Part shown: one piece after another, positions 1 through 64,000 of the stretch
Numbering within the stretch: the stretch's first letter is position 1
Layout of the letters: every line of letters starts with the position of its first letter
DNA from: Thalassospira sp.
GTDB lineage: Bacteria; Pseudomonadota; Alphaproteobacteria; Rhodospirillales; Thalassospiraceae
NCBI RefSeq assembly: GCF_002709775.1
Contig: NZ_PAQR01000008.1
Span: forward strand, 62,001-126,000
DNA length: 64,000 nt
Direction: 5' to 3'
Program-made: the position numbers and the translations under genes
The notes under the pieces: generated by a model
Told to the model about the DNA's origin: nothing
Database searches by the model: none
Seen by the model: the letters and a program-made list of their open reading frames with translations, nothing else

Positions 1-2341
1 CAAGGGCGTTCACGTGGTGACCGTGAACGACTATCTGGCCCGTCGTGACGCGGAATGGATGGGCGAGGTCTATGGCTTCCTTGGTCTGACCGTTGGCGTG
101 ATCATGCACGGCATGACCGATGACCAGCGCCGCGAAGCCTATGCGTGTGACATTACCTATGCGACCAATAACGAGCTCGGCTTTGATTATCTGCGCGATA
201 ACATGAAGTTCCGTCTCGAAGACATGGTGCAGCGCCCGTTCAACTTCGCCATCGTCGATGAAGTCGACTCGATCCTGATTGACGAAGCCCGTACCCCGCT
301 GATCATTTCCGGCCCGGCCGAAGACAGTTCGGAGCTGTATCGCGCGATTGATGCACTGATCCCGAAACTGGTTGAGGAAGACTTTGAGAAGGATGAAAAG
401 GCGCGCGCCGTCACCCTGACCGAAGAAGGCACCGAACACGCCGAACAGCTTCTGATGGAAATGGAAATCCTGACCGAAGGCACGCTTTATGACGTTGCCA
501 ACGTTCACCTTGTCCATCACGTCAACCAGGCCCTGCGGGCGCACAAGCTGTTCCAGAAAGACACCGACTATATCGTCAAGGACGACAAGGTCGTCATCAT
601 TGACGAATTCACCGGTCGTATGATGGAAGGCCGCCGCTATTCCGATGGCCTGCATCAGGCACTCGAAGCCAAGGAAAAGGTCAAGATCCAGAACGAAAAC
701 CAGACTCTGGCATCGATCACCTTCCAGAACTATTTCCGTCTGTATCCGACCCTTGCTGGCATGACCGGTACGGCGATGACCGAGGCCGAAGAATTCGAGG
801 AAATCTACAACCTTCAGGTTGTCGAAATCCCGACCCATCGCCCGATCGCCCGTAAGGATGCCGATGACGAAATCTATCGTACCGCCAATGAAAAGTGGAT
901 TGCGATCTCCGAACAGCTCGAAGACTGCCACAAACGGGGCCAGCCGGCCCTTGTCGGTACCGTCTCGATCGAGAAATCGGAAATCCTTTCGGACCTTCTG
1001 AAAAAGAAGAAAGTCCCGCACGAAGTTCTCAACGCCAAACAGCATGAACGCGAAGCATTGATCGTGGCCCAGGCCGGTGCGCCGGGTGCGATCACCATTG
1101 CGACCAACATGGCCGGCCGTGGTACCGACATCAAACTTGGCGGTAACGTCGAGATGCGTGTCGAACACGAACTGGCCAACGTCACCGACGAAGCCAAACG
1201 TGCAGCCGCGATTGAAAAGATCAAGGCAGAGGTCAAAGCCGATCAGGAAAAGGTCCTGGCGGCTGGCGGTCTGTTTGTGATCGGTACCGAACGTCACGAA
1301 TCACGCCGTGTTGATAACCAGCTGCGTGGTCGTTCCGGCCGTCAGGGTGACCCGGGTGGTTCGAAATTCTATCTCTCGCTTGAAGATGACCTGATGCGCA
1401 TCTTTGGCTCCGAGCGCATGGACAGCATGCTCCAGAAACTGGGTCTGCAGGAAGGTGAAGCGATTTACCATCCGTGGATCAACAAGGCGCTCGAAAAGGC
1501 CCAGCAGAAGGTTGAGGCCCGCAACTTCGACATTCGTAAGAACGTCCTGAAGTTTGACGATGTCATGAATGACCAGCGTAAGGTCGTTTATGAACAGCGC
1601 CGCGATCTGATGCAGGCCAAAAACGTCGCCGAAGACGTGGCCGACATGCGCGCCGAAGTCATCGAAGACATGGTCGACAAATATTGCCCGGCCAAGGTCT
1701 ATCCGGAGCAGTGGGAAACTACCAGCCTGCACGAAGAAGTCACCCGTCTTCTGGGCCTTGATCTGCCGATTGCAGATTGGGTCAAGGAAGAAGGCATCGA
1801 TCAGGAAGTCATGCGCGAACGCCTTGAAAAGGCGTCAGACGAAAAAATGGCGGCCAAGGTTGCCAACTATGGTGCTGATATCATGCGCCAGGTTGAAAAA
1901 AGCCTCGTCCTGCAGCTGCTTGATCAGTCCTGGAAAGAACATCTTCTGGCACTTGATCACCTGCGTCAGGGCATTGGCCTGCGTGCTTATGGTCAGCGTG
2001 ATCCGCTCAATGAGTTCAAGCGCGAAGCCTTTAACATGTTTGAAGCCATGCTGGTGTCGCTCCGCGAACGCGTGACCCAGATGCTCTCGCATGTCGAACT
2101 GCAATCGACCCCGCGCCCCGAAGACCTTGAAGCACGCCGTCCGCAGCAGGAAATGCACGAAAACCGTGACGAGCTTGAAGCGGCAGAACAGGGCACCGAC
2201 ACTGCTACCGTTCAGTCCCGTCAGGCATCGGGTAATGTTGACCCCAACGATCCGTCGACCTGGGGCCGCGTTGCACGTAACCAGGCTTGCCCATGCGGGT
2301 CCGGCAAGAAATACAAACATTGCCACGGTCAGCTGAGCTGA
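1..2341 (+). CDS. secA: Preprotein translocase ATPase SecA (5' end outside window)
   Basis: SecA is the ATPase that pushes unfolded preproteins through SecYEG at the inner membrane. The frame is open from base 2, so the gene begins before the window. About 120 N-terminal residues, including Walker A, should be missing. Visible parts are the [12 protein letters not shown] stretch, the [19 protein letters not shown] Walker B region, the preprotein cross-linking domain, the second helicase lobe with [10 protein letters not shown] and GRSGRQGD, the helical scaffold, and a C-terminal SEC-C zinc tail [14 protein letters not shown] that binds SecB or ribosomes. The GTG given by the ORF track at 14 is internal and is not a start. 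The gene is followed at once by a bidirectional terminator and appears to end its transcription unit. Confidence 0.97.
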
Positions 2342-2362
2342 TCGAAGCTGGCAAGACGGTAT

Positions 2363-2398
2363 AAAAAGCGCGCATCTTTAAAAGGATGCGCGCTTTTT
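2363..2398. terminator. Bidirectional terminator between secA and the convergent hydrolase gene
   Basis: A 14-bp perfect stem (AAAAAGCGCGCATC pairing with GATGCGCGCTTTTT) with an 8-nt loop has A residues on one side and T residues on the other. It can therefore act as an intrinsic terminator for secA on plus and for the hydrolase gene on minus. Confidence 0.9.
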
Positions 2399-2403
2399 CT
2401 TTG

Positions 2404-3285
2404 TCAGTTGCTTGCGGTTGCCACCCCGGTTGGCAATGTATCGCGCAGGAACTGTTTGACTGGCCCCAACACCGCATTATCGGTTGTCAGATAAAAACCC
2501 AACGCAATCAGCGTTCCGGCATGACCGGTATCGGGAACTTCAACAAGTTCGGCCTCTGGTGCTAGTTCCGCCAGCCTGCGCGAATTGCGCGGCAACACAG
2601 TATGATCACGCGTGCCGGTAATCAGTAGCAACGGTGGCATATGCGCCAGATCCATCTCGACCGGTTGGCTGTCACGCGCGGGTGTATCGCCAAACGCATT
2701 CTGAGTTGCGGCAACATCATAGGGATAAAAATCATACGGCCCCGATAGTCCGATAATCCCGGCAATATCATCCGCATCCAGCCCGACCGGTTGCAGATAG
2801 TTCGGATCGGCCACCATATGAACCGCGTTATAGGCCCCGGCAGAATGCCCGGCCAACAGGAACGGGACGTCCCTGATCTGATCCGGGTTCTGCCCGGCAT
2901 AGTCTTTCATCTGCGCAAGTGCCGATGCCCCGTCCTCGATAAAGGCCGGGAAACGCACATCGGGCACCAACCGGTAGTCGGGAATGGCGACTGCATAGCC
3001 AAGCTCGGTAAAGCGCCGAGCGATAAAGGCATATTTCGCCCGATCTCCGGAATCCCACGACCCACCATAAAACCACACCAGAAGCGGTGCGGGCTGCATC
3101 GATGTATCCGGCAAATAAAGATCAAGAACCTGCCGCGCCTCCGGCCCATAGGGAAGCGCCGCCACATCGGGTTTGATATCGCCCGCCTGCCAGTGGTTAT
3201 AGGCAGCCAGCTTGTCACAGCCTGCCAGCAGCACCATTGCGACAAGTGAGCTGGTGGTCAGGCTCAGGATTTTCTTTGGAAACAT
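2404..3285 (-). CDS. Lipoprotein alpha/beta hydrolase (esterase/lipase-like)
   Basis: This is a predicted serine hydrolase of the alpha/beta fold, 293 aa, anchored as a lipoprotein. I start it at MFPKKILSL because a signal peptide ending in the lipobox LLAGC follows directly. The longer ORF start at 3327 would add a charged leader in front of the signal. The nucleophile elbow is GHSAGAY, the oxyanion segment is FYGGSW (in place of the usual HGGG), and the likely acid and base are Asp in GTRDHT and His in DTGHAG. This matches the BD-FAE / hormone-sensitive-lipase-like group. The substrate is unknown. The gene stands alone, convergent with secA and divergent from the glycosyltransferase pair. 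Confidence 0.85.
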   Translation of the reverse strand: MFPKKILSLTTSSLVAMVLLAGCDKLAAYNHWQAGDIKPDVAALPYGPEARQVLDLYLPDTSMQPAPLLVWFYGGSWDSGDRAKYAFIARRFTELGYAVAIPDYRLVPDVRFPAFIEDGASALAQMKDYAGQNPDQIRDVPFLLAGHSAGAYNAVHMVADPNYLQPVGLDADDIAGIIGLSGPYDFYPYDVAATQNAFGDTPARDSQPVEMDLAHMPPLLLITGTRDHTVLPRNSRRLAELAPEAELVEVPDTGHAGTLIALGFYLTTDNAVLGPVKQFLRDTLPTGVATASN

Positions 3286-3525
3286 ACGGATTACGGACCA
3301 GTGCAAATTCAAATTTCGTATCTTCAATACGTTAGCCGATCACGATCCGTTTAAAACAATTCTTTCGATATCCGCGGGAATCACACAAGCGTGTCTTTGC
3401 GGCAACCAACCAAAGCGTGTAAAGCCAGCTATCCAATGCGTATTATTGGGGCCTGTGTTTATCAGTCCTTAATGGCCTGCTCCTAGACTTTTCGCGCGAA
3501 TTACAATTACGGAGATCCAGTAAAA
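3286..3525. other. Divergent intergenic region, hydrolase / glycosyltransferase pair
   Basis: These 240 bases must hold the start signals of two diverging units. An AT-rich stretch lies around 3330-3370. A GGAG ribosome-binding site sits just before the GTG at 3526. I could not assign a convincing promoter hexamer pair. Confidence 0.4.
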
Positions 3526-5568
3526 GTGTCCTCTTTTGATCAACTGTCCAAGCGTGCCAAAAAGCTGGAAAAACAGGGCCAGATCGATGAGGCCATCAAG
3601 CTTTATGAACTGTTTCTTCAAGACTTCCCGAAAAACACACGTGCAAAGGCAGCACTTGAAAAGTTGCAGGATGCCAAATCGGGTGCTGGCATGTCGGCCC
3701 AGCAGGCTTTTGTAAAAGCCAGGGAATTCATTGATCAGGGCGCATATGCAAAGGGCATCGAACTCGCCCAGAAACTGGTCGAGGGCGCACCGGACAGTGC
3801 CCAGGTGTGGAACCTTTTGGGACTTGGCTACTCCAGAAATCAGAACCCGGTAGAAGCCGAAAGGTGCCTGCGCAAAGCCATAGATCTCGATAAAAACTTT
3901 GGCATGGCCTGGGTCAATATCGCGACATTGTTTTCCGAGCAGAACAGGTACGAACTAGCTCTGCAAGCCTTTCAGAATGCCAGGTATCTTGAACCTGAGA
4001 ACGCAGGGGTTCTGTGTGCCATCGGTGGCGTTCTGTTGGAAATGGGGCGCTTGGACGAAGCCGAAAAGTTCTGTGTGCAGGCCATTAAGAACGATCCGGA
4101 GCTGGCCAAACCATATCAAAATCTTGGTATTATCCTGTATCGCAATAAGAAGCGCGGCGCTGCCAAACAGGCGTTCGAGCAAGTTGCGAAACTCCGCCCG
4201 AATAATATGACCGCACTTTCCGACTTTCTTCATGCGCGCGCGCAAATCTGTGACTGGGATCCGCTCGCACCCGAATTCCAAAATGTTAAGCCAATTGGAA
4301 AGCCGGGAAATTCGGTATCGCCATTTTCCTTACTGCATTTTGAGGACGATCCATACGCGCAGAAAAAACGCTCGGAAAACCGGGCGCAGGAACTTGCCGT
4401 GCGTGATCCCGTTAAACAGTTTCCGCGCCCTGCAGCGCGCCCTGAAAAACTGAAGATCGGTTATTTCTCTGCTGATTTTCACAATCATGCGACGCTTTCC
4501 CTGATGATGGGGCTTTTCGGCGCGCACGATAGAAGCCGCTTTGAAATTCACGCCTACAGCTATGGCAGCGTGACCGATGGTTGGCGCCGTGGTCAGCTCC
4601 AAAAACTGGTTGATTACAACTGGGATGTCCGCAATGCGTCCGATGCGGAAATTGTTCAGCACGCCCGTGACCAGGGGGTCGATATTGCGATCGATCTCAA
4701 GGGCTATACCCAGAACGGACGACCGCAACTATTTGCCCCGCGGATGGCGCCGATCCAGATCAACTATGTTGGTTATCCCGGAACGTTGGGGGCCGATTAT
4801 ATCGACTATCTGATCGCTGATCACACCATCATTCCCGACGACTACAAAAACGCCTGTTCCGAAAGAATCATCTATATGCCGCATTGCTATCAGCCAAATG
4901 ATGGCGGTCGCGAGTTTCCGGAAAATAAACAAACCCGAAGCGAGCTCGGCTTGCCTGAAGATGGTTTTGTCTTCTGTTCGTTTAATGCCAATTACAAGAT
5001 TTCGCCGCGTGAGTTTGATATCTGGATGCGGCTTCTTAATAAGGTCGATGGCTCTGTGCTGTGGCTGTTTGAAGGAAGCGAAGACGCAATGCTCAACCTT
5101 CAAAAAGAAGCTGGAAAACGTGGTGTCGATCCAGCGCGCCTCGTGTTCGCAGGATACCTGCCAGAAGCAAAGCACCTTTCCCGCCACAAACATGCCGATC
5201 TGTTCCTTGATACCTTCAATGTGAACGCGCATACGACGGCAAGTGATGCGCTCTGGACCGGGTTGCCGCTGGTGACCTTGCCCGGCAGACAGTTCGCCGC
5301 CCGTGTGGCAGCAAGCGTCTTAAAGGCCGCAAACCTTCCCGAGCTGATTGCCAAATCCGAAGAAGATTACGAGGCCATCGCCCTTGATCTGGCGCTTCAT
5401 CCGGAAAAGCTGGCTGCCATGAAGGCCAAGGTGGCGGAAAACGTAAAAGCCTGTCCGCTGTTTGACACCAAAACATATACCCTTGATCTCGAGCGGGGCT
5501 ATGACGCAGCCTATGAGCGCTATCTCGCGGGCAAGGCTCCTGCAGACATTGACCTTGCAAGTTCGTAA
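3526..5568 (+). CDS. TPR protein with O-GlcNAc transferase-like (GT41/SPINDLY) domain, copy 1
   Basis: The protein has 680 aa. The first ~250 residues are tetratricopeptide repeats with recurring A..NLG and P..A.A patterns, which would present an acceptor protein. From about residue 305 the C-terminal half carries the GT41 catalytic region: KIGYFSADFHNHA, APIQINYVGYPGTLGADYIDY, YMPHCYQPND, FCSFNANYKISPREFDIW and NVNAHTTASDALWTGLPLVT. GT41 enzymes move sugar from a UDP- or GDP-sugar to Ser/Thr of proteins, and bacterial ones modify flagellin or adhesins. A GTG start with GGAG six to ten bases upstream is used. A close paralogue follows 39 bp later on the same strand, so this is a tandem duplication and probable operon. 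The acceptor protein is not in the window. Confidence 0.88.
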   Translation: MSSFDQLSKRAKKLEKQGQIDEAIKLYELFLQDFPKNTRAKAALEKLQDAKSGAGMSAQQAFVKAREFIDQGAYAKGIELAQKLVEGAPDSAQVWNLLGLGYSRNQNPVEAERCLRKAIDLDKNFGMAWVNIATLFSEQNRYELALQAFQNARYLEPENAGVLCAIGGVLLEMGRLDEAEKFCVQAIKNDPELAKPYQNLGIILYRNKKRGAAKQAFEQVAKLRPNNMTALSDFLHARAQICDWDPLAPEFQNVKPIGKPGNSVSPFSLLHFEDDPYAQKKRSENRAQELAVRDPVKQFPRPAARPEKLKIGYFSADFHNHATLSLMMGLFGAHDRSRFEIHAYSYGSVTDGWRRGQLQKLVDYNWDVRNASDAEIVQHARDQGVDIAIDLKGYTQNGRPQLFAPRMAPIQINYVGYPGTLGADYIDYLIADHTIIPDDYKNACSERIIYMPHCYQPNDGGREFPENKQTRSELGLPEDGFVFCSFNANYKISPREFDIWMRLLNKVDGSVLWLFEGSEDAMLNLQKEAGKRGVDPARLVFAGYLPEAKHLSRHKHADLFLDTFNVNAHTTASDALWTGLPLVTLPGRQFAARVAASVLKAANLPELIAKSEEDYEAIALDLALHPEKLAAMKAKVAENVKACPLFDTKTYTLDLERGYDAAYERYLAGKAPADIDLASS

Positions 5569-5607
5569 CATACTGGCGAATTTTGATCCGGGAATGGGGA
5601 AGACGTT

Positions 5608-7482
5608 TTGAGCACGGCGATGGAAAAGGTGGTGGCGCGCATTGAAAAGGCCATGCGCAGCAATGATCCTGATCTGGCGATCTCCATTTGCAAAGAACAG
5701 CTGAAAACGAATTCCAATGCAGTCGTGCTTTGGGACCTTTTGGCAAATGCCCATTTCCTGAAAAAGGACTATGTTGAGGCCGCGCAGAGCTTTGAGAAGG
5801 TTGTTGAACTTGCACCGCAAAGCCCGAAATCCCATCAGAACCTTGGCATGTTTTATCAAAGCATCGGCAAGTTCAACGAAGCACTGCAATGCTTTCAGCG
5901 TGCGGTAAACTGTGATGCCAACTATGCACTAGCCTATAACAGTGCAGGCAATGTTCTGCTGAAGGTGGGGCAGGTTGACACAGCACTACAGTATTTTGCC
6001 AAGGCGCTTCAGCTCGATCCTCAACTTGCCGACGCCTATAGCAACATGGGCAAAGCTTTCTTCATCAAGGGTCATTTGCAGGCCGCGGCCCAAGGATACG
6101 CCAAGGCGTATTCTATTGCCCCCACGATGAAAAGTGCTCTGACCAATCAGTATTACACCATGGCAATGATGTGTGACTGGTCCGGGTTTGAAGCCTTTTC
6201 GCGTGCCGCCGATACATTGGGCGTTGAGGGGGAAGTCGTTTCACCATTTCCGCTGTTAAAACTCGAAGACGTACCGGAACGGCAATTGCTCAGAAGCCAG
6301 CGTCTGGTGATGGTTAATTTCGGTCGCGGTACCCAATGGCAGTTGCCCCGCCCAGCCAAACGGCCGGCTAAGCTGCGCATCGGTTATTTTTCCGCCGATT
6401 TTCAGGATCACGCGACGCTTTCGCTGATGATGGGGCTTCTGCGCCATCATGATCACGACAAGTTTGAAATTCATGCCTTTTCATATGGCCTGATCAAGGA
6501 AAGCCAAAGCCTTGATCAGGCAAAAGGTTACTTTGAAAGTTTCTCCGATGTTGAGCGGGCATCGGATGACGCGATTGTCGCACTTGCGCGCGAAAAGAAG
6601 ATTGATATCGCGGTTGATCTCAAAGGCCATACAAAACTGGGCCGGATCGGCATTTTCGCGCGCCGTGCCGCTCCGCTTCAGATCAACTATCTTGGCAACC
6701 CGGGGACCATCGGGGCCCACTTCATCGACTATATGGTCGTTGATAAGGTCACGGTTCCCGAAACGCACAAACAGTATCTCTCGGAAAAGCCGATCTATCT
6801 GCCGCACTGTTATCAGCCCAACGATGATCAGCGTCTCATCCCCGAAACGAACACGACGCGCGCTGATTTCGGCCTGCCGGATGACGGGTTCGTTTTCTGT
6901 AGTTTCAACAACACCTACAAGATCTCCCCGCGTGAATTCGATATCTGGATGCGGCTCCTAAAACAGGTTGAAGGGTCGGTTCTGTGGTTGTTCAAGGGCA
7001 ATGATTACGCAGCGCAAAACTTGCGTAATGAGGCACAAAAACGTGGTGTCGATCCGGATCGTTTGGTCTTTGCCGAAAAACTGTCACCAGCGGAACACCT
7101 TGCCCGCCACAAACATGGCGACCTGTTGCTTGATACCTTTAACGTCAATGCCCACACGACGGCGAGTGACGCGCTTTGGGCAGGTTTGCCGCTTGTGACC
7201 CTGCCGGGCGAACAATTTGCGGCGCGGGTGGCGGCAAGTATCCTTCATGCGGCAAACCTGCCGGAACTGATTGCAAAGGACGAAGCCGAGTACGAGGCCA
7301 TCGCTCTTGATCTGGCGCGTAACCCCGAAAAAATCGCGGCCTTGAAGCAGAAGGTGAAGGATCAAAGCAAAACCTGCCCGCTGTTTGATTCCGAAGGCTA
7401 CACCCGCGATCTCGAAGCCGGGTATGAAGCGGCGTATGATCGATACCTCAAGGGATTGGCACCTGATGACATTGAAGTTTGA
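5608..7482 (+). CDS. TPR protein with O-GlcNAc transferase-like (GT41/SPINDLY) domain, copy 2
   Basis: The 624-aa paralogue of the preceding gene has a shorter TPR region (about residues 1-195). The catalytic half is near-colinear with copy 1: RIGYFSADFQDHATLSLMM, LQINYLGNPGTIGAHFIDY, YLPHCYQPNDD, FCSFNNTYKISPREFDIW and NVNAHTTASDALWAGLPLVT. The start is TTG at 5608 behind GGGGAAG. ATG at 5620 is an in-frame alternative four codons later. The catalytic halves are similar enough for a recent duplication, while the TPR halves differ. That suggests the two enzymes recognise different acceptors or work as a pair. Confidence 0.88.
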   Translation: MSTAMEKVVARIEKAMRSNDPDLAISICKEQLKTNSNAVVLWDLLANAHFLKKDYVEAAQSFEKVVELAPQSPKSHQNLGMFYQSIGKFNEALQCFQRAVNCDANYALAYNSAGNVLLKVGQVDTALQYFAKALQLDPQLADAYSNMGKAFFIKGHLQAAAQGYAKAYSIAPTMKSALTNQYYTMAMMCDWSGFEAFSRAADTLGVEGEVVSPFPLLKLEDVPERQLLRSQRLVMVNFGRGTQWQLPRPAKRPAKLRIGYFSADFQDHATLSLMMGLLRHHDHDKFEIHAFSYGLIKESQSLDQAKGYFESFSDVERASDDAIVALAREKKIDIAVDLKGHTKLGRIGIFARRAAPLQINYLGNPGTIGAHFIDYMVVDKVTVPETHKQYLSEKPIYLPHCYQPNDDQRLIPETNTTRADFGLPDDGFVFCSFNNTYKISPREFDIWMRLLKQVEGSVLWLFKGNDYAAQNLRNEAQKRGVDPDRLVFAEKLSPAEHLARHKHGDLLLDTFNVNAHTTASDALWAGLPLVTLPGEQFAARVAASILHAANLPELIAKDEAEYEAIALDLARNPEKIAALKQKVKDQSKTCPLFDSEGYTRDLEAGYEAAYDRYLKGLAPDDIEV

Positions 7483-7537
7483 TGGCGCGATGCTTTCAGC
7501 TCTTGGCGAAGGTTTGATGGCGCGATAAAACAGTGCC

Positions 7538-7999
7538 ATGACAATAGAACAACCAGATAAAGGCTGCATGTCGGTTGACCTGCGCCAGGGCAAAATCCCG
7601 GAAAAAACCGTGTTCGTCAGTGCCGTCGCACTGGTCGACATTGATCATCGCGTGCTGATCGCCCAGCGCCCGGAAGGCAAATCCATGGCAGGCCTGTGGG
7701 AATTCCCCGGTGGCAAGGTCGAGGCCGGGGAAACACCCGAAATGGCGCTTGTGCGCGAGCTCAAGGAAGAGCTTGGCATTGATATCACCGAAAGCTGCCT
7801 GGCGCCCTTTACCTTTGCGTCCTTCACCTATGATGATTTCCATCTGATGATGCCGCTTTATCTCTGCCGCGTCTGGAAAGGCGAAATTACGCCGATGGAA
7901 GGCCAGCAGGTGAAATGGGTGCGCCCGGTGCGTCTCGGCGATTATCCGATGCCGCCGGCTGATGTGCCGCTTGTGGCAATGCTGCGCGATTTCCTGTGA
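7538..7999 (+). CDS. Nudix (MutT-like) nucleoside triphosphate pyrophosphohydrolase
   Basis: This is a 153-aa Nudix hydrolase with a complete Nudix box, starting GGKVEAGETPEMALV and running on to RELKEELGI. All the metal-binding glutamates are in place. WEFPGGKVE and the length match bacterial MutT/(d)NTP pyrophosphohydrolases, which remove 8-oxo-dGTP or similar damaged nucleotides. ATG at 7538 gives the longest frame. ATG at 7568 is better placed behind AAAGG and could be the true start. The gene lies 55 bp after the glycosyltransferase pair and 62 bp before the CinA-domain gene, all on plus. Confidence 0.88.
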   Translation: MTIEQPDKGCMSVDLRQGKIPEKTVFVSAVALVDIDHRVLIAQRPEGKSMAGLWEFPGGKVEAGETPEMALVRELKEELGIDITESCLAPFTFASFTYDDFHLMMPLYLCRVWKGEITPMEGQQVKWVRPVRLGDYPMPPADVPLVAMLRDFL

Positions 8000-8061
8000 G
8001 CCAGCTGCATCGTTGTGGCGTATGGTTCAGGGCAAAAGAATTTGAATGATGTTGTGGGGTT

Positions 8062-8823
8062 ATGATGTCTGATCCGGTCCGTGCCTGCCTGATTATTATC
8101 GGCAATGAAATCCTGTCTGGCCGCACCCATGACAAGAACCTGCCCTATCTGGCGGAAGAGCTGAATACGCTTGGCGTGCGTCTGGCCGAAACCCGCGTGA
8201 TCCCCGACATCGAAGACACCATCATTGCCACGGTCAATGAATGCCGGGCAAAGTTTGATTATGTCTTCACCACCGGCGGCATCGGTCCGACCCATGACGA
8301 CATCACGTCTGAATGTGTCGCCAAGGCATTTGGCGTTGAGATTGAGCTGAATGCCGACGCACACGAATTGCTCAAAAGCCATTATGAAAACCCCGAAGAC
8401 CTCAATGAAGCCCGCCTGCGTATGGCGCGCATTCCGGTCGGGGCGGAACTGGTACAAAACCCTATCTCCAAGGCACCGGGTTTCCGCATGGAAAATGTCT
8501 ATGTCATGGCCGGCGTGCCGATGATCATGCAGGCCATGTTCCAGGGCATCAAGCATCAGTTGATCGGCGGCAAGCCGATGGTGTCGCGTTCTGTCGGGGG
8601 TTACATCCCTGAAGGCACGATCGCCAAGGTGCTGGCCGAAATTCAGGGCGATTTCCCTGCAACCGATATCGGGTCCTATCCGTTCCTGCGCGAAGGCAAA
8701 CTTGGCACCACATTGGTGGTGCGCGGCGAAGAGCCCGACGACGTCAATCAGGCGTCAGAGCGCATTCGCCTTGCCATCATCGAAGGCGGCAAGGACGTGA
8801 TCGAAGATACCGGCGCTGTTTGA
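8062..8823 (+). CDS. CinA/MoaB-Mog domain protein (molybdopterin-binding fold)
   Basis: This 253-aa protein is made almost entirely of the MoCF_biosynth domain found at the N-terminus of CinA. It has IGNEILSGRTHDKN near the start and FTTGGIGPTHDDIT in the middle, both typical of this fold. Full CinA proteins are about 400 aa and carry a nicotinamide-nucleotide amidase domain, which is absent here. The product is thus the stand-alone form, annotated in other genomes as competence/damage-inducible protein A or molybdopterin-binding protein. In the related eukaryotic and archaeal group this domain has FAD or ADP-ribose pyrophosphatase activity, so the actual role is open. ATG at 8065 is an equal alternative start. 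Confidence 0.85.
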   Translation: MMSDPVRACLIIIGNEILSGRTHDKNLPYLAEELNTLGVRLAETRVIPDIEDTIIATVNECRAKFDYVFTTGGIGPTHDDITSECVAKAFGVEIELNADAHELLKSHYENPEDLNEARLRMARIPVGAELVQNPISKAPGFRMENVYVMAGVPMIMQAMFQGIKHQLIGGKPMVSRSVGGYIPEGTIAKVLAEIQGDFPATDIGSYPFLREGKLGTTLVVRGEEPDDVNQASERIRLAIIEGGKDVIEDTGAV

Positions 8824-8827
8824 TTGC

Positions 8828-8851
8828 GTTTGGTCAAGGTAATCACCAAAC
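8828..8851. repeat. Short inverted repeat after the CinA-domain gene
   Basis: GTTTGGT and ACCAAAC form 7-bp perfect arms around a 10-nt loop, 4 bp past the stop codon. There is no T tract, so a weak terminator or an operator for the next gene are both possible. Confidence 0.35.
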
Positions 8852-8893
8852 ACTGCGTCTAGAATTGTTCTGACCTTTTGACGGGAAGAGAAC

Positions 8894-9238
8894 ATGACTG
8901 ACCAGAACCACGATCCGCATCATGAAGCGCGCAACAGTCAGGCCGCGCGCGAAGCACGCTCGATTGTGAAATTCATGATCGAACACACGGCCTATGGCGG
9001 GTTCGGCGCACTGGTCTTCGGAGCACTGGTGTTATTCTTCGATATCGGAGGGATCTACACCTTGGCGATGTCGTCGCGTGATGCGCCGATCTTTATCTTC
9101 CTGTTGTTCTTTGGTCTGTTTGTGACCTTTGGCGGCATCAGCCTTGGCATCGGCATCATGACCATGGGCGGTTTTTCCGATGATGACCGCTACCGCGATG
9201 AACGCACCCGCAATCGCAATTCAGGTGACCGGTATTAA
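8894..9238 (+). CDS. Small membrane protein, function unknown
   Basis: A 114-aa protein with a His/Asp/Arg-rich soluble N-terminus (about 35 residues) and two hydrophobic spans near residues 36-58 and 68-95, the second rich in Phe and Gly. An acidic/basic tail (DDDRYRDERTRNRN) follows. The start is supported by GGGAAGAG nine bases before ATG. I do not recognise the family. A strong hairpin terminator begins right at its stop codon. Confidence 0.75.
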   Translation: MTDQNHDPHHEARNSQAAREARSIVKFMIEHTAYGGFGALVFGALVLFFDIGGIYTLAMSSRDAPIFIFLLFFGLFVTFGGISLGIGIMTMGGFSDDDRYRDERTRNRNSGDRY

Positions 9239-9239
9239 A

Positions 9240-9264
9240 AAAGGCGCCAACCTGTGGCGCCTTT
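9240..9264. terminator. Intrinsic terminator between two convergent small membrane protein genes
   Basis: AAAGGCGCC pairs perfectly with GGCGCCTTT around a 7-nt loop. The flanking A and T residues make it usable from both strands. Confidence 0.85.
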
Positions 9265-9285
9265 CGTTGGGTATGCTGATCGGCC

Positions 9286-9540
9286 TTATGGCCGGTCCGT
9301 GCCGGACTTCTTGGCAATCACGCGCGCGACCAGCATGCCGATGATCCAGCCCGCCAGCGGCACGATAAAGATATAATCAAACAGAGGGTGGCTTGAATCG
9401 CCGCCCGATGCCGCCAGAATGAACCCGACCCAGCCCGCGGTCAGAAGATAGCCCATGATCTTGAAATAGACCCCGTTCGACAGGCCCTTTTTCTGTGGCG
9501 GCTGCTCGGGGTTGTTCGGGTGGCCTTGTTCGCCAGACAT
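9286..9540 (-). CDS. Small two-span membrane protein, function unknown
   Basis: An 84-aa protein with a polar, Pro/Asn/Gln-rich N-terminus (about 25 residues) and two transmembrane segments, IMGYLLTAGWVGFILAA and YIFIVPLAGWIIGMLVARVI. It ends in a short basic tail. The segment pattern is loosely like AtpI/AtpZ-type small proteins, but no motif allows a family call. It lies 36 bp downstream of bluB on the same strand and is probably cotranscribed with it. Confidence 0.72.
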   Translation of the reverse strand: MSGEQGHPNNPEQPPQKKGLSNGVYFKIMGYLLTAGWVGFILAASGGDSSHPLFDYIFIVPLAGWIIGMLVARVIAKKSGTDRP

Positions 9541-9576
9541 TCTGTCTTCCTTGTGTTTCGAAATCTGTTTTGCCGA

Positions 9577-10263
9577 TCAGCGTTCAAGTGTGAGCGCGTC
9601 GGGATCAATGCGATCCTGCCAGCCTTCGCGCACCAGTTCGGGTACGACGTGATCCTGTTCCGGATAGCCGATGCAAAGATAGGCAATCAGTCGCCAGTGA
9701 TCGGGTACATCAAGTGTCTTGCCAACAACATCGGGTTCAAGGATTGAAACCCAGCCAACCCCGATGCCCTTGACGCGCGCGGCCAGCCACAGCAACTGCA
9801 CCGCCGCCACAGCCGAATAATCAAGCATTTCGGGCATGGTCTTGCGGCCCAGCCCCATGCCGGCTTCGGTTTCTTCATCGGCAAAGACGGCCAACTGCAC
9901 CGGCGCCTGATCCATGCCCTGAAGCTTAAGCGACGCATAAAGCTTGGCCCGTTCGCCGTGATAGTCGTTCAGCGCCTCGTTATTGGCGCGCTCGAAACTG
10001 TCGCGGATTGATTTGCGGCGCTCGGGATCATTGACCTTCACAAAGCGCCACGGCTGACAATTACCAACCGACGGTGCCAAACAGGCTTCCTTGATCAGAT
10101 CGTCGATGTCTTCCTGCGGGATCGGGTCGGTGCGAAAACGCCGAACATCACGCCGCCACAGCAACAAATCAATGAACTGCTTCTGGAAGGCCTTGTCGAA
10201 AACCGGCGGCGTCGGATCGTTGTCCTGTGCACTGTTTGCGGCAATCTGATCTGGTTTGGTCAT
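9577..10263 (-). CDS. bluB: 5,6-Dimethylbenzimidazole synthase BluB (nitroreductase fold)
   Basis: BluB breaks down reduced FMN with oxygen to give 5,6-dimethylbenzimidazole, the lower ligand of cobalamin. The 228-aa protein has the BluB-type nitroreductase signatures: WRRDVRRFRTDPIP, ACLAPSVGNCQPWRFV, the insert EALNDYHGERAKLYASLKLQGM, and the tail VGWVSILEPDVVGKTL and YLCIGYPEQD. Length and order match BluB better than general nitroreductases. No other cobalamin gene and no cobalamin riboswitch is visible around it, so it is unlinked from a cob cluster here. Confidence 0.88.
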   Translation of the reverse strand: MTKPDQIAANSAQDNDPTPPVFDKAFQKQFIDLLLWRRDVRRFRTDPIPQEDIDDLIKEACLAPSVGNCQPWRFVKVNDPERRKSIRDSFERANNEALNDYHGERAKLYASLKLQGMDQAPVQLAVFADEETEAGMGLGRKTMPEMLDYSAVAAVQLLWLAARVKGIGVGWVSILEPDVVGKTLDVPDHWRLIAYLCIGYPEQDHVVPELVREGWQDRIDPDALTLER

Positions 10264-10399
10264 GGCGCGGGCCTGATGGAATTGCGGGGTAACGTTATTT
10301 GTTGTGCACCCTACCTGTCAGCGCCGATCTCGCCAATAGCAAGATGATGCCGTGATGCGAATGCGGTCACATTTTGCGCAAGCATTCGGCTGGTTGCGC

Positions 10400-11803
10400 C
10401 TAGAACGGGACATCTATGGTGAGAAGCCCAGTATAATCCCCGTGTGCCACTTCATAGGTCAGCTTGCGCCGCAGCTCGAAACTGACACTGGCCGGGAAGC
10501 GGCTCCATTGCTGGGTAATCCCGCCGCCGGTATCAAGATAAAGGTTGGTGCTCTCAACACTGACAAACGGTTCCAGCGTCATCGAGGACCGTGCAACATC
10601 ATGGATCAGCGAGAATTCTGAACGGATGCCGGTAATGTCCTCAGCCCCGGTGGCAATATCGCGAAAGCCTTGAATGCTGAGATCGAAGTTTAACGGGTCA
10701 TAGGCATATTCCGACCCGGCATAATATCGTGTCGATCCGCTGCGCCCGTAATTCTGATTGAGAAGCGAGATGGTCTCTTCCTGCCCGGCAAACGGGATGA
10801 TCTGATGATTGCCAAGGGCAAGGCGATAGCGCGCCTCGACCGAGGCATCAAAAAGCTGCGTGGTTGCCGTGCTACCCGCCACAAGCCCGCCATCTGTTGC
10901 GCGCGCTGCGTCAACATATTCGCGTGCCGTGATCACATCGCCATCAAGCTGAATGCTTAGCGGCACCGCACCGAATTCGTAATTAGACCCAAACCCGATG
11001 CTGTTTGAAATGCTGGTACTATCAAGCGTTTCCGCATAGCGCAGATTATCGGGCACAGTGCCAATCGGCGATTGGGCGATAGTGCTTTGACCCAGACTGA
11101 TGCTGCCGCGCAGGTTAAACCAGTCCGTGACGCGCGAAACGAAATAGGGCGACAGGGCCAGGTTGTTTTCGCGGTAATGCAATTGCCGGGTGCCGGATTC
11201 TCCAACCGTGCTGCCCCAGCCAATGCCAAGGCCCAGAACCAACCCGTCATCCACCAGATAATCAACACCACTATCAATCGAGATGGTGTCACCACTTAAG
11301 CCCGGGTCATAGCCCGACCCGGTGATGCGGTTTTCAAGTTCTGAATGATTGCCCGCAAGCCAGATGCTGATCGGGGCATGCGCACTGCGCGACTGGGCGG
11401 GGAAGGTGCCTGCCGCACTATCAAGATCGAGCCTGCGCGCCAGTGATGAAAGCGCGCTCCGACCGGCGAGAATTTCACTTGGCGTCGGGGTGCCGGTGCC
11501 AAATTGCAGATGTTCGGTCGCCTGTTGCGGCGGGGAGACGTAGCCATCAAACAGCAGCGGCGCCACCCGGCTGTCATAAAGGTCCTCGTCCATCTTGTCG
11601 TAAAGGCGGTTCATGTGGCGGCGCTGGTTTTCGCTGCGCGTCGTGGTCTTGTTGCGCAAAACCGGCGCATCCGGGCGCGCGCCATCATCGCTGGCCAGGG
11701 CCTGCGTTATGATGGGAGGCTGACTTGTCTCGCGGCGAATGACATAGGCGATGGCCGCCAGACAGACCGTGGCAATCACGGCAGTTTGAAAAGGCCTGTG
11801 CAT
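10400..11803 (-). CDS. Autotransporter-type outer-membrane beta-barrel protein, function unknown
   Basis: A 467-aa protein. Residues ~6-23 form a hydrophobic signal or anchor (TAVIATVCLAAIAYVI). Then comes a Ser/Thr/Arg-rich stretch to about residue 190. The rest alternates hydrophobic and polar residues in beta strands (for example YFVSRVTDWFNLRGSISLGQ and HQIIPFAGQEETISLL) and ends in LLTIDVPF. A terminal Phe is the usual BAM signal. This resembles the autotransporter beta domain (~260-280 aa) with only a short upstream segment instead of a large passenger. No enzymatic motif is seen. The start codon lies only 32 bp from the inverted-repeat element at 11836, so its promoter may be inside or beyond that element. 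Confidence 0.7.
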   Translation of the reverse strand: MHRPFQTAVIATVCLAAIAYVIRRETSQPPIITQALASDDGARPDAPVLRNKTTTRSENQRRHMNRLYDKMDEDLYDSRVAPLLFDGYVSPPQQATEHLQFGTGTPTPSEILAGRSALSSLARRLDLDSAAGTFPAQSRSAHAPISIWLAGNHSELENRITGSGYDPGLSGDTISIDSGVDYLVDDGLVLGLGIGWGSTVGESGTRQLHYRENNLALSPYFVSRVTDWFNLRGSISLGQSTIAQSPIGTVPDNLRYAETLDSTSISNSIGFGSNYEFGAVPLSIQLDGDVITAREYVDAARATDGGLVAGSTATTQLFDASVEARYRLALGNHQIIPFAGQEETISLLNQNYGRSGSTRYYAGSEYAYDPLNFDLSIQGFRDIATGAEDITGIRSEFSLIHDVARSSMTLEPFVSVESTNLYLDTGGGITQQWSRFPASVSFELRRKLTYEVAHGDYTGLLTIDVPF

Positions 11804-11864
11804 CTGACGTTAAACATCTCTGTTCTGGTCAGTGATTAGGGTCAGGCCTCATTGATTTGAATGG

Positions 11865-11961
11865 CAGACGTTATGTTTGTGAAATCCAAGGAAAATCCCG
11901 CAGAGCGGGTCGGTATCCCGGGCAAGGGGTTTGACGCAGGAGTTCGCAAACATAACGTCTG
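11865..11961. repeat. Internal hairpin A of the inverted-repeat element
   Basis: Arms of 19 bp with one mismatch enclose 59 bases. These contain a smaller perfect hairpin (CCCGC AGA GCGGG at 11897-11909). Confidence 0.75.
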
Positions 11962-11970
11962 TCCTTCGGA

Positions 11971-12065
11971 TTGACCGGATTTGCACGGTCTACTTTGTCG
12001 CAAAGCCTTGAAAGATGCATATCTTCCTGTGGTTTTGCTCCGCGTATCCGCACAAATCCGGTCAA
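11971..12065. repeat. Internal hairpin B of the inverted-repeat element
   Basis: Perfect 13-bp arms TTGACCGGATTTG and CAAATCCGGTCAA enclose about 69 bases, which include a near-palindrome AAGATGCATATCTT. Confidence 0.75.
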
Positions 12066-12244
12066 CCATTTAAACCAAATCAATGTGACCTGACCCTAAC
12101 CTGACACAGGAAAATGCACGGAATGTGGAGAAAGACGGGCAGTTCTGCCCCATTGCTGGCTGAGGTGCCAAACGCGTGGCAAAGGTTGCGATCCGAGCCA
12201 ATAGAATGTTGCGTCAAAAACCAAGCCGCGCTAGAACGCTTTGC

Positions 12245-12260
12245 ACCGGCCTTGGCCGGT
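12245..12260. repeat. Small GC hairpin 13 bp upstream of tRNA-Leu
   Basis: ACCGGC CTTG GCCGGT is a perfect 6-bp stem with a tetraloop. It has no T tract and may be a discriminator-side structure or chance. Confidence 0.35.
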
Positions 12261-12273
12261 TCCAACGCGCGTC

Positions 12274-12360
12274 GCGGGCGTGGCGAAATTGGTAAACGCA
12301 GCGGACTTAAAATCCGTCAGCCCTAAGGCTTTGCCGGTTCAAGTCCGGCCGCCCGCACCA
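12274..12360 (+). tRNA. tRNA-Leu (anticodon UAA), CCA encoded
   Basis: The 7-bp acceptor stem pairs GCGGGCG with CGCCCGC and is followed by A and CCA. The D arm contains GGCGAAATTGGTAAACGC. The anticodon stem GCGGA/TCCGT holds loop CTTAAAA, giving anticodon TAA. A long variable arm (CAGCCCTAAGGCTTT) marks a class II tRNA, and the T arm has GGTTCAAGTCC. All fit tRNA-Leu reading UUA/UUG. No integrase or duplicated tRNA end is seen beside it. Confidence 0.96.
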
Positions 12361-12473
12361 GCGCACCGGTCGACCCTTTTGCGGTCCCGGCATCAAATTG
12401 TCGAATTCCCGCCCTGAAATTCTCTGCTTTGTATTTCATCCTGTGATGCTCGTTTGACCACGAACGCAGGAGA

Positions 12474-12536
12474 ATGATGATGGTTCATCTGATTGCCTTT
12501 GGCGTCATTGCCGCTGCCGCACTATTCGTAACCTGA
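12474..12536 (+). CDS. Putative 20-aa hydrophobic peptide upstream of the P-type ATPase gene
   Basis: The ORF reads MMMVHLIAFGVIAAAALFVT and stops with TGA. A clear ribosome-binding site (GCAGGAG) ends one base before the first of three consecutive ATG codons, so the second or third ATG has the better spacing. Apart from one His the peptide is a single hydrophobic span. It lies 88 bp ahead of a cation ATPase gene, recalling KdpF, a ~29-aa subunit encoded in front of the K+ ATPase. It is too short for the ORF track. A leader peptide or a chance ORF are the alternatives. Confidence 0.4.
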   Translation: MMMVHLIAFGVIAAAALFVT

Positions 12537-12624
12537 TGATTGTTTTGGGGCTGCTTGTCTCTGATGTTGCAGTGCGATAGGATCTGTGATGTGCTGATCA
12601 CGCCATCAACAGGCCAGCATTGCC

Positions 12625-15366
12625 ATGAACAAAGTCGCCGCCAAACCTGCCGAGATTTCCAAGAAACCGGTGCAATCAGACCGGCCCTGGCACGCTTTGC
12701 CCGCAGAGCAGGCTCTGGAGGATTTCCAGACAAGCCCGCAAGGCCTTGATGGAAAGCAAGCATCATCGCGTCTGGCGGAGTATGGCCCGAACCGTCTGGA
12801 CCCGCCGCGCCGGCGCGGGCCGCTGATCCGGTTTCTGTCGCAATTCAACAATGTGCTGATTTATGTCCTGCTGCTGGCCGCCCTCGTCACAGGGGCCTTG
12901 GCACATTGGGTCGATACGTCTGTCATTCTGGCGGTGGTGGTGATCAATGCCATCATCGGCTTTGTTCAGGAAGGCCGGGCCGAAAGCGCGCTGGAGGCGA
13001 TCCGCAATATGCTGTCGCTGGCCGCCATCGTTGAACGGGGCGGGCGCAAGACCGAAATCCCCGCCGAAGACGTCGTGCCCGGCGATATCATCCATCTGCA
13101 GTCGGGCGATAAGGTCCCGGCGGATCTGCGCCTGATCCGGGTCAAGGGCCTGCAAATTCAGGAAGCCATCCTGACCGGCGAATCCGTTCCCGTCGACAAG
13201 GCCGTTTCATCGGTGGCAGAGGACGCCGCCCTTGGCGATCGGTTTTCCATGGCCTATTCCGGCACCATGGTCACCCACGGGCAGGGCTGCGGCGTGGTCG
13301 TTGCCACCGGGGCCAAAACCGAAATCGGGCGTATCAGTGCGCTTCTGTCCGAGGTCACCACGCTGACCACACCGCTTTTGCGCCAAATGTCGACCTTCGG
13401 GCGGAAGCTCAGTGCCGCGATCATGGCGGTGGCCTTTGTCACTTTTGCCATTGGCGTCTGGGTGCATGGCCGCGGGGCGGCTGACATGTTTGTCGGGGCG
13501 GTCGCACTGGCGGTCGCCGCCATACCCGAAGGCCTGCCTGCCATCATGACCATCGCGCTTGCCACAGGCGTGCAGCGCATGGCATCGCGCCGTGCCATCA
13601 TTCGCCGCTTGCCGGTGGTGGAGGCTTTGGGGTCGGTCAGTGTCATCTGCTCGGACAAGACCGGGACACTGACGCGCAATGAAATGACGGTGCAGTCCCT
13701 TGCGACGGGCAAGCATCTTTATGCCGTAACCGGCACCGGCTATCGCCCCGAAGGTGGGTTTGAGCTGGATGGCAAGCCGGTCACGCTGGCGGATCATCCG
13801 GGCCTGACCGAAATGGCCCGCGGGGCGTTGCTGTGTAGTGATGCCGGTCTGCATGAAACGGATGGCCAATGGTCGGTCGATGGCGACCCGACCGAAGGCG
13901 CACTGGTCGCCCTTGCCATGAAGGCGGAACTGGAACCGGGCGCGGAAAACCGTCTGTTGCCCCGTCATGATGTGATCCCGTTTGAATCCGAACATCGCTT
14001 CATGGCGACCCTGCATCACCATGCCGAAGGCCATGGCTTCATCTATGTCAAAGGCGCGCCGGAACGCATTTTGGGCATGTGCAGCTCGCAAGGCGGGCCG
14101 GAGTATCAGGAGGTTCTTGATCGTCCCTATTGGGAAGCCCGCATGCAGGAAATGGCCGAAAACGGTCAGCGGGTTCTCGCACTGGCCTTCCGCCCGACCC
14201 ATAACGGCCATCACCAGCTGGTCTTTGATGACGTCAAACAGGATCTGGTTCTGATCGGCCTTTATGGCCTTGTCGATCCGCCACGCGAAGAAGCCATCGC
14301 CGCCGTTGCCAAATGCCGGGCAGCCGGGATCGCGGTTAAAATGATCACCGGCGATCATGCCATCACCGCCGGTGCGATTGCCCGCCAATTGGGGCTGGGC
14401 GACGGCGAACGGGTGGTCAGCGGCCACGAGCTTGACGGGCTTGATGACGCCGCCCTGCGCGATGTTGCCAGCCAATCGCATGTTTTCGCCCGCACCAGTC
14501 CCGAACATAAACTGCGTCTGGTCAAGGCCCTGCAGGCCGAGGGCCATGTCGTTGCCATGACGGGTGATGGCGTCAATGATGCCCCGGCACTCAAGCGTGC
14601 CGATGTCGGTGTCGCCATGGGCCAGAAGGGCAACGAGGCCGCCAAGGAAGCCGCCGAGATGGTTCTGGTCGATGATAATTTCGCCTCCATCGCCGCCGCG
14701 GTCGAGGAAGGCCGAACGGTCTATGACAACCTCGTCAAATCGATCCTGTTCATCCTGCCCAGCAGCGGGGGGGAGGCCCTGACGATTGTCATGGCGCTGG
14801 CTTTGGGGCAGTTGCTTCCGATCACAGCCCCGCAAATCCTCTGGGTCAACATGATCACGGCGGTGACACTGGCCTTGGCACTCGCGTTCGAACCCGCCGA
14901 AGACAATGTCATGAAGCGTCAACCGCGCCGGCGGGACGCGCCCTTGCTGTCGGGCTTTCTGATTTGGCGGACGGTTTTTGTCTCGCTCATTTTGGTTGCC
15001 GGGACATTTGGCGTGTTCGTCTGGTTCCAGAACCGGGGTGCTGATCTTGAAGTCTCGCGCACGGTCGCGGTCAACACGCTTGTCATGTTCGAGTTGTTCT
15101 ATCTTTTCAATGCCCGCTTCCTGACAGCATCAGCCGTCAATCGACAGGGGCTTGTCGGCAGTCGGCCGGTATTGATCGCGGTGGCACTGGTCGTGATTTT
15201 CCAGCTGATCTACACCTATGCCCCGCCGATGCAGTATCTGTTTGAAAGCGTCGCCATCCCGCCGCTTGGCTGGGCGATGGCGGTTGGTGTCGGGTTTAGC
15301 GTCTTTGTCCTGGTCGAGATTGAAAAGGCGGTCCTGCGCCATTGGCAGAAACGCACGTCAGGGTGA
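12625..15366 (+). CDS. P2-type cation-transporting ATPase
   Basis: A 913-aa inner-membrane ATPase. It has an N-terminal cation-ATPase domain (residues ~10-75), the actuator with LTGESVPVDK, transmembrane helix M4 with PEGLP (residues 301-305), and the phosphorylation site CSDKTGTLT with Asp344. The N domain has FIYVKGAPERIL, the hinge VAMTGDGVNDAPALKRADVG follows, and the C-terminal helices M5-M10 close the protein. PEGLP places it with SERCA/PMR1-like P2 ATPases. Helix M6 reads ILWVNMITAVTLALALAFEP, which lacks the Asp of the SERCA VNLVTDGLPATAL motif. That makes classical Ca2+ specificity uncertain and is closer to the CtpF/Pma1-like bacterial group as I remember it. The start is ATG behind a weak site. 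Confidence 0.92.
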   Translation: MNKVAAKPAEISKKPVQSDRPWHALPAEQALEDFQTSPQGLDGKQASSRLAEYGPNRLDPPRRRGPLIRFLSQFNNVLIYVLLLAALVTGALAHWVDTSVILAVVVINAIIGFVQEGRAESALEAIRNMLSLAAIVERGGRKTEIPAEDVVPGDIIHLQSGDKVPADLRLIRVKGLQIQEAILTGESVPVDKAVSSVAEDAALGDRFSMAYSGTMVTHGQGCGVVVATGAKTEIGRISALLSEVTTLTTPLLRQMSTFGRKLSAAIMAVAFVTFAIGVWVHGRGAADMFVGAVALAVAAIPEGLPAIMTIALATGVQRMASRRAIIRRLPVVEALGSVSVICSDKTGTLTRNEMTVQSLATGKHLYAVTGTGYRPEGGFELDGKPVTLADHPGLTEMARGALLCSDAGLHETDGQWSVDGDPTEGALVALAMKAELEPGAENRLLPRHDVIPFESEHRFMATLHHHAEGHGFIYVKGAPERILGMCSSQGGPEYQEVLDRPYWEARMQEMAENGQRVLALAFRPTHNGHHQLVFDDVKQDLVLIGLYGLVDPPREEAIAAVAKCRAAGIAVKMITGDHAITAGAIARQLGLGDGERVVSGHELDGLDDAALRDVASQSHVFARTSPEHKLRLVKALQAEGHVVAMTGDGVNDAPALKRADVGVAMGQKGNEAAKEAAEMVLVDDNFASIAAAVEEGRTVYDNLVKSILFILPSSGGEALTIVMALALGQLLPITAPQILWVNMITAVTLALALAFEPAEDNVMKRQPRRRDAPLLSGFLIWRTVFVSLILVAGTFGVFVWFQNRGADLEVSRTVAVNTLVMFELFYLFNARFLTASAVNRQGLVGSRPVLIAVALVVIFQLIYTYAPPMQYLFESVAIPPLGWAMAVGVGFSVFVLVEIEKAVLRHWQKRTSG

Positions 15367-15434
15367 TGTTTACCGGATGTAAAGCAGATGTCGCCTATCC
15401 ATGACACATCGCCGCAACCACGTGCTAGGCCCCC

Positions 15435-15827
15435 ATGCCCTTACCTGATGAAGAAGACGAAGGCCCGCGCAAGAAAGAACGAGTGGGCAAATATGTTGCC
15501 CCCGAAGAGCGCGCGGCAAATATCGTCAAACAGCTCGATGAGTTCCTGCGCAAAGGGCCGCGCAAGGGGCTGAAATATTCCCGTTGGCAGCAGCTGGCCT
15601 GGTATGAGATCGTTGATGAGATCAAGCGCGCCGAAATGGCCCAGAAAAATCAGGACACCCTGACCAAATCCGCCTTCCTAAGCCTCGCCATCGGCTTTGG
15701 CACGGTTGGCTTCTGGGGCTTGGTTCTGATGGCGGGCAATGGTCTTGGCGGCATCGCCGCAGCGGTTATTGTGATTGCCGGTCTGGTAATCTGGCGCGCC
15801 ATGGCCAAGGCGCAGTGGTTTAAATAG
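15435..15827 (+). CDS. Conserved small membrane protein, function unknown
   Basis: A 130-aa protein. The first 75 residues are charged (DEEDEGPRKKERVGKYVAPEERA) and likely helical and cytoplasmic. Two transmembrane spans follow near residues 79-100 and 103-122, and the protein ends AQWFK. No family is recognised. It is 69 bp after the ATPase gene and 29 bp before the DUF3572 gene, so it is possibly in one transcript with the latter. Confidence 0.75.
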   Translation: MPLPDEEDEGPRKKERVGKYVAPEERAANIVKQLDEFLRKGPRKGLKYSRWQQLAWYEIVDEIKRAEMAQKNQDTLTKSAFLSLAIGFGTVGFWGLVLMAGNGLGGIAAAVIVIAGLVIWRAMAKAQWFK

Positions 15828-15855
15828 AAACGTATTCACGCAGGCAGTCAAAACC

Positions 15856-16131
15856 ATGAACAAGGACGCAGCTGAAACGCTTGCCATTCGAGCCATCGCC
15901 CACATCGCCGGGGATGAGGAATTGCTGCAGGGTCTGATCGCGCAAACCGGCATGGGGCTTGATGACCTCAAAGCCGGGATCGGATCAAGCGAAGTGCAGT
16001 GTGGCGCCCTTGAATTTCTGCTGTCGCACGAACCGTTTCTGATGCGCTTTGTCGAGGATTCGGATTACGCCCCCGAAGACCCGGCACGCGCGCAAATCGT
16101 CCTGTCTGGCGGCCCGATCTGGCAGGACTGA
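15856..16131 (+). CDS. DUF3572 family protein
   Basis: A 91-aa protein with the hallmarks of DUF3572, a small alphaproteobacterial family: ETLAIRAIAHIAGDEELLQ near the N-terminus, then GLDDLKAGIGSSEVQCGALEFLLSHE and a final VLSGGPIWQD. The function is unknown. The family supports an alphaproteobacterial origin for the window. Confidence 0.85.
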   Translation: MNKDAAETLAIRAIAHIAGDEELLQGLIAQTGMGLDDLKAGIGSSEVQCGALEFLLSHEPFLMRFVEDSDYAPEDPARAQIVLSGGPIWQD

Positions 16132-16188
16132 TCCAGCCTTAAAATCCGTTTTGTCCAAAACTTCCGGCAAGAGCATCCATGCAGTGGC

Positions 16189-16217
16189 TTGACCTTATGC
16201 CTGATCTAAAATATGAA
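16189..16217 (+). promoter_or_regulatory. Sigma-70-like promoter for the tetR-CoA ligase operon
   Basis: TTGACC (16189-16194) and TATGAA (16212-16217) are separated by 17 bp and lie about 50 bp before the tetR start. AT-rich DNA with short dyads follows and could hold the repressor's own operator. Confidence 0.5.
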
Positions 16218-16262
16218 ACTGATGTCATGTTCATAAATTGATCGATAAGGCAGGCCCGCAAT

Positions 16263-16958
16263 ATGACCGCAACGCCAGGCGATTTTGACTTCAGCTTTGA
16301 TTTCGACCGCCCCGAAAGCTTCAGCTACGCGGTGGCGTTGCGCGAAGCGGCTCAAGGCCAGCGCCGGGGTGAACGCACGCGCGCTGAAATCTGCGTCGCC
16401 GCCTGTCATTTGCTTGATCGCGAAAGCCTGTTTGATCTTAAGGTCTCGGCCATCTGCAAGGCCGCCAAGGTCGCCCATGGCACGTTCTATATCTATTTTT
16501 CCGACCGCCATGTTCTGGTCAGTGATCTGACGCTGGGCTTTGTTGGCTTTGTGCAGCAGGCGATGCTTGCGGTGGCCGAAGCCAATTCGGATAGCTCGAT
16601 CCGCGCCACGACCGCCGCCTATTTCATGCTGTTTGAACAAAATCCCGGCCTGATGAAATGTCTGGTCCATAACATCGAAAGCTTCCCGGAGGCCCAGGAA
16701 GCCTTCCAGAAGCTGAACCGCGAATGGATCACCACCGTGGTCACGCGGATCGAGCGCCGACTGGCCAGGGACGGCAAACAAAATGACATCAGCCATGAAG
16801 AGCTGATGCGCCGCGCCTACGCGCTGGGAGGAATGACCGATCAATATCTGTCTGGCTTGCTGTTGATCGGCGACCCGACACTCGTAACCATTTCACAGGG
16901 GCGCGAAGCGGTCATTGATACCCTCAGTCTGCTGTGGCAACGGGGGCTTGAACCATGA
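16263..16958 (+). CDS. TetR/AcrR family transcriptional regulator
   Basis: A 231-aa protein. The N-terminal helix-turn-helix at about residues 35-80 reads RGERTRAEICVAACHLLDRESLF, then VSAICKAAKVAHGTFYIYFSDRHVLV, the standard TetR recognition-helix pattern (GTFYxYF). The C-terminal ~150 residues are helical and would bind a ligand, probably an acyl-CoA or aromatic acid given the neighbours. The stop overlaps the start of the CoA ligase gene (ATGA), so the regulator and the enzymes are translationally coupled. Autoregulation is likely. Confidence 0.9.
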   Translation: MTATPGDFDFSFDFDRPESFSYAVALREAAQGQRRGERTRAEICVAACHLLDRESLFDLKVSAICKAAKVAHGTFYIYFSDRHVLVSDLTLGFVGFVQQAMLAVAEANSDSSIRATTAAYFMLFEQNPGLMKCLVHNIESFPEAQEAFQKLNREWITTVVTRIERRLARDGKQNDISHEELMRRAYALGGMTDQYLSGLLLIGDPTLVTISQGREAVIDTLSLLWQRGLEP

Positions 16959-18265
16959 CTGTTATGCGCGACGCGGACAAAACACCGATCGATCAACTAT
17001 TGCCCCACATTCAATCGTCCTGGGAAAAACAGGCCGATTATGTTGCGCAAAATTCCGAACTCTATCGCGACCTCTGGCAGGGCAAGGCACCGCCCAAGGA
17101 CATCCGCGATCTTGCCGAACTGCCATTGTTAGATAAATCGCAGCTACGTGTGTCGCAGGCCGAACATCCGCCCTTTGGCAACTATCTGGCATCCGGCCGG
17201 GAAACGGCTGTGCGCCTGCACCGCACATCAGGCACGACCGGGCAGGCGATGAACCTTGCCCTGTCGGCACGTGATGCAAGTATCACCCAGATCGTTGGCG
17301 GGCGCAGTCATCGCACTGCGGGCCTCACACCCGACCATACCGTCGTGCATTGCCTGAATTATCAGATGTGGATGGGCGGGGTGACCGACCATATGACGCT
17401 CGAAGAAACCGGCGCGCTCGTCGTGCCATTTGGCGTTGGCGGGACGGAGCTTCTGGTGCGCACCATTCAGGAAGTCGGTATCACCGCCATTTCCTGCACG
17501 CCGTCCTATCCCGCTGTTCTCGAGCGCGTCATTGCTGAAAAGTTCCCCGGTCTAAAACCGCGTGATCTCGGGCTTAAGCTTGGCTTGTTTGGCGGGGAGC
17601 CGGGGCTGGATGATCCGGCATTTCGCGAACGGCTGCGTTCTGTTTGGGGCATGGAGCCCCGCAATGCCAATTACGGCGTTTCGGATGTGTTTTCGAATTT
17701 CGCCGCCCAATGCCCGCATGATACGCGCCTGCATTTTCTGGCATCTGATGTTCTCTATCCCGAACTTATTGACCCGGACACAGGTGACGCGATTGAACTG
17801 CGCGCTGGCGCCAAGGGTGAGCTGGTTCTAACCCACCTGATCCGCGATTGTCAGCCGCTGGTACGTTTCAGATCCGGTGACATCATCGCCATTGATGAAA
17901 CCGAACCCTGCAGTTGTGGCTGCACCGGTTTCCGCTTCCGGGTGGTTGGGCGCTCGGATGACATGGTTGTGGTCCGCGGGCTTAACCTGTTTCCCAGCAT
18001 GGTCGCTGCCGTGATCGGCCAGTTCGATCAGCTGTCGGGCGATTACCGCATCCTGCTCGATCAGCCGCCCCCTTATGATGCCCTGCCGGTATCGGTCGAA
18101 ATGGCAAAGGATCAGGCGGGGGATATCCCATCGGGTCTGGCGGCGACGGTCGAAGCCGAAATCAAAAAGGTGCTTGGCGCAACGGCCCGCGTCACCATCC
18201 TGCCTGCCGGATCCTTCCCGGTGACCGAAGGCAAAACCAAACGCGTGATCAGGAGCTACGAATGA
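16955..18265 (+). CDS. PaaK-like phenylacetate-CoA ligase family protein
   Basis: A 436-aa adenylate-forming enzyme that would join a carboxylic acid to CoA using ATP. It has the P-loop-like RTSGTTGQAMN, GLFGGEPG, and the PaaK-type C-terminal part with CSCGCTGFRFRVVGRSDDMVVVRGLNLFPS. The Cys-rich CSCGC segment and the NLFP loop are typical of the PaaK group and not of other acyl-CoA synthetases. The substrate cannot be read from sequence, as paa ring-oxidation genes are absent. It overlaps tetR upstream and the enoyl-CoA hydratase gene downstream by 4 bp each, forming a three-gene operon. Confidence 0.87.
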   Translation: MTVMRDADKTPIDQLLPHIQSSWEKQADYVAQNSELYRDLWQGKAPPKDIRDLAELPLLDKSQLRVSQAEHPPFGNYLASGRETAVRLHRTSGTTGQAMNLALSARDASITQIVGGRSHRTAGLTPDHTVVHCLNYQMWMGGVTDHMTLEETGALVVPFGVGGTELLVRTIQEVGITAISCTPSYPAVLERVIAEKFPGLKPRDLGLKLGLFGGEPGLDDPAFRERLRSVWGMEPRNANYGVSDVFSNFAAQCPHDTRLHFLASDVLYPELIDPDTGDAIELRAGAKGELVLTHLIRDCQPLVRFRSGDIIAIDETEPCSCGCTGFRFRVVGRSDDMVVVRGLNLFPSMVAAVIGQFDQLSGDYRILLDQPPPYDALPVSVEMAKDQAGDIPSGLAATVEAEIKKVLGATARVTILPAGSFPVTEGKTKRVIRSYE

Positions 18266-19023
18266 GCCAGATGACCTATGAAACCGTGCTGAGCGAACTG
18301 GGTGAAAACGGCGTCCGGACCATTACGCTCAACCGCCCCGGTAGCCTGAATGCCATGAACCGTGGTCTGATTGATGATGTCGCCCGCGCGTTCGAGGATG
18401 CCAATGCAGACCCGCAAACGCGCGTGATCATTTTCACCGGTGCGGGCAAGGCGTTCTGTGCGGGTGATGATCGCCGCGAACATGTCCACCCGGAAACCGA
18501 GGCTGAGGCACGCGACCTTGTCAACGCCATCCAGCGCGCCACCCACGCCATCACCCTTGGTCCCAAGCCGGTGGTCGGTGCAATCAATGGCTGGGCCGTT
18601 GGTGGCGGGTTTGAATGGGCGATCAATTGCGATTTCCCGATCTGGGGGCGTTCGGCGCGTGCCTTCTTCCCGGAAGTCTCGCTGAACCTGTTTGTCACCG
18701 GTGCAGTGACCGCCTTGCTTCCCGCCCTTGTTGGTCTGAACAAGGCGCGCGAAATGCTGTTCTTTGGTAAACGCTATGACGCCACCGAATTGCATGAGGC
18801 TGGGGTTGCCTGGCGCGTGGTCGATGATGCGGACCTGATCGCAGAGGCAACCGCAGTCGCCAATGACCTTGCCAATCTGCCCGAACTTTCGGTACGCGCG
18901 ATGAAGCGGGTGCTGAATTCGGTCGCAACGGCGGATATGCACCGCGCGCTTCAGCTTGAAACCGATGCAACGGTTGCCGGTTTCCTTGATCCGAAAACCA
19001 CGGAACTGCTCAGCGCCTTTTAG
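18262..19023 (+). CDS. Enoyl-CoA hydratase/isomerase (crotonase) family protein
   Basis: A 253-aa crotonase-fold protein. The oxyanion-hole segments are GAGKAFCAGDDR (near residue 70) and NGWAVGGGFEWAINCD (near residue 110), and FFPEVSLNL matches the PEV region that follows. It would hydrate or isomerise an enoyl-CoA, presumably made from the acid activated by the PaaK-like ligase upstream, with which it overlaps by 4 bp. Its stop codon overlaps that of the convergent GNAT gene. No dehydrogenase or thiolase follows, so the pathway in this operon is incomplete. Confidence 0.87.
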   Translation: MSQMTYETVLSELGENGVRTITLNRPGSLNAMNRGLIDDVARAFEDANADPQTRVIIFTGAGKAFCAGDDRREHVHPETEAEARDLVNAIQRATHAITLGPKPVVGAINGWAVGGGFEWAINCDFPIWGRSARAFFPEVSLNLFVTGAVTALLPALVGLNKAREMLFFGKRYDATELHEAGVAWRVVDDADLIAEATAVANDLANLPELSVRAMKRVLNSVATADMHRALQLETDATVAGFLDPKTTELLSAF

Positions 19024-19574
19024 CTGCGGCGTACCAGCAGTTCCGGTTTGCCGGGGATATCGGGTCTGGGGTCGGTGCGCAGCAATCCGTAAATCACCGA
19101 ATCCCGGATGCCGATATGGGTTTCCCACTCGCCGCGCAAAATGCCTTCGCGGGTGAAACCCAGCTTCTCGAACGTCTTTTGCGATGCGTGATTGTCCGGG
19201 TCGATATCGGCAAAGATCCGGCGGGCAGACGTTTTGGCAAACAGATCTTCCGTCGCGGCCGCCAATCCGCGGGCGGCATAGTTCTTCCCGCGCGCTGTCG
19301 GATGGATCATGCAGGCCGCTTCCCAGATATCCGCATCCCGCCCGGTATTATAAAAGGCAATAACACCACGGGCCGGTCCATCGGGTGTCTCGCAAACGAC
19401 CCATGATGTGTCGGCAAAGTCACCGTACCAATCCTTGAGCTTCGCGATGGTCGTTTCAGTGTCCGGGGTGGCTGGTTCGGGCAGCCACATGCAGCAATCA
19501 TCATCGCCAAAAATAGCGTGCAGGTCCGGGCCATCTCTTACCGGATCAAGGGGGTGCAGATACATCTCAGGCAC
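19020..19574 (-). CDS. GNAT family N-acetyltransferase (RimJ/RimL type)
   Basis: A 184-aa acetyltransferase of the RimJ/RimL (Acetyltransf_3) type. The order is typical: LHPLDPVRDGPDLHAIFGDDD at the start, a central beta segment WVVCETPDGPARGVIAFYN, the acetyl-CoA-binding region IHPTARGKNYAARGLAA, and the end DIDPDNHASQKTFEKLGFTREGILRGEWE. The substrate may be a protein N-terminus or a small amine. It is convergent with the enoyl-CoA hydratase gene and overlaps it by 4 bp. Confidence 0.88.
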   Translation of the reverse strand: MPEMYLHPLDPVRDGPDLHAIFGDDDCCMWLPEPATPDTETTIAKLKDWYGDFADTSWVVCETPDGPARGVIAFYNTGRDADIWEAACMIHPTARGKNYAARGLAAATEDLFAKTSARRIFADIDPDNHASQKTFEKLGFTREGILRGEWETHIGIRDSVIYGLLRTDPRPDIPGKPELLVRRS

Positions 19575-19613
19575 TTTGGTTTGTCGATCAGAACGGCGTT
19601 TTAAGTGTGGGAC

Positions 19614-20444
19614 TTAGCCCATGAAGGGCAGGGGTGCGCCGCCATAGACGTAAATCCAGACCAGAAGTCCACCACCAAGCAAAATGCGATAGATCGCAAA
19701 TGGTGTGAAGCTGGACCGCTTCAGCCAGCTCATCAAAAGGGCAATGGCGATCAGCGCGGTGATAAAGGAAAGACCCGCTGCAAGCAGGACGTCTTCGGTC
19801 AGGTTGATGTCGCCTGCCTGATGCAGATCGATGCCTGCCAGCAAGCCGGCACCCAGAATAACCGGAATCGACATCAGCATGGAAAACTGCGCAGCGTCGG
19901 ATCGCTCATAACCCATGAAGCGCGCAGCCGTCATGGTGATGCCCGAACGGCTCGTACCGGGGACAAGTGCCAGGACCTGTGCGAGGCCGATAAAGAGTGC
20001 ACCGCCCCAACGCATATGCTCAAGGCGGTTGATGGTCATGCCCACCTTGTCGGCAAACCACAGCAACACACCAAAGCCAAGCGTGGTCCATGCGATGATC
20101 TCAACGGAACGCAACTGTTCCTCGATCCCGGACACCTTGAAGTAAAATCCAACAGCGATCACCGGGATGGTGGCCAGCACAATATGAATGGCAAGACGGG
20201 CACCAGCGTTGATACGCCCGGTAAACAGCCGGACGAATCCGCCGAGCATGGCGAACACATCACGCCAGAAATAGATCAAAACAGCGGCCAAAGTACCGAC
20301 ATGAACCGCGACGTCTACCAACAAACCCTGATCCGCGCTGCCGGTCATGGCCGGGGCCAGTATCAGGTGGCCAGATGAGCTGATCGGGAGAAATTCGGTG
20401 ATCCCCTGAACGACCGCCAGAAGAATAATGTGCTGTAGGGTCAC
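19614..20444 (-). CDS. uppP: Undecaprenyl-diphosphate phosphatase UppP/BacA
   Basis: UppP removes one phosphate from undecaprenyl diphosphate at the outer face of the inner membrane, recycling the lipid carrier for peptidoglycan. Mutants in this step become bacitracin sensitive. The protein has 276 aa and about eight spans. The two family signatures are present, GITEFLPISSSGHLIL at the N-terminus and LVPGTSRSGITMTA in the middle. I start at GTG 20444 (VTLQHIILLAVVQ), which has AGAGGCGG eight bases upstream and matches the family start. The TTG at 20471 in the ORF track has no such site. Confidence 0.93.
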   Translation of the reverse strand: MTLQHIILLAVVQGITEFLPISSSGHLILAPAMTGSADQGLLVDVAVHVGTLAAVLIYFWRDVFAMLGGFVRLFTGRINAGARLAIHIVLATIPVIAVGFYFKVSGIEEQLRSVEIIAWTTLGFGVLLWFADKVGMTINRLEHMRWGGALFIGLAQVLALVPGTSRSGITMTAARFMGYERSDAAQFSMLMSIPVILGAGLLAGIDLHQAGDINLTEDVLLAAGLSFITALIAIALLMSWLKRSSFTPFAIYRILLGGGLLVWIYVYGGAPLPFMG

Positions 20445-20517
20445 GCCCGCCTCTGTGCCTGTTCGCTGCAAAAACTGATCGCTTATAGCAGTTTAGCCCA
20501 TTTTGGCGAAACGCATA

Positions 20518-20540
20518 AATAGTACCATTATGGTACTATT
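20518..20540. promoter_or_regulatory. Perfect palindrome (candidate operator) between uppP and gltD
   Basis: AATAGTACCA and TGGTACTATT are perfect 10-bp arms separated by TTA. The site lies in the divergent region, 74 bp before the uppP start and about 170 bp before gltD. With no poly-T and a 3-nt centre it looks like a dimeric repressor or activator site. I do not know the cognate protein. Confidence 0.6.
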
Positions 20541-20709
20541 GAAACAATCTTACGGTGATTTGATTGCGGTTCGGATGAAAAGCCGCAAAATTAATCTGGA
20601 TATTTAAGTCAGCTTTATTGACCTAAATGGTATTTTGTGCTGGATTCTTGCCTATTCGACACGTATACAGAGCGAAACCCGCAACATAAAACCCTTCCAG
20701 AGGGCCGTC

Positions 20710-22140
20710 ATGACAGAAAAGATGCTGAAGTTTGTTCATCTTGAACAAAAATATCCGCACAAAAGAGAAGCGTCCGAGCGCCGCACGGATTTCAACGAGA
20801 TTTATGCTCCGTTCGAGGACGCCAATGCTGCCGATCAGGCATCACGCTGTTCGCAGTGTGGTGTGCCGTTCTGCCAGGCGCATTGCCCGCTTTATAATAA
20901 CATCCCCGATTGGCTGCGCCTGACCACCGAAGGTCGCATGGAAGAGGCTTATGCCATCTCGGCTGCAACCAACAACATGCCGGAAGTTACGGGCCGCATT
21001 TGCCCGCAGGATCGCCTGTGCGAAGGCAACTGCGTCATCGAACAATCGACCCATGGTGCCGTCACCATTGGTTCCGTCGAAAAATACATCACCGATACCG
21101 CCTTTGCGAATGGCTGGGTGAAGCCGCCGAAACCGGCCAAGGAAAATGGCATGTCGGTTGGTATCATCGGCGGTGGTCCCGGTGGTATGGCCGCAGCCGA
21201 ACAGCTGCGTCTCAAGGGTTATGAAGTCCATATCTATGACCGTTATGACCGCATGGGCGGCCTTCTGGTTTATGGTATTCCGGGCTTCAAGCTTGAAAAG
21301 GATGTGGTTGAACGCCGCGTGAAACTTCTCGAAGACGGTGGCGTTGTCATGCACACCGAATTCGAAGTTGGCCGCGACGCCACCCTTGAAGACCTGCGCA
21401 AGAAACATGACAGCGTTCTGATCGCGACCGGCGTTTACAAGGCCCGCGAACTGAAACTGCCGGGTGCAGGACTCTCGAACGTCTATCCCGCACTTGAATA
21501 TCTGACCACGTCCAACCGCCATGGTCTGGGTGACAAGGTTGCTGCCTACGAAGACGGTACCCTTAATGCCAAGGACAAGAACGTTGTGGTGATCGGTGGT
21601 GGTGATACCGCCATGGACTGTGTCCGTACCGCGATCCGTCAGGGTGCGAAATCGGTCAAGTGTCTCTATCGTCGTGACCGTGCGAATATGCCGGGCTCGC
21701 AGCGCGAAGTTGCCAATGCCGAGGAAGAAGGCGTTGAATTCGTCTGGCTGACCAACCCGGAAGCCTTCGTTGGTGATGACAAGGTAACCGGTGTGCGTGC
21801 GGTCAAGATGCGCCTTGGTGCCCCGGATGCCGGTGGCCGTCAGAGCCCGGAAATCATCGAAGGTTCGAGCTACACCATGGATGCCGACATGGTCATCCTC
21901 GCACTTGGTTTTGAACCCGAAGATCTGCCGACCCTGTTTGATTCACCGGAACTTGGTGTGTCGCGTTGGGGCACGGTCAAAATCGACTTCCGCACCATGA
22001 TGACCAATCTGGATGGCGTGTTTGCTGCGGGTGATATTGCCCGTGGTGCCTCGCTTGTGGTCTGGGCAATTCGCGATGGCCGCGATGCGGCGGACCGGAT
22101 TGATGAATATTTGCTGGCGCGCAAAGAAGCTGCCGCTTAA
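20710..22140 (+). CDS. gltD: Glutamate synthase (NADPH) small subunit GltD
   Basis: The 476-aa beta subunit of GOGAT takes electrons from NADPH via FAD and passes them through 4Fe-4S clusters to GltB. The N-terminal cluster region has CSQCGVPFCQAHCPLYNNIPDW and ICPQDRLCEGNC. The FAD Rossmann motif is VGIIGGGPGGMAAAEQL. The NADPH motif is VVVIGGGDTAMDCVRTA, and a C-terminal GDIARGASLVVWAIRDG motif follows. I start at ATG 20710 (MTEKMLKFVHLEQKYP), which is preceded by AGAGGG. The ORF track extends 25 codons upstream without family support. gltD precedes gltB by 28 bp, the same order as in Azospirillum. Confidence 0.96.
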   Translation: MTEKMLKFVHLEQKYPHKREASERRTDFNEIYAPFEDANAADQASRCSQCGVPFCQAHCPLYNNIPDWLRLTTEGRMEEAYAISAATNNMPEVTGRICPQDRLCEGNCVIEQSTHGAVTIGSVEKYITDTAFANGWVKPPKPAKENGMSVGIIGGGPGGMAAAEQLRLKGYEVHIYDRYDRMGGLLVYGIPGFKLEKDVVERRVKLLEDGGVVMHTEFEVGRDATLEDLRKKHDSVLIATGVYKARELKLPGAGLSNVYPALEYLTTSNRHGLGDKVAAYEDGTLNAKDKNVVVIGGGDTAMDCVRTAIRQGAKSVKCLYRRDRANMPGSQREVANAEEEGVEFVWLTNPEAFVGDDKVTGVRAVKMRLGAPDAGGRQSPEIIEGSSYTMDADMVILALGFEPEDLPTLFDSPELGVSRWGTVKIDFRTMMTNLDGVFAAGDIARGASLVVWAIRDGRDAADRIDEYLLARKEAAA

Positions 22141-22168
22141 TCCCGCTGCCGCATTAGGAGAGAGAGTT

Positions 22169-25100
22169 ATGAACAAGATCGTTCACAGCAAGGGCGCACA
22201 CGATATCGCCCGTTTTGAAAAGAACGCGGCTCATCTTGAAGCCAGCGGGATGTATGATCCGGCCGAAGAACATGCCAACTGCGGTGTGGGTCTTGTCGGT
22301 GCGATTGACGGCAAGCCGCGTCGCGAAGTGGTCGAAGCCGGGATCGAGGCGCTCAAGGCCATCTGGCACCGTGGTGCTGTTGATGCTGACGGCAAGACTG
22401 GTGATGGCGCGGGCATCCACCTTCAGATCCCGCAGGACTTCTTCAAGGCTTATCTTAAAGTCATCAACCAGGAAGCCCCCGATAGCCTGATCGCTGTTGG
22501 TCAGGTCTTCCTGCCGCGTATCGACATGTCGGCACAGGAACGTTGCCGTGCGATTGTTGAAACCGAAATCCTCAAGCAGGGTTACGGCATTCTTGGCTGG
22601 CGTCAGGTGCCGGTTGACGTGTCGGTCATCGGTGAAAAAGCCAACCAGACCCGCCCGGAAATCGAGCAGGTCCTGATCGGCGTGCGCGACGATGTCAGCG
22701 AAGAAAAGTTCGAAATCGACCTTTACGCGATCCGTCGCCGCATCGAGAAAGCCGTGCTTTCCGAAGCGATCAAGGATTTCTACATCTGCTCGATGTCGTG
22801 CCGTTCGGTGATCTACAAGGGCATGTTCCTTGCCGAGGACGTTGATACCTTCTATCCGGATCTGCGTGACAGCCGCTTCATTTCGAACTTCTGCGTCTAT
22901 CACCAGCGCTATTCGACCAACACCTTCCCGAGCTGGCCGTTGGCACAGCCGTTCCGTGTTCTTGCCCATAATGGCGAAATCAACACGCTGCGCGGTAACG
23001 TCAACTGGATGAAAAGCCACGAAGCACGCATGGCACACGATGCCTACGCCGATAGCATCGATGACCTCAAACCGGTGATCCAGCCTGGCTCGTCTGACTC
23101 CGCTGCCCTTGATGCCGTGTTCGAGCTGATGGTGCGTGCCGGTCGTGACCTGCCGATGGTGAAAACCATGATGGTGCCGGAAGCCTGGTCGAAAAAGGCC
23201 TCCACGCCAGACAGCTATAAAAACCTTTATGCCTATTGCAACGCGGTTATGGAACCGTGGGACGGCCCGGCTGCTCTTGCGGCTTATGGCGGCAAATGGC
23301 TGATGGGTGGTACGGACCGTAACGGTCTGCGTCCGCTGCGTTATGCGGTGACCGGCAATGGTCTTCTGATTGCGGGTTCCGAAACCGGTATGGTTCATAT
23401 CGACGAGGAAGCCTGCGTTGAAAAAGGCCGCCTCGGCCCGGGTCAGATGATTGCGGTCAACCTTGAAGAAGGCAAACTGCTCCATGACGCGGAACTGAAA
23501 GATCAGCTGGCCGCCCGTCGCGACTGGTCGAAATGGGTTGGTCGCACCAAGGTGCTTGATGACCTGATTTCACCGGAACGCACCGAGCCGGCTCATTTCG
23601 AAAAAGAACGCCTGCTGCGTCTGCAGAAGTCGATGGGCCTGACCCATGAAGACCTTGAACTGATCCTCCATCCGATGGGTGAGGACGGCAAGGAAGCCAT
23701 TGGCTCGATGGGTGATGACACCCCGCTTGCGATCCTCTCGGACCGTTATCGCGGCCTGCATCACTTCTTCCGTCAGAACTTCTCGCAGGTCACCAACCCG
23801 CCGATCGACAGTCTTCGTGAAGCGCGCGTCATGAGCCTGAAAACCCGTCTCGGCAACCTTGGCAACATCCTCGATGAGGATGAAAGCCAGTGCGATCTGC
23901 TGCAGCTCGAAAGCCCGGTTCTGACCAACTCCGAATATGACGCGATGCGCGGTTATATGGGCGACAGTGCGGTCGAAATCGACACCACCTTTGACATCAA
24001 TGGTGGCAAGATGGCGCTGCGCGAAGCGATCTCGCGCATTCAGCGCGAAGCAGAAGAAGCCGTTCGCGGTGGTGCCCTTCACGTCATTCTGACCGACGAA
24101 GGTATCTCTGAAACCCGTGCGGCAATCCCGATGATCCTGGCAACCGGCGGCGTTCACAGCCACCTCGTCAAGACGTCGCTGCGCACCTATATCTCGCTTA
24201 ACGTTCGCTCGGCCGAATGCATGGATGTGCATTACTTTGCCGTTCTGATCGGTGTTGGCGCGACCACGGTGAACGCCTATCTCGCACAGGAAGGTCTGCT
24301 TGATCGTTATGCGCGTGGCCTGTTCCCGAATGTGAACAGCACCGCAGAAGTCATGCAGCGCTTCAAGGCTGCCATTGATGCCGGCCTGCTCAAGATCATG
24401 TCGAAAATGGGCATCTCGATCATCAGCTCGTATCGTGGTGGCTATAACTTCGAAAGTATCGGTCTGTCGCGCTCGCTTGTTGCTGAATTCTTCCCGGGCA
24501 TGCCGTCGCGCATTTCGGGTATCGGCCTTCAGGGCATCCAGCGCCGCACCATCGCCCAGCACAAAGAGGCGTTTAACGGCAATGTCGTGACCCTGCCGGT
24601 TGGTGGTCTTTATAAATATCGCCGCAGTGGCGAACGCCATGTCTGGACCGGTCCGCTGATCCATACCCTGCAGTCTGCTGTCACCTCGGGCAGCTACCAT
24701 TCGTTCAAGAAATTCTCGGATGGTCTGCGTTCGCGTGAACCGCTGCATCTGCGTGATCTGCTTGATTTCCGTTCCGACCGCGAAGGTGTGCGTCAGGATC
24801 AGGTCGAAAGCATCACCGAAATCCGCAAACGTTTCGTAACGCCGGGCATGTCCCATGGTGCATTGTCGACCGAGGCGCACGAAGCGCTTGCGATCGCCAT
24901 GAACCGTATCGGTGCGAAATCGAACTCCGGTGAAGGTGGCGAATCGCGTGAACGTTTCCGTCCGCGTGCGAACGGTGACAATGCGCGTTCCTCGATCAAG
25001 CAGGTGGCATCGGGTCGTTTCGGTGTCACGGCCGAATACCTGAACAACTGCGAAGAAATTCAGATCAAGGTCGCCCAGGGTGCAAAACCGGGTGAAGGTG

Positions 25101-26719
25101 GTCAGCTGCCGGGCTTCAAGGTCACGGTGGAAATCGCCCAACTGCGTCATGCAACGCCGGGTGTGACCCTGATTTCACCGCCGCCGCATCATGACATCTA
25201 TTCGATCGAAGATCTGGCACAGCTGATCTACGACCTCAAACAGATCAACCCGCGTTGCCGCGTCTGCGTCAAGCTGGTGTCGCGTTCGGGTGTCGGCACG
25301 ATTGCCGCCGGTGTTGCCAAGGCAAAAGCCGACGTGATCCTGATTTCCGGTTATGACGGCGGTACGGGTGCAAGCCCGCAGACCTCGATCAAATATGCAG
25401 GCGTTCCTTGGGAAATGGGCCTGTCGGAAGTCAACCAGGTGCTCACACTCAACAACCTGCGTGACAAGGTCAAACTGCGTGTTGATGGCGGTTTCAAAAC
25501 CGGCCGTGACATTGTCATGGGTGCGATGCTTGGTGCCGAGGAATTCGGTATCGGTACGGCATCCCTGATTGCCCTTGGTTGCATCATGGTCCGTCAGTGT
25601 CATTCCAACACTTGCCCGGTCGGTGTCTGTACCCAGGATCCGGCCCTGCGCGCCAAATTCGTTGGTACCGCAGACAAGCTGGTCAACCTGTTCACCTTCA
25701 TGGCCGAGGAAGTCAAAGACGTTCTGGCCGAGCTTGGCTACACCCGTCTCGAAGAGGTCATTGGCCGCTCCGATCTGCTGCAGCAGGTTCACCGTGGCGC
25801 CAAGGACCTTGTTGACCTTGACCTCAACCCGCTACTCGCACAGGCAGATGCTGGCGATCATGCACGCTTCTGCACCATCGAAGGCCGTAACGAAGTGCCT
25901 GACACCCTTGATGCCCAGATGATCAAGGATGCTCGTCCGCTTCTCGAAGACGGCGAAAAGATGCAGCTGCAATACAACATCCAGAATACCCAGCGTGCGA
26001 TTGGCACCCGGATGTCGTCGCTGATCACGCAGAAATACGGCATGACCGGCCTGAAACCGGGCCATCTCCATGTCCGTCTGCGTGGCTCGGCTGGTCAGTC
26101 GCTTGGTGCCTTTGCGGTTCAGGGGCTTAAGATCGAAGTTCAGGGCGATGCCAACGACTATGTCGGCAAGGGTCTGTCGGGCGGAACGATCGTTCTGCGT
26201 CCGCGGCCTTCAAGTCCGCTCAAGACCAACGAAAACACCATCATCGGCAACACCATTCTCTATGGTGCGACCGCCGGCAAGCTGTTTGCCGCCGGTCAGG
26301 CCGGTGAACGTTTCTGTGTGCGTAACTCCGGTGCGACCGTCGTGGTCGAAGGTTGTGGCTCGAACGGTTGTGAATACATGACCGGTGGCACGGCCGTCAT
26401 TCTTGGCTCCGTTGGTGAAAACTTCGGGGCGGGCATGACCGGTGGCATGGCGTTCATCTATGACCGCGAGAACATCTTTGCCGATGTCGTCAATGATGGC
26501 TCCATCCTGTATCAGCGCATTGAAACCCAGCATTGGGACGAACATTGCCGTTCTCTGATCGAAGAGCATGTGGCTGAAACCGAAAGCGGTTTCGCGCGCA
26601 CCATCCTCGATAACTGGGATCGCGAACGCGGCAACTTCTGGCAGATCGTGCCGAAGGAAATCGTCGACAAGCTGGAACACCCCATTCGCTCCGAGAGCGA
26701 AAACCAGGCAACTGCGTGA
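22169..26719 (+). CDS. gltB: Glutamate synthase (NADPH) large subunit GltB
   Basis: The 1516-aa alpha subunit of GOGAT makes two glutamates from glutamine and 2-oxoglutarate. The start is ATG 22169 behind AGGAGAGAGAG. The ORF-track start at 22013 lies inside gltD. A 37-residue propeptide is expected to be removed before Cys38 (ANCGVGLVGAI), the N-terminal nucleophile of the glutaminase domain. Next come the central domain, the FMN-binding synthase barrel with GYDGGTGASP, and the 3Fe-4S ligands CIMVRQCHSNTCPVGVC. The C-terminal beta-helix carries GGTIVLRP, NTILYGATAGKLFAAG and GCEYMTGGTAVILG. A strong terminator follows. Confidence 0.97.
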   Translation: MNKIVHSKGAHDIARFEKNAAHLEASGMYDPAEEHANCGVGLVGAIDGKPRREVVEAGIEALKAIWHRGAVDADGKTGDGAGIHLQIPQDFFKAYLKVINQEAPDSLIAVGQVFLPRIDMSAQERCRAIVETEILKQGYGILGWRQVPVDVSVIGEKANQTRPEIEQVLIGVRDDVSEEKFEIDLYAIRRRIEKAVLSEAIKDFYICSMSCRSVIYKGMFLAEDVDTFYPDLRDSRFISNFCVYHQRYSTNTFPSWPLAQPFRVLAHNGEINTLRGNVNWMKSHEARMAHDAYADSIDDLKPVIQPGSSDSAALDAVFELMVRAGRDLPMVKTMMVPEAWSKKASTPDSYKNLYAYCNAVMEPWDGPAALAAYGGKWLMGGTDRNGLRPLRYAVTGNGLLIAGSETGMVHIDEEACVEKGRLGPGQMIAVNLEEGKLLHDAELKDQLAARRDWSKWVGRTKVLDDLISPERTEPAHFEKERLLRLQKSMGLTHEDLELILHPMGEDGKEAIGSMGDDTPLAILSDRYRGLHHFFRQNFSQVTNPPIDSLREARVMSLKTRLGNLGNILDEDESQCDLLQLESPVLTNSEYDAMRGYMGDSAVEIDTTFDINGGKMALREAISRIQREAEEAVRGGALHVILTDEGISETRAAIPMILATGGVHSHLVKTSLRTYISLNVRSAECMDVHYFAVLIGVGATTVNAYLAQEGLLDRYARGLFPNVNSTAEVMQRFKAAIDAGLLKIMSKMGISIISSYRGGYNFESIGLSRSLVAEFFPGMPSRISGIGLQGIQRRTIAQHKEAFNGNVVTLPVGGLYKYRRSGERHVWTGPLIHTLQSAVTSGSYHSFKKFSDGLRSREPLHLRDLLDFRSDREGVRQDQVESITEIRKRFVTPGMSHGALSTEAHEALAIAMNRIGAKSNSGEGGESRERFRPRANGDNARSSIKQVASGRFGVTAEYLNNCEEIQIKVAQGAKPGEGGQLPGFKVTVEIAQLRHATPGVTLISPPPHHDIYSIEDLAQLIYDLKQINPRCRVCVKLVSRSGVGTIAAGVAKAKADVILISGYDGGTGASPQTSIKYAGVPWEMGLSEVNQVLTLNNLRDKVKLRVDGGFKTGRDIVMGAMLGAEEFGIGTASLIALGCIMVRQCHSNTCPVGVCTQDPALRAKFVGTADKLVNLFTFMAEEVKDVLAELGYTRLEEVIGRSDLLQQVHRGAKDLVDLDLNPLLAQADAGDHARFCTIEGRNEVPDTLDAQMIKDARPLLEDGEKMQLQYNIQNTQRAIGTRMSSLITQKYGMTGLKPGHLHVRLRGSAGQSLGAFAVQGLKIEVQGDANDYVGKGLSGGTIVLRPRPSSPLKTNENTIIGNTILYGATAGKLFAAGQAGERFCVRNSGATVVVEGCGSNGCEYMTGGTAVILGSVGENFGAGMTGGMAFIYDRENIFADVVNDGSILYQRIETQHWDEHCRSLIEEHVAETESGFARTILDNWDRERGNFWQIVPKEIVDKLEHPIRSESENQATA

Positions 26720-26774
26720 TCCCTCACGCTTTTGCGCAAGCTCCCTTGTCCAACACACCTGGACAATTGAACTC

Positions 26775-26804
26775 GCCCCGTACTTCGGTACGGGGCTTTT
26801 TTCT
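26775..26804 (+). terminator. Intrinsic terminator of the gltDB operon
   Basis: The perfect 9-bp stem GCCCCGTAC/GTACGGGGC closes a TTCG tetraloop and is followed by six T residues. Confidence 0.95.
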
Positions 26805-26838
26805 TTTCGGGGGATGGTTTTGAAAGGCTGGGGGCTGG

Positions 26839-27066
26839 TTACAGCAGGATGTTCAGATACGTCCCGCGCCGGGCATTATGATCAATCTGATCAGTAGCGA
26901 TCAGGTTGCGCAGGCGGGCAAGCTGGGATGCGATGAAGCTGTCCGAGGATGGCTGATCGGAATTGGCACTGACCCGGCCACGCGACGCAATCGCACCCTG
27001 CGGACGCGCGCGCGCATCCTGAAGGCCGGTTTGCGAGGAGCCTGTCCCGATTCTGTTGGTTGCCAT
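26839..27066 (-). CDS. Small hypothetical protein with RGTxxNIL C-terminus (a)
   Basis: A 75-aa, Ser/Gly/Arg/Gln-rich protein (MATNRIGTGSSQTGLQDARA...) with a short helix SFIASQLARLRNLIATDQI and the tail RRGTYLNILL. No family is recognised. I prefer the ATG at 27066 over the one four codons earlier, since GGA lies nine bases upstream. The main reason to accept it is that the neighbouring small gene ends in almost the same tail (RGTKVNILT), which would be unlikely for a spurious ORF. Confidence 0.5.
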   Translation of the reverse strand: MATNRIGTGSSQTGLQDARARPQGAIASRGRVSANSDQPSSDSFIASQLARLRNLIATDQIDHNARRGTYLNILL

Positions 27067-27185
27067 CTGACCATCCACGTTTGAAAACGCGCTAACCCTA
27101 TCACGTGGTCAGGCATTTGTCATGATCGCGCAACAGATGCGGCCAAGGCGGTAATGGCCGGCACTGGCCCAAAAAATTCCCACAG

Positions 27186-27212
27186 AAAAAAGGGTGGCCA
27201 CAAGACCACCCC
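27186..27212 (-). terminator. Intrinsic terminator after the small gene at 27238-27462
   Basis: On the minus strand GGGTGG pairs with CCACCC around an 8-nt loop, followed by a run of six T residues. Confidence 0.75.
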
Positions 27213-27237
27213 GGAGGAAGCTAACGAGAGGGAAAAA

Positions 27238-27462
27238 TCACGTTAGGATATTAACTTTGGTGCCACGGTTGCCGCTGGTTTCAAGCGGCTGGTGCTCGGT
27301 CACAATCGAACCGATGACCTTGGCAAGACCGGTTGCCTTATTGATCGCGCCTTCTGCGGCTGCGAAAGGCAAAGAGGGGTCTGCACCACCTTTGGGCGTA
27401 ATTGCATCATTCACGGCCTGTGCCGCGGGACCAAGTCCTGAACCTTGAACTGAGCCGATCAT
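27238..27462 (-). CDS. Small hypothetical protein with RGTxxNIL C-terminus (b)
   Basis: A 74-aa protein (MIGSVQGSGLGPAAQAVNDAI...) with a helical Ala-rich middle (LPFAAAEGAINKATGLAKVIGSIV) and the tail NRGTKVNILT. GAGG lies five bases before the ATG, and an intrinsic terminator follows on the same strand, so it forms a complete gene. The tail resembles that of the neighbouring small protein (RGTYLNILL). The function is unknown. A short secretion, docking or assembly motif is one idea. Confidence 0.62.
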   Translation of the reverse strand: MIGSVQGSGLGPAAQAVNDAITPKGGADPSLPFAAAEGAINKATGLAKVIGSIVTEHQPLETSGNRGTKVNILT

Positions 27463-27608
27463 CCTGACCTCATCACTTGTTCCGGTTGGGCGATGCCCAT
27501 GTCTTTACCGGGGGCTTTAGAAACTCTCTGAAACCTACGGTATGGGCTTGTCCCCCTGATATAAGTGATGGTTGTCACACTATCCAGTGCGAGATTAAGG
27601 CAATACGC

Positions 27609-27637
27609 GCCAAATGCTTGGTTTACAAGCATTTGGC
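27609..27637. repeat. Perfect 12-bp inverted repeat in the gap between small gene b and the hybrid kinase gene
   Basis: GCCAAATGCTTG and CAAGCATTTGGC surround GTTTA. The repeat lies about 95 bp past the kinase stop and 147 bp before the small gene on the minus strand. A T-rich run occurs only 16 bp away on the plus side, so it is not a standard terminator for either gene. It may be an operator or an RNA-stabilising hairpin. Confidence 0.6.
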
Positions 27638-27732
27638 CTAATATAAACGGGTAAGATTTTTTTAACCAATCGGCGAAAAATGCGCCTCTCCCCGATGGTC
27701 AGGGTTGGGGACTCGACGTTTGGCAGGCGCGC

Positions 27733-30093
27733 TTAACTCGTCTTGGCGCGCTCGGCCGCCAGCTTGATCGCATCATGAACGGCCTTTTGCAGCTGGGCGG
27801 GGCGGAACGGCTTTTTGACAAAGACATAATTGCCCAGAAGCTTATCAAGTTCCTTGCGGGATCGTGCCGGATAGCCCGACATGAACACCACCCCATAACG
27901 CGGGTTCTGACGCAACGCCTCAATCACCAATTGCGGCCCGCTCCGTCCGGGCAGAACCACATCGGTCAGGATGACATCAAATGCATTCTCACCCGTGCTT
28001 TGCTCAAGGATGATGAGGGCGTCTTCGGTACTTTTGGCCGCTTCGGTGCGGTATCCGGCATCATCAAGAATGATCTGGGCTGTCGTGCGCAGCGCCTGTT
28101 CGTCATCGACAATCAGGATATTTTCGCCATTTCCCGGGAACTCGCCGATATCATCGACCTCATGCACGGGCTCCGCACCCGGCTCGGTGCGCGGCAAAAA
28201 GATCGAAAAGGTCGTGCCTTCGCCCTCGACACTTTCAAGATTGATGAAGCCGTGCGTCTCCTCGACCCAGCCATGAACGATCGAAAGACCAAGCCCCGTG
28301 CCCTTGCCCGGCTCCTTGGTCGAAAAGAACGGTTCGAAGATATGCTCGACAACATCTTCGGGGATGCCCGTGCCGGTATCCTGCACCGTGATGACAACGA
28401 ACTGGCCCTCGACTTCGGGCGGATAGATATCGTCATCTTCATCCGCATCACGCTGGGCGAGTGGCGGGATGTCGGCACTGCTGCATGAAATCTGCAAGGT
28501 GCCGCCATCAGGCATCGCATCACGCGCATTGATCGCAAGGTTCAGCAAGCAGGCCGAAAGCTGTGTCGGATCAACACGGGTATAAAGATCCGGCTCATCG
28601 GACCACATCTGCAAATCAATCCGGTGCTCAAGCAAAGTCACCAGAAGCTTTTCCATCTCCGCAAAGATGGCTTCAACCCGGACATTCTTGGGCTGATCAA
28701 TCCGACGGCGCGAGAACATCAAAAGCTGATCGGCAACCCCGGTGGCCCGTTCGCCAAGCGAGATCACGTGGTCGATATATTCCTTCACCTTTTCGGGGTC
28801 ATCAATCTTTGCCCGGGCAACCTCGGCAAAGCTGAGGATCCCGGCCAGGCAGTTATTGAATTCATGGGCAACCCCGCCAGCCATCTGGCCAACCGCCTCA
28901 AGCTTTTGCGATGTCGCAAGCTGGCGCTGCAGCGCATGCTGTTCTTCGGCGGCACGCTTTTGGTCGGTGATGTTACTACCCGTCCCGCGATAGCCATTGA
29001 AACTGCCATCCAGCGCAAAAACAGGAACACCATTGATCCGCCCGAACTGCTTTTCGCCACTCCGCGATGTCCAGGAAAACTCGATATTGTAAAACGCCGT
29101 ATGTTCATCAAGATGACGTTGAAGATGGGCCCAGCCTTCCGGATGCTCGGGATGAAGGCCAAGCTTGTCAAACGATTGCCCTTGCGGCGATCCGTTGATT
29201 TCCTCGATCAGCTGGTAAAACTTGTAGGAAGCAAAGGCGATCTTAAGGTCGCTGCCCATCTCCCAATACCAGTCGGCTGATGACAGCGTAAAGTCACGGA
29301 ACCGTTCTTCACTGTCGCGCAGCGCATTCTGGGCTTCCTGATGTTGCTGGGTGCGGCGTTCCAGACTTTCGGCCATGGCATTCAGGCCACGTTCAAGGGT
29401 TCCGATCTCATCGCGGCCCATCGGCGTCAGGCGCGAGCTCAGCTTGCCAATCTGGATCTTGTTCACAAACTGGGCTGCGGTGATCAGGCGTTTCAGCACC
29501 GTATGCTGGGTAAACAGGAAAATCAGCGCCGAGGTCAGAAGCACACACAGCAACGAGCCGATCAGCAACACCGACTGCATCTGTCGCTGGCTTTCCTCAA
29601 GCCCCTTGGTGGATACCTTGAGGTAAACATACATGAACGGCTGATTGGCATTCAGCGCAAAGATCGGCGTGATGCTGACCATGCTCATTCCCGTTTCGTC
29701 ATCGACGGTAAACAGGACCTGGTCAGTCATGTCGGCGCGAAGCTCGTCGGTCGGGAAGTTCGGTAACGTGCTGATTGAGGCACCAACCTTGAGCGGATCG
29801 GTGGAGTGGTAAACCGTGCCGTCAAAGCCGATCGCCATGGCCTGCTGCAAATGCGGGCCGAGCAGAAGCTCCATCTGCTGCGCATCACTCAGAACCGAGA
29901 CCTTGAGCTGTTCCTGCTGGATAAGCCGACCGGGCGTGCTGATCTGTTCCGCGATCCTGCGGTCAATCTCGGCCCCGAAATAATTCACGTAATACCCGCC
30001 AAACAGGCCAAACAGGATGGTTTCCACGACAATGATCGCAAAGGCGATCTTGAAAACCAGACTGCCGATCAAACGGTCAAACAGCGTCCTCAA
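27733..30093 (-). CDS. Hybrid sensor histidine kinase with HAMP, PAS and C-terminal receiver
   Basis: A 786-aa inner-membrane kinase. TM1 is at about residues 13-33 and a periplasmic sensor region covers ~35-175. TM2 lies at ~180-203, followed by HAMP with [20 protein letters not shown] domain at ~265-385 ends [14 protein letters not shown]. HisKA carries its His in [17 protein letters not shown], and the ATPase has [20 protein letters not shown] and [13 protein letters not shown]. The receiver at ~660-780 contains ILIVDDEQ, phospho-acceptor Asp in [13 protein letters not shown], and VKKPF. This is the architecture of kinases whose receiver moves phosphate on to a separate partner. It lies 46 bp downstream of a solute-binding protein gene on the same strand, so binding protein and sensor are probably cotranscribed. 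No DNA-binding regulator lies next to it. Confidence 0.9.
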
Positions 30094-30139
30094 GTTAAAT
30101 CGGCTCCCCGTTCAGAATGATGCGTCTTTGTCGTGGATT

Positions 30140-32044
30140 TTACTCGGCCTGAATAAAATACTGACTTGGGTTGGTCGGCGCAGGTGTCGCATAACTCCAG
30201 GCAGCTGGCATGACCTTGGGAACGTTGTGGAAATCCCGGGCCACCACGCCTTTTCTGTTTGGCGGCAATGCAATTCCCATAACGTAAAACTGATCGGCGC
30301 TGATGTCGAGAATATCGCGCATAAGTTGATTCTGTTTTTCGGCGCTGGCTGTCGCCTTCAACCGGTCATACAGCGCAAACTGGTCGCGGACCTCGCCTGG
30401 CGGGGTAATGGCATTCGGATCATCCGGGTTCAGATACCAGTGCGCCCAACCGGTCGCGAACCAAGATGATTCTGATGACATCGGCAAATAGTTGATCGGA
30501 ATCACCATGGCATCAAGGCCGCCGTCACCACCCCATGCACTGGCGTGGTGGTCGTTGCCTTCGCGAAGGGCGACAAACTCGTCACGCGGCAGGTTGCGCG
30601 CGGTGACATCAACGCCAAGCTCACGCCAATACTGCATCACAGCCTGTAGCATCTCAAACCGGTTCGCACCTTCGGTATCAATCGCAAAGGAAAGCGGCTT
30701 ACCATCCGGGCGCAGCAGGATGCCGTTGGCATCTCTTTCAGTCAGTCCGGCCTTCGCCAGATAGGTCTGGGCCAGCTCAAGATTATAAGCCATGAACTGC
30801 CGGGCCAGCACGGTATGGTATTGCGGGCTTTCCGGGCGCGGTGCCGCCTGATGGGGCACCGCGCCAGGGACAAAGCGGTCAATAATCGCTTCGCGATCAA
30901 TCGCATAGGACAATGCGATACGGAAATCCTTCGACTGGAAGATATCGCGTAACACCGGATCCTTGTCATTGAGGTTCAGCGACAAGGTCAGGACATTCAT
31001 ATCGCTTTCAACCAGTGTAAAGGGCTGCAGGTCGCTGTTCTTTTCCAGAACTTCATCTGCCCGGTTGGTCACATGGCGTTCCTGCATATTGACCTTGCCG
31101 GCAATGGCGGCGTCGCTCGCGGCATCCTTGGACGGCACAAGCGTCATGGAAACCCTGTCGATATAGGGCAACTGGCGACCGGCCGGATCGATTTTCCAGT
31201 AATACGGATTGCGCTTGGCAACCAGCGGATCATCCTCGCCATACACCCCGGTCAGAACCCAGGCATTCAGCGTCGGAACATTCGGATTATCCCAACGTGT
31301 GGGATCATCAATGGTGCCGGGCTGGCCAAACACGTCGATGAATCGTTCTTTCCAGTCGGCAAAGCCCAGTGCCTTGGCCTCGGCATCAGCATTGGCATTA
31401 TATTTCGGCAAAAGCGGTTTCAGGAAATGCGCCGGATAGCTCACCGGCTCAACGCCTTCGGGCCGCGCAAGGGCGGTCGGGAACAATCCGTATGGCTTGC
31501 TGAAACGAAAGGCGACGGTATGCGGGTCAATCGCATCGACCTGAACGGTGTTATCCCCTGATGTCAGCCATTCCGGCACCGTATCGGCAAAGGCCGGGTT
31601 GTTCAGAATGTCTTCATACCAGAACACAATATCGGCTGCGGTAAACGGCGCACCATCGGACCAACGCATGCCCGGACGCAGACGGAAAAAGAACTCGGTC
31701 GCATCGCCGCTCGGCTGGAAAGAAAGCGCGACATTCGGGATGGTCGATGTCCATTGCGGCGTCCAGCGCAGCAGGGGCTCATATCCGATATTGCGGATCA
31801 GAAGGGCGTGGTCGCGCTTGTTGCGCTGGGCCATCTTCCAAGTCCCGCCATAAGTGCCCATCCGATCATTTGGTGTGACGATCATCGGCGTGGTCGGCAA
31901 ACGGTCCTTTACCGGCGGAAGACTTCCGTCCTCAACCTGCTTGGCAAGCTCGGGTGCCTCCCCGAATTCAACGGCGTGCGCGTTGCCAATGCCGGTCAGC
32001 ATTGCCATAACCGCAACAATCAGGATAACAGTATGGTGCCTCAC
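30140..32044 (-). CDS. Extracytoplasmic solute-binding protein, family 5 (oligopeptide/YejA-like)
   Basis: A 634-aa periplasmic protein of the SBP_bac_5 family. I start at GTG 32044, which has GAAGG five bases upstream and leads straight into a signal peptide (RHHTVILIVAVMAMLTGIGNAHA). The ORF-track start adds 40 non-conserved residues. Family features are EPLLRWTP, FRLRPGMRWSDGAPFTAADIVFWYEDI, and IALSYAIDREAIIDRFVPG. Its size fits the YejA/OppA-like group that binds peptides. Permease and ATPase genes are missing, and the next gene is a sensor kinase. It may therefore deliver ligand information to the kinase, or serve a transporter encoded elsewhere. Confidence 0.88.
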   Translation of the reverse strand: MRHHTVILIVAVMAMLTGIGNAHAVEFGEAPELAKQVEDGSLPPVKDRLPTTPMIVTPNDRMGTYGGTWKMAQRNKRDHALLIRNIGYEPLLRWTPQWTSTIPNVALSFQPSGDATEFFFRLRPGMRWSDGAPFTAADIVFWYEDILNNPAFADTVPEWLTSGDNTVQVDAIDPHTVAFRFSKPYGLFPTALARPEGVEPVSYPAHFLKPLLPKYNANADAEAKALGFADWKERFIDVFGQPGTIDDPTRWDNPNVPTLNAWVLTGVYGEDDPLVAKRNPYYWKIDPAGRQLPYIDRVSMTLVPSKDAASDAAIAGKVNMQERHVTNRADEVLEKNSDLQPFTLVESDMNVLTLSLNLNDKDPVLRDIFQSKDFRIALSYAIDREAIIDRFVPGAVPHQAAPRPESPQYHTVLARQFMAYNLELAQTYLAKAGLTERDANGILLRPDGKPLSFAIDTEGANRFEMLQAVMQYWRELGVDVTARNLPRDEFVALREGNDHHASAWGGDGGLDAMVIPINYLPMSSESSWFATGWAHWYLNPDDPNAITPPGEVRDQFALYDRLKATASAEKQNQLMRDILDISADQFYVMGIALPPNRKGVVARDFHNVPKVMPAAWSYATPAPTNPSQYFIQAE

Positions 32045-32494
32045 AAAAACCTTCGCCCCCGTGGATTTGTGTGCTTTCTTCGAAAGTATCGCAACAGCTA
32101 CCCAAAAGGGGTGGTGTATTGATCCTTTCAAACTAGTAAGACATGACGACTTGATAAAGTACAAAATTCACAATTCTGCGTTTTTTGTATCGGTTCAGTA
32201 CGCGTGATGATTGCAGCTCTCGAACCGTGATTCGCCTTTAGTCGTACTTTTTGATTTGCCGTTTTTCCCTTCGGACGTCGGATGATCTGTATAAACAGTC
32301 CAACGCCCATCTTTGATTTTTAATTTTTCGGATTCCAGCCTAACACCGCAGACCCGCAGAAATCAAAGTTTCCTTTAATCGAATATAACGAAATACCTTG
32401 TCTGACGGGGACAGAATTCCAGCTGTGGGATTTAAGCCGCGCCCGTCCGACACGATATGTTAGTCTTGCAGAATACGAGACAAGAGTTCTTGCG
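32045..32494. other. 450-bp AT-rich divergent intergenic region
   Basis: This gap separates the solute-binding protein gene (minus) from the small gene at 32495 (plus). It is clearly richer in A and T than its surroundings, with several T runs near 32180 and 32310. I see no ORF with a ribosome-binding site, no RNA gene, and no promoter pair I would defend. Confidence 0.5.
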
Positions 32495-32794
32495 ATGACG
32501 CAATCTTACAAACCCGATCAAACAGATGACGGGCCGTCCTTTTTGCCGGGGCCAAAGCCCTCGGCACCGATCCCGCGCTACGAATCGGGATCGGATCAGA
32601 ATTTGCGTGATCGATTGCGGGCGAGCTCATCGGCGGCATCAAACTTGCCGGCGGAGGTGGATCAGGATGGCTTCAGTGTTGCCGGGGTCGAAGGCATGAT
32701 TGATCGCAAGAAGGCCAATGTCGCGGCCAAGATTGTCGAAACCGACCCGGATCAGGCGCTGCGCGTTATCCGCAACTGGCTGCTCGAAGAATAA
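32495..32794 (+). CDS. Small protein with a FliF C-tail-like motif
   Basis: A 99-aa protein. Residues 1-65 are Pro/Ser/Asp-rich and probably disordered. The last ~35 residues form a helical region, VEGMIDRKKANVAAKIVETD followed by PDQALRVIRNWLLEE. The pattern (H/D)P-(E/D)-x-A/S-V/L-x-I-R-x-W-L-x-E is that of the extreme C-terminus of the flagellar MS-ring protein FliF, the part that binds FliG. No other flagellar gene is present in the window. It might be a soluble competitor or adaptor for FliG, or it may only share a helix pattern. An accessory flagellar role is inference. Confidence 0.65.
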   Translation: MTQSYKPDQTDDGPSFLPGPKPSAPIPRYESGSDQNLRDRLRASSSAASNLPAEVDQDGFSVAGVEGMIDRKKANVAAKIVETDPDQALRVIRNWLLEE

Positions 32795-32864
32795 TCTTCA
32801 TTTCAATTCCGCACGCAAACATGCGGTTGGTGCCAACCGGCCGTCTGTCGATAATGCTTTGGAT

Positions 32865-34142
32865 ATGCTCCGGTTTTTGTCATGGTTTTGGAAAGACACC
32901 AATGTGGCAAGTATTAAGGGGCGGGCTTTGACCGATTTCAGTAAACTGATCACCGACCAGTTTTGCATCTTTGATCCCGACTATATCGCGCAACAAAAGG
33001 CCTATGCGGCAAAGCTGGAGCCCCTGCAGGAAAAGCTGATTGCCGCCCAGAAAACCGGCAACAGCATGGCCGCCTCTGATCAGCAGATGATCGAATGCAA
33101 ATGGCTTTTGCAATATACCGCCGACTGGAAAACGCTTGCCGCCAAGCTTGATGGCTTTGCCAACTCGCTCGAAAACCCCGATCAGGCATGGGCCGAGAAA
33201 CAGGTCGCCAGCGACGGTTCCTGGGGGCCGTGCTACGACCAATGGTTCCTTAAGGTCGATGCGATGATTGATGCGGTCAATACCCTGGCCGACGAAGGGC
33301 AGGCGCCCGAATATCCGCTGACATTTCTTGCACCAATAGCAACGTCTGAGAAAATGATCGCCTGGCTGGATGGCCAGAAAACATCGCGGATTTTTGCCGA
33401 TGGCCTTGATCGCCGTGATGCGCTGGGGGCTGTGACCGCGGCCCTGTCGCAGATGTGCTTTAAAAGCGAAATCCGCGATTACTTCAAAGCCAACGTGAAG
33501 GGCTTTGATCTGACTGATGACTATATCAGTGCCTATAAATCATGGCTTGATGACTGGCAGGATGGCCAAAGCGGCTATTGGGGCGGCTGGTTTGATACGA
33601 CCGATCAGGGCGTTCTTAAAAGCAATGATCTCAGCCTGACCTTCCACAATATTTCCTATCAGCACGGCAAGGTCGATCTGTGGACGCAGATTTTCAACAC
33701 CACGCTTGCGATCCGCGATGATGCCTATCCGTTCGGCTGGAAGCACAATGGTGATTTCAACAATCACAACAATTACGACGTCACCAAGATTTTTGATCTC
33801 GGCTGGGCAAGTGTCGATGGCACGACCCAGAATGCCGCGTCAAAGGACATTGCGCAGGTGCTGCACTGGTGCCTGACCAAATCCATGACACCCGATGGGG
33901 GCTTCATTGATGACCCGACTTTCTATAACTCGGTCGGGGCGGCCTATTATTACGGTGTCTCGTTCCTTGATCAGGCGGGATATTTCGGCACGACCGCACC
34001 GTTCTGGACCGATAAGCCATTCCCGGATGGACCGGCGCTTTGTTGCAAAATCCAGAAAAAGATAAAATCCGAAGGCCTTGATGATGACGAGGCCAAGGCA
34101 GCGCTTGAAAAGCTTGTCGATGCCTGCGGCAATTGCACGTGA
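32865..34142 (+). CDS. Hypothetical 425-aa Trp-rich protein
   Basis: No family recognised. I start at MLRFLSWFWKDTN (ATG 32865), since the ORF-track start at 32700 lies inside the previous gene. No signal peptide is apparent apart from a short hydrophobic beginning. The protein is rich in Trp, Asp and Tyr. The second half has clustered, conserved-looking segments: SGYWGGWFDTTDQG, SLTFHNISYQHGKVDLW, YPFGWKHNGDFNNHNNYDV and LHWCLTKSMTPDGGFIDDP. Such spaced His, Asp and Trp residues resemble alpha/alpha-toroid enzymes (glycosidases or terpene cyclases), but this is only an impression. The C-terminus has CCKIQKKIKSEGL and CGNCT. It follows the FliF-tail-like gene by 70 bp. Confidence 0.72.
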   Translation: MLRFLSWFWKDTNVASIKGRALTDFSKLITDQFCIFDPDYIAQQKAYAAKLEPLQEKLIAAQKTGNSMAASDQQMIECKWLLQYTADWKTLAAKLDGFANSLENPDQAWAEKQVASDGSWGPCYDQWFLKVDAMIDAVNTLADEGQAPEYPLTFLAPIATSEKMIAWLDGQKTSRIFADGLDRRDALGAVTAALSQMCFKSEIRDYFKANVKGFDLTDDYISAYKSWLDDWQDGQSGYWGGWFDTTDQGVLKSNDLSLTFHNISYQHGKVDLWTQIFNTTLAIRDDAYPFGWKHNGDFNNHNNYDVTKIFDLGWASVDGTTQNAASKDIAQVLHWCLTKSMTPDGGFIDDPTFYNSVGAAYYYGVSFLDQAGYFGTTAPFWTDKPFPDGPALCCKIQKKIKSEGLDDDEAKAALEKLVDACGNCT

Positions 34143-34240
34143 TGGGCTTTTTTTGAATAATTTGACCTATGTATTGGCGAAGAACGCCATTGTGTCCCCA
34201 TATTAAAGGGTAAGAACAACAACACATAACGAGGTTTCGG

Positions 34241-34600
34241 ATGACGGATCGAAAAGACATTGATCTTGCGAAATTGCGCACCCGGTTGGAGGAACGACGG
34301 GCCGAGATTCTGGCGCATTCCACGCATTCAGAAGACTACCGCAAGCCGGTCGAACTGGATCAGCAGGCAGTCGGTCGTCTGTCGCGTATGGACGCCCTGC
34401 AAAATCAGGAAATGCATCTTGAACAGGAACGCCGCCGCGCGATCGAGTTGGAGCGGATCGAAAAGACCCTCAAGCGCATGGATGACGACGAATACGGTCA
34501 TTGCCATAATTGTGGCGAACTGATCCAGGCCAAGCGTCTTGAGTTTGATCCGACCACCCCGCTTTGTGTCGACTGTGCCGACCATGTGAGCCACGTCTGA
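34241..34600 (+). CDS. DksA/TraR family C4 zinc-finger protein
   Basis: A 119-aa protein with a coiled-coil N-terminal half (LEERRAEILAHSTHSEDY, QEMHLEQERRRAIELERIE) and a C-terminal C4 zinc finger CHNCGELI...CVDC. The acidic pair DD at MDDDEYGHC lies just before the finger, not at the coiled-coil tip where DksA has its functional Asp residues, so this may be one of the DksA-like paralogues. Such proteins bind the RNA polymerase secondary channel and modulate transcription. RBS GAGG precedes ATG by about eight bases. Confidence 0.85.
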   Translation: MTDRKDIDLAKLRTRLEERRAEILAHSTHSEDYRKPVELDQQAVGRLSRMDALQNQEMHLEQERRRAIELERIEKTLKRMDDDEYGHCHNCGELIQAKRLEFDPTTPLCVDCADHVSHV

Positions 34601-34683
34601 CATTCCGCCGTAAAGACATATCCATGAACGCTGCGTGCAGATTGTTCTGTGCGCAGCATTTTCATTAAAGGCAGGAGCAACGT

Positions 34684-35430
34684 TTGCCAGCGTTCGGGCA
34701 GAACATGACAGGACAGATTTCAAAAGGCGGCATTTTGTGCGCGCTTGTGATCGGTCTGTTTATGTTGCTGCTGCTGCTGATCCCCGTACCGGCACGGGCA
34801 CAGGGCAGTTGCGCACCGATCAGCGCGCCCGAAGCTTTTCTTGAATTCAATCACATGGACCCGATGCTTGACCGTCACCGGTCGGTACGCTGGCTTAACA
34901 GTCGTGCGGGCGGAAATCCGCGTTATCTGGTGACGGGCCTCACCGAATATGAAGTGCAGGCGTCATTTGACATGCGCTTTGAACCGCGCGAAGTCGGAGT
35001 TGGCCGTTATTGCCTTGATCCGGTGCGGGTCAATCCCAAGGTCGATGTCGTCAAACATCTGGTCTATGTCGCATCCGAACTTCAGCGCGGCACCTGTGAA
35101 TATGACGTGGTCTATGCCCATGAAGGCGAACACGTCAAAATCAATCAGGGCATGGAAGCCGACATTCGCGCGGCCCTTGATGATCTGGTCAATGATGTCG
35201 TGCAAAAGGTCGGCGCGATGTTCCCGATGCCGGCTGACAATGCACAACGTGCCATGCGGCGTCTGATGTCGGAATATGGTCGGGATTTCAAAAGGCGGCT
35301 GAATGATATTCGCAGGCGCAGTCGGCTCCGCCATGACCAGATCGACACACCGCGTGAATATGAAAAGCTGTCACTTGCCTGTGGTCCGAACTCTGCCTTC
35401 CAGACGACCTTGCAGGAAGCGATGAGATAG
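34684..35430 (+). CDS. Exported protein with HEGEH zinc-protease-like motif (DUF922-like)
   Basis: A 248-aa protein with a signal peptide ending ARAQG (hydrophobic core ILCALVIGLFMLLLLLIPV), so periplasmic or secreted. TTG at 34684 is chosen because AGGAG sits five bases before it. ATG at 34705 has no comparable site. The middle carries VVYAHEGEHVKINQGME, a full HExxH motif (HEGEH) on a likely helix, followed 13 residues later by the region DDLVNDVV. Two Cys residues near RYCLDP and RGTCEYD may form a disulfide. The arrangement resembles the DUF922 secreted zinc-protease family. Activity is not proven. Confidence 0.7.
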   Translation: MPAFGQNMTGQISKGGILCALVIGLFMLLLLLIPVPARAQGSCAPISAPEAFLEFNHMDPMLDRHRSVRWLNSRAGGNPRYLVTGLTEYEVQASFDMRFEPREVGVGRYCLDPVRVNPKVDVVKHLVYVASELQRGTCEYDVVYAHEGEHVKINQGMEADIRAALDDLVNDVVQKVGAMFPMPADNAQRAMRRLMSEYGRDFKRRLNDIRRRSRLRHDQIDTPREYEKLSLACGPNSAFQTTLQEAMR

Positions 35431-35448
35431 CTTTGGGAGCGGTTCGGG

Positions 35449-36177
35449 TCAGTCCATGCCGTCTGCGTCTGGGCCTTCAACACCGGCAACCTCACGCAGT
35501 CCCGGCATATCAAGCCCGAAGATATTGCGCGATTTGAATTCCAGCAGGTCCTGACGTCTGAAATCGGCAATGATCCGGCTGGCGGTTTCGGTGGTGATGC
35601 CCAGCATCGCGCCAATATCCTCACGCCCCGGAAGGGTGCAGGTATCGGTCACGTCATCATGCAAAAACAGGCAAAGCCGGGCGACGCGTTCGCGCGCGGT
35701 CCCGGTCGACATCTGGGTCAGCCAGTTATCGGATTCCATCACCGCCTGATGCCAGCGTTTCAGCACCTGTTTGTGCAAACGCGGGCTTTCGTTATCAAGC
35801 TTCTCGATCACCGCAATCGGGATGCGGCACAGTCTGCTGTCCTGAAGCGCTTCGGCATGGTGGGTGAAGCAATCACTGACCAATGCTTCAAGGCCAATGG
35901 TCCCGCCCGGTTTGACAAGGCGCACCACCCGCTGATTGCCATCGGGCAGGTAATGCACAAGTTTCACCAGACCACTGCGCAGGGTAAAGATCGATTGTGC
36001 CTGGTCACCGGCATTATAAAGCGTGTTGCGTTTGGGCAGCGTGATGTCTTCAACCGGCATATGGACAAGTTTCAGATCCTCGTCCGTCAGGTTGTTGAAC
36101 AGGGCAAATTTCCGCACACCGCATTCGCGGCACCGCGCAAGTTCGGGTCGGAATGTGTAGCTTGCTGTATGGTTCAC
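35449..36177 (-). CDS. Crp/Fnr family transcriptional regulator
   Basis: A 242-aa regulator with an N-terminal cyclic-nucleotide-binding-like barrel (residues ~25-145) and a C-terminal winged helix with GREDIGAMLGITTETASRIIADFRRQDLLEF. The N-terminus has the FNR-style pair CRECG, and further Cys lie at SDCFT and RLCRI. Oxygen-sensing FNR needs three N-terminal Cys plus one in the barrel, and the third N-terminal Cys is not present here (RKFALFNNL). A standard 4Fe-4S cluster is therefore doubtful. The gene is downstream of the sensor kinase/regulator pair on the same strand, after a 168-bp gap. Confidence 0.88.
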   Translation of the reverse strand: MNHTASYTFRPELARCRECGVRKFALFNNLTDEDLKLVHMPVEDITLPKRNTLYNAGDQAQSIFTLRSGLVKLVHYLPDGNQRVVRLVKPGGTIGLEALVSDCFTHHAEALQDSRLCRIPIAVIEKLDNESPRLHKQVLKRWHQAVMESDNWLTQMSTGTARERVARLCLFLHDDVTDTCTLPGREDIGAMLGITTETASRIIADFRRQDLLEFKSRNIFGLDMPGLREVAGVEGPDADGMD

Positions 36178-36345
36178 GCTCTCTACCCATGACGTCGGGC
36201 TGATCTGGGTGGTCGATCACGCCCGGATACGGTCGGAATTGAAAAGTTTAATCAATCCAATCCTGAACCTAATGTACCGTACCAGAATGTGAAATCAATG
36301 CATAGTCATGCTGGTCGGAGCACAACTGTGATCCAGATCGTGATT

Positions 36346-37026
36346 TCAGCCGTTGGAATCAAGGGTGACCAGACCCTTTTCAATGGCGTAGCGCACCAGA
36401 CCGGCCGAACTGTCGATATCAAGTTTGCGCTTGATGTTGCGGCGGTGGGTTTCAACCGTGCGGACACTGATGTCCAGTTCACGGGCAACATGCTTGTTGC
36501 TCGCCCCCTTGGCCAGAAGGCGCAAGACCGTGCGTTCACGCGATGTCAGCGGCACGCCATCGCTGTTGTTGTCTTCGCCATCGCTGATGCGATCAAAGGT
36601 GGAGCTGTATGCTTCCCCGCCATTGGCAACGGTTTCAATCGCACGCACCATGTCGTTTGATGACACGTCTTTAAGGATGAAGCCCTTTGCACCTGCCTGC
36701 TGGGCGGTGCGCAGATATTCCGGGTTTTCATGCATCGACAGGATCACGACCTTGGTGCCGGGCAGGGTTTCACGGAACTTTTCAGCCGCTTCAAGGCCGT
36801 TCATCACCGGCATCGAAATATCCATCAGAACAATATCAGGATGCAGATCGCCCGCCATGGTAAGCGCTTCCGCCCCATTGCCGGCTTCGCCGACGATATT
36901 GATATGTTCAAAGCACTCCAGGCGCGACCTGATGCCATCCATTACAAGGGCATGATCGTCGCAAAGCAAAATCCGCAATGGCCGATCGGTGGAATAAACT
37001 TCATTGGGATTTAGGGCATTGGTCAT
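36346..37026 (-). CDS. NarL/FixJ family response regulator
   Basis: A 226-aa regulator. The receiver (residues ~17-135) has the acidic pair CDDH, phospho-acceptor Asp69 in DIVLMDISMPVMNG, the Thr/Ser switch in VVILSMHE and Lys in FILKDVSS. The LuxR-type HTH (~155-220) reads LTSRERTVLRLLAKGASNKHVARELDISVRTVETHRRNIKRKL. It lies 51 bp downstream of the Cache histidine kinase gene on the same strand and is surely its partner, as HisKA_3 kinases pair with NarL-type regulators. Confidence 0.93.
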   Translation of the reverse strand: MTNALNPNEVYSTDRPLRILLCDDHALVMDGIRSRLECFEHINIVGEAGNGAEALTMAGDLHPDIVLMDISMPVMNGLEAAEKFRETLPGTKVVILSMHENPEYLRTAQQAGAKGFILKDVSSNDMVRAIETVANGGEAYSSTFDRISDGEDNNSDGVPLTSRERTVLRLLAKGASNKHVARELDISVRTVETHRRNIKRKLDIDSSAGLVRYAIEKGLVTLDSNG

Positions 37027-37077
37027 GGGTCGAACATATTCCTGTGGCGTAGCTATCCGGGGTGTGCTTGGGTCAGA

Positions 37078-38481
37078 TTAACCGCTGATTGCGTCCTCTG
37101 GTAGGGCATTCTGGCTGTTGGCGGGAATAAATGCTGTGATTTTCGTGCCATCGTCGGGTTCGGAGCGCACCGCAAGCCCGCCGCCATGGAACTCCATGCG
37201 TTCGCGCATGTTGCGCAAACCGATGCCGGCGCGCGGATCGCGGTTGCGGATATAGCGGTTGGTTTCAAACCCGACGCCGTTATCGACAATGCGCATGATG
37301 ATGCTCTGGCCTTCGCGCTTGATCGAGATTTTCACAACCGTTGCATCGGCATGGCGTTCGATATTGGTTAGCGTTTCCTGCAGCACGCGATAGAGCGTCG
37401 TCTTCTTGCCGATATCAAGCTGACCATCGACATTGTCGCATTTTACCTCGATCAGGATGCCCGACCGGTCTTGCAGTTCCGCACACATGCTTTCGATTGC
37501 CGGTTTCAGGCCAAGGTCATCAAGTACGGCCGGGCGCAAATCGCGCGAAATGCGTCTGACTTCATGAATGGCGTCCTGCAATCGCTTGGCGGCCTTTTCC
37601 ATCGGCTCCATCGCGTTGTCACGGTTTTGCGTGATCCGCGCAATCGCGGTTTCGACGGAATATTTGACCGACACCAATATCTGGCTGATGCCGTCATGCA
37701 GCTCGCGCGACACCCGAAGGCGTTCCTGTTCCTGCACATCAACAACTCGGTGGGTCAGTTCCTTAAGCTTTGAGTCGGCCAGCTTGCGTTCCGAAAGGGT
37801 GACAACCGTGCCCGAAATCCCCACCAGCAGAACGGCCAGAATGGTGACGCCAATAATGGAAATGGTGGTTTCGCGGATATGGGTGGAAACCTCTGTCTCG
37901 ATCTCGGTGACCTGCTCGGCGATATCGTCGATATAAATCCCGGTCCCGATCATCCAGTCCCACTTATCAAGCATTAGGGAATAACTGATCTTTTCGGTGG
38001 GCTCCCCGGTCGATGGCTTGTCCCAGACGTGGCGCATGAAATCACCACCCTTTTCCGCATTGAAAATCAGGCCCTGAATAACCGTATTGCCATTGATGTC
38101 ACGCAGGTTCCAATAGGTCCGCCCGAGGCGCCAGGGTTCTGGCGGGTCGACCAAGGCCGTGCCATCGCGATCATAAATAAAGAAATAGCCATCCTCGCCA
38201 TAACTCAGGTCTTCGATGATCGCCTTCACACGTTCCTTTGAAACCGCATCAAGCGGGCTTGCCACCGAATAGATGTGATCGATCGAGGCCATCGCGAGCT
38301 CGAGATAGCTTTTAAGCTCATCCTTGCGGGCCTGCAGGATATTGCGTTCAAAGGTCCTGATCTCGGCCTCGGCCAGACGTTCGGCCTGGGCAAAGACCAA
38401 CCAGGAGATCGCAGAAGCTGCAAGAACCAGCGGCAGGATCGAGAGCAGCAAAAACTTTAGTCGAAGATTAAGCTTCGGCAT
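37078..38481 (-). CDS. Cache-domain sensor histidine kinase (HisKA_3, NarX/DegS-like core)
   Basis: A 467-aa kinase. I start at MPKLNLRLKFLLL (38481), because it leads directly into TM1. The ORF-track start adds 58 residues of no recognisable family. A single Cache (sCache_2) periplasmic domain covers about residues 35-190, with YGEDGYFFIYDRDGTALVDPP and WDWMIGTGIYIDDI. TM2 is VTILAVLLVGISGTVVTL, followed by the dimerisation helix RLRVSRELHDGISQ (phospho-His) and a NarX-type ATPase with LQETLTNIERHADAT and GIGLRNMRERMEFHGG. sCache_2 kinases usually sense small organic acids. The gene diverges from pyruvate carboxylase, which fits a carbon-acid sensing role, as inference. Confidence 0.92.
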   Translation of the reverse strand: MPKLNLRLKFLLLSILPLVLAASAISWLVFAQAERLAEAEIRTFERNILQARKDELKSYLELAMASIDHIYSVASPLDAVSKERVKAIIEDLSYGEDGYFFIYDRDGTALVDPPEPWRLGRTYWNLRDINGNTVIQGLIFNAEKGGDFMRHVWDKPSTGEPTEKISYSLMLDKWDWMIGTGIYIDDIAEQVTEIETEVSTHIRETTISIIGVTILAVLLVGISGTVVTLSERKLADSKLKELTHRVVDVQEQERLRVSRELHDGISQILVSVKYSVETAIARITQNRDNAMEPMEKAAKRLQDAIHEVRRISRDLRPAVLDDLGLKPAIESMCAELQDRSGILIEVKCDNVDGQLDIGKKTTLYRVLQETLTNIERHADATVVKISIKREGQSIIMRIVDNGVGFETNRYIRNRDPRAGIGLRNMRERMEFHGGGLAVRSEPDDGTKITAFIPANSQNALPEDAISG

Positions 38482-38640
38482 GGGTCTAACCGTTTCGGGA
38501 TTTTCAGTTTTTCTGATCGCGGACAATAGCATATCCGCGCCAAAAGTCGCTGAAAGATCGCGGTTTTCAAGCCACGCGGGTTGAGAAGGTCCGGGCAGCC
38601 TGTTCCATATGGTGAAAAGAAACTGGTCGGGCTTTTCGAA

Positions 38641-38657
38641 AATTGGTATTACCAATT
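38641..38657. promoter_or_regulatory. GntR-type operator AATTGGT-N3-ACCAATT upstream of pyc
   Basis: A perfect 17-bp dyad with arms AATTGGT and ACCAATT and centre ATT. This is the recognition pattern described for PdhR and LldR of the FadR subfamily of GntR regulators, which respond to pyruvate or lactate. It lies 14 bp upstream of a good -35 box in front of the pyruvate carboxylase/glycolate oxidase genes. No GntR gene is in the window. Confidence 0.65.
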
Positions 38658-38671
38658 CGTGAGATCATGCT

Positions 38672-38700
38672 TTGACAGGGAGAGGGCAATGCGCATATAC
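38672..38700 (+). promoter_or_regulatory. Sigma-70-like promoter for the pyc-glcDEF unit
   Basis: TTGACA at 38672-38677 is followed after 17 bp by ATATAC (after 18 bp by TATACC). The predicted transcript would have a leader of roughly 200 nt before pyc. The rest of the 434-bp divergent gap (38482-38915) contains no gene I can support. Confidence 0.6.
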
Positions 38701-38915
38701 CAGAACCGTCGCCTGCCCACCGGGCGCCGAAAGCTCTGGATGCATTGCACAAGATCTCCGCGTGCCGGCATCCCGTATCGCCACAAAAGGTATGGCGTTG
38801 CAGGCATCCCCGCACCGCAACGCATTCAAGGACCATATCGTGGCGTTTCACTAGGTTTTGGCAGGCGCGCACAGGCACGTTCCTGCCAGGAAAATGTGGT
38901 AGGAGCCCGGTGTCC

Positions 38916-41900
38916 ATGACGCGTTCAGCACCAAAGCGTATCCGTAAACTTCTGGTCGCCAACCGTGGCGAGATTGCGATTCGTGTTTTGCGAGCCGCCA
39001 ACGAACTTGGCATTCGCACAGTCGCGATCTTCTCTGACGAGGACCGTTTCGCCCTTCACCGTTTCAAGGCTGATGAAAGCTACACGGTGGGTAAGGGCAA
39101 CAAACCCATTCGTGCCTATCTTGATATCGAGGACATCCTGCGCGTTGCGCGCGATGCCGATGTCGATGCCATCCATCCGGGCTATGGCTTCCTGTCGGAA
39201 AATCCCGACTTTGCCGATGCCTGCGCCGAAGCCGGCATTCAGTTTATCGGCCCGGACTCGGAAGTCATGCGCACCCTTGGCAACAAGGTCTCTGCGCGCA
39301 ATCTGGCCGAAAGTGCCGGTGTGCCGGTCATGCCAGCCTCAAGTGCGCTTCCCGAAGACATGGCAGAAGTCACCCGCATTGCCGAGGATATCGGCTATCC
39401 CCTGATGCTGAAAGCCAGCTGGGGCGGCGGTGGCCGTGGCATGCGCGTCATTGAAAATGGCAAGGATCTGGCGGGGCAGGTGCTGGCCGCACGCCGCGAG
39501 GCCGAGGCCGCCTTTGGCAATGGCGAGGTTTACTTTGAAAAGCTGATCCGCCGCGCCCGCCATGTCGAGGTACAGCTGCTGGGCGATACCCACGGCACCC
39601 TCGTCCATCTTTATGAACGTGATTGTTCCGTGCAGCGCCGAAATCAAAAGGTCGTCGAACGCGCACCGGCTCCGTACCTGAATGATGACCAGCGCAAGGA
39701 AATCTGTGACGCGGCCATTCGTCTGGGCAAGGCGGCCAATTACGTCAATGCCGGTACGGTCGAATTCCTCATGGATGTCGACACATCCAAATTCTATTTC
39801 ATCGAGGTCAACCCGCGCATTCAGGTCGAACACACCGTCACCGAATGCGTCACCGGCTTTGACCTGGTCAAGGCACAGATTCTGATCGCCCAGGGCGGGC
39901 GCATCGGTTTCCCGTCCGAAACCGGTATCCCCTGGCAGGAAAAGATCAAGCTGCGTGACCACGCGCTTCAATGCCGCATCACCACCGAAAACCCGGAAAA
40001 CAACTTTGTCCCCGATTACGGGATCATCAAGGTTTACCGTGGGGCCAACGGTTTTGGCATTCGTCTGGATGGCGGCACGGCCTATTCCGGGGCGGTGATC
40101 ACGCCGTTCTATGACAGCATGCTGGAAAAGGTCACCGCATGGGGCAGCACCCCGCGCGAGGCCGTGGACCGTATGGATCGTGCGCTGCGTGAATTCCGTA
40201 TTCGCGGTGTGGCCACCAACCTTGCCTTCCTTGAAAACCTGATCAATCACCCGAAATTCCGCGCCGGTGAATACACCACCCGCTTCATTGACGAAACGCC
40301 CGACCTGTTCAAGTTCGTGCGCCGTCGTGACCGTGCGACCCGTTTGCTGCGCTTCATCGGTGAAGTCGCGGTCAATGGCAACCCGGAAGTCGAAGGCCGC
40401 GTGGTGCCGACCAATCTGCATGACCCGGTCATGCCAAAATCAATCGATCTTGGCGAAATTCGTCCGGGTACGAAGCAAAAGCTTGATCAGTTGGGCCCCG
40501 AAGGTTTCTCGCGCTGGATGAAGGATCAGGAACGCGTCCTGATGACCGACACCACCATGCGTGATGCCCATCAATCGCTTCTGGCAACCCGCATGCGCAC
40601 CTATGACATGCTCGAAATTGCGCCTTACTACGCGCATGGTCTGCCGGAACTGTTTTCGATTGAATGCTGGGGCGGCGCGACGTTTGACGTTGCCATGCGC
40701 TTCCTCAAAGAAGACCCGTGGGATCGTCTGGTCAAGCTGCGCGAACGTGTGCCAAATATCTTAACCCAGATGCTGCTGCGCGCATCGAACGCCGTTGGTT
40801 ATACGAACTATCCCGACAATGCCGTGGATTACTTCGTCAAGCAGGCGGCTGAACACGGCATGGATGTCTTCCGCGTGTTTGATAGCCTCAACTGGGTTGA
40901 AAACATGAAGGTCGCGATGGAATCGGTTCTCAAAACCGACAAACTCTGCGAAGCGACCATCTGTTACACCGGCGATATCTACGATACCAAACGCCCGAAA
41001 TATAACCTTGATTACTATGTGAATATGGCCCGGGAACTTGAATCCTCCGGTGCCCATATTCTCGGTCTCAAGGATATGGCGGGTGTCCTGCGTCCGGCGG
41101 CTGCGCGTGAACTTGTCACAGCCCTTAAGGACACGGTCAATATCCCGATCCACTTCCACACCCACGACACCAGCGGCATTTCCGCCGCCACCGTGATTGC
41201 GGCCATTGATGCCGGTGTTGATGCGGTCGATGCGGCGATGGATTCGATGTCGGGTCTGCCATCGCAGCCAAACCTGGGTTCGATTGCCAATAACTATATC
41301 GGTCAGCCGCGTGATCCGGGTCTCAAGACCGAGGCGCTCAAGGAAGTCTCGACCTATTGGGAACAGATCCGCCGTTACTATGCCGGTTTCGAAAGCGACA
41401 TCCGCAGCGGCACCTCGGACGTTTATGTCCATGAAATGCCGGGTGGCCAATACACCAACCTGCGTCAGCAGGCCCGTGCATTGGGGATCGAGGATCGCTG
41501 GCCCGAAGTCTCCAAGGCCTATGCTGCGGTCAACCGCATGTTTGGCGATGTCGTCAAGGTGACGCCAAGCTCCAAGGTTGTTGGCGACATGGCGCTGATG
41601 ATGGTGACATCCGGTTTGTCTGAGGAAGACGTTCTTGATCCCAAAAAGGACATCACCTTCCCCGACAGTGTCATTTCCTTCTTCCGGGGTGAAATCGGTC
41701 AGCCGGTTGGCGGCTTCCCGCCCGCCCTGCAGCGCAAGGTGCTGAAGGGTGGCGAGGCGCTTACCGATCGTCCGGGCAAATCACTGCCGCCGATTGATTT
41801 CGAAGCCACCCGCAAGGAAATCGAAAAGAAGACCCATCGCAGCAACATCACCGACGCCGAGGTTGCATCCTATGTGATGTATCCCAAGGTGTTCCTTGAT

Positions 41901-42386
41901 TACGCCGAACACCGCAGCCACAACGCCGACGTTTCGGTTCTGCCAACCCCGGTCTTCTTCTACGGGATGAACCAGAATCAGGAAATTTCGGTCGATCTTG
42001 AAAAGGGCAAAACCCTTGTCATCCGCTATCTGACCACATCAGAAGCCGGCGACGAGGAAGGCAACCGTACCGTGTTCTTCGAACTCAACGGTCAGCCGCG
42101 TACCGTCAAGGTCGCCGATAAAACACTGGCCGGTTCGGGCAAGGCAAAACCAAAGGTCGAAGACGGCAACAAGCTGCATATCGCAGCCCCGATGCCCGGT
42201 CTCGTGGTCGAGGTGCATGTCTCCGAAGGTCAGAAGATCAAGGCGGGCGATGTCATGTGCTCGCTCGAAGCGATGAAAATGGAAACCGCGGTTCACGCGG
42301 AACGGGACGGGACCGTGGCCAAAATCCACGCCCCTGCCGGTACACAGGTCGACAGCAAGGATTTGCTGGTCGAATTGGAGGAGTAA
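38916..42386 (+). CDS. pyc: Pyruvate carboxylase
   Basis: A 1156-aa single-chain enzyme that carboxylates pyruvate to oxaloacetate using ATP, bicarbonate and biotin. Domains in order are biotin carboxylase (residues ~8-460, KLLVANRGEIAIRV, ATP-grasp KASWGGGGRGM, FIEVNPRIQVEHTVTE), carboxyltransferase (~540-830, MTDTTMRDAHQSLLATRMR, HFHTHDTSG), the PC tetramerisation region, and a biotinyl domain with EAMKMETA and biotin-accepting Lys1121. ATG 38916 gives the family N-terminus. GTG 38910 is closer to the AGGAG at 38901 and may be used instead. glcD starts 7 bp after the stop, so anaplerosis and glycolate oxidation appear to be one operon. Confidence 0.96.
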   Translation: MTRSAPKRIRKLLVANRGEIAIRVLRAANELGIRTVAIFSDEDRFALHRFKADESYTVGKGNKPIRAYLDIEDILRVARDADVDAIHPGYGFLSENPDFADACAEAGIQFIGPDSEVMRTLGNKVSARNLAESAGVPVMPASSALPEDMAEVTRIAEDIGYPLMLKASWGGGGRGMRVIENGKDLAGQVLAARREAEAAFGNGEVYFEKLIRRARHVEVQLLGDTHGTLVHLYERDCSVQRRNQKVVERAPAPYLNDDQRKEICDAAIRLGKAANYVNAGTVEFLMDVDTSKFYFIEVNPRIQVEHTVTECVTGFDLVKAQILIAQGGRIGFPSETGIPWQEKIKLRDHALQCRITTENPENNFVPDYGIIKVYRGANGFGIRLDGGTAYSGAVITPFYDSMLEKVTAWGSTPREAVDRMDRALREFRIRGVATNLAFLENLINHPKFRAGEYTTRFIDETPDLFKFVRRRDRATRLLRFIGEVAVNGNPEVEGRVVPTNLHDPVMPKSIDLGEIRPGTKQKLDQLGPEGFSRWMKDQERVLMTDTTMRDAHQSLLATRMRTYDMLEIAPYYAHGLPELFSIECWGGATFDVAMRFLKEDPWDRLVKLRERVPNILTQMLLRASNAVGYTNYPDNAVDYFVKQAAEHGMDVFRVFDSLNWVENMKVAMESVLKTDKLCEATICYTGDIYDTKRPKYNLDYYVNMARELESSGAHILGLKDMAGVLRPAAARELVTALKDTVNIPIHFHTHDTSGISAATVIAAIDAGVDAVDAAMDSMSGLPSQPNLGSIANNYIGQPRDPGLKTEALKEVSTYWEQIRRYYAGFESDIRSGTSDVYVHEMPGGQYTNLRQQARALGIEDRWPEVSKAYAAVNRMFGDVVKVTPSSKVVGDMALMMVTSGLSEEDVLDPKKDITFPDSVISFFRGEIGQPVGGFPPALQRKVLKGGEALTDRPGKSLPPIDFEATRKEIEKKTHRSNITDAEVASYVMYPKVFLDYAEHRSHNADVSVLPTPVFFYGMNQNQEISVDLEKGKTLVIRYLTTSEAGDEEGNRTVFFELNGQPRTVKVADKTLAGSGKAKPKVEDGNKLHIAAPMPGLVVEVHVSEGQKIKAGDVMCSLEAMKMETAVHAERDGTVAKIHAPAGTQVDSKDLLVELEE

Positions 42387-42392
42387 CCACCG

Positions 42393-43886
42393 ATGCTTAG
42401 GATGCCTGAGCCTGATCAGAACACCCTTGCACGTCGCAAGGACATTATCGCGGCCATGCGGGACATCATCCCGTCACCGGGCGGGGTTATTGTCGATGAT
42501 GATCAGCTCAGGCCCTATGAATGCGACGGGCTGATGGCGTACCGCCAACTGCCGATGATTGTTGTGCTGCCTGAAAACACACAGCAGGTCGCAGACATCC
42601 TGAAATATTGTCATACCCATAAAATCCGTGTCGTTCCGCGCGGTGCAGGTACCGGCTTGTCCGGTGGCGCACTGCCGATGGCCGATGCGATCACCATCAG
42701 TATGATGAAATTCAATCGCGTGCTCGACATCGATTGGGACAACCGGGCGGCCGTCGTGCAGCCCGGTGTCACCAACCTTGGCATCACGCGCGCGGTCGAA
42801 CACGAAGGTTTCTATTACGCGCCCGATCCCTCAAGCCAGATCGCCTGTTCGATTGGCGGCAATATCGCTGAAAACTCCGGCGGGGTGCATTGCCTGAAAT
42901 ACGGCCTTACCACCAACAATGTGCTCGGCGTCGAGATGGTCACCATCGAAGGCGAAATCCTGCGCATCGGCGGCAAGGGCCTTGATCAGGCGGGCTATGA
43001 TTTGCTCGGCATCGTCACCGGCTCCGAAGGGCTGCTTGGTATCGTGACCGAGGTGACGGTGCGCATCCTGCGCAAACCTGAAACTGCACGCGCTTTGTTG
43101 CTGGGCTTTAATTCATCCGAAGAAGGCGGCAATTGCGTTGCGGCCATCATTGCCGCCGGGATCATTCCGGGCGGGCTTGAAATGATGGATGCCCCGGCGA
43201 TCAAGGCGACCGAGGAATTCGTTCAGGCCGGCTATCCGCTCGATGTCGAAGCCCTGCTTCTGGTCGAACTCGACGGCCCGCAGGTCGAAGTCGATTACCT
43301 GATCGACCGGGTTGGCAAGATCGCCAAGGATTGTGGTGCGGTCTATTCCCGCATTTCCGAGAACGAGGAAGAACGCCTGCTGTTCTGGTCGGGCCGCAAA
43401 AACGCCTTCCCGGCGATTGGCCGTATTTCGCCTGATTACATGTGCATGGATGGCACCATCCCGCGTGGTCGCCTGTCCGAAGTTCTCACCGGTATGCAGA
43501 ACCTCTCGAAACAGCATGGGCTCGGCGTTGCCAACGTCTTCCATGCCGGTGATGGCAACTTGCATCCGCTGATCATGTTTGATGCCAACAAGCCGGGCGA
43601 CCTTGAAAAGGCCGAGGCATTCGGTGCTGACATCCTGAAACTCTGTGTCGCGGTCGGCGGTGTTCTGTCGGGTGAACATGGCATCGGTGTCGAAAAGCGC
43701 GACCTGATGGGCGAGATGTTCACAACTGATGACATGAAGCATCAGGAACGCATCAAAATGGCCTTTGACGAAGACCAGTTGCTCAACCCCGGCAAGGTAT
43801 TCCCGACCTTGCATGGCTGTGGGGAGCTTAAAACCCTGCATGCCAAGGCGGTGGCTGACAAGTTCCCGGATATCCCGCGCTTCTAG
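42393..43886 (+). CDS. glcD: Glycolate oxidase subunit GlcD (FAD-linked)
   Basis: The 497-aa flavoprotein subunit oxidises glycolate to glyoxylate. The FAD_binding_4 domain (residues ~55-195) has RVVPRGAGTGLSGGALP, the typical loop that contacts the FAD diphosphate, and IGGNIAENSGGVHCLKYG. The C-terminal FAD-oxidase domain carries NVFHAGDGNLHPLIMFD and SGEHGIGVEKRDLM, both conserved in GlcD and D-lactate dehydrogenases. The GGAGGAG at the end of pyc serves as its ribosome-binding site. ATG 42402 is an in-frame alternative. glcE and glcF follow. Confidence 0.95.
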   Translation: MLRMPEPDQNTLARRKDIIAAMRDIIPSPGGVIVDDDQLRPYECDGLMAYRQLPMIVVLPENTQQVADILKYCHTHKIRVVPRGAGTGLSGGALPMADAITISMMKFNRVLDIDWDNRAAVVQPGVTNLGITRAVEHEGFYYAPDPSSQIACSIGGNIAENSGGVHCLKYGLTTNNVLGVEMVTIEGEILRIGGKGLDQAGYDLLGIVTGSEGLLGIVTEVTVRILRKPETARALLLGFNSSEEGGNCVAAIIAAGIIPGGLEMMDAPAIKATEEFVQAGYPLDVEALLLVELDGPQVEVDYLIDRVGKIAKDCGAVYSRISENEEERLLFWSGRKNAFPAIGRISPDYMCMDGTIPRGRLSEVLTGMQNLSKQHGLGVANVFHAGDGNLHPLIMFDANKPGDLEKAEAFGADILKLCVAVGGVLSGEHGIGVEKRDLMGEMFTTDDMKHQERIKMAFDEDQLLNPGKVFPTLHGCGELKTLHAKAVADKFPDIPRF

Positions 43887-43987
43887 GATTGGCGCATCAA
43901 GACAAGACCAAAGAAGACAAAACAAAAGGCCTGCCAATCGGCTCCCGCAAATCCGGTTGATCAGGCTCAGGAGAGGAAAAGAGAGTT

Positions 43988-45247
43988 ATGGTGGACGTAC
44001 TTTCCCCCACCACGCCGGACCAGCTGCGCGATGCAGTCGGTTGGGCGCTTGGATCAGAGACCCCGCTTGAAATCATCGGTTCCGGCAGCAAACGTGCCTA
44101 TGGCCACAATGTTCAGACCAACGCGGTGCTGGATTGCTCAAAACTGTCGGGCATCCTGTTTTATCAGCCCGAAGAACTGGTGATTTCCGCGCGCGCCGGA
44201 ACGCCGCTTGCCGAAATCAAGGCGGCCCTGGCCGAGAAGAATCAGCAATTCCATTTCGAACCGGGCAATTTCCCGGGCCTTCTGGACGCTTCAAACGGTC
44301 CGGATGCCGGAACCATTGGCGGGCTTGTTGCCTGCAACATTGCAGGCCCACGCCGGATCAAGGTCGGGGCTGCCCGCGATCACCTTTTGGGGTTTGAAGC
44401 GGTTTCGGGTCGGGCGGAGGATTTCAAATCCGGTGGCCGGGTGATGAAAAACGTGACCGGCTTTGATCTCTCCAAACTGATGGCAGGTGCCTTTGGTACC
44501 CTTGGGGTCATGCATACCGTGACGCTCAAGGTCATGCCAAATGACGAAACATCCGCCACCGTGATTGTCGCCTGCAGCGACCCGCGCGCGGCGGGCAAGG
44601 CCATGACATTGGCGATGCGCAGTGAAAACGAAGTCTCCGCCGCTGCCTGGATCGCGCCTGAAGACGCCCCGCATTTGGATGTGCCGCTGGCTGGTGAATA
44701 TGGCAGTGGCCTTGTGGTGCTGCGTATCGAAGGCCCGCAACCTTCTGTCGCATGGCGGGCAGATGCGCTTTGTCGCGCGCTGGCCGATTTCGGCGAATGT
44801 CATGAAGTCCCGGAAAGTCACAGCCACAGCATCTGGAAGGTGGTCGCCGATGTCGCCCCGTTTGCGGCCGCTGAAAACAGTGACAGCACGCTTTGGCGCG
44901 TCTCGGTCCCGCCGGCAAGCGGGGGCGATGTTTGTGCCCAGCTGATCGAAAAGGCTGGCGGACGGGCCATGATGGATTGGGCCGGTGGCCTGATCTGGTT
45001 GCAGGTGCCCGGATCGGACATCCCTGCGGCAACGGTAAGTGCCGTTCGCGATATCGCCGCTGCGGCTGGCGGGCAGGCCGTGCTGGTGCGGGCGTCAGGT
45101 GAATTGCGCAAAACCATCCCGGTCTTCCATCCGGAAAACCCGGCACTTGCGCGCATCAATGCCAAGATCAAGGAAAACCTCGATCCGCATGGCATTCTCA
45201 ATCCGGGGCGGATTGCTCCCATCTCTCAGAACGGGGAGGGCGCATAA
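43988..45247 (+). CDS. glcE: Glycolate oxidase subunit GlcE (FAD-binding)
   Basis: A 419-aa subunit with an FAD_binding_4 fold (residues ~5-180). It includes LEIIGSGSKRAYGH and the GlcE-specific GTIGGLVACNIAGPRRIKVGAARDHLLGF and SGGRVMKNVTGFDLSKLMAGAFGTLG. The tail LDPHGILNPGRI is the shared C-terminal motif of FAD-linked oxidases. GlcE works with GlcD and the iron-sulfur subunit GlcF at the inner membrane. AGGAGAGGAAAAGAGAG precedes the ATG. The 101-bp gap after glcD holds no other gene. The stop overlaps the glcF start (TAATG). Confidence 0.95.
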   Translation: MVDVLSPTTPDQLRDAVGWALGSETPLEIIGSGSKRAYGHNVQTNAVLDCSKLSGILFYQPEELVISARAGTPLAEIKAALAEKNQQFHFEPGNFPGLLDASNGPDAGTIGGLVACNIAGPRRIKVGAARDHLLGFEAVSGRAEDFKSGGRVMKNVTGFDLSKLMAGAFGTLGVMHTVTLKVMPNDETSATVIVACSDPRAAGKAMTLAMRSENEVSAAAWIAPEDAPHLDVPLAGEYGSGLVVLRIEGPQPSVAWRADALCRALADFGECHEVPESHSHSIWKVVADVAPFAAAENSDSTLWRVSVPPASGGDVCAQLIEKAGGRAMMDWAGGLIWLQVPGSDIPAATVSAVRDIAAAAGGQAVLVRASGELRKTIPVFHPENPALARINAKIKENLDPHGILNPGRIAPISQNGEGA

Positions 45248-46572
45248 TGCAAACCAACTTCTCAGCAGAACAGCTTCAAAACCCGGCGATTGCCGAAAGC
45301 GAACAGATCCTGCGTAAATGCGTGCATTGCGGGTTCTGTACTGCGACCTGTCCGACCTTTGTGACACTGGGTGACGAACTCGATAGCCCGCGTGGCCGCA
45401 TCTATCTGATCAAGGACATGCTGGAAAATGACAAGCCGGCAACCGAAAAGGTGGTCAAACACCTTGATCGCTGCCTGTCCTGTCTGTCTTGCACCAGCAC
45501 CTGTCCGTCCGGTGTCGATTACATGCACCTGATCGACAATGCGCGCGCCCATATCGAAGAAAACTATGAACGCCCGCTAGGTGATCGTTTGCTGCGCAAG
45601 CTGCTGTCGATTGTCGTGCCCAACCCGACCCTGTTCCGGATGTCGCTGATCGGGGCGAAATTTGCCGCACCCTTTGCGCGTCTGATGCCGGGTCGGCTCA
45701 AGGGCATGGTCAAGATGGGCGCACGCCACATGCATCCGCCAAGCTGGGTCGACAAACCCCAGGTGATCCCGGCGATTGGTGAACGCAAGGGCCGCGTTGC
45801 CATCCTGATCGGCTGTGCCCAGCAGGTGCTTGAAACCGAAATCAACGAATCGACGGTTCGTCTACTCACCCGCCTCGGGATCGAGGTCGTGGTTGCCAAG
45901 GGTGCCGGTTGCTGCGGGTCGCTTGTCCATCACATGGGCAAGGAAGAACAATCGCATACTCAGGCCAAGGGCAATATTGACGCCTGGACCGCTGAAGTCG
46001 CGGGCGAGGGGCTTGATGCCATCGTCATTACCGCGTCTGGCTGTGGCACGACGATCAAGGATTACGGCCATATGCTGCGCCATGATGCGGCCTATGCCGA
46101 CAAGGCGGCAACGGTGTCCGGCCTTGCCAAGGATATTACCGAATATCTCGCTAGCCTTGATATTGATGGTGCGATCTTTGCCGGGGCGACCCACGGGAAT
46201 CCCCGTGTCGCCTATCATTCGGCGTGCTCGATGCAGCACGGCCAGAAGATCACCCGACCGCCGCGTGATCTTCTTAAGCAGGCCGGCTTTGATGTCGCTG
46301 AAATCGCCGAAGGCCACCTGTGCTGTGGTTCGGCCGGGGTCTATAACCTGCTCCAGCCCGAAATCGCCGGCCAACTTCAGGAACGCAAACGCGGCAATAT
46401 CCGCGCGACCCAACCTGATCTGGTCGCCACCGGCAATATCGGCTGCATGGTGCAGATCGAAACCGACGATCTTAAGGTCATCCATACCGTTCAGCTGCTT
46501 GATTGGGCTGCCGGTGGCCCGGTGCCCGAAAAACTGCGCAACCGGTTTGAAGCGACCGAACTGGCGGGCTAG
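45247..46572 (+). CDS. glcF: Glycolate oxidase iron-sulfur subunit GlcF
   Basis: A 441-aa subunit with two 4Fe-4S motifs near the N-terminus, CVHCGFCTATCPTF and CLSCLSCTSTCPSG. Two CCG (DUF224) domains in the C-terminal half show GAGCCGSLVHHMGKE and GHLCCGSAGVYNLLQPE. It passes electrons from the GlcD/GlcE flavins to the membrane quinone pool. It overlaps glcE by one base and is last in the unit, with a terminator 29 bp downstream. Confidence 0.96.
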   Translation: MQTNFSAEQLQNPAIAESEQILRKCVHCGFCTATCPTFVTLGDELDSPRGRIYLIKDMLENDKPATEKVVKHLDRCLSCLSCTSTCPSGVDYMHLIDNARAHIEENYERPLGDRLLRKLLSIVVPNPTLFRMSLIGAKFAAPFARLMPGRLKGMVKMGARHMHPPSWVDKPQVIPAIGERKGRVAILIGCAQQVLETEINESTVRLLTRLGIEVVVAKGAGCCGSLVHHMGKEEQSHTQAKGNIDAWTAEVAGEGLDAIVITASGCGTTIKDYGHMLRHDAAYADKAATVSGLAKDITEYLASLDIDGAIFAGATHGNPRVAYHSACSMQHGQKITRPPRDLLKQAGFDVAEIAEGHLCCGSAGVYNLLQPEIAGQLQERKRGNIRATQPDLVATGNIGCMVQIETDDLKVIHTVQLLDWAAGGPVPEKLRNRFEATELAG

Positions 46573-46600
46573 GCCACCTTCGCTTCAAATCGCCAAAAGA

Positions 46601-46635
46601 AAAAGGACGGCAGGGAAACCCTTGCCGTCCTTTTT
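46601..46635. terminator. Bidirectional terminator after glcF
   Basis: AAAAGGACGGCAGGG faces CCCTTGCCGTCCTTTTT with one bulged base and a 3-nt loop. Flanking A and T runs make it functional from both sides, ending glcF on plus and the small gene at 46681 on minus. Confidence 0.9.
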
Positions 46636-46680
46636 GTATCTGACCATCCGCGTTTGGATGGTGCGCCAGATGGCGGCTTA

Positions 46681-46980
46681 TTATTCTTCGTTGCCAAGCA
46701 GGCTTTTAACAATGCCCTCAGCAGCCGAGCTTTCGCTGCTGTCTTCGGCATAGGCCGAGGTCTTGTCGCGAATCCACTGAACGGCTGCGGCCTCATCGAC
46801 ATCGACTTTCTGTGCAACCTGGGTCAGAACCGCCTCAATTGCCAGAACGTGGGATGCCACGTTGTTCACGGCGACATGAAGGTCATCAATATGACGCGAT
46901 GCGGCTTCGGACATATCGCCCAGTTCGCCAGACAGCTTCTGAATCAGTTCCTGAATCTCGTCGAGTGAGGCGTTGCTCAT
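46681..46980 (-). CDS. Small helical (coiled-coil-like) protein, function unknown
   Basis: A 99-aa acidic protein, MSNASLDEIQELIQKLSGEL at the start. Nearly the whole length is predicted helix with heptad-like spacing of Leu, Ile, Ala and Val (for example LHVAVNNVASHVLAIEAVLTQV). Its end is disordered and Ser/Glu-rich. ATG 46980 is chosen because AGGAG precedes it by six bases. The ORF-track start nine codons earlier lacks a site. No family is recognised. A phasin-like or chemotaxis-coil-like helix bundle is possible but unproven. Confidence 0.68.
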   Translation of the reverse strand: MSNASLDEIQELIQKLSGELGDMSEAASRHIDDLHVAVNNVASHVLAIEAVLTQVAQKVDVDEAAAVQWIRDKTSAYAEDSSESSAAEGIVKSLLGNEE

Positions 46981-47397
46981 ATCTTGCTCCTGTTGTGCCT
47001 GCAAACAATGCGCGGCGTTTTTTGGTCCCTATTGCCCAACAGTTGCGTGTAATGGGAGCCATGTAAAGGCCTAGGTGGCAATTATCGCCAATTGGCTAAG
47101 CCGGTCACGATGGATCAGCTGTCGGACGGCTGGATCCGGCAAATGTGACAGTTATTGTTACAGTCTGTCGTAAATGACCCGTAAATGGCGTGTTGAAACG
47201 AAAATCCATCCTTTTCAGGTGCGCATGTAAATCCGCTAAGTCATTGATCTTACGTGCTCGAAGTCGCGTTTTTTACTGCCCTGATACGTTGTCACATAAC
47301 GTTAACAAAAGCGACACAATACCGTAAGCACCCAGCGGTAGAGTCCGCCTCGCAGATCGTTGCACCGTTCCGAAGTGGAACTACCATTGGGGAATTT
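46981..47397. other. 417-bp gap between the small helical gene and pstS
   Basis: This holds the pstS control region. A palindrome GCCAATTGGC lies near 47087. An imperfect dyad, TGTGAC...GTTACA, is at 47144-47161. Two tandem 11-bp copies of CGTAAATGNCC-like sequence are at 47169-47190. A candidate Pho box array follows nearer the gene. Confidence 0.45.
47289..47321 (+). promoter_or_regulatory. Candidate Pho box array upstream of pstS (three 11-bp units)
   Basis: Three adjacent 11-bp units are seen: TTGTCACATAA, CGTTAACAAAA and GCGACACAATA. Each has a 7-bp half-site loosely like CTGTCAY and a 4-bp A/T spacer, the layout PhoB recognises. A -10-like TAGAGT lies about 17 bp downstream. phoB is the last gene of this cluster. 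Confidence 0.5.
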
Positions 47398-48432
47398 ATG
47401 ATGAAGAAGACTCTTGCTGTTGCGGCGCTGATGAGCGTTGCCTTTGCTGGCGCTGCCGAAGCACGCGACCAGATTCGTATCGTTGGTTCGTCCACCGTCT
47501 TCCCGTTTGCAACCGCAGTTGCAGAAGAATTCGGTAAAACCACCTCTTTCAAAACGCCGGTTATCGAATCTACCGGTTCTGGCGGTGGTCTGAAGCTGTT
47601 CTGCGCCGGTGTTGGCGAACAGCATCCGGACATCACCAACGCTTCGCGTCGCATCAAGAAGTCCGAAGTTGAGAAATGCGCAGAAAACGGCATTTCGGAA
47701 GTTACCGAAGTTAAAGTTGGTTACGACGGTATCGTTCTGTCGAACTCCAACGCTGCGCCGCAGCTTGACCTGACCAAAGAGCAGATCTTCCTTGCTCTTG
47801 CTAAAACCGTTCCGTCCAAAGATGGCCAGTCGCTCGTAGACAACTTCTACACCACCTGGTCGGAAATCGATCCGAGCCTGCCGGACGTTAAAATCGAAGT
47901 TCTCGGCCCGCCGCCGACCTCCGGTACCCGTGATGCCTTCACCGAGCTGGTACTCGAAGAAGCTTGCGAAGAGTTCCCGGTTATCGCCGCTCTTGAAGAA
48001 ACCAACAAAGACCAGTTCAAAGCTGTCTGCGCTGGCGTTCGTGAAGACGGTGGCTATGTTGAAGCTGGCGAGAACGACAACCTGATCGTTCAGAAACTCG
48101 AAGCTAACCACGATGCACTCGGCATCTTCGGCTTCTCCTTCCTTGACCAGAACGGTGACAAGCTTCAGGGCTCGCTCATCGGTGGCGTTGCTCCGACCTT
48201 CGAAGCAATCTCTGCTGGCGACTACCCGGTTTCCCGTTCGCTGTACTTCTACGTGAAGAACGCGCACGTTGGCACCATCCCGGGCATCAAGGAATATCTT
48301 GCTGAATTCACCGCTGAAAAAGCATTTGGTGAAGAAGGTTACCTTGCTGACCGTGGCCTCATCCCGATGGATGCAGCTGAGCGTGAAGCCGTTCGCAACG
48401 CAGCGATGAACCTTTCGCCGCTGAGCATGTAA
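47398..48432 (+). CDS. pstS: Phosphate ABC transporter substrate-binding protein PstS
   Basis: A 344-aa periplasmic phosphate-binding protein. The signal peptide MMKKTLAVAALMSVAFAGAAEA precedes RDQIRIVGSSTVFPFATAVAEEF, and the phosphate-binding ESTGSGGGLKLFCAGVG and GPPPTSGTRDAF segments match PstS. The ORF-track start at 47254 lies in the regulatory region. ATG 47398, or 47401, follows GGGGA. Synonymous sites favour GAA, CTT and GTT, as in highly expressed genes. A perfect hairpin follows its stop and probably limits read-through into pstC. Confidence 0.95.
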   Translation: MMKKTLAVAALMSVAFAGAAEARDQIRIVGSSTVFPFATAVAEEFGKTTSFKTPVIESTGSGGGLKLFCAGVGEQHPDITNASRRIKKSEVEKCAENGISEVTEVKVGYDGIVLSNSNAAPQLDLTKEQIFLALAKTVPSKDGQSLVDNFYTTWSEIDPSLPDVKIEVLGPPPTSGTRDAFTELVLEEACEEFPVIAALEETNKDQFKAVCAGVREDGGYVEAGENDNLIVQKLEANHDALGIFGFSFLDQNGDKLQGSLIGGVAPTFEAISAGDYPVSRSLYFYVKNAHVGTIPGIKEYLAEFTAEKAFGEEGYLADRGLIPMDAAEREAVRNAAMNLSPLSM

Positions 48433-48443
48433 CGCGATCTTTC

Positions 48444-48474
48444 AACCGGTGGCAGCCTTGTTCTGCCACCGGTT
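48444..48474 (+). terminator. pstS-pstC intercistronic hairpin (attenuator-like)
   Basis: AACCGGTGGCAG and CTGCCACCGGTT are perfect 12-bp arms around a 7-nt loop, followed by TCTTTGTTTCTC. It lies between pstS and the rest of the operon. It may partly terminate transcription or protect the pstS mRNA, giving more PstS than permease. Confidence 0.8.
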
Positions 48475-48568
48475 TCTTTGTTTCTCGACTTGATTTGTTT
48501 ATTGTTTCTGTCCTATTGGCCTCACGAACTGACTTCTGCAGGCTCATCTGGCGAACGGATCTAACATA

Positions 48569-49948
48569 ATGTCCCTGTCTTTCCTGTTGCTCGCGGTTGC
48601 CGCACTTTGTGCGCTGTCCTTTTATTTTGGACGCCAGCGGGCCGTAGCGCTCTCGGGCGGCCGACACAGCAATCTTCATTCCTTGCCGGTTCACTACGGG
48701 GCTTACACAGCAGCATGGTGCGGTCTTCCCGCACTCGCACTGCTTTTGATCTGGTACATGTTCCAGGGTTCGGTCATCGAAGCCCTGATCGTGTCCGACT
48801 TGCCGCAGGAAATTCTTGATGACTCCGGCCGTCTGTCGCTTGCGCTGAACTCGATTTCACTGATTGCAGCGGGCAATGGCCAGCACCTGACGGTCGAACC
48901 GGAAATTGTTGATGCCGGTCGCCGTCTTGCCAACATCCAGACGATTGCCAACGCCGCACTGGTCGTTGTGATGCTGAGCGGCGCGGTCCTTGGCCTGTCG
49001 CTTTCCTATCGCAAGATCACAGCCGACATGCGCGCACGTAACAATATCGAACGCATCGCGCGCTATGTGATGATTGCCTGCTCGGCGATTGCGATCCTCT
49101 CCACGGTCGGTATCGTCTTCTCGCTTCTGTTCGAAGCGCTGCACTTCTTTACCAAGATCAACCCGCTCGAATTCCTGTTTGGTCTGGAATGGAGCCCGCA
49201 AACCGCGATCCGCGCCGATCAGGTCGCATCCGAGGGTGCCTTTGGCGCGATCCCGCTTTTTGTCGGGACACTGCTGATTACCCTGATCGCCATGTGCGTT
49301 GCGGTGCCGATCGGTTTGTTCTCAGCCATCTATATGGGCGAATATGCCTCTCCGAAATTCCGTGCGATTGCCAAACCGGCACTGGAAATCCTCGCAGGCG
49401 TTCCCACGGTTGTTTACGGCTTCTTTGCAGCCCTCACCGTTGCACCGTTCCTGCGTGATAACGGTGCGATCCTGGGCCTTGATGTCAGTTCCGAAAGTGC
49501 GCTGGCAGCGGGTCTGGTCATGGGCATCATGATCATTCCGTTTGTCTCATCGCTTTCTGATGACGTCATGTCGCAGGTGCCGAAATCTCTGCGCGATGGC
49601 TCGTATGGTCTGGGTGCCACCAAATCGGAAACCATCCGCAACGTGATTTTCCCGGCGGCTCTTCCTGGCATCGTCGGGGCGGTGTTGCTCGCGGTGTCGC
49701 GTGCGATTGGTGAAACCATGATTGTTGTGATGGCGGCTGGTCTTGCTGCGAACATGACGGCAAACCCGCTTCAGGCTGTAACAACCGTCACGGTGCAGAT
49801 TGTCACCCTTCTGGTCGGGGATCAGGAGTTTGACAGTGCCAAAACCCTCTCGGCCTTCGCGTTGGGGCTGGTTCTTTTCCTTGTCACCTTGGGCTTGAAC
49901 GTATTTGCCCTTAAGGTTGTTCAGAAGTATCGCGAGAAATATGACTGA
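48569..49948 (+). CDS. pstC: Phosphate ABC transporter permease PstC
   Basis: A 459-aa inner-membrane permease. An alphaproteobacterial N-terminal extension (residues 1-150) holds two or three spans, then the classical BPD_transp_1 domain with LLITLIAMCVAVPIGLFSAIYMGEYA and the EAA-type loop SYGLGATKSETIRNVIFPAALPGI. With PstA it forms the channel that moves phosphate. The start ATG at 48569 lies about 130 bp after pstS. The gene ends inside the start of pstA, with the ATG overlapping by 8 bp. Confidence 0.93.
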   Translation: MSLSFLLLAVAALCALSFYFGRQRAVALSGGRHSNLHSLPVHYGAYTAAWCGLPALALLLIWYMFQGSVIEALIVSDLPQEILDDSGRLSLALNSISLIAAGNGQHLTVEPEIVDAGRRLANIQTIANAALVVVMLSGAVLGLSLSYRKITADMRARNNIERIARYVMIACSAIAILSTVGIVFSLLFEALHFFTKINPLEFLFGLEWSPQTAIRADQVASEGAFGAIPLFVGTLLITLIAMCVAVPIGLFSAIYMGEYASPKFRAIAKPALEILAGVPTVVYGFFAALTVAPFLRDNGAILGLDVSSESALAAGLVMGIMIIPFVSSLSDDVMSQVPKSLRDGSYGLGATKSETIRNVIFPAALPGIVGAVLLAVSRAIGETMIVVMAAGLAANMTANPLQAVTTVTVQIVTLLVGDQEFDSAKTLSAFALGLVLFLVTLGLNVFALKVVQKYREKYD

Positions 49949-51290
49949 TATGGCATCTCTTATGGAAGACAGAGCTGCGGCCAAAGTGATCTCTGACAAT
50001 CTGCGTAAGCCGGTTGACTGGGACAGCCCGAAAATCGCCCGTAACATCAAAAAACGTTACGCCGCCGAACGCCGCTTTAAAATCTATGGCCTGGTTGCGA
50101 TCGGTATCGCGCTTCTGGCGCTTTGCATGCTGGCAACCTCGATCGGCTCGAAAGGCTACAGCGCCTTTTACCAGACCTATGTTCAGCTCGAAGTGCATTT
50201 CGATCCGGCGGTGATTGATCCGGATGGCACCGGTGATCCGGCCGTGATTGGCCGTGCGAACTTTGATGGTCTGATCAAGCAGTCCCTGCGGGATCGCTTC
50301 CCGGACGTGACCTCGCGCAGTGACAAGCGTGACCTTTATGGCATCGTATCGGGTGGCGCTTCTTATGATCTGCGTGAACGGGTTCTCGAAAATCCGAGCC
50401 TGATCGGGCAGACGCGCACCATCTGGCTGATCTCGGGTGATGATTTCGATATGCTGAACAAAGGCTATATCGATCCGACCGTTGCTGAAGGCGACCGTCG
50501 CCTCAATGATCAGGAAGTCAGCTGGTATAACGACCTCGTCGAAGCCGGCGCGGTGGAAAAACAGTTCCACACCCGCTTCTTCACCAGCGGTGACTCCCGC
50601 GAGCCGGAACTGGCTGGCATCTGGGGGGCTGCGGTTGGTTCGTTCTATACCCTGCTTGTGACCCTGGCCCTGTCCTTCCCGATTGGTGTTCTGGCCGCGG
50701 TTTACCTGGAAGAGTTCGCACCGAAGAACCGCTTCACCCAGATTGTCGAGGTCAACATCAACAACCTGGCTGCTGTGCCGTCCATCGTCTTTGGTCTGCT
50801 TGGTCTTGAGGTGTACCTCAATGTCATGCACTTGCCGCGTTCGGCCCCGGTTGTCGGTGGTTTGACGCTGGCCCTGATGACGCTGCCGACCATCATCATT
50901 GCCTCGCGGGCTGCGATCAAGGCGGTGCCGCCGTCGATCCGTCAGGCTGCATTGGGTCTTGGGGCATCCCCGGTTCAGACCGTGACCCATCATGTCCTGC
51001 CGCTTGCGATGCCGGGCATCCTGACCGGGACGATCATTGGCATGGCACAGGCTTTGGGTGAAACCGCACCGCTTCTGATGATCGGTATGGTGGCCTTTAT
51101 TGTCGATATCCCGGGCGGGGCACTTGACCCGGCAACGGTTCTGCCGGTCCAGATCTATCTGTGGGCGGACAGCCCGGAACGTGCCTTTGTCGAGAAAACC
51201 TCGGCAGCGATTATGGTGTTGCTGGCATTCCTTGTCCTGATGAATGGACTGGCTGTGTATCTGCGCAAAAAATTTGAACGGAAGTGGTAA
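49941..51290 (+). CDS. pstA: Phosphate ABC transporter permease PstA (DUF3333 N-terminus)
   Basis: A 449-aa permease with a DUF3333-type periplasmic extension (residues ~30-205, VPSGY-like [17 protein letters not shown]). After it comes the BPD_transp_1 domain with [24 protein letters not shown] and the EAA loop [27 protein letters not shown] 49941 is chosen because it overlaps the pstC stop. The ORF-track start at 49905 is inside pstC. pstB begins one base after the stop, so the genes are translationally coupled. Confidence 0.93.
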
Positions 51291-51291
51291 A

Positions 51292-52095
51292 ATGGCTGCT
51301 GTATCCCAGAGCGCAATGGCGGCAAAGCCGTCGGTCGAAAATCCGAAAATGACTGCGCGTAACCTTGATCTTTTCTATAGCGACAATCAGGCCCTGTATG
51401 AGGTCGACCTGGATATCGCCGAAAAGCAGGTAACCGCGCTGATTGGCCCGTCGGGCTGTGGTAAATCCACCTTCCTGCGCTGCCTTAACCGCATGAATGA
51501 CACCATTGACGGTGTCACCATCAAAGGCGAAGTCACCCTTGATGGCCGCGACATCTATGACAAGCGCATCGACGTGGTTCAGCTGCGCGCACGCATCGGC
51601 ATGGTGTTCCAGAAACCGAACCCGTTCCCGAAATCGATCTATGACAACGTGGCCTATGGCCCGCGTATTCATGGTCTGGTCAATTCCCGTGACGAGCTTG
51701 ACGAAATCGTCATGACCTCGCTTGAGCGTGCCGGTCTTCTCAAAGAAGTCAAAGATCGCCTGCAGTCGCCGGCAACCGGTCTTTCCGGTGGTCAGCAGCA
51801 GCGCCTTTGCATCGCACGTGCGGTCGCCGTTAGCCCGGAAGTCATCCTGATGGATGAGCCGTGCTCGGCCCTTGATCCGATCGCGACTGCGAAGGTCGAG
51901 GAACTGATCGACGAGCTGCGCTCAAACTACACGATCGTGATTGTGACCCACTCCATGCAGCAGGCTGCCCGTGTGTCACAGCGCACCGCGTTCTTCCATC
52001 TCGGCAAGCTGGTCGAAGTCGGCGAAACCGATCAAATCTTTACCAACCCGAAGGACGAACGCACCAAGGGTTACATTACCGGCCGCTTCGGTTAA
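51292..52095 (+). CDS. pstB: Phosphate ABC transporter ATP-binding protein PstB
   Basis: A 267-aa ATPase. Walker A is [19 protein letters not shown], the Q loop sits at [17 protein letters not shown], the signature is [14 protein letters not shown], Walker B is [13 protein letters not shown], and the switch His is in [13 protein letters not shown]. All features match PstB. I use ATG 51292 after GGAAG, because the ORF-track start at 51244 is inside pstA. The first ~15 residues are a variable Ala/Ser leader. Confidence 0.96.
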
Positions 52096-52116
52096 GTGAG
52101 CCAGGAGTACGCATAA

Positions 52117-52839
52117 ATGGCTGAAGAACATACCCATATCGTAAGTTCGTTCGACGAGGAACTGACCCGTCTGAACAACATCATCTCGCAAATGGGCGGG
52201 CTTGCCGAAAGCCAGCTTATTTCCTCGATCCGCTCCATCGTCAAACGCGATTCCGAGCTGGCCGAAAAAGTCATCCTGTCCGATCAGCGCATCGACGTTC
52301 TCGAACAGGAAGTCCAGGACTTTGCCGTCCGTCTGCTGGCGCTCCGTCAACCGATGGCAGATGACCTGCGTCAGGTCGTAACGGCCCTTAAGCTGTCAAA
52401 CGATCTTGAACGCATCGGTGATCTTGCGAAAAACATCGCCAAACGCGCACAGGTGCTCAACCAGATCCCGCCGATCCGCCCGGTCCAGGCGATCCCGAAC
52501 ATGGCCAAGCTGGCCCAGGAAATCATCAAGGATGTCCTGGACGCCTATATCGAAAGCGACGCCGACAAGGCCCACCGTGTCTGGGAACGCGATCAGGAAG
52601 TCGATGACATGTACAATTCGCTGTTCCGCGAATTGCTGACCTACATGATGGAAGATCCGCGCAACATCACCGCGTCGACCCATTTGCTGTTCATTGCCAA
52701 GAACATCGAACGTATCGGTGACCACGCCACCAACATCGCCGAAACGATCTATTACCGGATCAAGGGCGAAGACCTGCCGGGCATTGAACGGCCAAAAAAC
52801 GACGCAGCGAACTTCGCTGTTGTCGAACCAAATGAGTGA
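52117..52839 (+). CDS. phoU: Phosphate signalling regulator PhoU
   Basis: A 240-aa all-helical protein with two PhoU repeats, the first around residues 20-105 and the second around 120-210. Each has the conserved pattern seen here as DLRQVVTALKLSNDLERIGDLAKNIA and ITASTHLLFIAKNIERIGDHATNIAE (E/D and metal-contacting residues kept). PhoU links the Pst transporter to the PhoR/PhoB system and represses the Pho regulon when phosphate is plentiful. AGGAG lies ten bases before the ATG. Its stop overlaps a GTG that could begin phoB. Confidence 0.95.
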   Translation: MAEEHTHIVSSFDEELTRLNNIISQMGGLAESQLISSIRSIVKRDSELAEKVILSDQRIDVLEQEVQDFAVRLLALRQPMADDLRQVVTALKLSNDLERIGDLAKNIAKRAQVLNQIPPIRPVQAIPNMAKLAQEIIKDVLDAYIESDADKAHRVWERDQEVDDMYNSLFRELLTYMMEDPRNITASTHLLFIAKNIERIGDHATNIAETIYYRIKGEDLPGIERPKNDAANFAVVEPNE

Positions 52840-52856
52840 CACTGGAGCATAGGAAG

Positions 52857-53555
52857 ATGGACCCAACGGTTCTTATCGTCGAGGACGAGGCTGCAATCGT
52901 AACCATGTTGCGCTACAACCTCGAACGAGAGGGGATGCAGGTTGTCGAAGCCGGAGACGGTGACGAAGCGTTGAAAATCATGGCTGAAACCCATGTCGAT
53001 CTTGTCTTGCTCGACTGGATGCTGCCGGTGATGTCGGGCATCGAAGTCTGCCGTCAGATCCGTCGCAAGCCTGAAAGCCGCGATTTGCCGGTGATCATGG
53101 TCACTGCACGCGGCGAAGAAGGCGACCGTATCCGTGGTCTTGATACCGGTGCTGATGACTATGTCACCAAGCCGTTTGCCATTGGCGAGCTGCTGGCGCG
53201 TATCCGTGCGCTTCTCCGCCGATCCGGTCCGGCGCAACCACAAGGGCAGTTGATCTATTCCGATATCGAAATGGATCTCGCCGCTCACCGTGTCAGCCGC
53301 AATGGCAAGGCCATCCATCTTGGCCCGACGGAATTCCGTCTGCTGCGCTATTTCCTTGAGCATCCGGGGCGTGTTTTCTCGCGCGAACAGTTGCTTAACG
53401 CAGTCTGGGGCCCGAACATCTATGTCGAAACCCGCACCGTTGACGTCCATATCCGTCGCCTGCGCAAGGCACTCAATGACGTCAAAGGGACCCGCGATAT
53501 CATCCGCACTGTCCGTGCGGCAGGTTATGCGCTCGACTCAGAAACCGCTGCCTAA
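52857..53555 (+). CDS. phoB: Phosphate regulon response regulator PhoB
   Basis: A 232-aa OmpR-type regulator. The receiver has LIVEDEAAIVTML, phospho-Asp in LVLLDWMLPVMSGIE and Lys in VTKPF. The winged helix has LGPTEFRLLRYFLEHPGRVFSREQLL, VDVHIRRLRKAL and RTVRAAGYAL. MDPTVLIVEDE matches the family start. The GTG at 52836, overlapping the phoU stop, is a less likely alternative. GGAG lies nine bases before ATG 52857. No phoR gene follows, and a terminator ends the cluster here. Confidence 0.94.
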   Translation: MDPTVLIVEDEAAIVTMLRYNLEREGMQVVEAGDGDEALKIMAETHVDLVLLDWMLPVMSGIEVCRQIRRKPESRDLPVIMVTARGEEGDRIRGLDTGADDYVTKPFAIGELLARIRALLRRSGPAQPQGQLIYSDIEMDLAAHRVSRNGKAIHLGPTEFRLLRYFLEHPGRVFSREQLLNAVWGPNIYVETRTVDVHIRRLRKALNDVKGTRDIIRTVRAAGYALDSETAA

Positions 53556-53580
53556 GCCGGTTTCGATAGACAATCTCATG

Positions 53581-53616
53581 AAAAACCCCCGCGGCAGCGT
53601 GCCTCGGGGGTTTTTT
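53581..53616. terminator. Bidirectional terminator between phoB and the Kef-type antiporter gene
   Basis: AAAAACCCCCG and CGGGGGTTTTT form an 11-bp stem with an inner GGC/GCC pair. T and A tracts on both sides allow use from both strands. Confidence 0.92.
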
Positions 53617-53636
53617 GTTTTAAGGCCGTAACGGCT

Positions 53637-55385
53637 TTAGGATTTTTTCTCTGCCGGCTTATCCGAATTCTCTGAAGGCCCCTGTTTGCGCTGCATACGC
53701 GGCGCCAGCTCGTTCATCAGAAGCATATCCGCCCGGCGGAATTTGGCGATTTCGGCATCGATATCTTCCTGCGGCACATCACAGGCTGCCAGAACGTGAT
53801 CAGACAACCGCAGCCCGGTTTCAAGCACTTCCGGGATGGCGGCATCCGCGCCATGGCGGGATAGCGGCCCGATATGGGTGATGTCCTGCGCACGGGCAAA
53901 GATCTTCAGATGCGGATAATGTTGCCTTAAAAGCGCAACCGTCTTCTCGGTCGCATGCGGGTTCCCCATGGCGACAACCGCAATTCTTGCTTCATCGGTG
54001 TGCGCGGCCCGGAAAGTTTCCGGTCGTGACCCGTCTGCAAAGTAAACCGGCAGGCCTTCTGCGCGACCGCGCGAGACTTGCTGCGCGTCACTATCAAGCA
54101 CCAGAAACGGAATATTCCGGGTCTTGAGCAACCTTGCCAGAACCCTGCCAACGCGGCCGCTGCCGATCACCAGAACATGCTGGTGGATGCCCTCGGATTC
54201 CTCGGCAATCTTGCCAAGCTGATCTTCTTCCTTGGGATGAAGCTTTTCTTCAATTTTGTGACCAAGACTGATCAGGGTCGGGGTCAGCGCCATCGAAATC
54301 GCCACCACCGGGATCAGCATCGCTGCAACATCAAGCGGCACGGCACCGTTCTGTGCGGCCAGGGCAAACATCACAAAGGCAAATTCACCGCCAGCGGCCA
54401 GGCTCATGCCGACCCGGATGGCAAGACCGGTCTCAAACCGCATGGCGCGCGCCAGCCCGAACAGAACCGCTGTCTTGATCGCCAGCAACAAGACCAGCCA
54501 CATGACGATGCTGCCGAACTCGTTATAAACAACGTCCGCATCGACCGACATGCCCACCGACATAAAGAACAGCGACAGGAAAACACCGCGGAACGGGGAA
54601 ATGTCGGCTTCGATCTGATGGCGGAATTCGGTTTCGGCCAGCATCACACCGGCAATGAAGGCCCCCAGTGCCATCGAAAGCCCGGAAACCTCGGTAAGGG
54701 TGCTCGCGGCCAGCACCACGAACAATGTGCCAATGGCAAACAGTTCCGGGTTTTTAAGCGACGCGATATAGCGAAACAGCCGCGGCAGCACATAGCGCCC
54801 GACAAGCAATAACAACGCGACCGATCCAAAACCAAGCAGGATGCTCATCCACGGGCTGGTTTCGGTTCCGGCGTCACCCGCCGCCTGCACCATAATCAGG
54901 AACGGGCCAACCGCCACGTCCTGCAACAACAGGATGGCAAGGGCCGCACGGCCAAACCGGGTATTAAGCTGCCGGTCATCGGAAAGCTGTTTCAGGATAA
55001 TCGCGGTCGATGAAAGCGCAAGCGCACCGGCAATGACAAGGGCCGTCGGCAGGGCAAATTCCATCGCCACCAGAAGCCCCAAAAGGGCCGCCATCGACAC
55101 CAGAATTTGTAAAAGTCCCAAACCGGCAAACCGCCCGCCAATAACCCGCAGACGATCACGCGAAAGCTCCAACCCGATCATGAACAGCAGGAAAACAACG
55201 CCAAGCTCGGCCACGGTCGAGATGTCTTCACGCTCGGCAATCAGGCCAAAGCCGAAAGGACCGATAAAGAACCCGCCAATCAGAAAGCCGATGATCGAAT
55301 TTGCACGCAGCTTGTGCGCAATCGGCACCGCAATGATTGCGGCAGTCAGAATAAGAAACAGCTCGAACAGAACGCTGTGATGCAT
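53637..55385 (-). CDS. Kef-type (CPA2) potassium/proton antiporter with TrkA-N domain
   Basis: A 582-aa membrane protein. The first ~385 residues form a CPA2 (Na_H_Exchanger) domain with about twelve hydrophobic spans, such as SIIGFLIGGFFIGPFGFGLIAE, and the intramembrane acidic/Asn region IVMVQAAGDAGTE. From about residue 398 a TrkA-N/RCK domain binds nucleotide via HVLVIGSGRVGRVLARLL, followed by DSDAQQVSRGRAEGLPVYFADGSR. This is the KefB/KefC layout for glutathione-gated K+ efflux. The C-terminus is short, and no KefF/KefG ancillary gene is next to it. Confidence 0.9.
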   Translation of the reverse strand: MHHSVLFELFLILTAAIIAVPIAHKLRANSIIGFLIGGFFIGPFGFGLIAEREDISTVAELGVVFLLFMIGLELSRDRLRVIGGRFAGLGLLQILVSMAALLGLLVAMEFALPTALVIAGALALSSTAIILKQLSDDRQLNTRFGRAALAILLLQDVAVGPFLIMVQAAGDAGTETSPWMSILLGFGSVALLLLVGRYVLPRLFRYIASLKNPELFAIGTLFVVLAASTLTEVSGLSMALGAFIAGVMLAETEFRHQIEADISPFRGVFLSLFFMSVGMSVDADVVYNEFGSIVMWLVLLLAIKTAVLFGLARAMRFETGLAIRVGMSLAAGGEFAFVMFALAAQNGAVPLDVAAMLIPVVAISMALTPTLISLGHKIEEKLHPKEEDQLGKIAEESEGIHQHVLVIGSGRVGRVLARLLKTRNIPFLVLDSDAQQVSRGRAEGLPVYFADGSRPETFRAAHTDEARIAVVAMGNPHATEKTVALLRQHYPHLKIFARAQDITHIGPLSRHGADAAIPEVLETGLRLSDHVLAACDVPQEDIDAEIAKFRRADMLLMNELAPRMQRKQGPSENSDKPAEKKS

Positions 55386-55638
55386 GGCGAAAATCGATCC
55401 GGAAGGCGGTAAATGTCTGAAAATAACGAGATTACAAGGATAACGAAAATAACCCTGCCAGTCGTGGGTAAATTTGACGCATTTGCAAAATTCACAGCTC
55501 TGTCTTCACGCGTCATTCTGCCGTGCTTCGTCGTATGGCACGCGATGGGTGCGCAGAATGTCACATCCTGATGGCTTGCCATTCGCGCTGCCAAATGCCA
55601 TCTTCCGCGGGCCTGACAAAAGGCCGGTTTAATCGCTT

Positions 55639-56619
55639 TTGAAACGAGCAGATATTTTGGAACAGCTTATCCCCTATATTCAGATCATCGCAGGTCTTGT
55701 TCTCCTGACGGCAGGTGGTGAATTCATTGTAAGGGGGGCTGTTGGTCTTGCACTTCTGCTTGGCGTTTCCAAGGTCATCGTCGGTCTGACGATTGTCGCG
55801 GCTGGTACGTCCGCCCCGGAATTTGTCGTCTCGCTGAACGCATCGCTCAAAGGCACGGCCGACATTGCCATGGGCAACGTGGTTGGCTCCAACATTGCCA
55901 ATATCCTGTTGATCCTCGGTGCAGTCGCGCTTCTGAAACCGGTCGCTGCATCGCGCGTGACCGTGGTGCGTGATGGCGGCACCATGTTGCTGGGCACTTT
56001 ACTGTTTATCGGTTTTTGCATGTTCGGTGTGATCGAACGCTGGTCCGGGGCGATCATGCTCTGTGTCTTGGCGGCGATCTGGTACTTTACCTATAAGCAT
56101 GACAAGAACTCGCCAAGTGACGCCAGCCACCTTCACGAAGAAGAAGTCGATGAAGTCGGTGAAAAGCCCAAAGGCTGGACCAAGCCGATCATCGCAACCG
56201 TGATCGGGATTGTCGCCCTGATGTTTGGCGCGGAATGGCTGGTCGAAGGCGGCGTCTCGGTCGCCCGTCAGTTCGGCGTCTCCGAAGCCGTCATCGGCCT
56301 GACCCTTGTGGCGTTTGGCACGTCGCTTCCGGAGCTGGCCGCATCGGTTGTTGCCGCCTTCCGTGGCCATTCCGACGTTGCACTTGGTAACGTGTTTGGT
56401 TCGAACCTTCTGAACCTGCTTGTGATCATTGGCGGTGTTTCGCTGATCGCACCGATCCCGGTCCCCGATCAGATCATGAATTCCGATATCTGGATCATGC
56501 TGGCGGTGACGGTTGGTTTGCTGGGCGTTGCCTATGCCCTGCGCAAGATTTCGCGCATCACCGGCGTGGCATTCGTGATTGCCTATCTGGTCTATGTCTT
56601 CCAACTTGTCGTAGCATAG
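55639..56619 (+). CDS. Calcium/sodium antiporter (CaCA family, YrbG-like)
   Basis: A 326-aa inner-membrane exchanger with ten spans and the two inverted CaCA repeats. Repeat 1 has GTSAPEFVVSLNAS and GNVVGSNIANILLILG, and repeat 2 has GTSLPELAASVVAAF and GNVFGSNLLNLLVIIG, giving the ion-binding acidic and Ser/Asn residues of the family. The two halves are joined by a short charged loop (KHDKNSPSDASHLHEEEVDEVGE). The start is uncertain. TTG 55639 is the ORF-track choice, and TTG 55657 lies nearer an AGCAG-like site. Confidence 0.9.
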   Translation: MKRADILEQLIPYIQIIAGLVLLTAGGEFIVRGAVGLALLLGVSKVIVGLTIVAAGTSAPEFVVSLNASLKGTADIAMGNVVGSNIANILLILGAVALLKPVAASRVTVVRDGGTMLLGTLLFIGFCMFGVIERWSGAIMLCVLAAIWYFTYKHDKNSPSDASHLHEEEVDEVGEKPKGWTKPIIATVIGIVALMFGAEWLVEGGVSVARQFGVSEAVIGLTLVAFGTSLPELAASVVAAFRGHSDVALGNVFGSNLLNLLVIIGGVSLIAPIPVPDQIMNSDIWIMLAVTVGLLGVAYALRKISRITGVAFVIAYLVYVFQLVVA

Positions 56620-56685
56620 ACAGTTCAATCAGTCCCCGACCGGTAATGAATAGGTCGGGACGCTTTGATAAGGATCGCGGCAGCA

Positions 56686-57456
56686 ATGACAGGTCAGTCT
56701 CCAAAGTCGGTTTTGATCACCGGTGCTGCAAAGCGCATCGGTCGGGCGGTCACCCTTGATCTTGCCAGCAACGGCTATGACATCGCCCTTCATTGCAACA
56801 ATTCGCGTAGCGATGCCGAAATCCTTGCCGCCGAGGTCCGCGACCTTGGCCGGCGCGCCTGCGTCGTGTCCGCCGATCTCGCAAACGAGGACGACACACA
56901 TCGTCTGCTGGCCGATGCCAAGGAACAGCTGGGGCCGGTCGGGATTCTGATTAATAACGCCTCGACCTTTGAATATGATGATGTGAAAACTGCGACCCGC
57001 GAAAGCTGGGATCTGCATATGGAAACCAATCTGCGCGCACCCTTTGTCCTGTCGCAGGAATTTGCCAAACACCTGCCGGACGACTGCAAGGGCGCGATCA
57101 TTAACCTGATTGATCAGCGCGTTTGGAATCTCACCCCGCATTTCATGACCTATACATTGTCAAAGGCGGGGCTTTGGACCCTGACGCAGACCCTGGCACT
57201 GGCTTTGGCGCCCAAAATTCGGGTCAATGCCATCGGACCGGGCCCCGCACTGCCTAGTAGCCGACAAACACAGGAAGTTTTCGACGCACAATGCGCTAAA
57301 ACACCCCTGAAAATAGGGACAAACCCGCAAGAGATTTGCGACGCGGTTCGATTTTTCCTTGCCGCACCGGCCATCACCGGGCAAATGTTAGCCCTTGACG
57401 GCGGGCAGCACCTCGATTGGGCGCCCAGTGGCGAAGATGATGCGCCCAACGAATGA
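56686..57456 (+). CDS. Pteridine reductase-like short-chain dehydrogenase (FolM/PTR1 type)
   Basis: A 256-aa SDR. The NADPH motif is TGAAKRIGRAV at the N-terminus, NNAS follows, and the catalytic Tyr/Lys are in TYTLSKAG. The usual catalytic Ser is replaced by Asp in INLIDQRVWNLTPHF. That exchange is typical of pteridine reductases (PTR1, FolM). The tail has APKIRVNAIGPGPALP and QMLALDGGQH. folB follows 102 bp downstream, supporting a role in reducing dihydromonapterin or dihydrofolate. ATG 56686 is chosen over TTG 56665. Confidence 0.82.
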   Translation: MTGQSPKSVLITGAAKRIGRAVTLDLASNGYDIALHCNNSRSDAEILAAEVRDLGRRACVVSADLANEDDTHRLLADAKEQLGPVGILINNASTFEYDDVKTATRESWDLHMETNLRAPFVLSQEFAKHLPDDCKGAIINLIDQRVWNLTPHFMTYTLSKAGLWTLTQTLALALAPKIRVNAIGPGPALPSSRQTQEVFDAQCAKTPLKIGTNPQEICDAVRFFLAAPAITGQMLALDGGQHLDWAPSGEDDAPNE

Positions 57457-57558
57457 TGCCTGGCGGTGATCGGAAAAATCACTGCCAAACATCGGGCCGG
57501 ACATGCATGGTGACGTTAATCGGCTCATGCAAGAAAGCAGCACAGGGAAGACCGGAAT

Positions 57559-57984
57559 ATGACCGCAGGCCTTAAAAAGGACGCCAAAATTACCGCACTG
57601 CCATTTGCCGATCTGGCTGGCAGTCTGCGCCGTGTCTTCGTGCGTGACATGATCATTCACACCTCTATCGGTGTTTACGAACACGAAAAAGAAGCCCCGC
57701 AGCGTGTACGGATCAATCTTGATCTCGAAGTGCTCGAAGGCGACGGTGTCCAGAATGACGACATCACCACCGTGCTCAGCTACGAGGATCTGGTTGTCGG
57801 CACCCGTCGCATCTGCCAGGACGGTCACACCAACCTTGTGGAAACCCTTGGGGAAAAACTCGCCGATATGTGTCTTGCCGATCCGCGCGTTCGCAAGGTG
57901 ATCGTCAGAGTTGAAAAGCTCGACGTTTTTGAAGATGTCACGGCGGTCGGTGTTGAAATCGAACGCCACAATATCGCGCGCTGA
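57559..57984 (+). CDS. folB: Dihydroneopterin aldolase FolB
   Basis: A 141-aa enzyme of folate synthesis that splits 7,8-dihydroneopterin into 6-hydroxymethyl-dihydropterin and glycolaldehyde. Conserved parts are VRDMIIHTSIGVYEHEKEAPQRVRINLDLEV, TVLSYEDLV, NLVETLGEKLADMCL and VIVRVEKLDVFEDV. The N-terminal 25 residues are a little longer than usual. It shares strand and neighbourhood with the FolM/PTR1-like gene. The glycolaldehyde by-product could in principle feed the glycolate pathway encoded at 42-46 kb, though this is only an idea. Confidence 0.92.
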   Translation: MTAGLKKDAKITALPFADLAGSLRRVFVRDMIIHTSIGVYEHEKEAPQRVRINLDLEVLEGDGVQNDDITTVLSYEDLVVGTRRICQDGHTNLVETLGEKLADMCLADPRVRKVIVRVEKLDVFEDVTAVGVEIERHNIAR

Positions 57985-58073
57985 TCACCGTTAACGATCC
58001 CGAAAAAATTTACTTTTTCAGACCGGCAATCCAAGGGACTCTATGATTCCTCTGGGCCGAATCGCAATTGCGC

Positions 58074-58082
58074 TTATTCACA
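58074..58082 (+). promoter_or_regulatory. DnaA box 1 (TTATTCACA)
   Basis: This exact match to TTATNCACA lies on the left side of the AT-rich stretch. Confidence 0.55.
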
Positions 58083-58095
58083 AGCATCTGGCGAA

Positions 58096-58104
58096 TGTGA
58101 ATCA
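58096..58104 (-). promoter_or_regulatory. DnaA box 2, near match (TGATTCACA on minus)
   Basis: Eight of nine bases match TTATTCACA. It is inverted relative to box 1 and 13 bp from it. Confidence 0.4.
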
Positions 58105-58260
58105 AAGGAAAATATTCGATTTTTACGACTGTATTACCGAATGATTTCAGGTTGACAGTATTTTTATTGAAGTATTTCAATGACTTAACTGTTTTGCTCA
58201 ATAAATGGGCACTTCACAGAACGTTAAGACTCTCAAGGGGTGCAGGAAGTCACCCCCCTA

Positions 58261-58281
58261 TTACCCACATAGTTATCCACA
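58261..58281 (+). promoter_or_regulatory. DnaA boxes 3 and 4 (TTACCCACA, TTATCCACA)
   Basis: TTACCCACA (one mismatch) at 58261-58269 and the perfect TTATCCACA at 58273-58281 are 12 bp apart, in the same orientation, on the right side of the AT-rich stretch. Confidence 0.55.
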
Positions 58282-58461
58282 GACTTGGTGGACATCTTTT
58301 TTGGCATGGCGATTCCCCCGGATGCAGTTGCGGTGTTAATCTTTTCCGCTATGTTCCAATGCGTGTTTGCCAGTGACGACCGTCACAACTTTGAATGTAT
58401 TTTAGAGTCTGCTGCAGCTTGATTGAACAGCAACAGATTTGCCTGATCGCGGAGTGCCTTG

Positions 58462-60399
58462 ATGAAGCCACCAGTTTCCCCCGAAAACCCGACCGGGGAT
58501 GATGCCCCGAAACGGGAAATCGGTTTGTCTCTGGAAGCAGAGCCAACCGAGGGCGGGGCAGCACGGGGTGTCGAGGCGATCAAAAATGCGCTGAAAACCA
58601 TGCCGGGATCGCCCGGTGTCTATCGCATGATCGATGACAAGGATCGTGTGCTTTATGTCGGCAAGGCCAAAAGCCTCAAGAAACGCGTGGTGTCCTATAC
58701 CCGCATCATGCAATTGCCGATCCGAATTGCCCGCATGGTGGCCCAGACGGTGCGGATGGAAATCATCACCACCCATACCGAGGCCGAAGCCCTTCTTCTT
58801 GAATCCAACCTGATCAAGAAGCTTAAACCGCGCTACAACATCCTGCTGCGCGATGACAAAAGCTTCCCCTATATTCTGATCACCGAGGATCACGACTATC
58901 CGCGCATCGTCAAACATCGTGGTGCACGCGCCAAGGATGGTAGTTGCTTTGGCCCGTTTGCCTCGGCCTGGGCGGTCAATAACACGATCAACCATCTGCA
59001 ACGCGCCTTTTTGCTGCGCTCCTGCACCGATGGGGTGTTTTCCAACCGCTCGCGCCCGTGTTTGCTCTATCAAATCAAACGCTGTGCCGCCCCTTGTGTC
59101 GATCGGATTTCCAAGCCGGAATATGACGAGCTTGTTGATATCTGCCGTGACTTCCTGACCGGGCGCAGCCAGAAAATCCTCAAGCAGCTTGAAGCTGACA
59201 TGATGGACGCATCGGAAAAGATGGAGTTCGAACAGGCCGCGATGTATCGCGACCGCATCCGCGCGCTCAGCCAGATCCGATCCCATCAGGACATCAATCT
59301 CGAAGGTGTCGAAGAGGCCGATGTTATTGCGCTCCATCAGGAAGGCGGGCAAAGCTGCGTGCAGGTCTTCTTCTTCCGCTCGGGCTCGAACTATGGCAAC
59401 CGGTCCTACTTCCCGCGCCATGAACAGTCCGCCGAAATCCCGGAAATCCTTTCGGCCTTTGTCGGGCAATTCTATGCCGACAAACCAGCCCCCAAGCAGA
59501 TCTTCCTGTCGCACGAAATCGAAGGTCACGAACTGGTTGAAACCGCGCTTGGCGTTAATAACGACCGTAAGATCGAATTGCTGGTCCCCAAGCGCGGCGG
59601 CAAGCGCAAGCTGGTCGAACATGCCCTGACCAATGCCAAGGATGCGCTGGGACGCCGTCTGGCCGAAAGTGCGACACAGCGCAAGTTGCTCGAAGACTTG
59701 GCCGACAAGCTTGATCTCGAAAGCACGCCCGAACGGATCGAGGTTTACGATAACTCCCACACCCAGGGCACCAACATGGTTGGTGGCATGATTGTCGCCG
59801 GGCCCGAAGGCTTCATGAAAAACGCCTATCGCAAATTCAACATCAAGGGCGATATCGCACCGGGTGATGACTTTGCCATGATGCGCGAAGTCCTGACCCG
59901 CCGTTTTGCCCGCGCGCAAAAAGAAGACCCGGACCGCGAAAACGGCACCTGGCCGGACCTGTGTCTGATTGACGGCGGTTTGGGGCAGCTCGGCGTTGCG
60001 CGCTCGGTTCTCGAAGATCTCGGGATCGAGGACGTCATGCTGGTCGGTGTCGCCAAGGGTGTGGATCGAAATGCCGGCAAGGAAGTTCTGCACATCCCCG
60101 GCAAGGCGCCCGTGCGCCTCGATATGAAGGACCCGGTGCTTTATTTCATTCAGCGCCTGCGCGACGAAGCCCACCGATGGGCGATTGGTACCCATCGGGC
60201 CAAACGCGCCAAGCAGATCGGCAAAAGTGTTCTGGATTCGGTGCCGGGCGTTGGCGGTGCGCGCAAAAAGGCACTTTTGCATCATTTCGGCTCCGCCCGC
60301 GGGGTGGCCGATGCAGGGCTTGCTGACTTGGAAGCCGTCGATGGCATCAGTGCCGCGCTCGCTCGAAAGATTTATGATCATTTCCACGAAGACAAATAG
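58462..60399 (+). CDS. uvrC: Excinuclease ABC subunit UvrC
   Basis: A 645-aa nuclease that cuts the damaged strand on both sides of a lesion in nucleotide excision repair. The GIY-YIG domain is near residues 45-130 (GSPGVYRMIDD...VLYVGKAKSLKKRV). The UVR motif region comes next, then the RNase H-like C-terminal nuclease (IEVYDNSHTQGTNMVGGMIV, DLCLIDGGLGQL, DEAHRWAI), and a final double HhH domain with SVPGVGGARKKALL. The first 35 residues are Pro/Glu-rich and variable. ATG 58462 has GGAG seven bases upstream. The ORF-track TTG is one codon earlier. Confidence 0.96.
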   Translation: MKPPVSPENPTGDDAPKREIGLSLEAEPTEGGAARGVEAIKNALKTMPGSPGVYRMIDDKDRVLYVGKAKSLKKRVVSYTRIMQLPIRIARMVAQTVRMEIITTHTEAEALLLESNLIKKLKPRYNILLRDDKSFPYILITEDHDYPRIVKHRGARAKDGSCFGPFASAWAVNNTINHLQRAFLLRSCTDGVFSNRSRPCLLYQIKRCAAPCVDRISKPEYDELVDICRDFLTGRSQKILKQLEADMMDASEKMEFEQAAMYRDRIRALSQIRSHQDINLEGVEEADVIALHQEGGQSCVQVFFFRSGSNYGNRSYFPRHEQSAEIPEILSAFVGQFYADKPAPKQIFLSHEIEGHELVETALGVNNDRKIELLVPKRGGKRKLVEHALTNAKDALGRRLAESATQRKLLEDLADKLDLESTPERIEVYDNSHTQGTNMVGGMIVAGPEGFMKNAYRKFNIKGDIAPGDDFAMMREVLTRRFARAQKEDPDRENGTWPDLCLIDGGLGQLGVARSVLEDLGIEDVMLVGVAKGVDRNAGKEVLHIPGKAPVRLDMKDPVLYFIQRLRDEAHRWAIGTHRAKRAKQIGKSVLDSVPGVGGARKKALLHHFGSARGVADAGLADLEAVDGISAALARKIYDHFHEDK

Positions 60400-60682
60400 A
60401 AATATTGGCCACGCCGCTTTGGGCTGTGTCAGCGGCGCTATCTGCACGCGCAAAGATGGTGTCCTTCCGTCCCAATTGTCCGATTAACACAGGTGATATA
60501 CGTCACACGTGGACGATCAGGACAGAAATCGGGACGTTCGCGCATGTTGAAGCCAGCGGTTTGTACTTACTTACAATAACTGCACTCAGGTTTAGGTGCA
60601 TCTACCCCCAACGCCCAGATTGTCTTGATCTGCTCAGTCAGATGCACGTCGTCTTTTGTGTCAGTTATCTTGGATTTGTCAG

Positions 60683-61606
60683 ATGGATCCTCTTTCCGAT
60701 GTATTGTCGCTGTTGCGGCCCAAGAGCTACGTATCCTCGGGTTTTAGCGCCGGGGGCGAGTGGGCTATTGAATTCAACAAACAACATGACCGGATCAAAT
60801 GTTACTCGGTGGTATCGGGAACTGCGTGGCTCGCGGTTAAGGATGGGCCGCCGCCAACCTGTTTGAAAGAAGGCGATTGCTTTGTGTTGCCAAGAGGAAA
60901 ACCGTTTATTCTCGCAAGCGACTTGTCGGTGCCGACTGTTGATTCCAGTACTCTGTTCCCGCCACCGCAGCCGGGTGGGACTGTAGCCTGCAACGGCGGT
61001 GGAGACTTCTTCCTCGTCGGTAGCCGTTTCGCCGTTCACGGGAAAACAGCACCATCCCTACTGAGGATGCTGCCCGAGATCGTCCACATTCGTAAGGATT
61101 CTGAACGGGCTGCACTTCATTGGTCAATACAGCGCATGATTACGGAACTGAACGAGCGGAAACCGGGCAGTGACCTTATCGCGCAACATCTGGCACACAT
61201 GATTCTGGTGCAAGCGCTGCGGATTGAGTTAACCGAGAACAGTAACCATGACCTTGGCTGGTTTTCTGCACTTGCCGACCCCGGGCTGGGGCTGGCAATT
61301 CAGGCCATCCACTCAGATCCTGCCAGAAAATGGTCTCTGCAGGAGCTTTCGGCGTGCGCAGGGATGTCGCGATCAATATTTGCTCAGCGATTCAAAGAAA
61401 GAGTTGGTGAAACGCCGATCGAATACTTAACCCGATGGCGGATGTTATTGGCGGTGGATCGCCTTGAAAACTCGACCGACCCGGTGTCGTCCATTGCGCT
61501 GGCTGTGGGATATGAAGCAGAAAGCGCATTCAGCACAGCATTCAAGCGGGTAATGGGTACCTCGCCACGGCAATACAGTTTTAACCGGCAGGGTTCCGCT
61601 TTCTAG
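60683..61606 (+). CDS. AraC family regulator with cupin_6 N-terminal domain
   Basis: A 307-aa regulator. The N-terminal half is an AraC-type cupin (cupin_6), with CLKEGDCFVLPRGKPFIL and YSVVSGTAWLAV. The C-terminal ~100 residues carry two HTH motifs, LQELSACAGMSRSIFAQRFKERVGETPIEYL and SSIALAVGYEAESAFSTAFKRVMGTSPRQY. I start at MDPLSDVLSLL (60683). The nine extra residues of the ORF track have no support. Cupin_6 regulators often control a nearby oxidoreductase. The closest one is the convergent molybdopterin enzyme gene. Confidence 0.88.
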   Translation: MDPLSDVLSLLRPKSYVSSGFSAGGEWAIEFNKQHDRIKCYSVVSGTAWLAVKDGPPPTCLKEGDCFVLPRGKPFILASDLSVPTVDSSTLFPPPQPGGTVACNGGGDFFLVGSRFAVHGKTAPSLLRMLPEIVHIRKDSERAALHWSIQRMITELNERKPGSDLIAQHLAHMILVQALRIELTENSNHDLGWFSALADPGLGLAIQAIHSDPARKWSLQELSACAGMSRSIFAQRFKERVGETPIEYLTRWRMLLAVDRLENSTDPVSSIALAVGYEAESAFSTAFKRVMGTSPRQYSFNRQGSAF

Positions 61607-61720
61607 GTTGCCTTCAGGAAATTCCCGATCCGTCCGATATCTGGCAAAGGTGCCGCCAACAGACCACAGGACTTTCGCTGTTGGCGGGTTTGCCTATCGC
61701 TAGGAATGACAAACCTGAAT

Positions 61721-61796
61721 CTGAAGGGCGTCGTTGGAACGCCGAACGCGTGGGCTAACTGTTGCTTGGCGAGCGTTTCCAACGAGCACCCTTCAA
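61721..61796. repeat. Long imperfect hairpin between two convergent genes
   Basis: CTGAAGGGCGTCGTTGGAACGC (from 61721) pairs with the complement of GCGTTTCCAACGAGCACCCTTCAA (61773-61796), with two or three bulges and a 30-nt loop. No T run follows, so it is not a standard terminator, although its position between two stop codons fits transcript end formation. Confidence 0.45.
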
Positions 61797-61817
61797 ATTC
61801 AATCGGCAGACAAGCTC

Positions 61818-64000
61818 CTACCCGTTTAGGGCTTCAAGTACCCTTTCAGGCAAGAATGGATAGTGCCGAAGACGTGCACCATCCGTCAAACGGGCAAAGG
61901 CGTTTGCAATCGCAGGGCCAATGGGCGGAAGCCCGACTTCACCCATACCGGATGGTTTTTGTGTCGGATCGCCAAGGATGGAAACCTCAACCTCGGGAAT
62001 TTCTGACATGCGTATGACGCGATAGGTGTCAAAGTTTCCTTCTTGGACTTCTCCATTTACCACGTTGATTTGCTCATATAGGGCATGACTGATGCCATGA
62101 GTGATTGCGCCTGTCATCTGCGCTTCAATATTCTGAGGTTGAATGGCAACGCCCGGATCGACGGAGGTCCAAACCTTGTGAACGCGGATTTGGCCATTTT
62201 CGCGATTAACCGATACTTCCGCGACTGCTGCGCAGTGAGCACCGAAGCTGTCTGAATAGGCCAGTCCAAGGGCGCGACCTTCACGCGGACGTGACCAGTC
62301 TGACATTTTTACTGTGTTTTCAATAACCTTACGTGCCCTTGGCTCCCCGGCAAGAAGCTCCAGACGCTGTTGGGCAGGGTCAATGTTACGGGTCGCTGCA
62401 ATTTCATCAATCACACATTCGACGGCAAATTTGGTATATCCACAGCCAACCGCGCGCCAATACCCGATATCAAGACCATTATCCTGTCGAAGATACTCAA
62501 CTTCGTGGGTGGGCATATCGTAATTGAAGTCTGCGCCCTCGGTGACAACGTCGTCCAGCCCACCTGCATCTTCGAATACTGGCGGCAATGTGCGTGCAAA
62601 AATGGAGTCCGCTGCAACACGGTGCTGCCATCCGCTGATGGCGCCAGACGACGTAAGTCCAACCCTGACATGTTGCGCAACCAAAGGACGATACTTGCCG
62701 TGACGGACATCGTCCTCGCGGCTCCAGACAACTTTCACCGGGCGCCCTTTGACTTCTTTTGCAAGCGAGACGGCATCATCCACAAAGTCCCTCTCTGCGC
62801 GGCGACCAAACCCACCGCCCAGCATTGTTGTATGGACTTTTACCTTGTCGGTTGTTGTTCCGGCGGTTTGTGCCGCAAACCCTTGCGTGAAAGTTGGACC
62901 TTGCGTCGGCGCCCAAACCTCGACCTCGTCGTCTGAAACAAGGGCTGTCGCATTCATTGGTTCCATCGTGGCGTGGTAAACGTGATCACTAAGGTAATCT
63001 GCTTCAATAAGGATATCAGATGACGCAATCGCTTGTGCCGCCTCACCCTTTTTAACTGCGTTTACCCCCGTTTGGGAAAGGTCGCTTCCGGCTTTTCGGT
63101 ATTCGTCGATAAGACTGGCGCTTGAGTAATTCCTGATCCGTGATCCGGTGGTCCACTCAATGGAAAGCATCTCCTTGGCGCGAATCGTTGCTTCAATCGT
63201 TTCACCTATTATGCCCACACCATAAGGCAGTCGTACGATTCTGGTGATACCCACAACGTTTTTGGCTTCGCTGTCGTCAATGGTCGCAGGCGTCTCGCCT
63301 TGGACAGGAGGACGGATTACAGCACCATAAAGCATATCAGGAAGTTGAACATCGATCCCGTATATCGCGCTGCCGTCTACTTTGGACGGAACATCAATGC
63401 GTGGAAGGTCTTGTTTGCCGATATAATGCCATTGTTCAGGCTGTTTCAGGTCGGTTTTGGAAATTTGCGGCAGCGGATCTGAGATTTTTCCAAGGCGTGA
63501 AATTTCACCATAGCTTATTCTGGTTTGTGTCGGGGTGTGGACAACCATGCCAGGTTCGGTATTAAGTTCCGTAACCGGTTTATCCAGAATTTCAGCCGCG
63601 CTGTGCAGCAGGATCATGCGGGTTTGCGCACCCACTAGGCGCAGAGGCTCATAATAGCCTCGTACTGTTTCACTCCCCCCGGTGAGCTGTATACCGTAAA
63701 ATCCCGGGTTTCCATATTTCTCTGCATCCGAGGGCGATTGAACAACTTTGACCTTGCTCCACTCGGCATCCATTTCGTCTGCAATCAACAATGGCAGGGT
63801 CGTCATAACACCCTGACCCATTTCAGAGGCAGGGGATATGATCGTTACCGTGCCGTCATGATCAATAGTGACCCAGGCATTCGGGCGATAGTTGCCTGCG
63901 GTTTCGGTCGCAATTGTCGCAGCAAAAGCCTGCGAAGCCAGATTTCCATAGCTGACTGCGATACCAACTGTCCCGGCAGTAATAAGAAAACTGCGGCGCG
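61818..64000 (-). CDS. Molybdopterin-binding large subunit, xanthine dehydrogenase/isoquinoline oxidoreductase family (5' end outside window)
   Basis: The gene is open to the right edge. The ORF-track start at 63821 is internal, and reading on gives a Tat signal peptide (RRRSFLITAGTVGIAVSYG) followed by mature sequence. At least ~725 residues are visible. Motifs are SEMGQGVMTTLPLLIADEMD, GGGFGRRAERDFVDDAV, VVWSREDDVRHGKYRPL, GCGYTKFAVECVIDE and GEVGLPPIGPAIANAF. This matches the IorB-type, Tat-exported beta subunit of periplasmic molybdopterin hydroxylases. These work with a 2Fe-2S subunit, expected just outside the window. Confidence 0.9.
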   Translation of the reverse strand, partial: RRSFLITAGTVGIAVSYGNLASQAFAATIATETAGNYRPNAWVTIDHDGTVTIISPASEMGQGVMTTLPLLIADEMDAEWSKVKVVQSPSDAEKYGNPGFYGIQLTGGSETVRGYYEPLRLVGAQTRMILLHSAAEILDKPVTELNTEPGMVVHTPTQTRISYGEISRLGKISDPLPQISKTDLKQPEQWHYIGKQDLPRIDVPSKVDGSAIYGIDVQLPDMLYGAVIRPPVQGETPATIDDSEAKNVVGITRIVRLPYGVGIIGETIEATIRAKEMLSIEWTTGSRIRNYSSASLIDEYRKAGSDLSQTGVNAVKKGEAAQAIASSDILIEADYLSDHVYHATMEPMNATALVSDDEVEVWAPTQGPTFTQGFAAQTAGTTTDKVKVHTTMLGGGFGRRAERDFVDDAVSLAKEVKGRPVKVVWSREDDVRHGKYRPLVAQHVRVGLTSSGAISGWQHRVAADSIFARTLPPVFEDAGGLDDVVTEGADFNYDMPTHEVEYLRQDNGLDIGYWRAVGCGYTKFAVECVIDEIAATRNIDPAQQRLELLAGEPRARKVIENTVKMSDWSRPREGRALGLAYSDSFGAHCAAVAEVSVNRENGQIRVHKVWTSVDPGVAIQPQNIEAQMTGAITHGISHALYEQINVVNGEVQEGNFDTYRVIRMSEIPEVEVSILGDPTQKPSGMGEVGLPPIGPAIANAFARLTDGARLRHYPFLPERVLEALNG

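Follow-up and report, generated by a model that had tools for sequence, protein, structure and literature searches.

The locus and the fold of the element

The element described here lies in a window of Thalassospira DNA (the whole stretch that was analysed, 64,000 nucleotides), between a reading frame on the minus strand at 10400-11803, the start of which is 32 bp away from the element, and a tRNA-Leu(taa) gene at 12274-12360. The protein of the reading frame is a 467-aa outer-membrane beta-barrel, which matches the autotransporter-type domain PF03797 (Autotransporter) over residues 148-279 and has no Pfam match in its N-terminal part. An earlier note on this DNA had placed a 264-bp element at 11836-12099; the element stands, and its borders were refined to a stretch of 258 bp with TA flanking both ends (Table 1). 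As seen in the multi-copy alignment and the size table, the usual size of the element is 263 bp, 5 bp of the left terminal repeat being lost from the window copy.

The inverted repeats on which the note was built are present. The 24-nt terminal inverted repeat (11836-11859/12076-12099) is 92% complementary, and two further inverted repeats, 11859-11887/11939-11967 and 11971-11988/12048-12065, are nested inside it. Folding of the 264 nt yielded energies of -127.7 kcal/mol for the plus strand and -129.6 kcal/mol for the minus strand, compared to shuffle means of -74 and -71 (z = -12.8 and -11.8; 0/200 shuffles), so that the fold is far above chance on both strands. A folded junction was thereby upheld; its proposed three-way form was not, as the mini-hairpin between the arms makes the junction four-way. 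No transposase is found inside the element, in agreement with the note, and the list of open reading frames of the window contains none of at least 80 aa wholly within it; a coding potential of the interior was set aside by inspection on this ground. An integron attC site was also set aside by inspection, an attC-like layout not being seen.

Table 1. Parts of the element in the window, with the evidence for each.
Feature	Position	Strand	Evidence
Element, GGGTC...GACCC, 258 bp	11839-12096		Multi-copy alignment, size table; covariance model R1, 271 bits
Left TA, target duplication	11837-11838		Empty sites, flank statistics
Right TA, target duplication	12097-12098		Empty sites, flank statistics
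Left terminal inverted repeat and inner part of stem P1	11839-11864	+	Inverted repeat; covarying helix 1
Right terminal inverted repeat and inner part of stem P1	12066-12096	-	Inverted repeat; covarying helix 1
Arm 1, hairpin motif M	11865-11961	+	Arm model R2 match 11865-11960 (+), 67.7 bits, E 2.3e-17; covarying helices
Mini-hairpin TCC-TTC-GGA between the arms	11962-11970		Consensus fold; covariation, e.g. TCT..AGA in relatives
Arm 2, motif M on the opposite strand	11971-12065	-	Arm model R2 match 11971-12065 (-), 47.4 bits, E 2.5e-11

Copies, empty sites and remnants

A DNA search of the genome to which the window belongs revealed 18 near-full-length copies of the element, with 77-100% identity; they form two subfamilies, which differ in the sequence of the stems and keep the pairing. 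The element was found in 26 of the 29 Thalassospira genomes, this one included, and none of the 31 other genomes of the order was matched by DNA. A motif scan of named genomes yielded 53 loci, distributed over Nitratireductor, Phyllobacterium, Mesorhizobium, Stappia, Hongsoonwoonella and Thalassospira. No match was obtained in phage records or in E. coli genomes.

For the detection of empty sites, the genus was queried with the flanks of twelve copies, joined to each other. The site was found intact and empty in many Thalassospira species. Sites such as L012 and L005 carry a single TA when empty and two when filled, one TA being mutated in L005; at some other empty sites, the junction has lost or altered a few bases beyond the TA. 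Three species have the element at the site of the window copy, and in four others this site is empty. Among copies with intact termini, 77 of 116 have TA on both sides, and the commonest flank context is CTA...TAG. The feature is a mobile element and not a unique locus. The characters of a MITE (miniature inverted-repeat transposable element) were all found: a size of 258-265 bp, a non-coding interior, a 24-nt terminal repeat, dispersed copies, empty sites and a TA target duplication, to which may be added ends that are common to transposons. The MITE reading of the earlier note is thus borne out; both the multiple copies and the empty sites for which it had asked are there, and a single unique locus devoid of covariation, the outcome it had named as speaking against its reading, is not what we found.

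Several shortened forms were also observed. Three relics in the same genome (L056 at C54:67269, L055 at C53:55260 and L052 at C1:35204) have ends and little or no interior; that at L056 is a ~50-bp hairpin with both ends present. Short scars, such as CTAGGGTCAGGACCCTAG, occur in Nitratireductor aquibiodomus NL21 (L165, L166 and L167) at a frequency about equal to that of full copies, and also at L157 and L172. Judged by their sequence, the scars would fit either a hairpin deletion between GACC direct repeats at the hairpin base or an excision footprint. Forms of ~160 bp in Nitratireductor and Mesorhizobium (L076, L092, L102 and L108), present in several copies, precisely lack arm 1 and have intact ends. 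In the five host genomes searched for pairs of 13-bp ends, such pairs were ~268 or ~163 bp apart only, solo ends belonged to scars or partial copies, and no long autonomous copy bounded by two such ends was found.

The tRNA-Leu gene next to the window copy is incidental, since none of 18 other copies in the genome has a tRNA within ~1.5 kb. In another genome, of 1.5 Mb, a one-arm form (L235, 1501-1673) stops 4 bp short of a tRNA gene, probably by chance. Crude reading-frame calls around 85 copies gave 24 codirectional, 15 antisense, 26 divergent and 20 convergent arrangements, an orientation relative to genes that is near random.

Ends and probable transposase partner

The first 21-26 bp of the end in its Nitratireductor form are present on many plasmids of Alphaproteobacteria. 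Several of these matches coincide with the termini of ~840-bp insertion sequences that carry an IS5-family annotation, in Rhizobium etli (L188) and Sphingomonas aerolata (L193); in pNGR234a and in Novosphingobium, inverted ends likewise lie ~840 bp apart. The protein of L193 matches DUF4096 and DDE_Tnp_1 and carries the NCBIfam name IS5. Members of the IS427 group of the IS5 family (e.g. IS1248 and ISPpa6; here L188 and L193) are 832-865 bp long and mostly generate 2-bp duplications (PMC3281130). Their terminal repeats are common to the element, the Nitratireductor form of which is identical to them over 21-26 bp, and ends so shared were also seen at L187 and L189; in Thalassospira, L205 and L219 have similar ends. 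Both kinds of element have a 2-bp TA duplication and a CTAG-like target; however, the IS427 group encodes a two-frame transposase in its 832-865 bp, whereas the element, at 258-265 bp, carries no gene, and its folded interior is unrelated. As the outer ~20 bp and the TA duplication match those of ~840-bp IS5-family (IS427-group) elements, its movement in trans by a DDE transposase of the IS5/IS427 type appears well supported by sequence comparison.

Transposases with DUF4096 are encoded in 14 of the 29 genomes of the genus, and some of the elements that carry them have similar ends (TTAGGGTCAGGACCCATTGATC in L205, CTAGGGTCAAAACTCATTAACA in L219). The IS427-like elements of sister genomes (L195, L197, L205 and L219) display several related kinds of end, and are a possible pool of helper transposases. 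In the assembly to which the window belongs, which is 93% complete, no DUF4096 or matching transposase was found, and the copies in this genome are therefore probably resting. For the other end types, plasmids yielded no partner insertion sequence, or no clear one. A partner of the IS630/Tc1 type, prompted by the TA and CTAG, was rejected: the genome has no DDE_3, and the DDE_3 loci of the genus are without the element's ends.

Conservation of the fold and symmetry of the arms

Covariation was tested in an alignment of 53 diverse copies. Double compensatory changes were present in 66 of the 77 consensus pairs, and double-changed cells numbered 692, compared to 187 in shuffles, none of 500 shuffles reaching the observed value in any measure; sliding the partners by one base destroyed the signal. 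Covariation was strong in the three stems for which the earlier note had proposed this check, as well as in the mini-hairpin. Some Phyllobacterium copies contain the same interior inside a different terminal repeat, and a copy on a Phaeobacter plasmid is recognisable almost solely by its fold. The window copy and 26 loci of its relatives had no match in Rfam.

Searched with the covariance model R1, 385 genomes of the class yielded members in 23 (21 of 276 genera), mostly at full length; a sample of 399 across the phylum added four genomes that belong to other classes. Full-length members are near 258-272 nt in size. Their ends are unrelated to one another (GGGTCAGGACCC, GGTCATGGACTCATAAAT, AGAACCTATCCCAGTAATATT, GAGCATGATC, GAGCCTGTCTCATAAAA and others), and many adjoin TA. 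A copy of the twin-hairpin core is also present in the genome of the window itself, on contig C16 (L355, ~1451-1724), with entirely different terminal repeats, AGAGTCTGTTCTGTTTAGCTTG...CAAGCTAAACAGAACAGACTCC; it had been missed by the DNA search. Within the window, a weak partial R1 match at 40124-40169 on the plus strand (13.7 bits, E 0.0026, model positions 57-102, 72% GC) probably reflects a GC-rich hairpin that has no relation to the element.

Both arms consist of one ~96-nt hairpin motif, M, set in opposite orientation, with a length of 94-100 nt in 37 arms. Its order is outer stem, (GAT.C)-AGGA, stem, GCAG, apical stem, TCAAG, stem, GACG..GCAG and outer stem. The homology of the arms is based on the alignment of the 37 arms and on matches to the arm model R2; in pairwise comparison, arm 1 and the reverse complement of arm 2 were on average only weakly above shuffles (mean z 1.6). 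R2, the training set of which included relatives from within the genus, has only 11 pairs and is thus mostly a sequence model; it had matches in 29 of 240 genomes and 27 of 203 genera. Short one-arm forms occur as well. Size, fold and loop sequence of the interior are thus kept across many genera in which stems and terminal repeats differ completely, and since at least 20 other genera have the hairpin pair, with transposon ends of quite another kind, it probably does something itself.

Pairing in the arms and in resident copies

G-U accounts for ~3-4% of pairs. One count of pair cells, inflated by shared ancestry, gave 116 G-U, 68 A-C and 3,718 Watson-Crick, and the class-wide count gave 112, 67 and 2,992, respectively. 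The prediction for an RNA was set before counting: arm 1 should prefer G-U on the plus strand and arm 2 on the minus strand. The G-U:A-C cell counts, which are inflated by shared ancestry, agreed with this prediction (28:11 in arm 1, 25:47 in arm 2). Events were counted separately; cluster-tree events were in moderate agreement with it (34:20 in arm 1, 32:54 in arm 2, 34:38 in the P1 control; pooled 88:52), and the tree-wide event count, made on fewer inner pairs, displayed no G-U strand bias. Over all counts, the G-U signal is weak and not consistent.

Resident copies were compared in 15 independent pairs occupying the same site, with the structure taken from the cluster consensus; a count of paired and unpaired positions from each copy's own fold was biased, and the consensus-structure count replaced it. 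Differences amounted to 3.3% at paired positions, 7.0% at unpaired positions and 7.2% in the flanks. The changed pairs were 8 compensated, 25 G-U, 19 A-C and 21 other. The arms stay paired in resident copies, which show hardly any RNA-type tolerance, and the conserved loops evolve no more slowly than the flanks in these relatives with a common site. Either template-switch repair of the palindromes or selection on folded DNA would keep the arms in resident copies; as the loops are conserved over the class, repair alone is probably not the whole story. With G-U at so low a share, G-U and A-C about equal in resident copies and gene orientation near random, the pairing looks more like that of palindromic DNA than that of RNA.

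Proposed mechanism and its alternatives

We consider it probable that the element is a MITE moved by an IS5-type transposase, the conserved twin-hairpin core of which acts as folded DNA. An IS5-type DDE transposase would move the element in trans. In place of a decayed transposase gene, the interior consists of two inverted ~96-nt copies of motif M around the mini-hairpin, with the terminal repeats closing it as P1. When single-stranded, during replication or excision, or when supercoiled, either strand would be expected to fold into the same two-arm structure, bringing both ends of the element together in P1. A conserved host factor may then bind the folded DNA and aid the movement or persistence of the element. 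Because the twin-hairpin module outlives changes of the terminal repeat, it would appear to work independently of any single transposase. We infer this role of the hairpin pair. Folded DNA is favoured over RNA, as it agrees better with the perfect Watson-Crick pairing of the arms and with the similar frequencies of G-U and A-C.

One alternative is a mobile structured RNA: read-through from either side would produce the same two-arm RNA, the loops of which would bind protein or RNA, and selection would act on the RNA. The class-wide conservation of the loops and covariation of the stems are consistent with this, and so is the G-U strand bias in the cluster-tree events and cell counts; however, the scarcity of G-U, the unbiased tree-wide count, the parity of G-U and A-C in resident copies, the near-random orientation to genes, and the lack of a promoter-like site in 11700-12300 and of an Rfam match all argue against it, and we regard it as unlikely. 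An ordinary MITE with a functionless interior, in which the arms are complementary solely through template-switching repair in hairpins, is quite unlikely. Such repair would account for compensatory changes that are also seen on terminal branches and among resident copies, and for the equality of G-U and A-C, and the hairpin deletion scars show that the hairpins form or slip; it leaves unexplained, though, both the conserved unpaired loops and the constant ~96-nt length of the arms across a class in which the ends are unrelated.

The two remaining explanations concern the enzyme and the neighbouring gene. The earlier note had suggested a REP-associated or IS200-type enzyme, and two inverted hairpins with internal loops do resemble the layout of a REPIN. 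The resemblance goes no further: the TA target duplication and the terminal repeats are those of IS5/IS427, whereas elements of the REPIN or IS200 type would insert with no such duplication, and a Y1 transposase (PF01797) is present in only 3 of the 29 genomes of the genus, being absent from that of the window and 25 others. Movement of a REPIN- or PATE-like element in single-stranded form by a Y1 (IS200/RAYT) transposase is thereby largely refuted, and hardly credible. The suggestion that the element carries the promoter of the beta-barrel gene, as a local regulatory element, draws on its position 32 bp upstream of the start codon and its retention at the site in three species. It is very improbable: no sigma-70-like site was found in 11700-12300, four sister species have this gene region without the element, and the other copies occur in all gene arrangements.

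Relation to known elements

MITEs are usually seen as stripped-down copies of one insertion sequence, with a narrow host range and an empty interior; here it is the interior that is conserved, and the ends can be exchanged. The element can be likened to prokaryotic MITEs that an insertion sequence moves in trans, such as MITEPye1 of Paracoccus yeei, with its IS1182-family ends; these are short and transposase-less, with the ends of resident insertion sequences and a foldable transcript (PMC11578231). MITEs of the MITEPye1 type, however, have been described from one host and with one type of end (PMC11578231), whereas the element has one interior phylum-wide behind unrelated ends. We tentatively suggest, with less confidence than in the mechanism above, that these may be phylum-wide mobile twin-hairpin modules, an ancient folded core of which, with one hairpin to be read from each strand, repeatedly swaps terminal repeats and exploits unrelated IS5-type transposases, the hairpin being read by a conserved factor as single-stranded DNA or, in either orientation, as RNA. 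If confirmed, this would mean that a non-coding folded module can persist throughout a phylum by switching transposases, and it would add an unlisted structural family that is directly open to searching, probing and knock-out.

No description of the twin-hairpin family was found in the open literature; single members may have been named earlier in subscription papers or in ISfinder. Among published elements, QMITE2 of Coxiella and the MITEs whose transcripts can fold come nearest. REPINs and BIMEs, which are moved by RAYT (TnpA_REP), likewise consist of two hairpins in inverted orientation; the element differs from them in its TA duplication, its IS5-type ends, its ~96-nt arms instead of short REPs, and its host without Y1. 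Br-REP1 and Br-REP2 of Bradyrhizobium are repeats that lie in 3'-UTRs and are, at one site, transcribed from both strands (PMC5082802). They are multi-palindromic like the element; by eye the consensus given there is unlike motif M, and the consulted part of the source describes neither terminal repeats nor a TA duplication (PMC5082802).

QMITE2 (CbsR16) of Coxiella burnetii is a structured MITE of 150-190 bp with 7-11-nt direct repeats (PMC5896051), compared to the TA duplication and 258-265 bp of the element. Relatives of QMITE2, 83-100 nt long and with a conserved stem and a variable tip, have been reported in alphaproteobacteria (PMC5896051); likened by description alone, they are close in size to the ~96-nt motif M.
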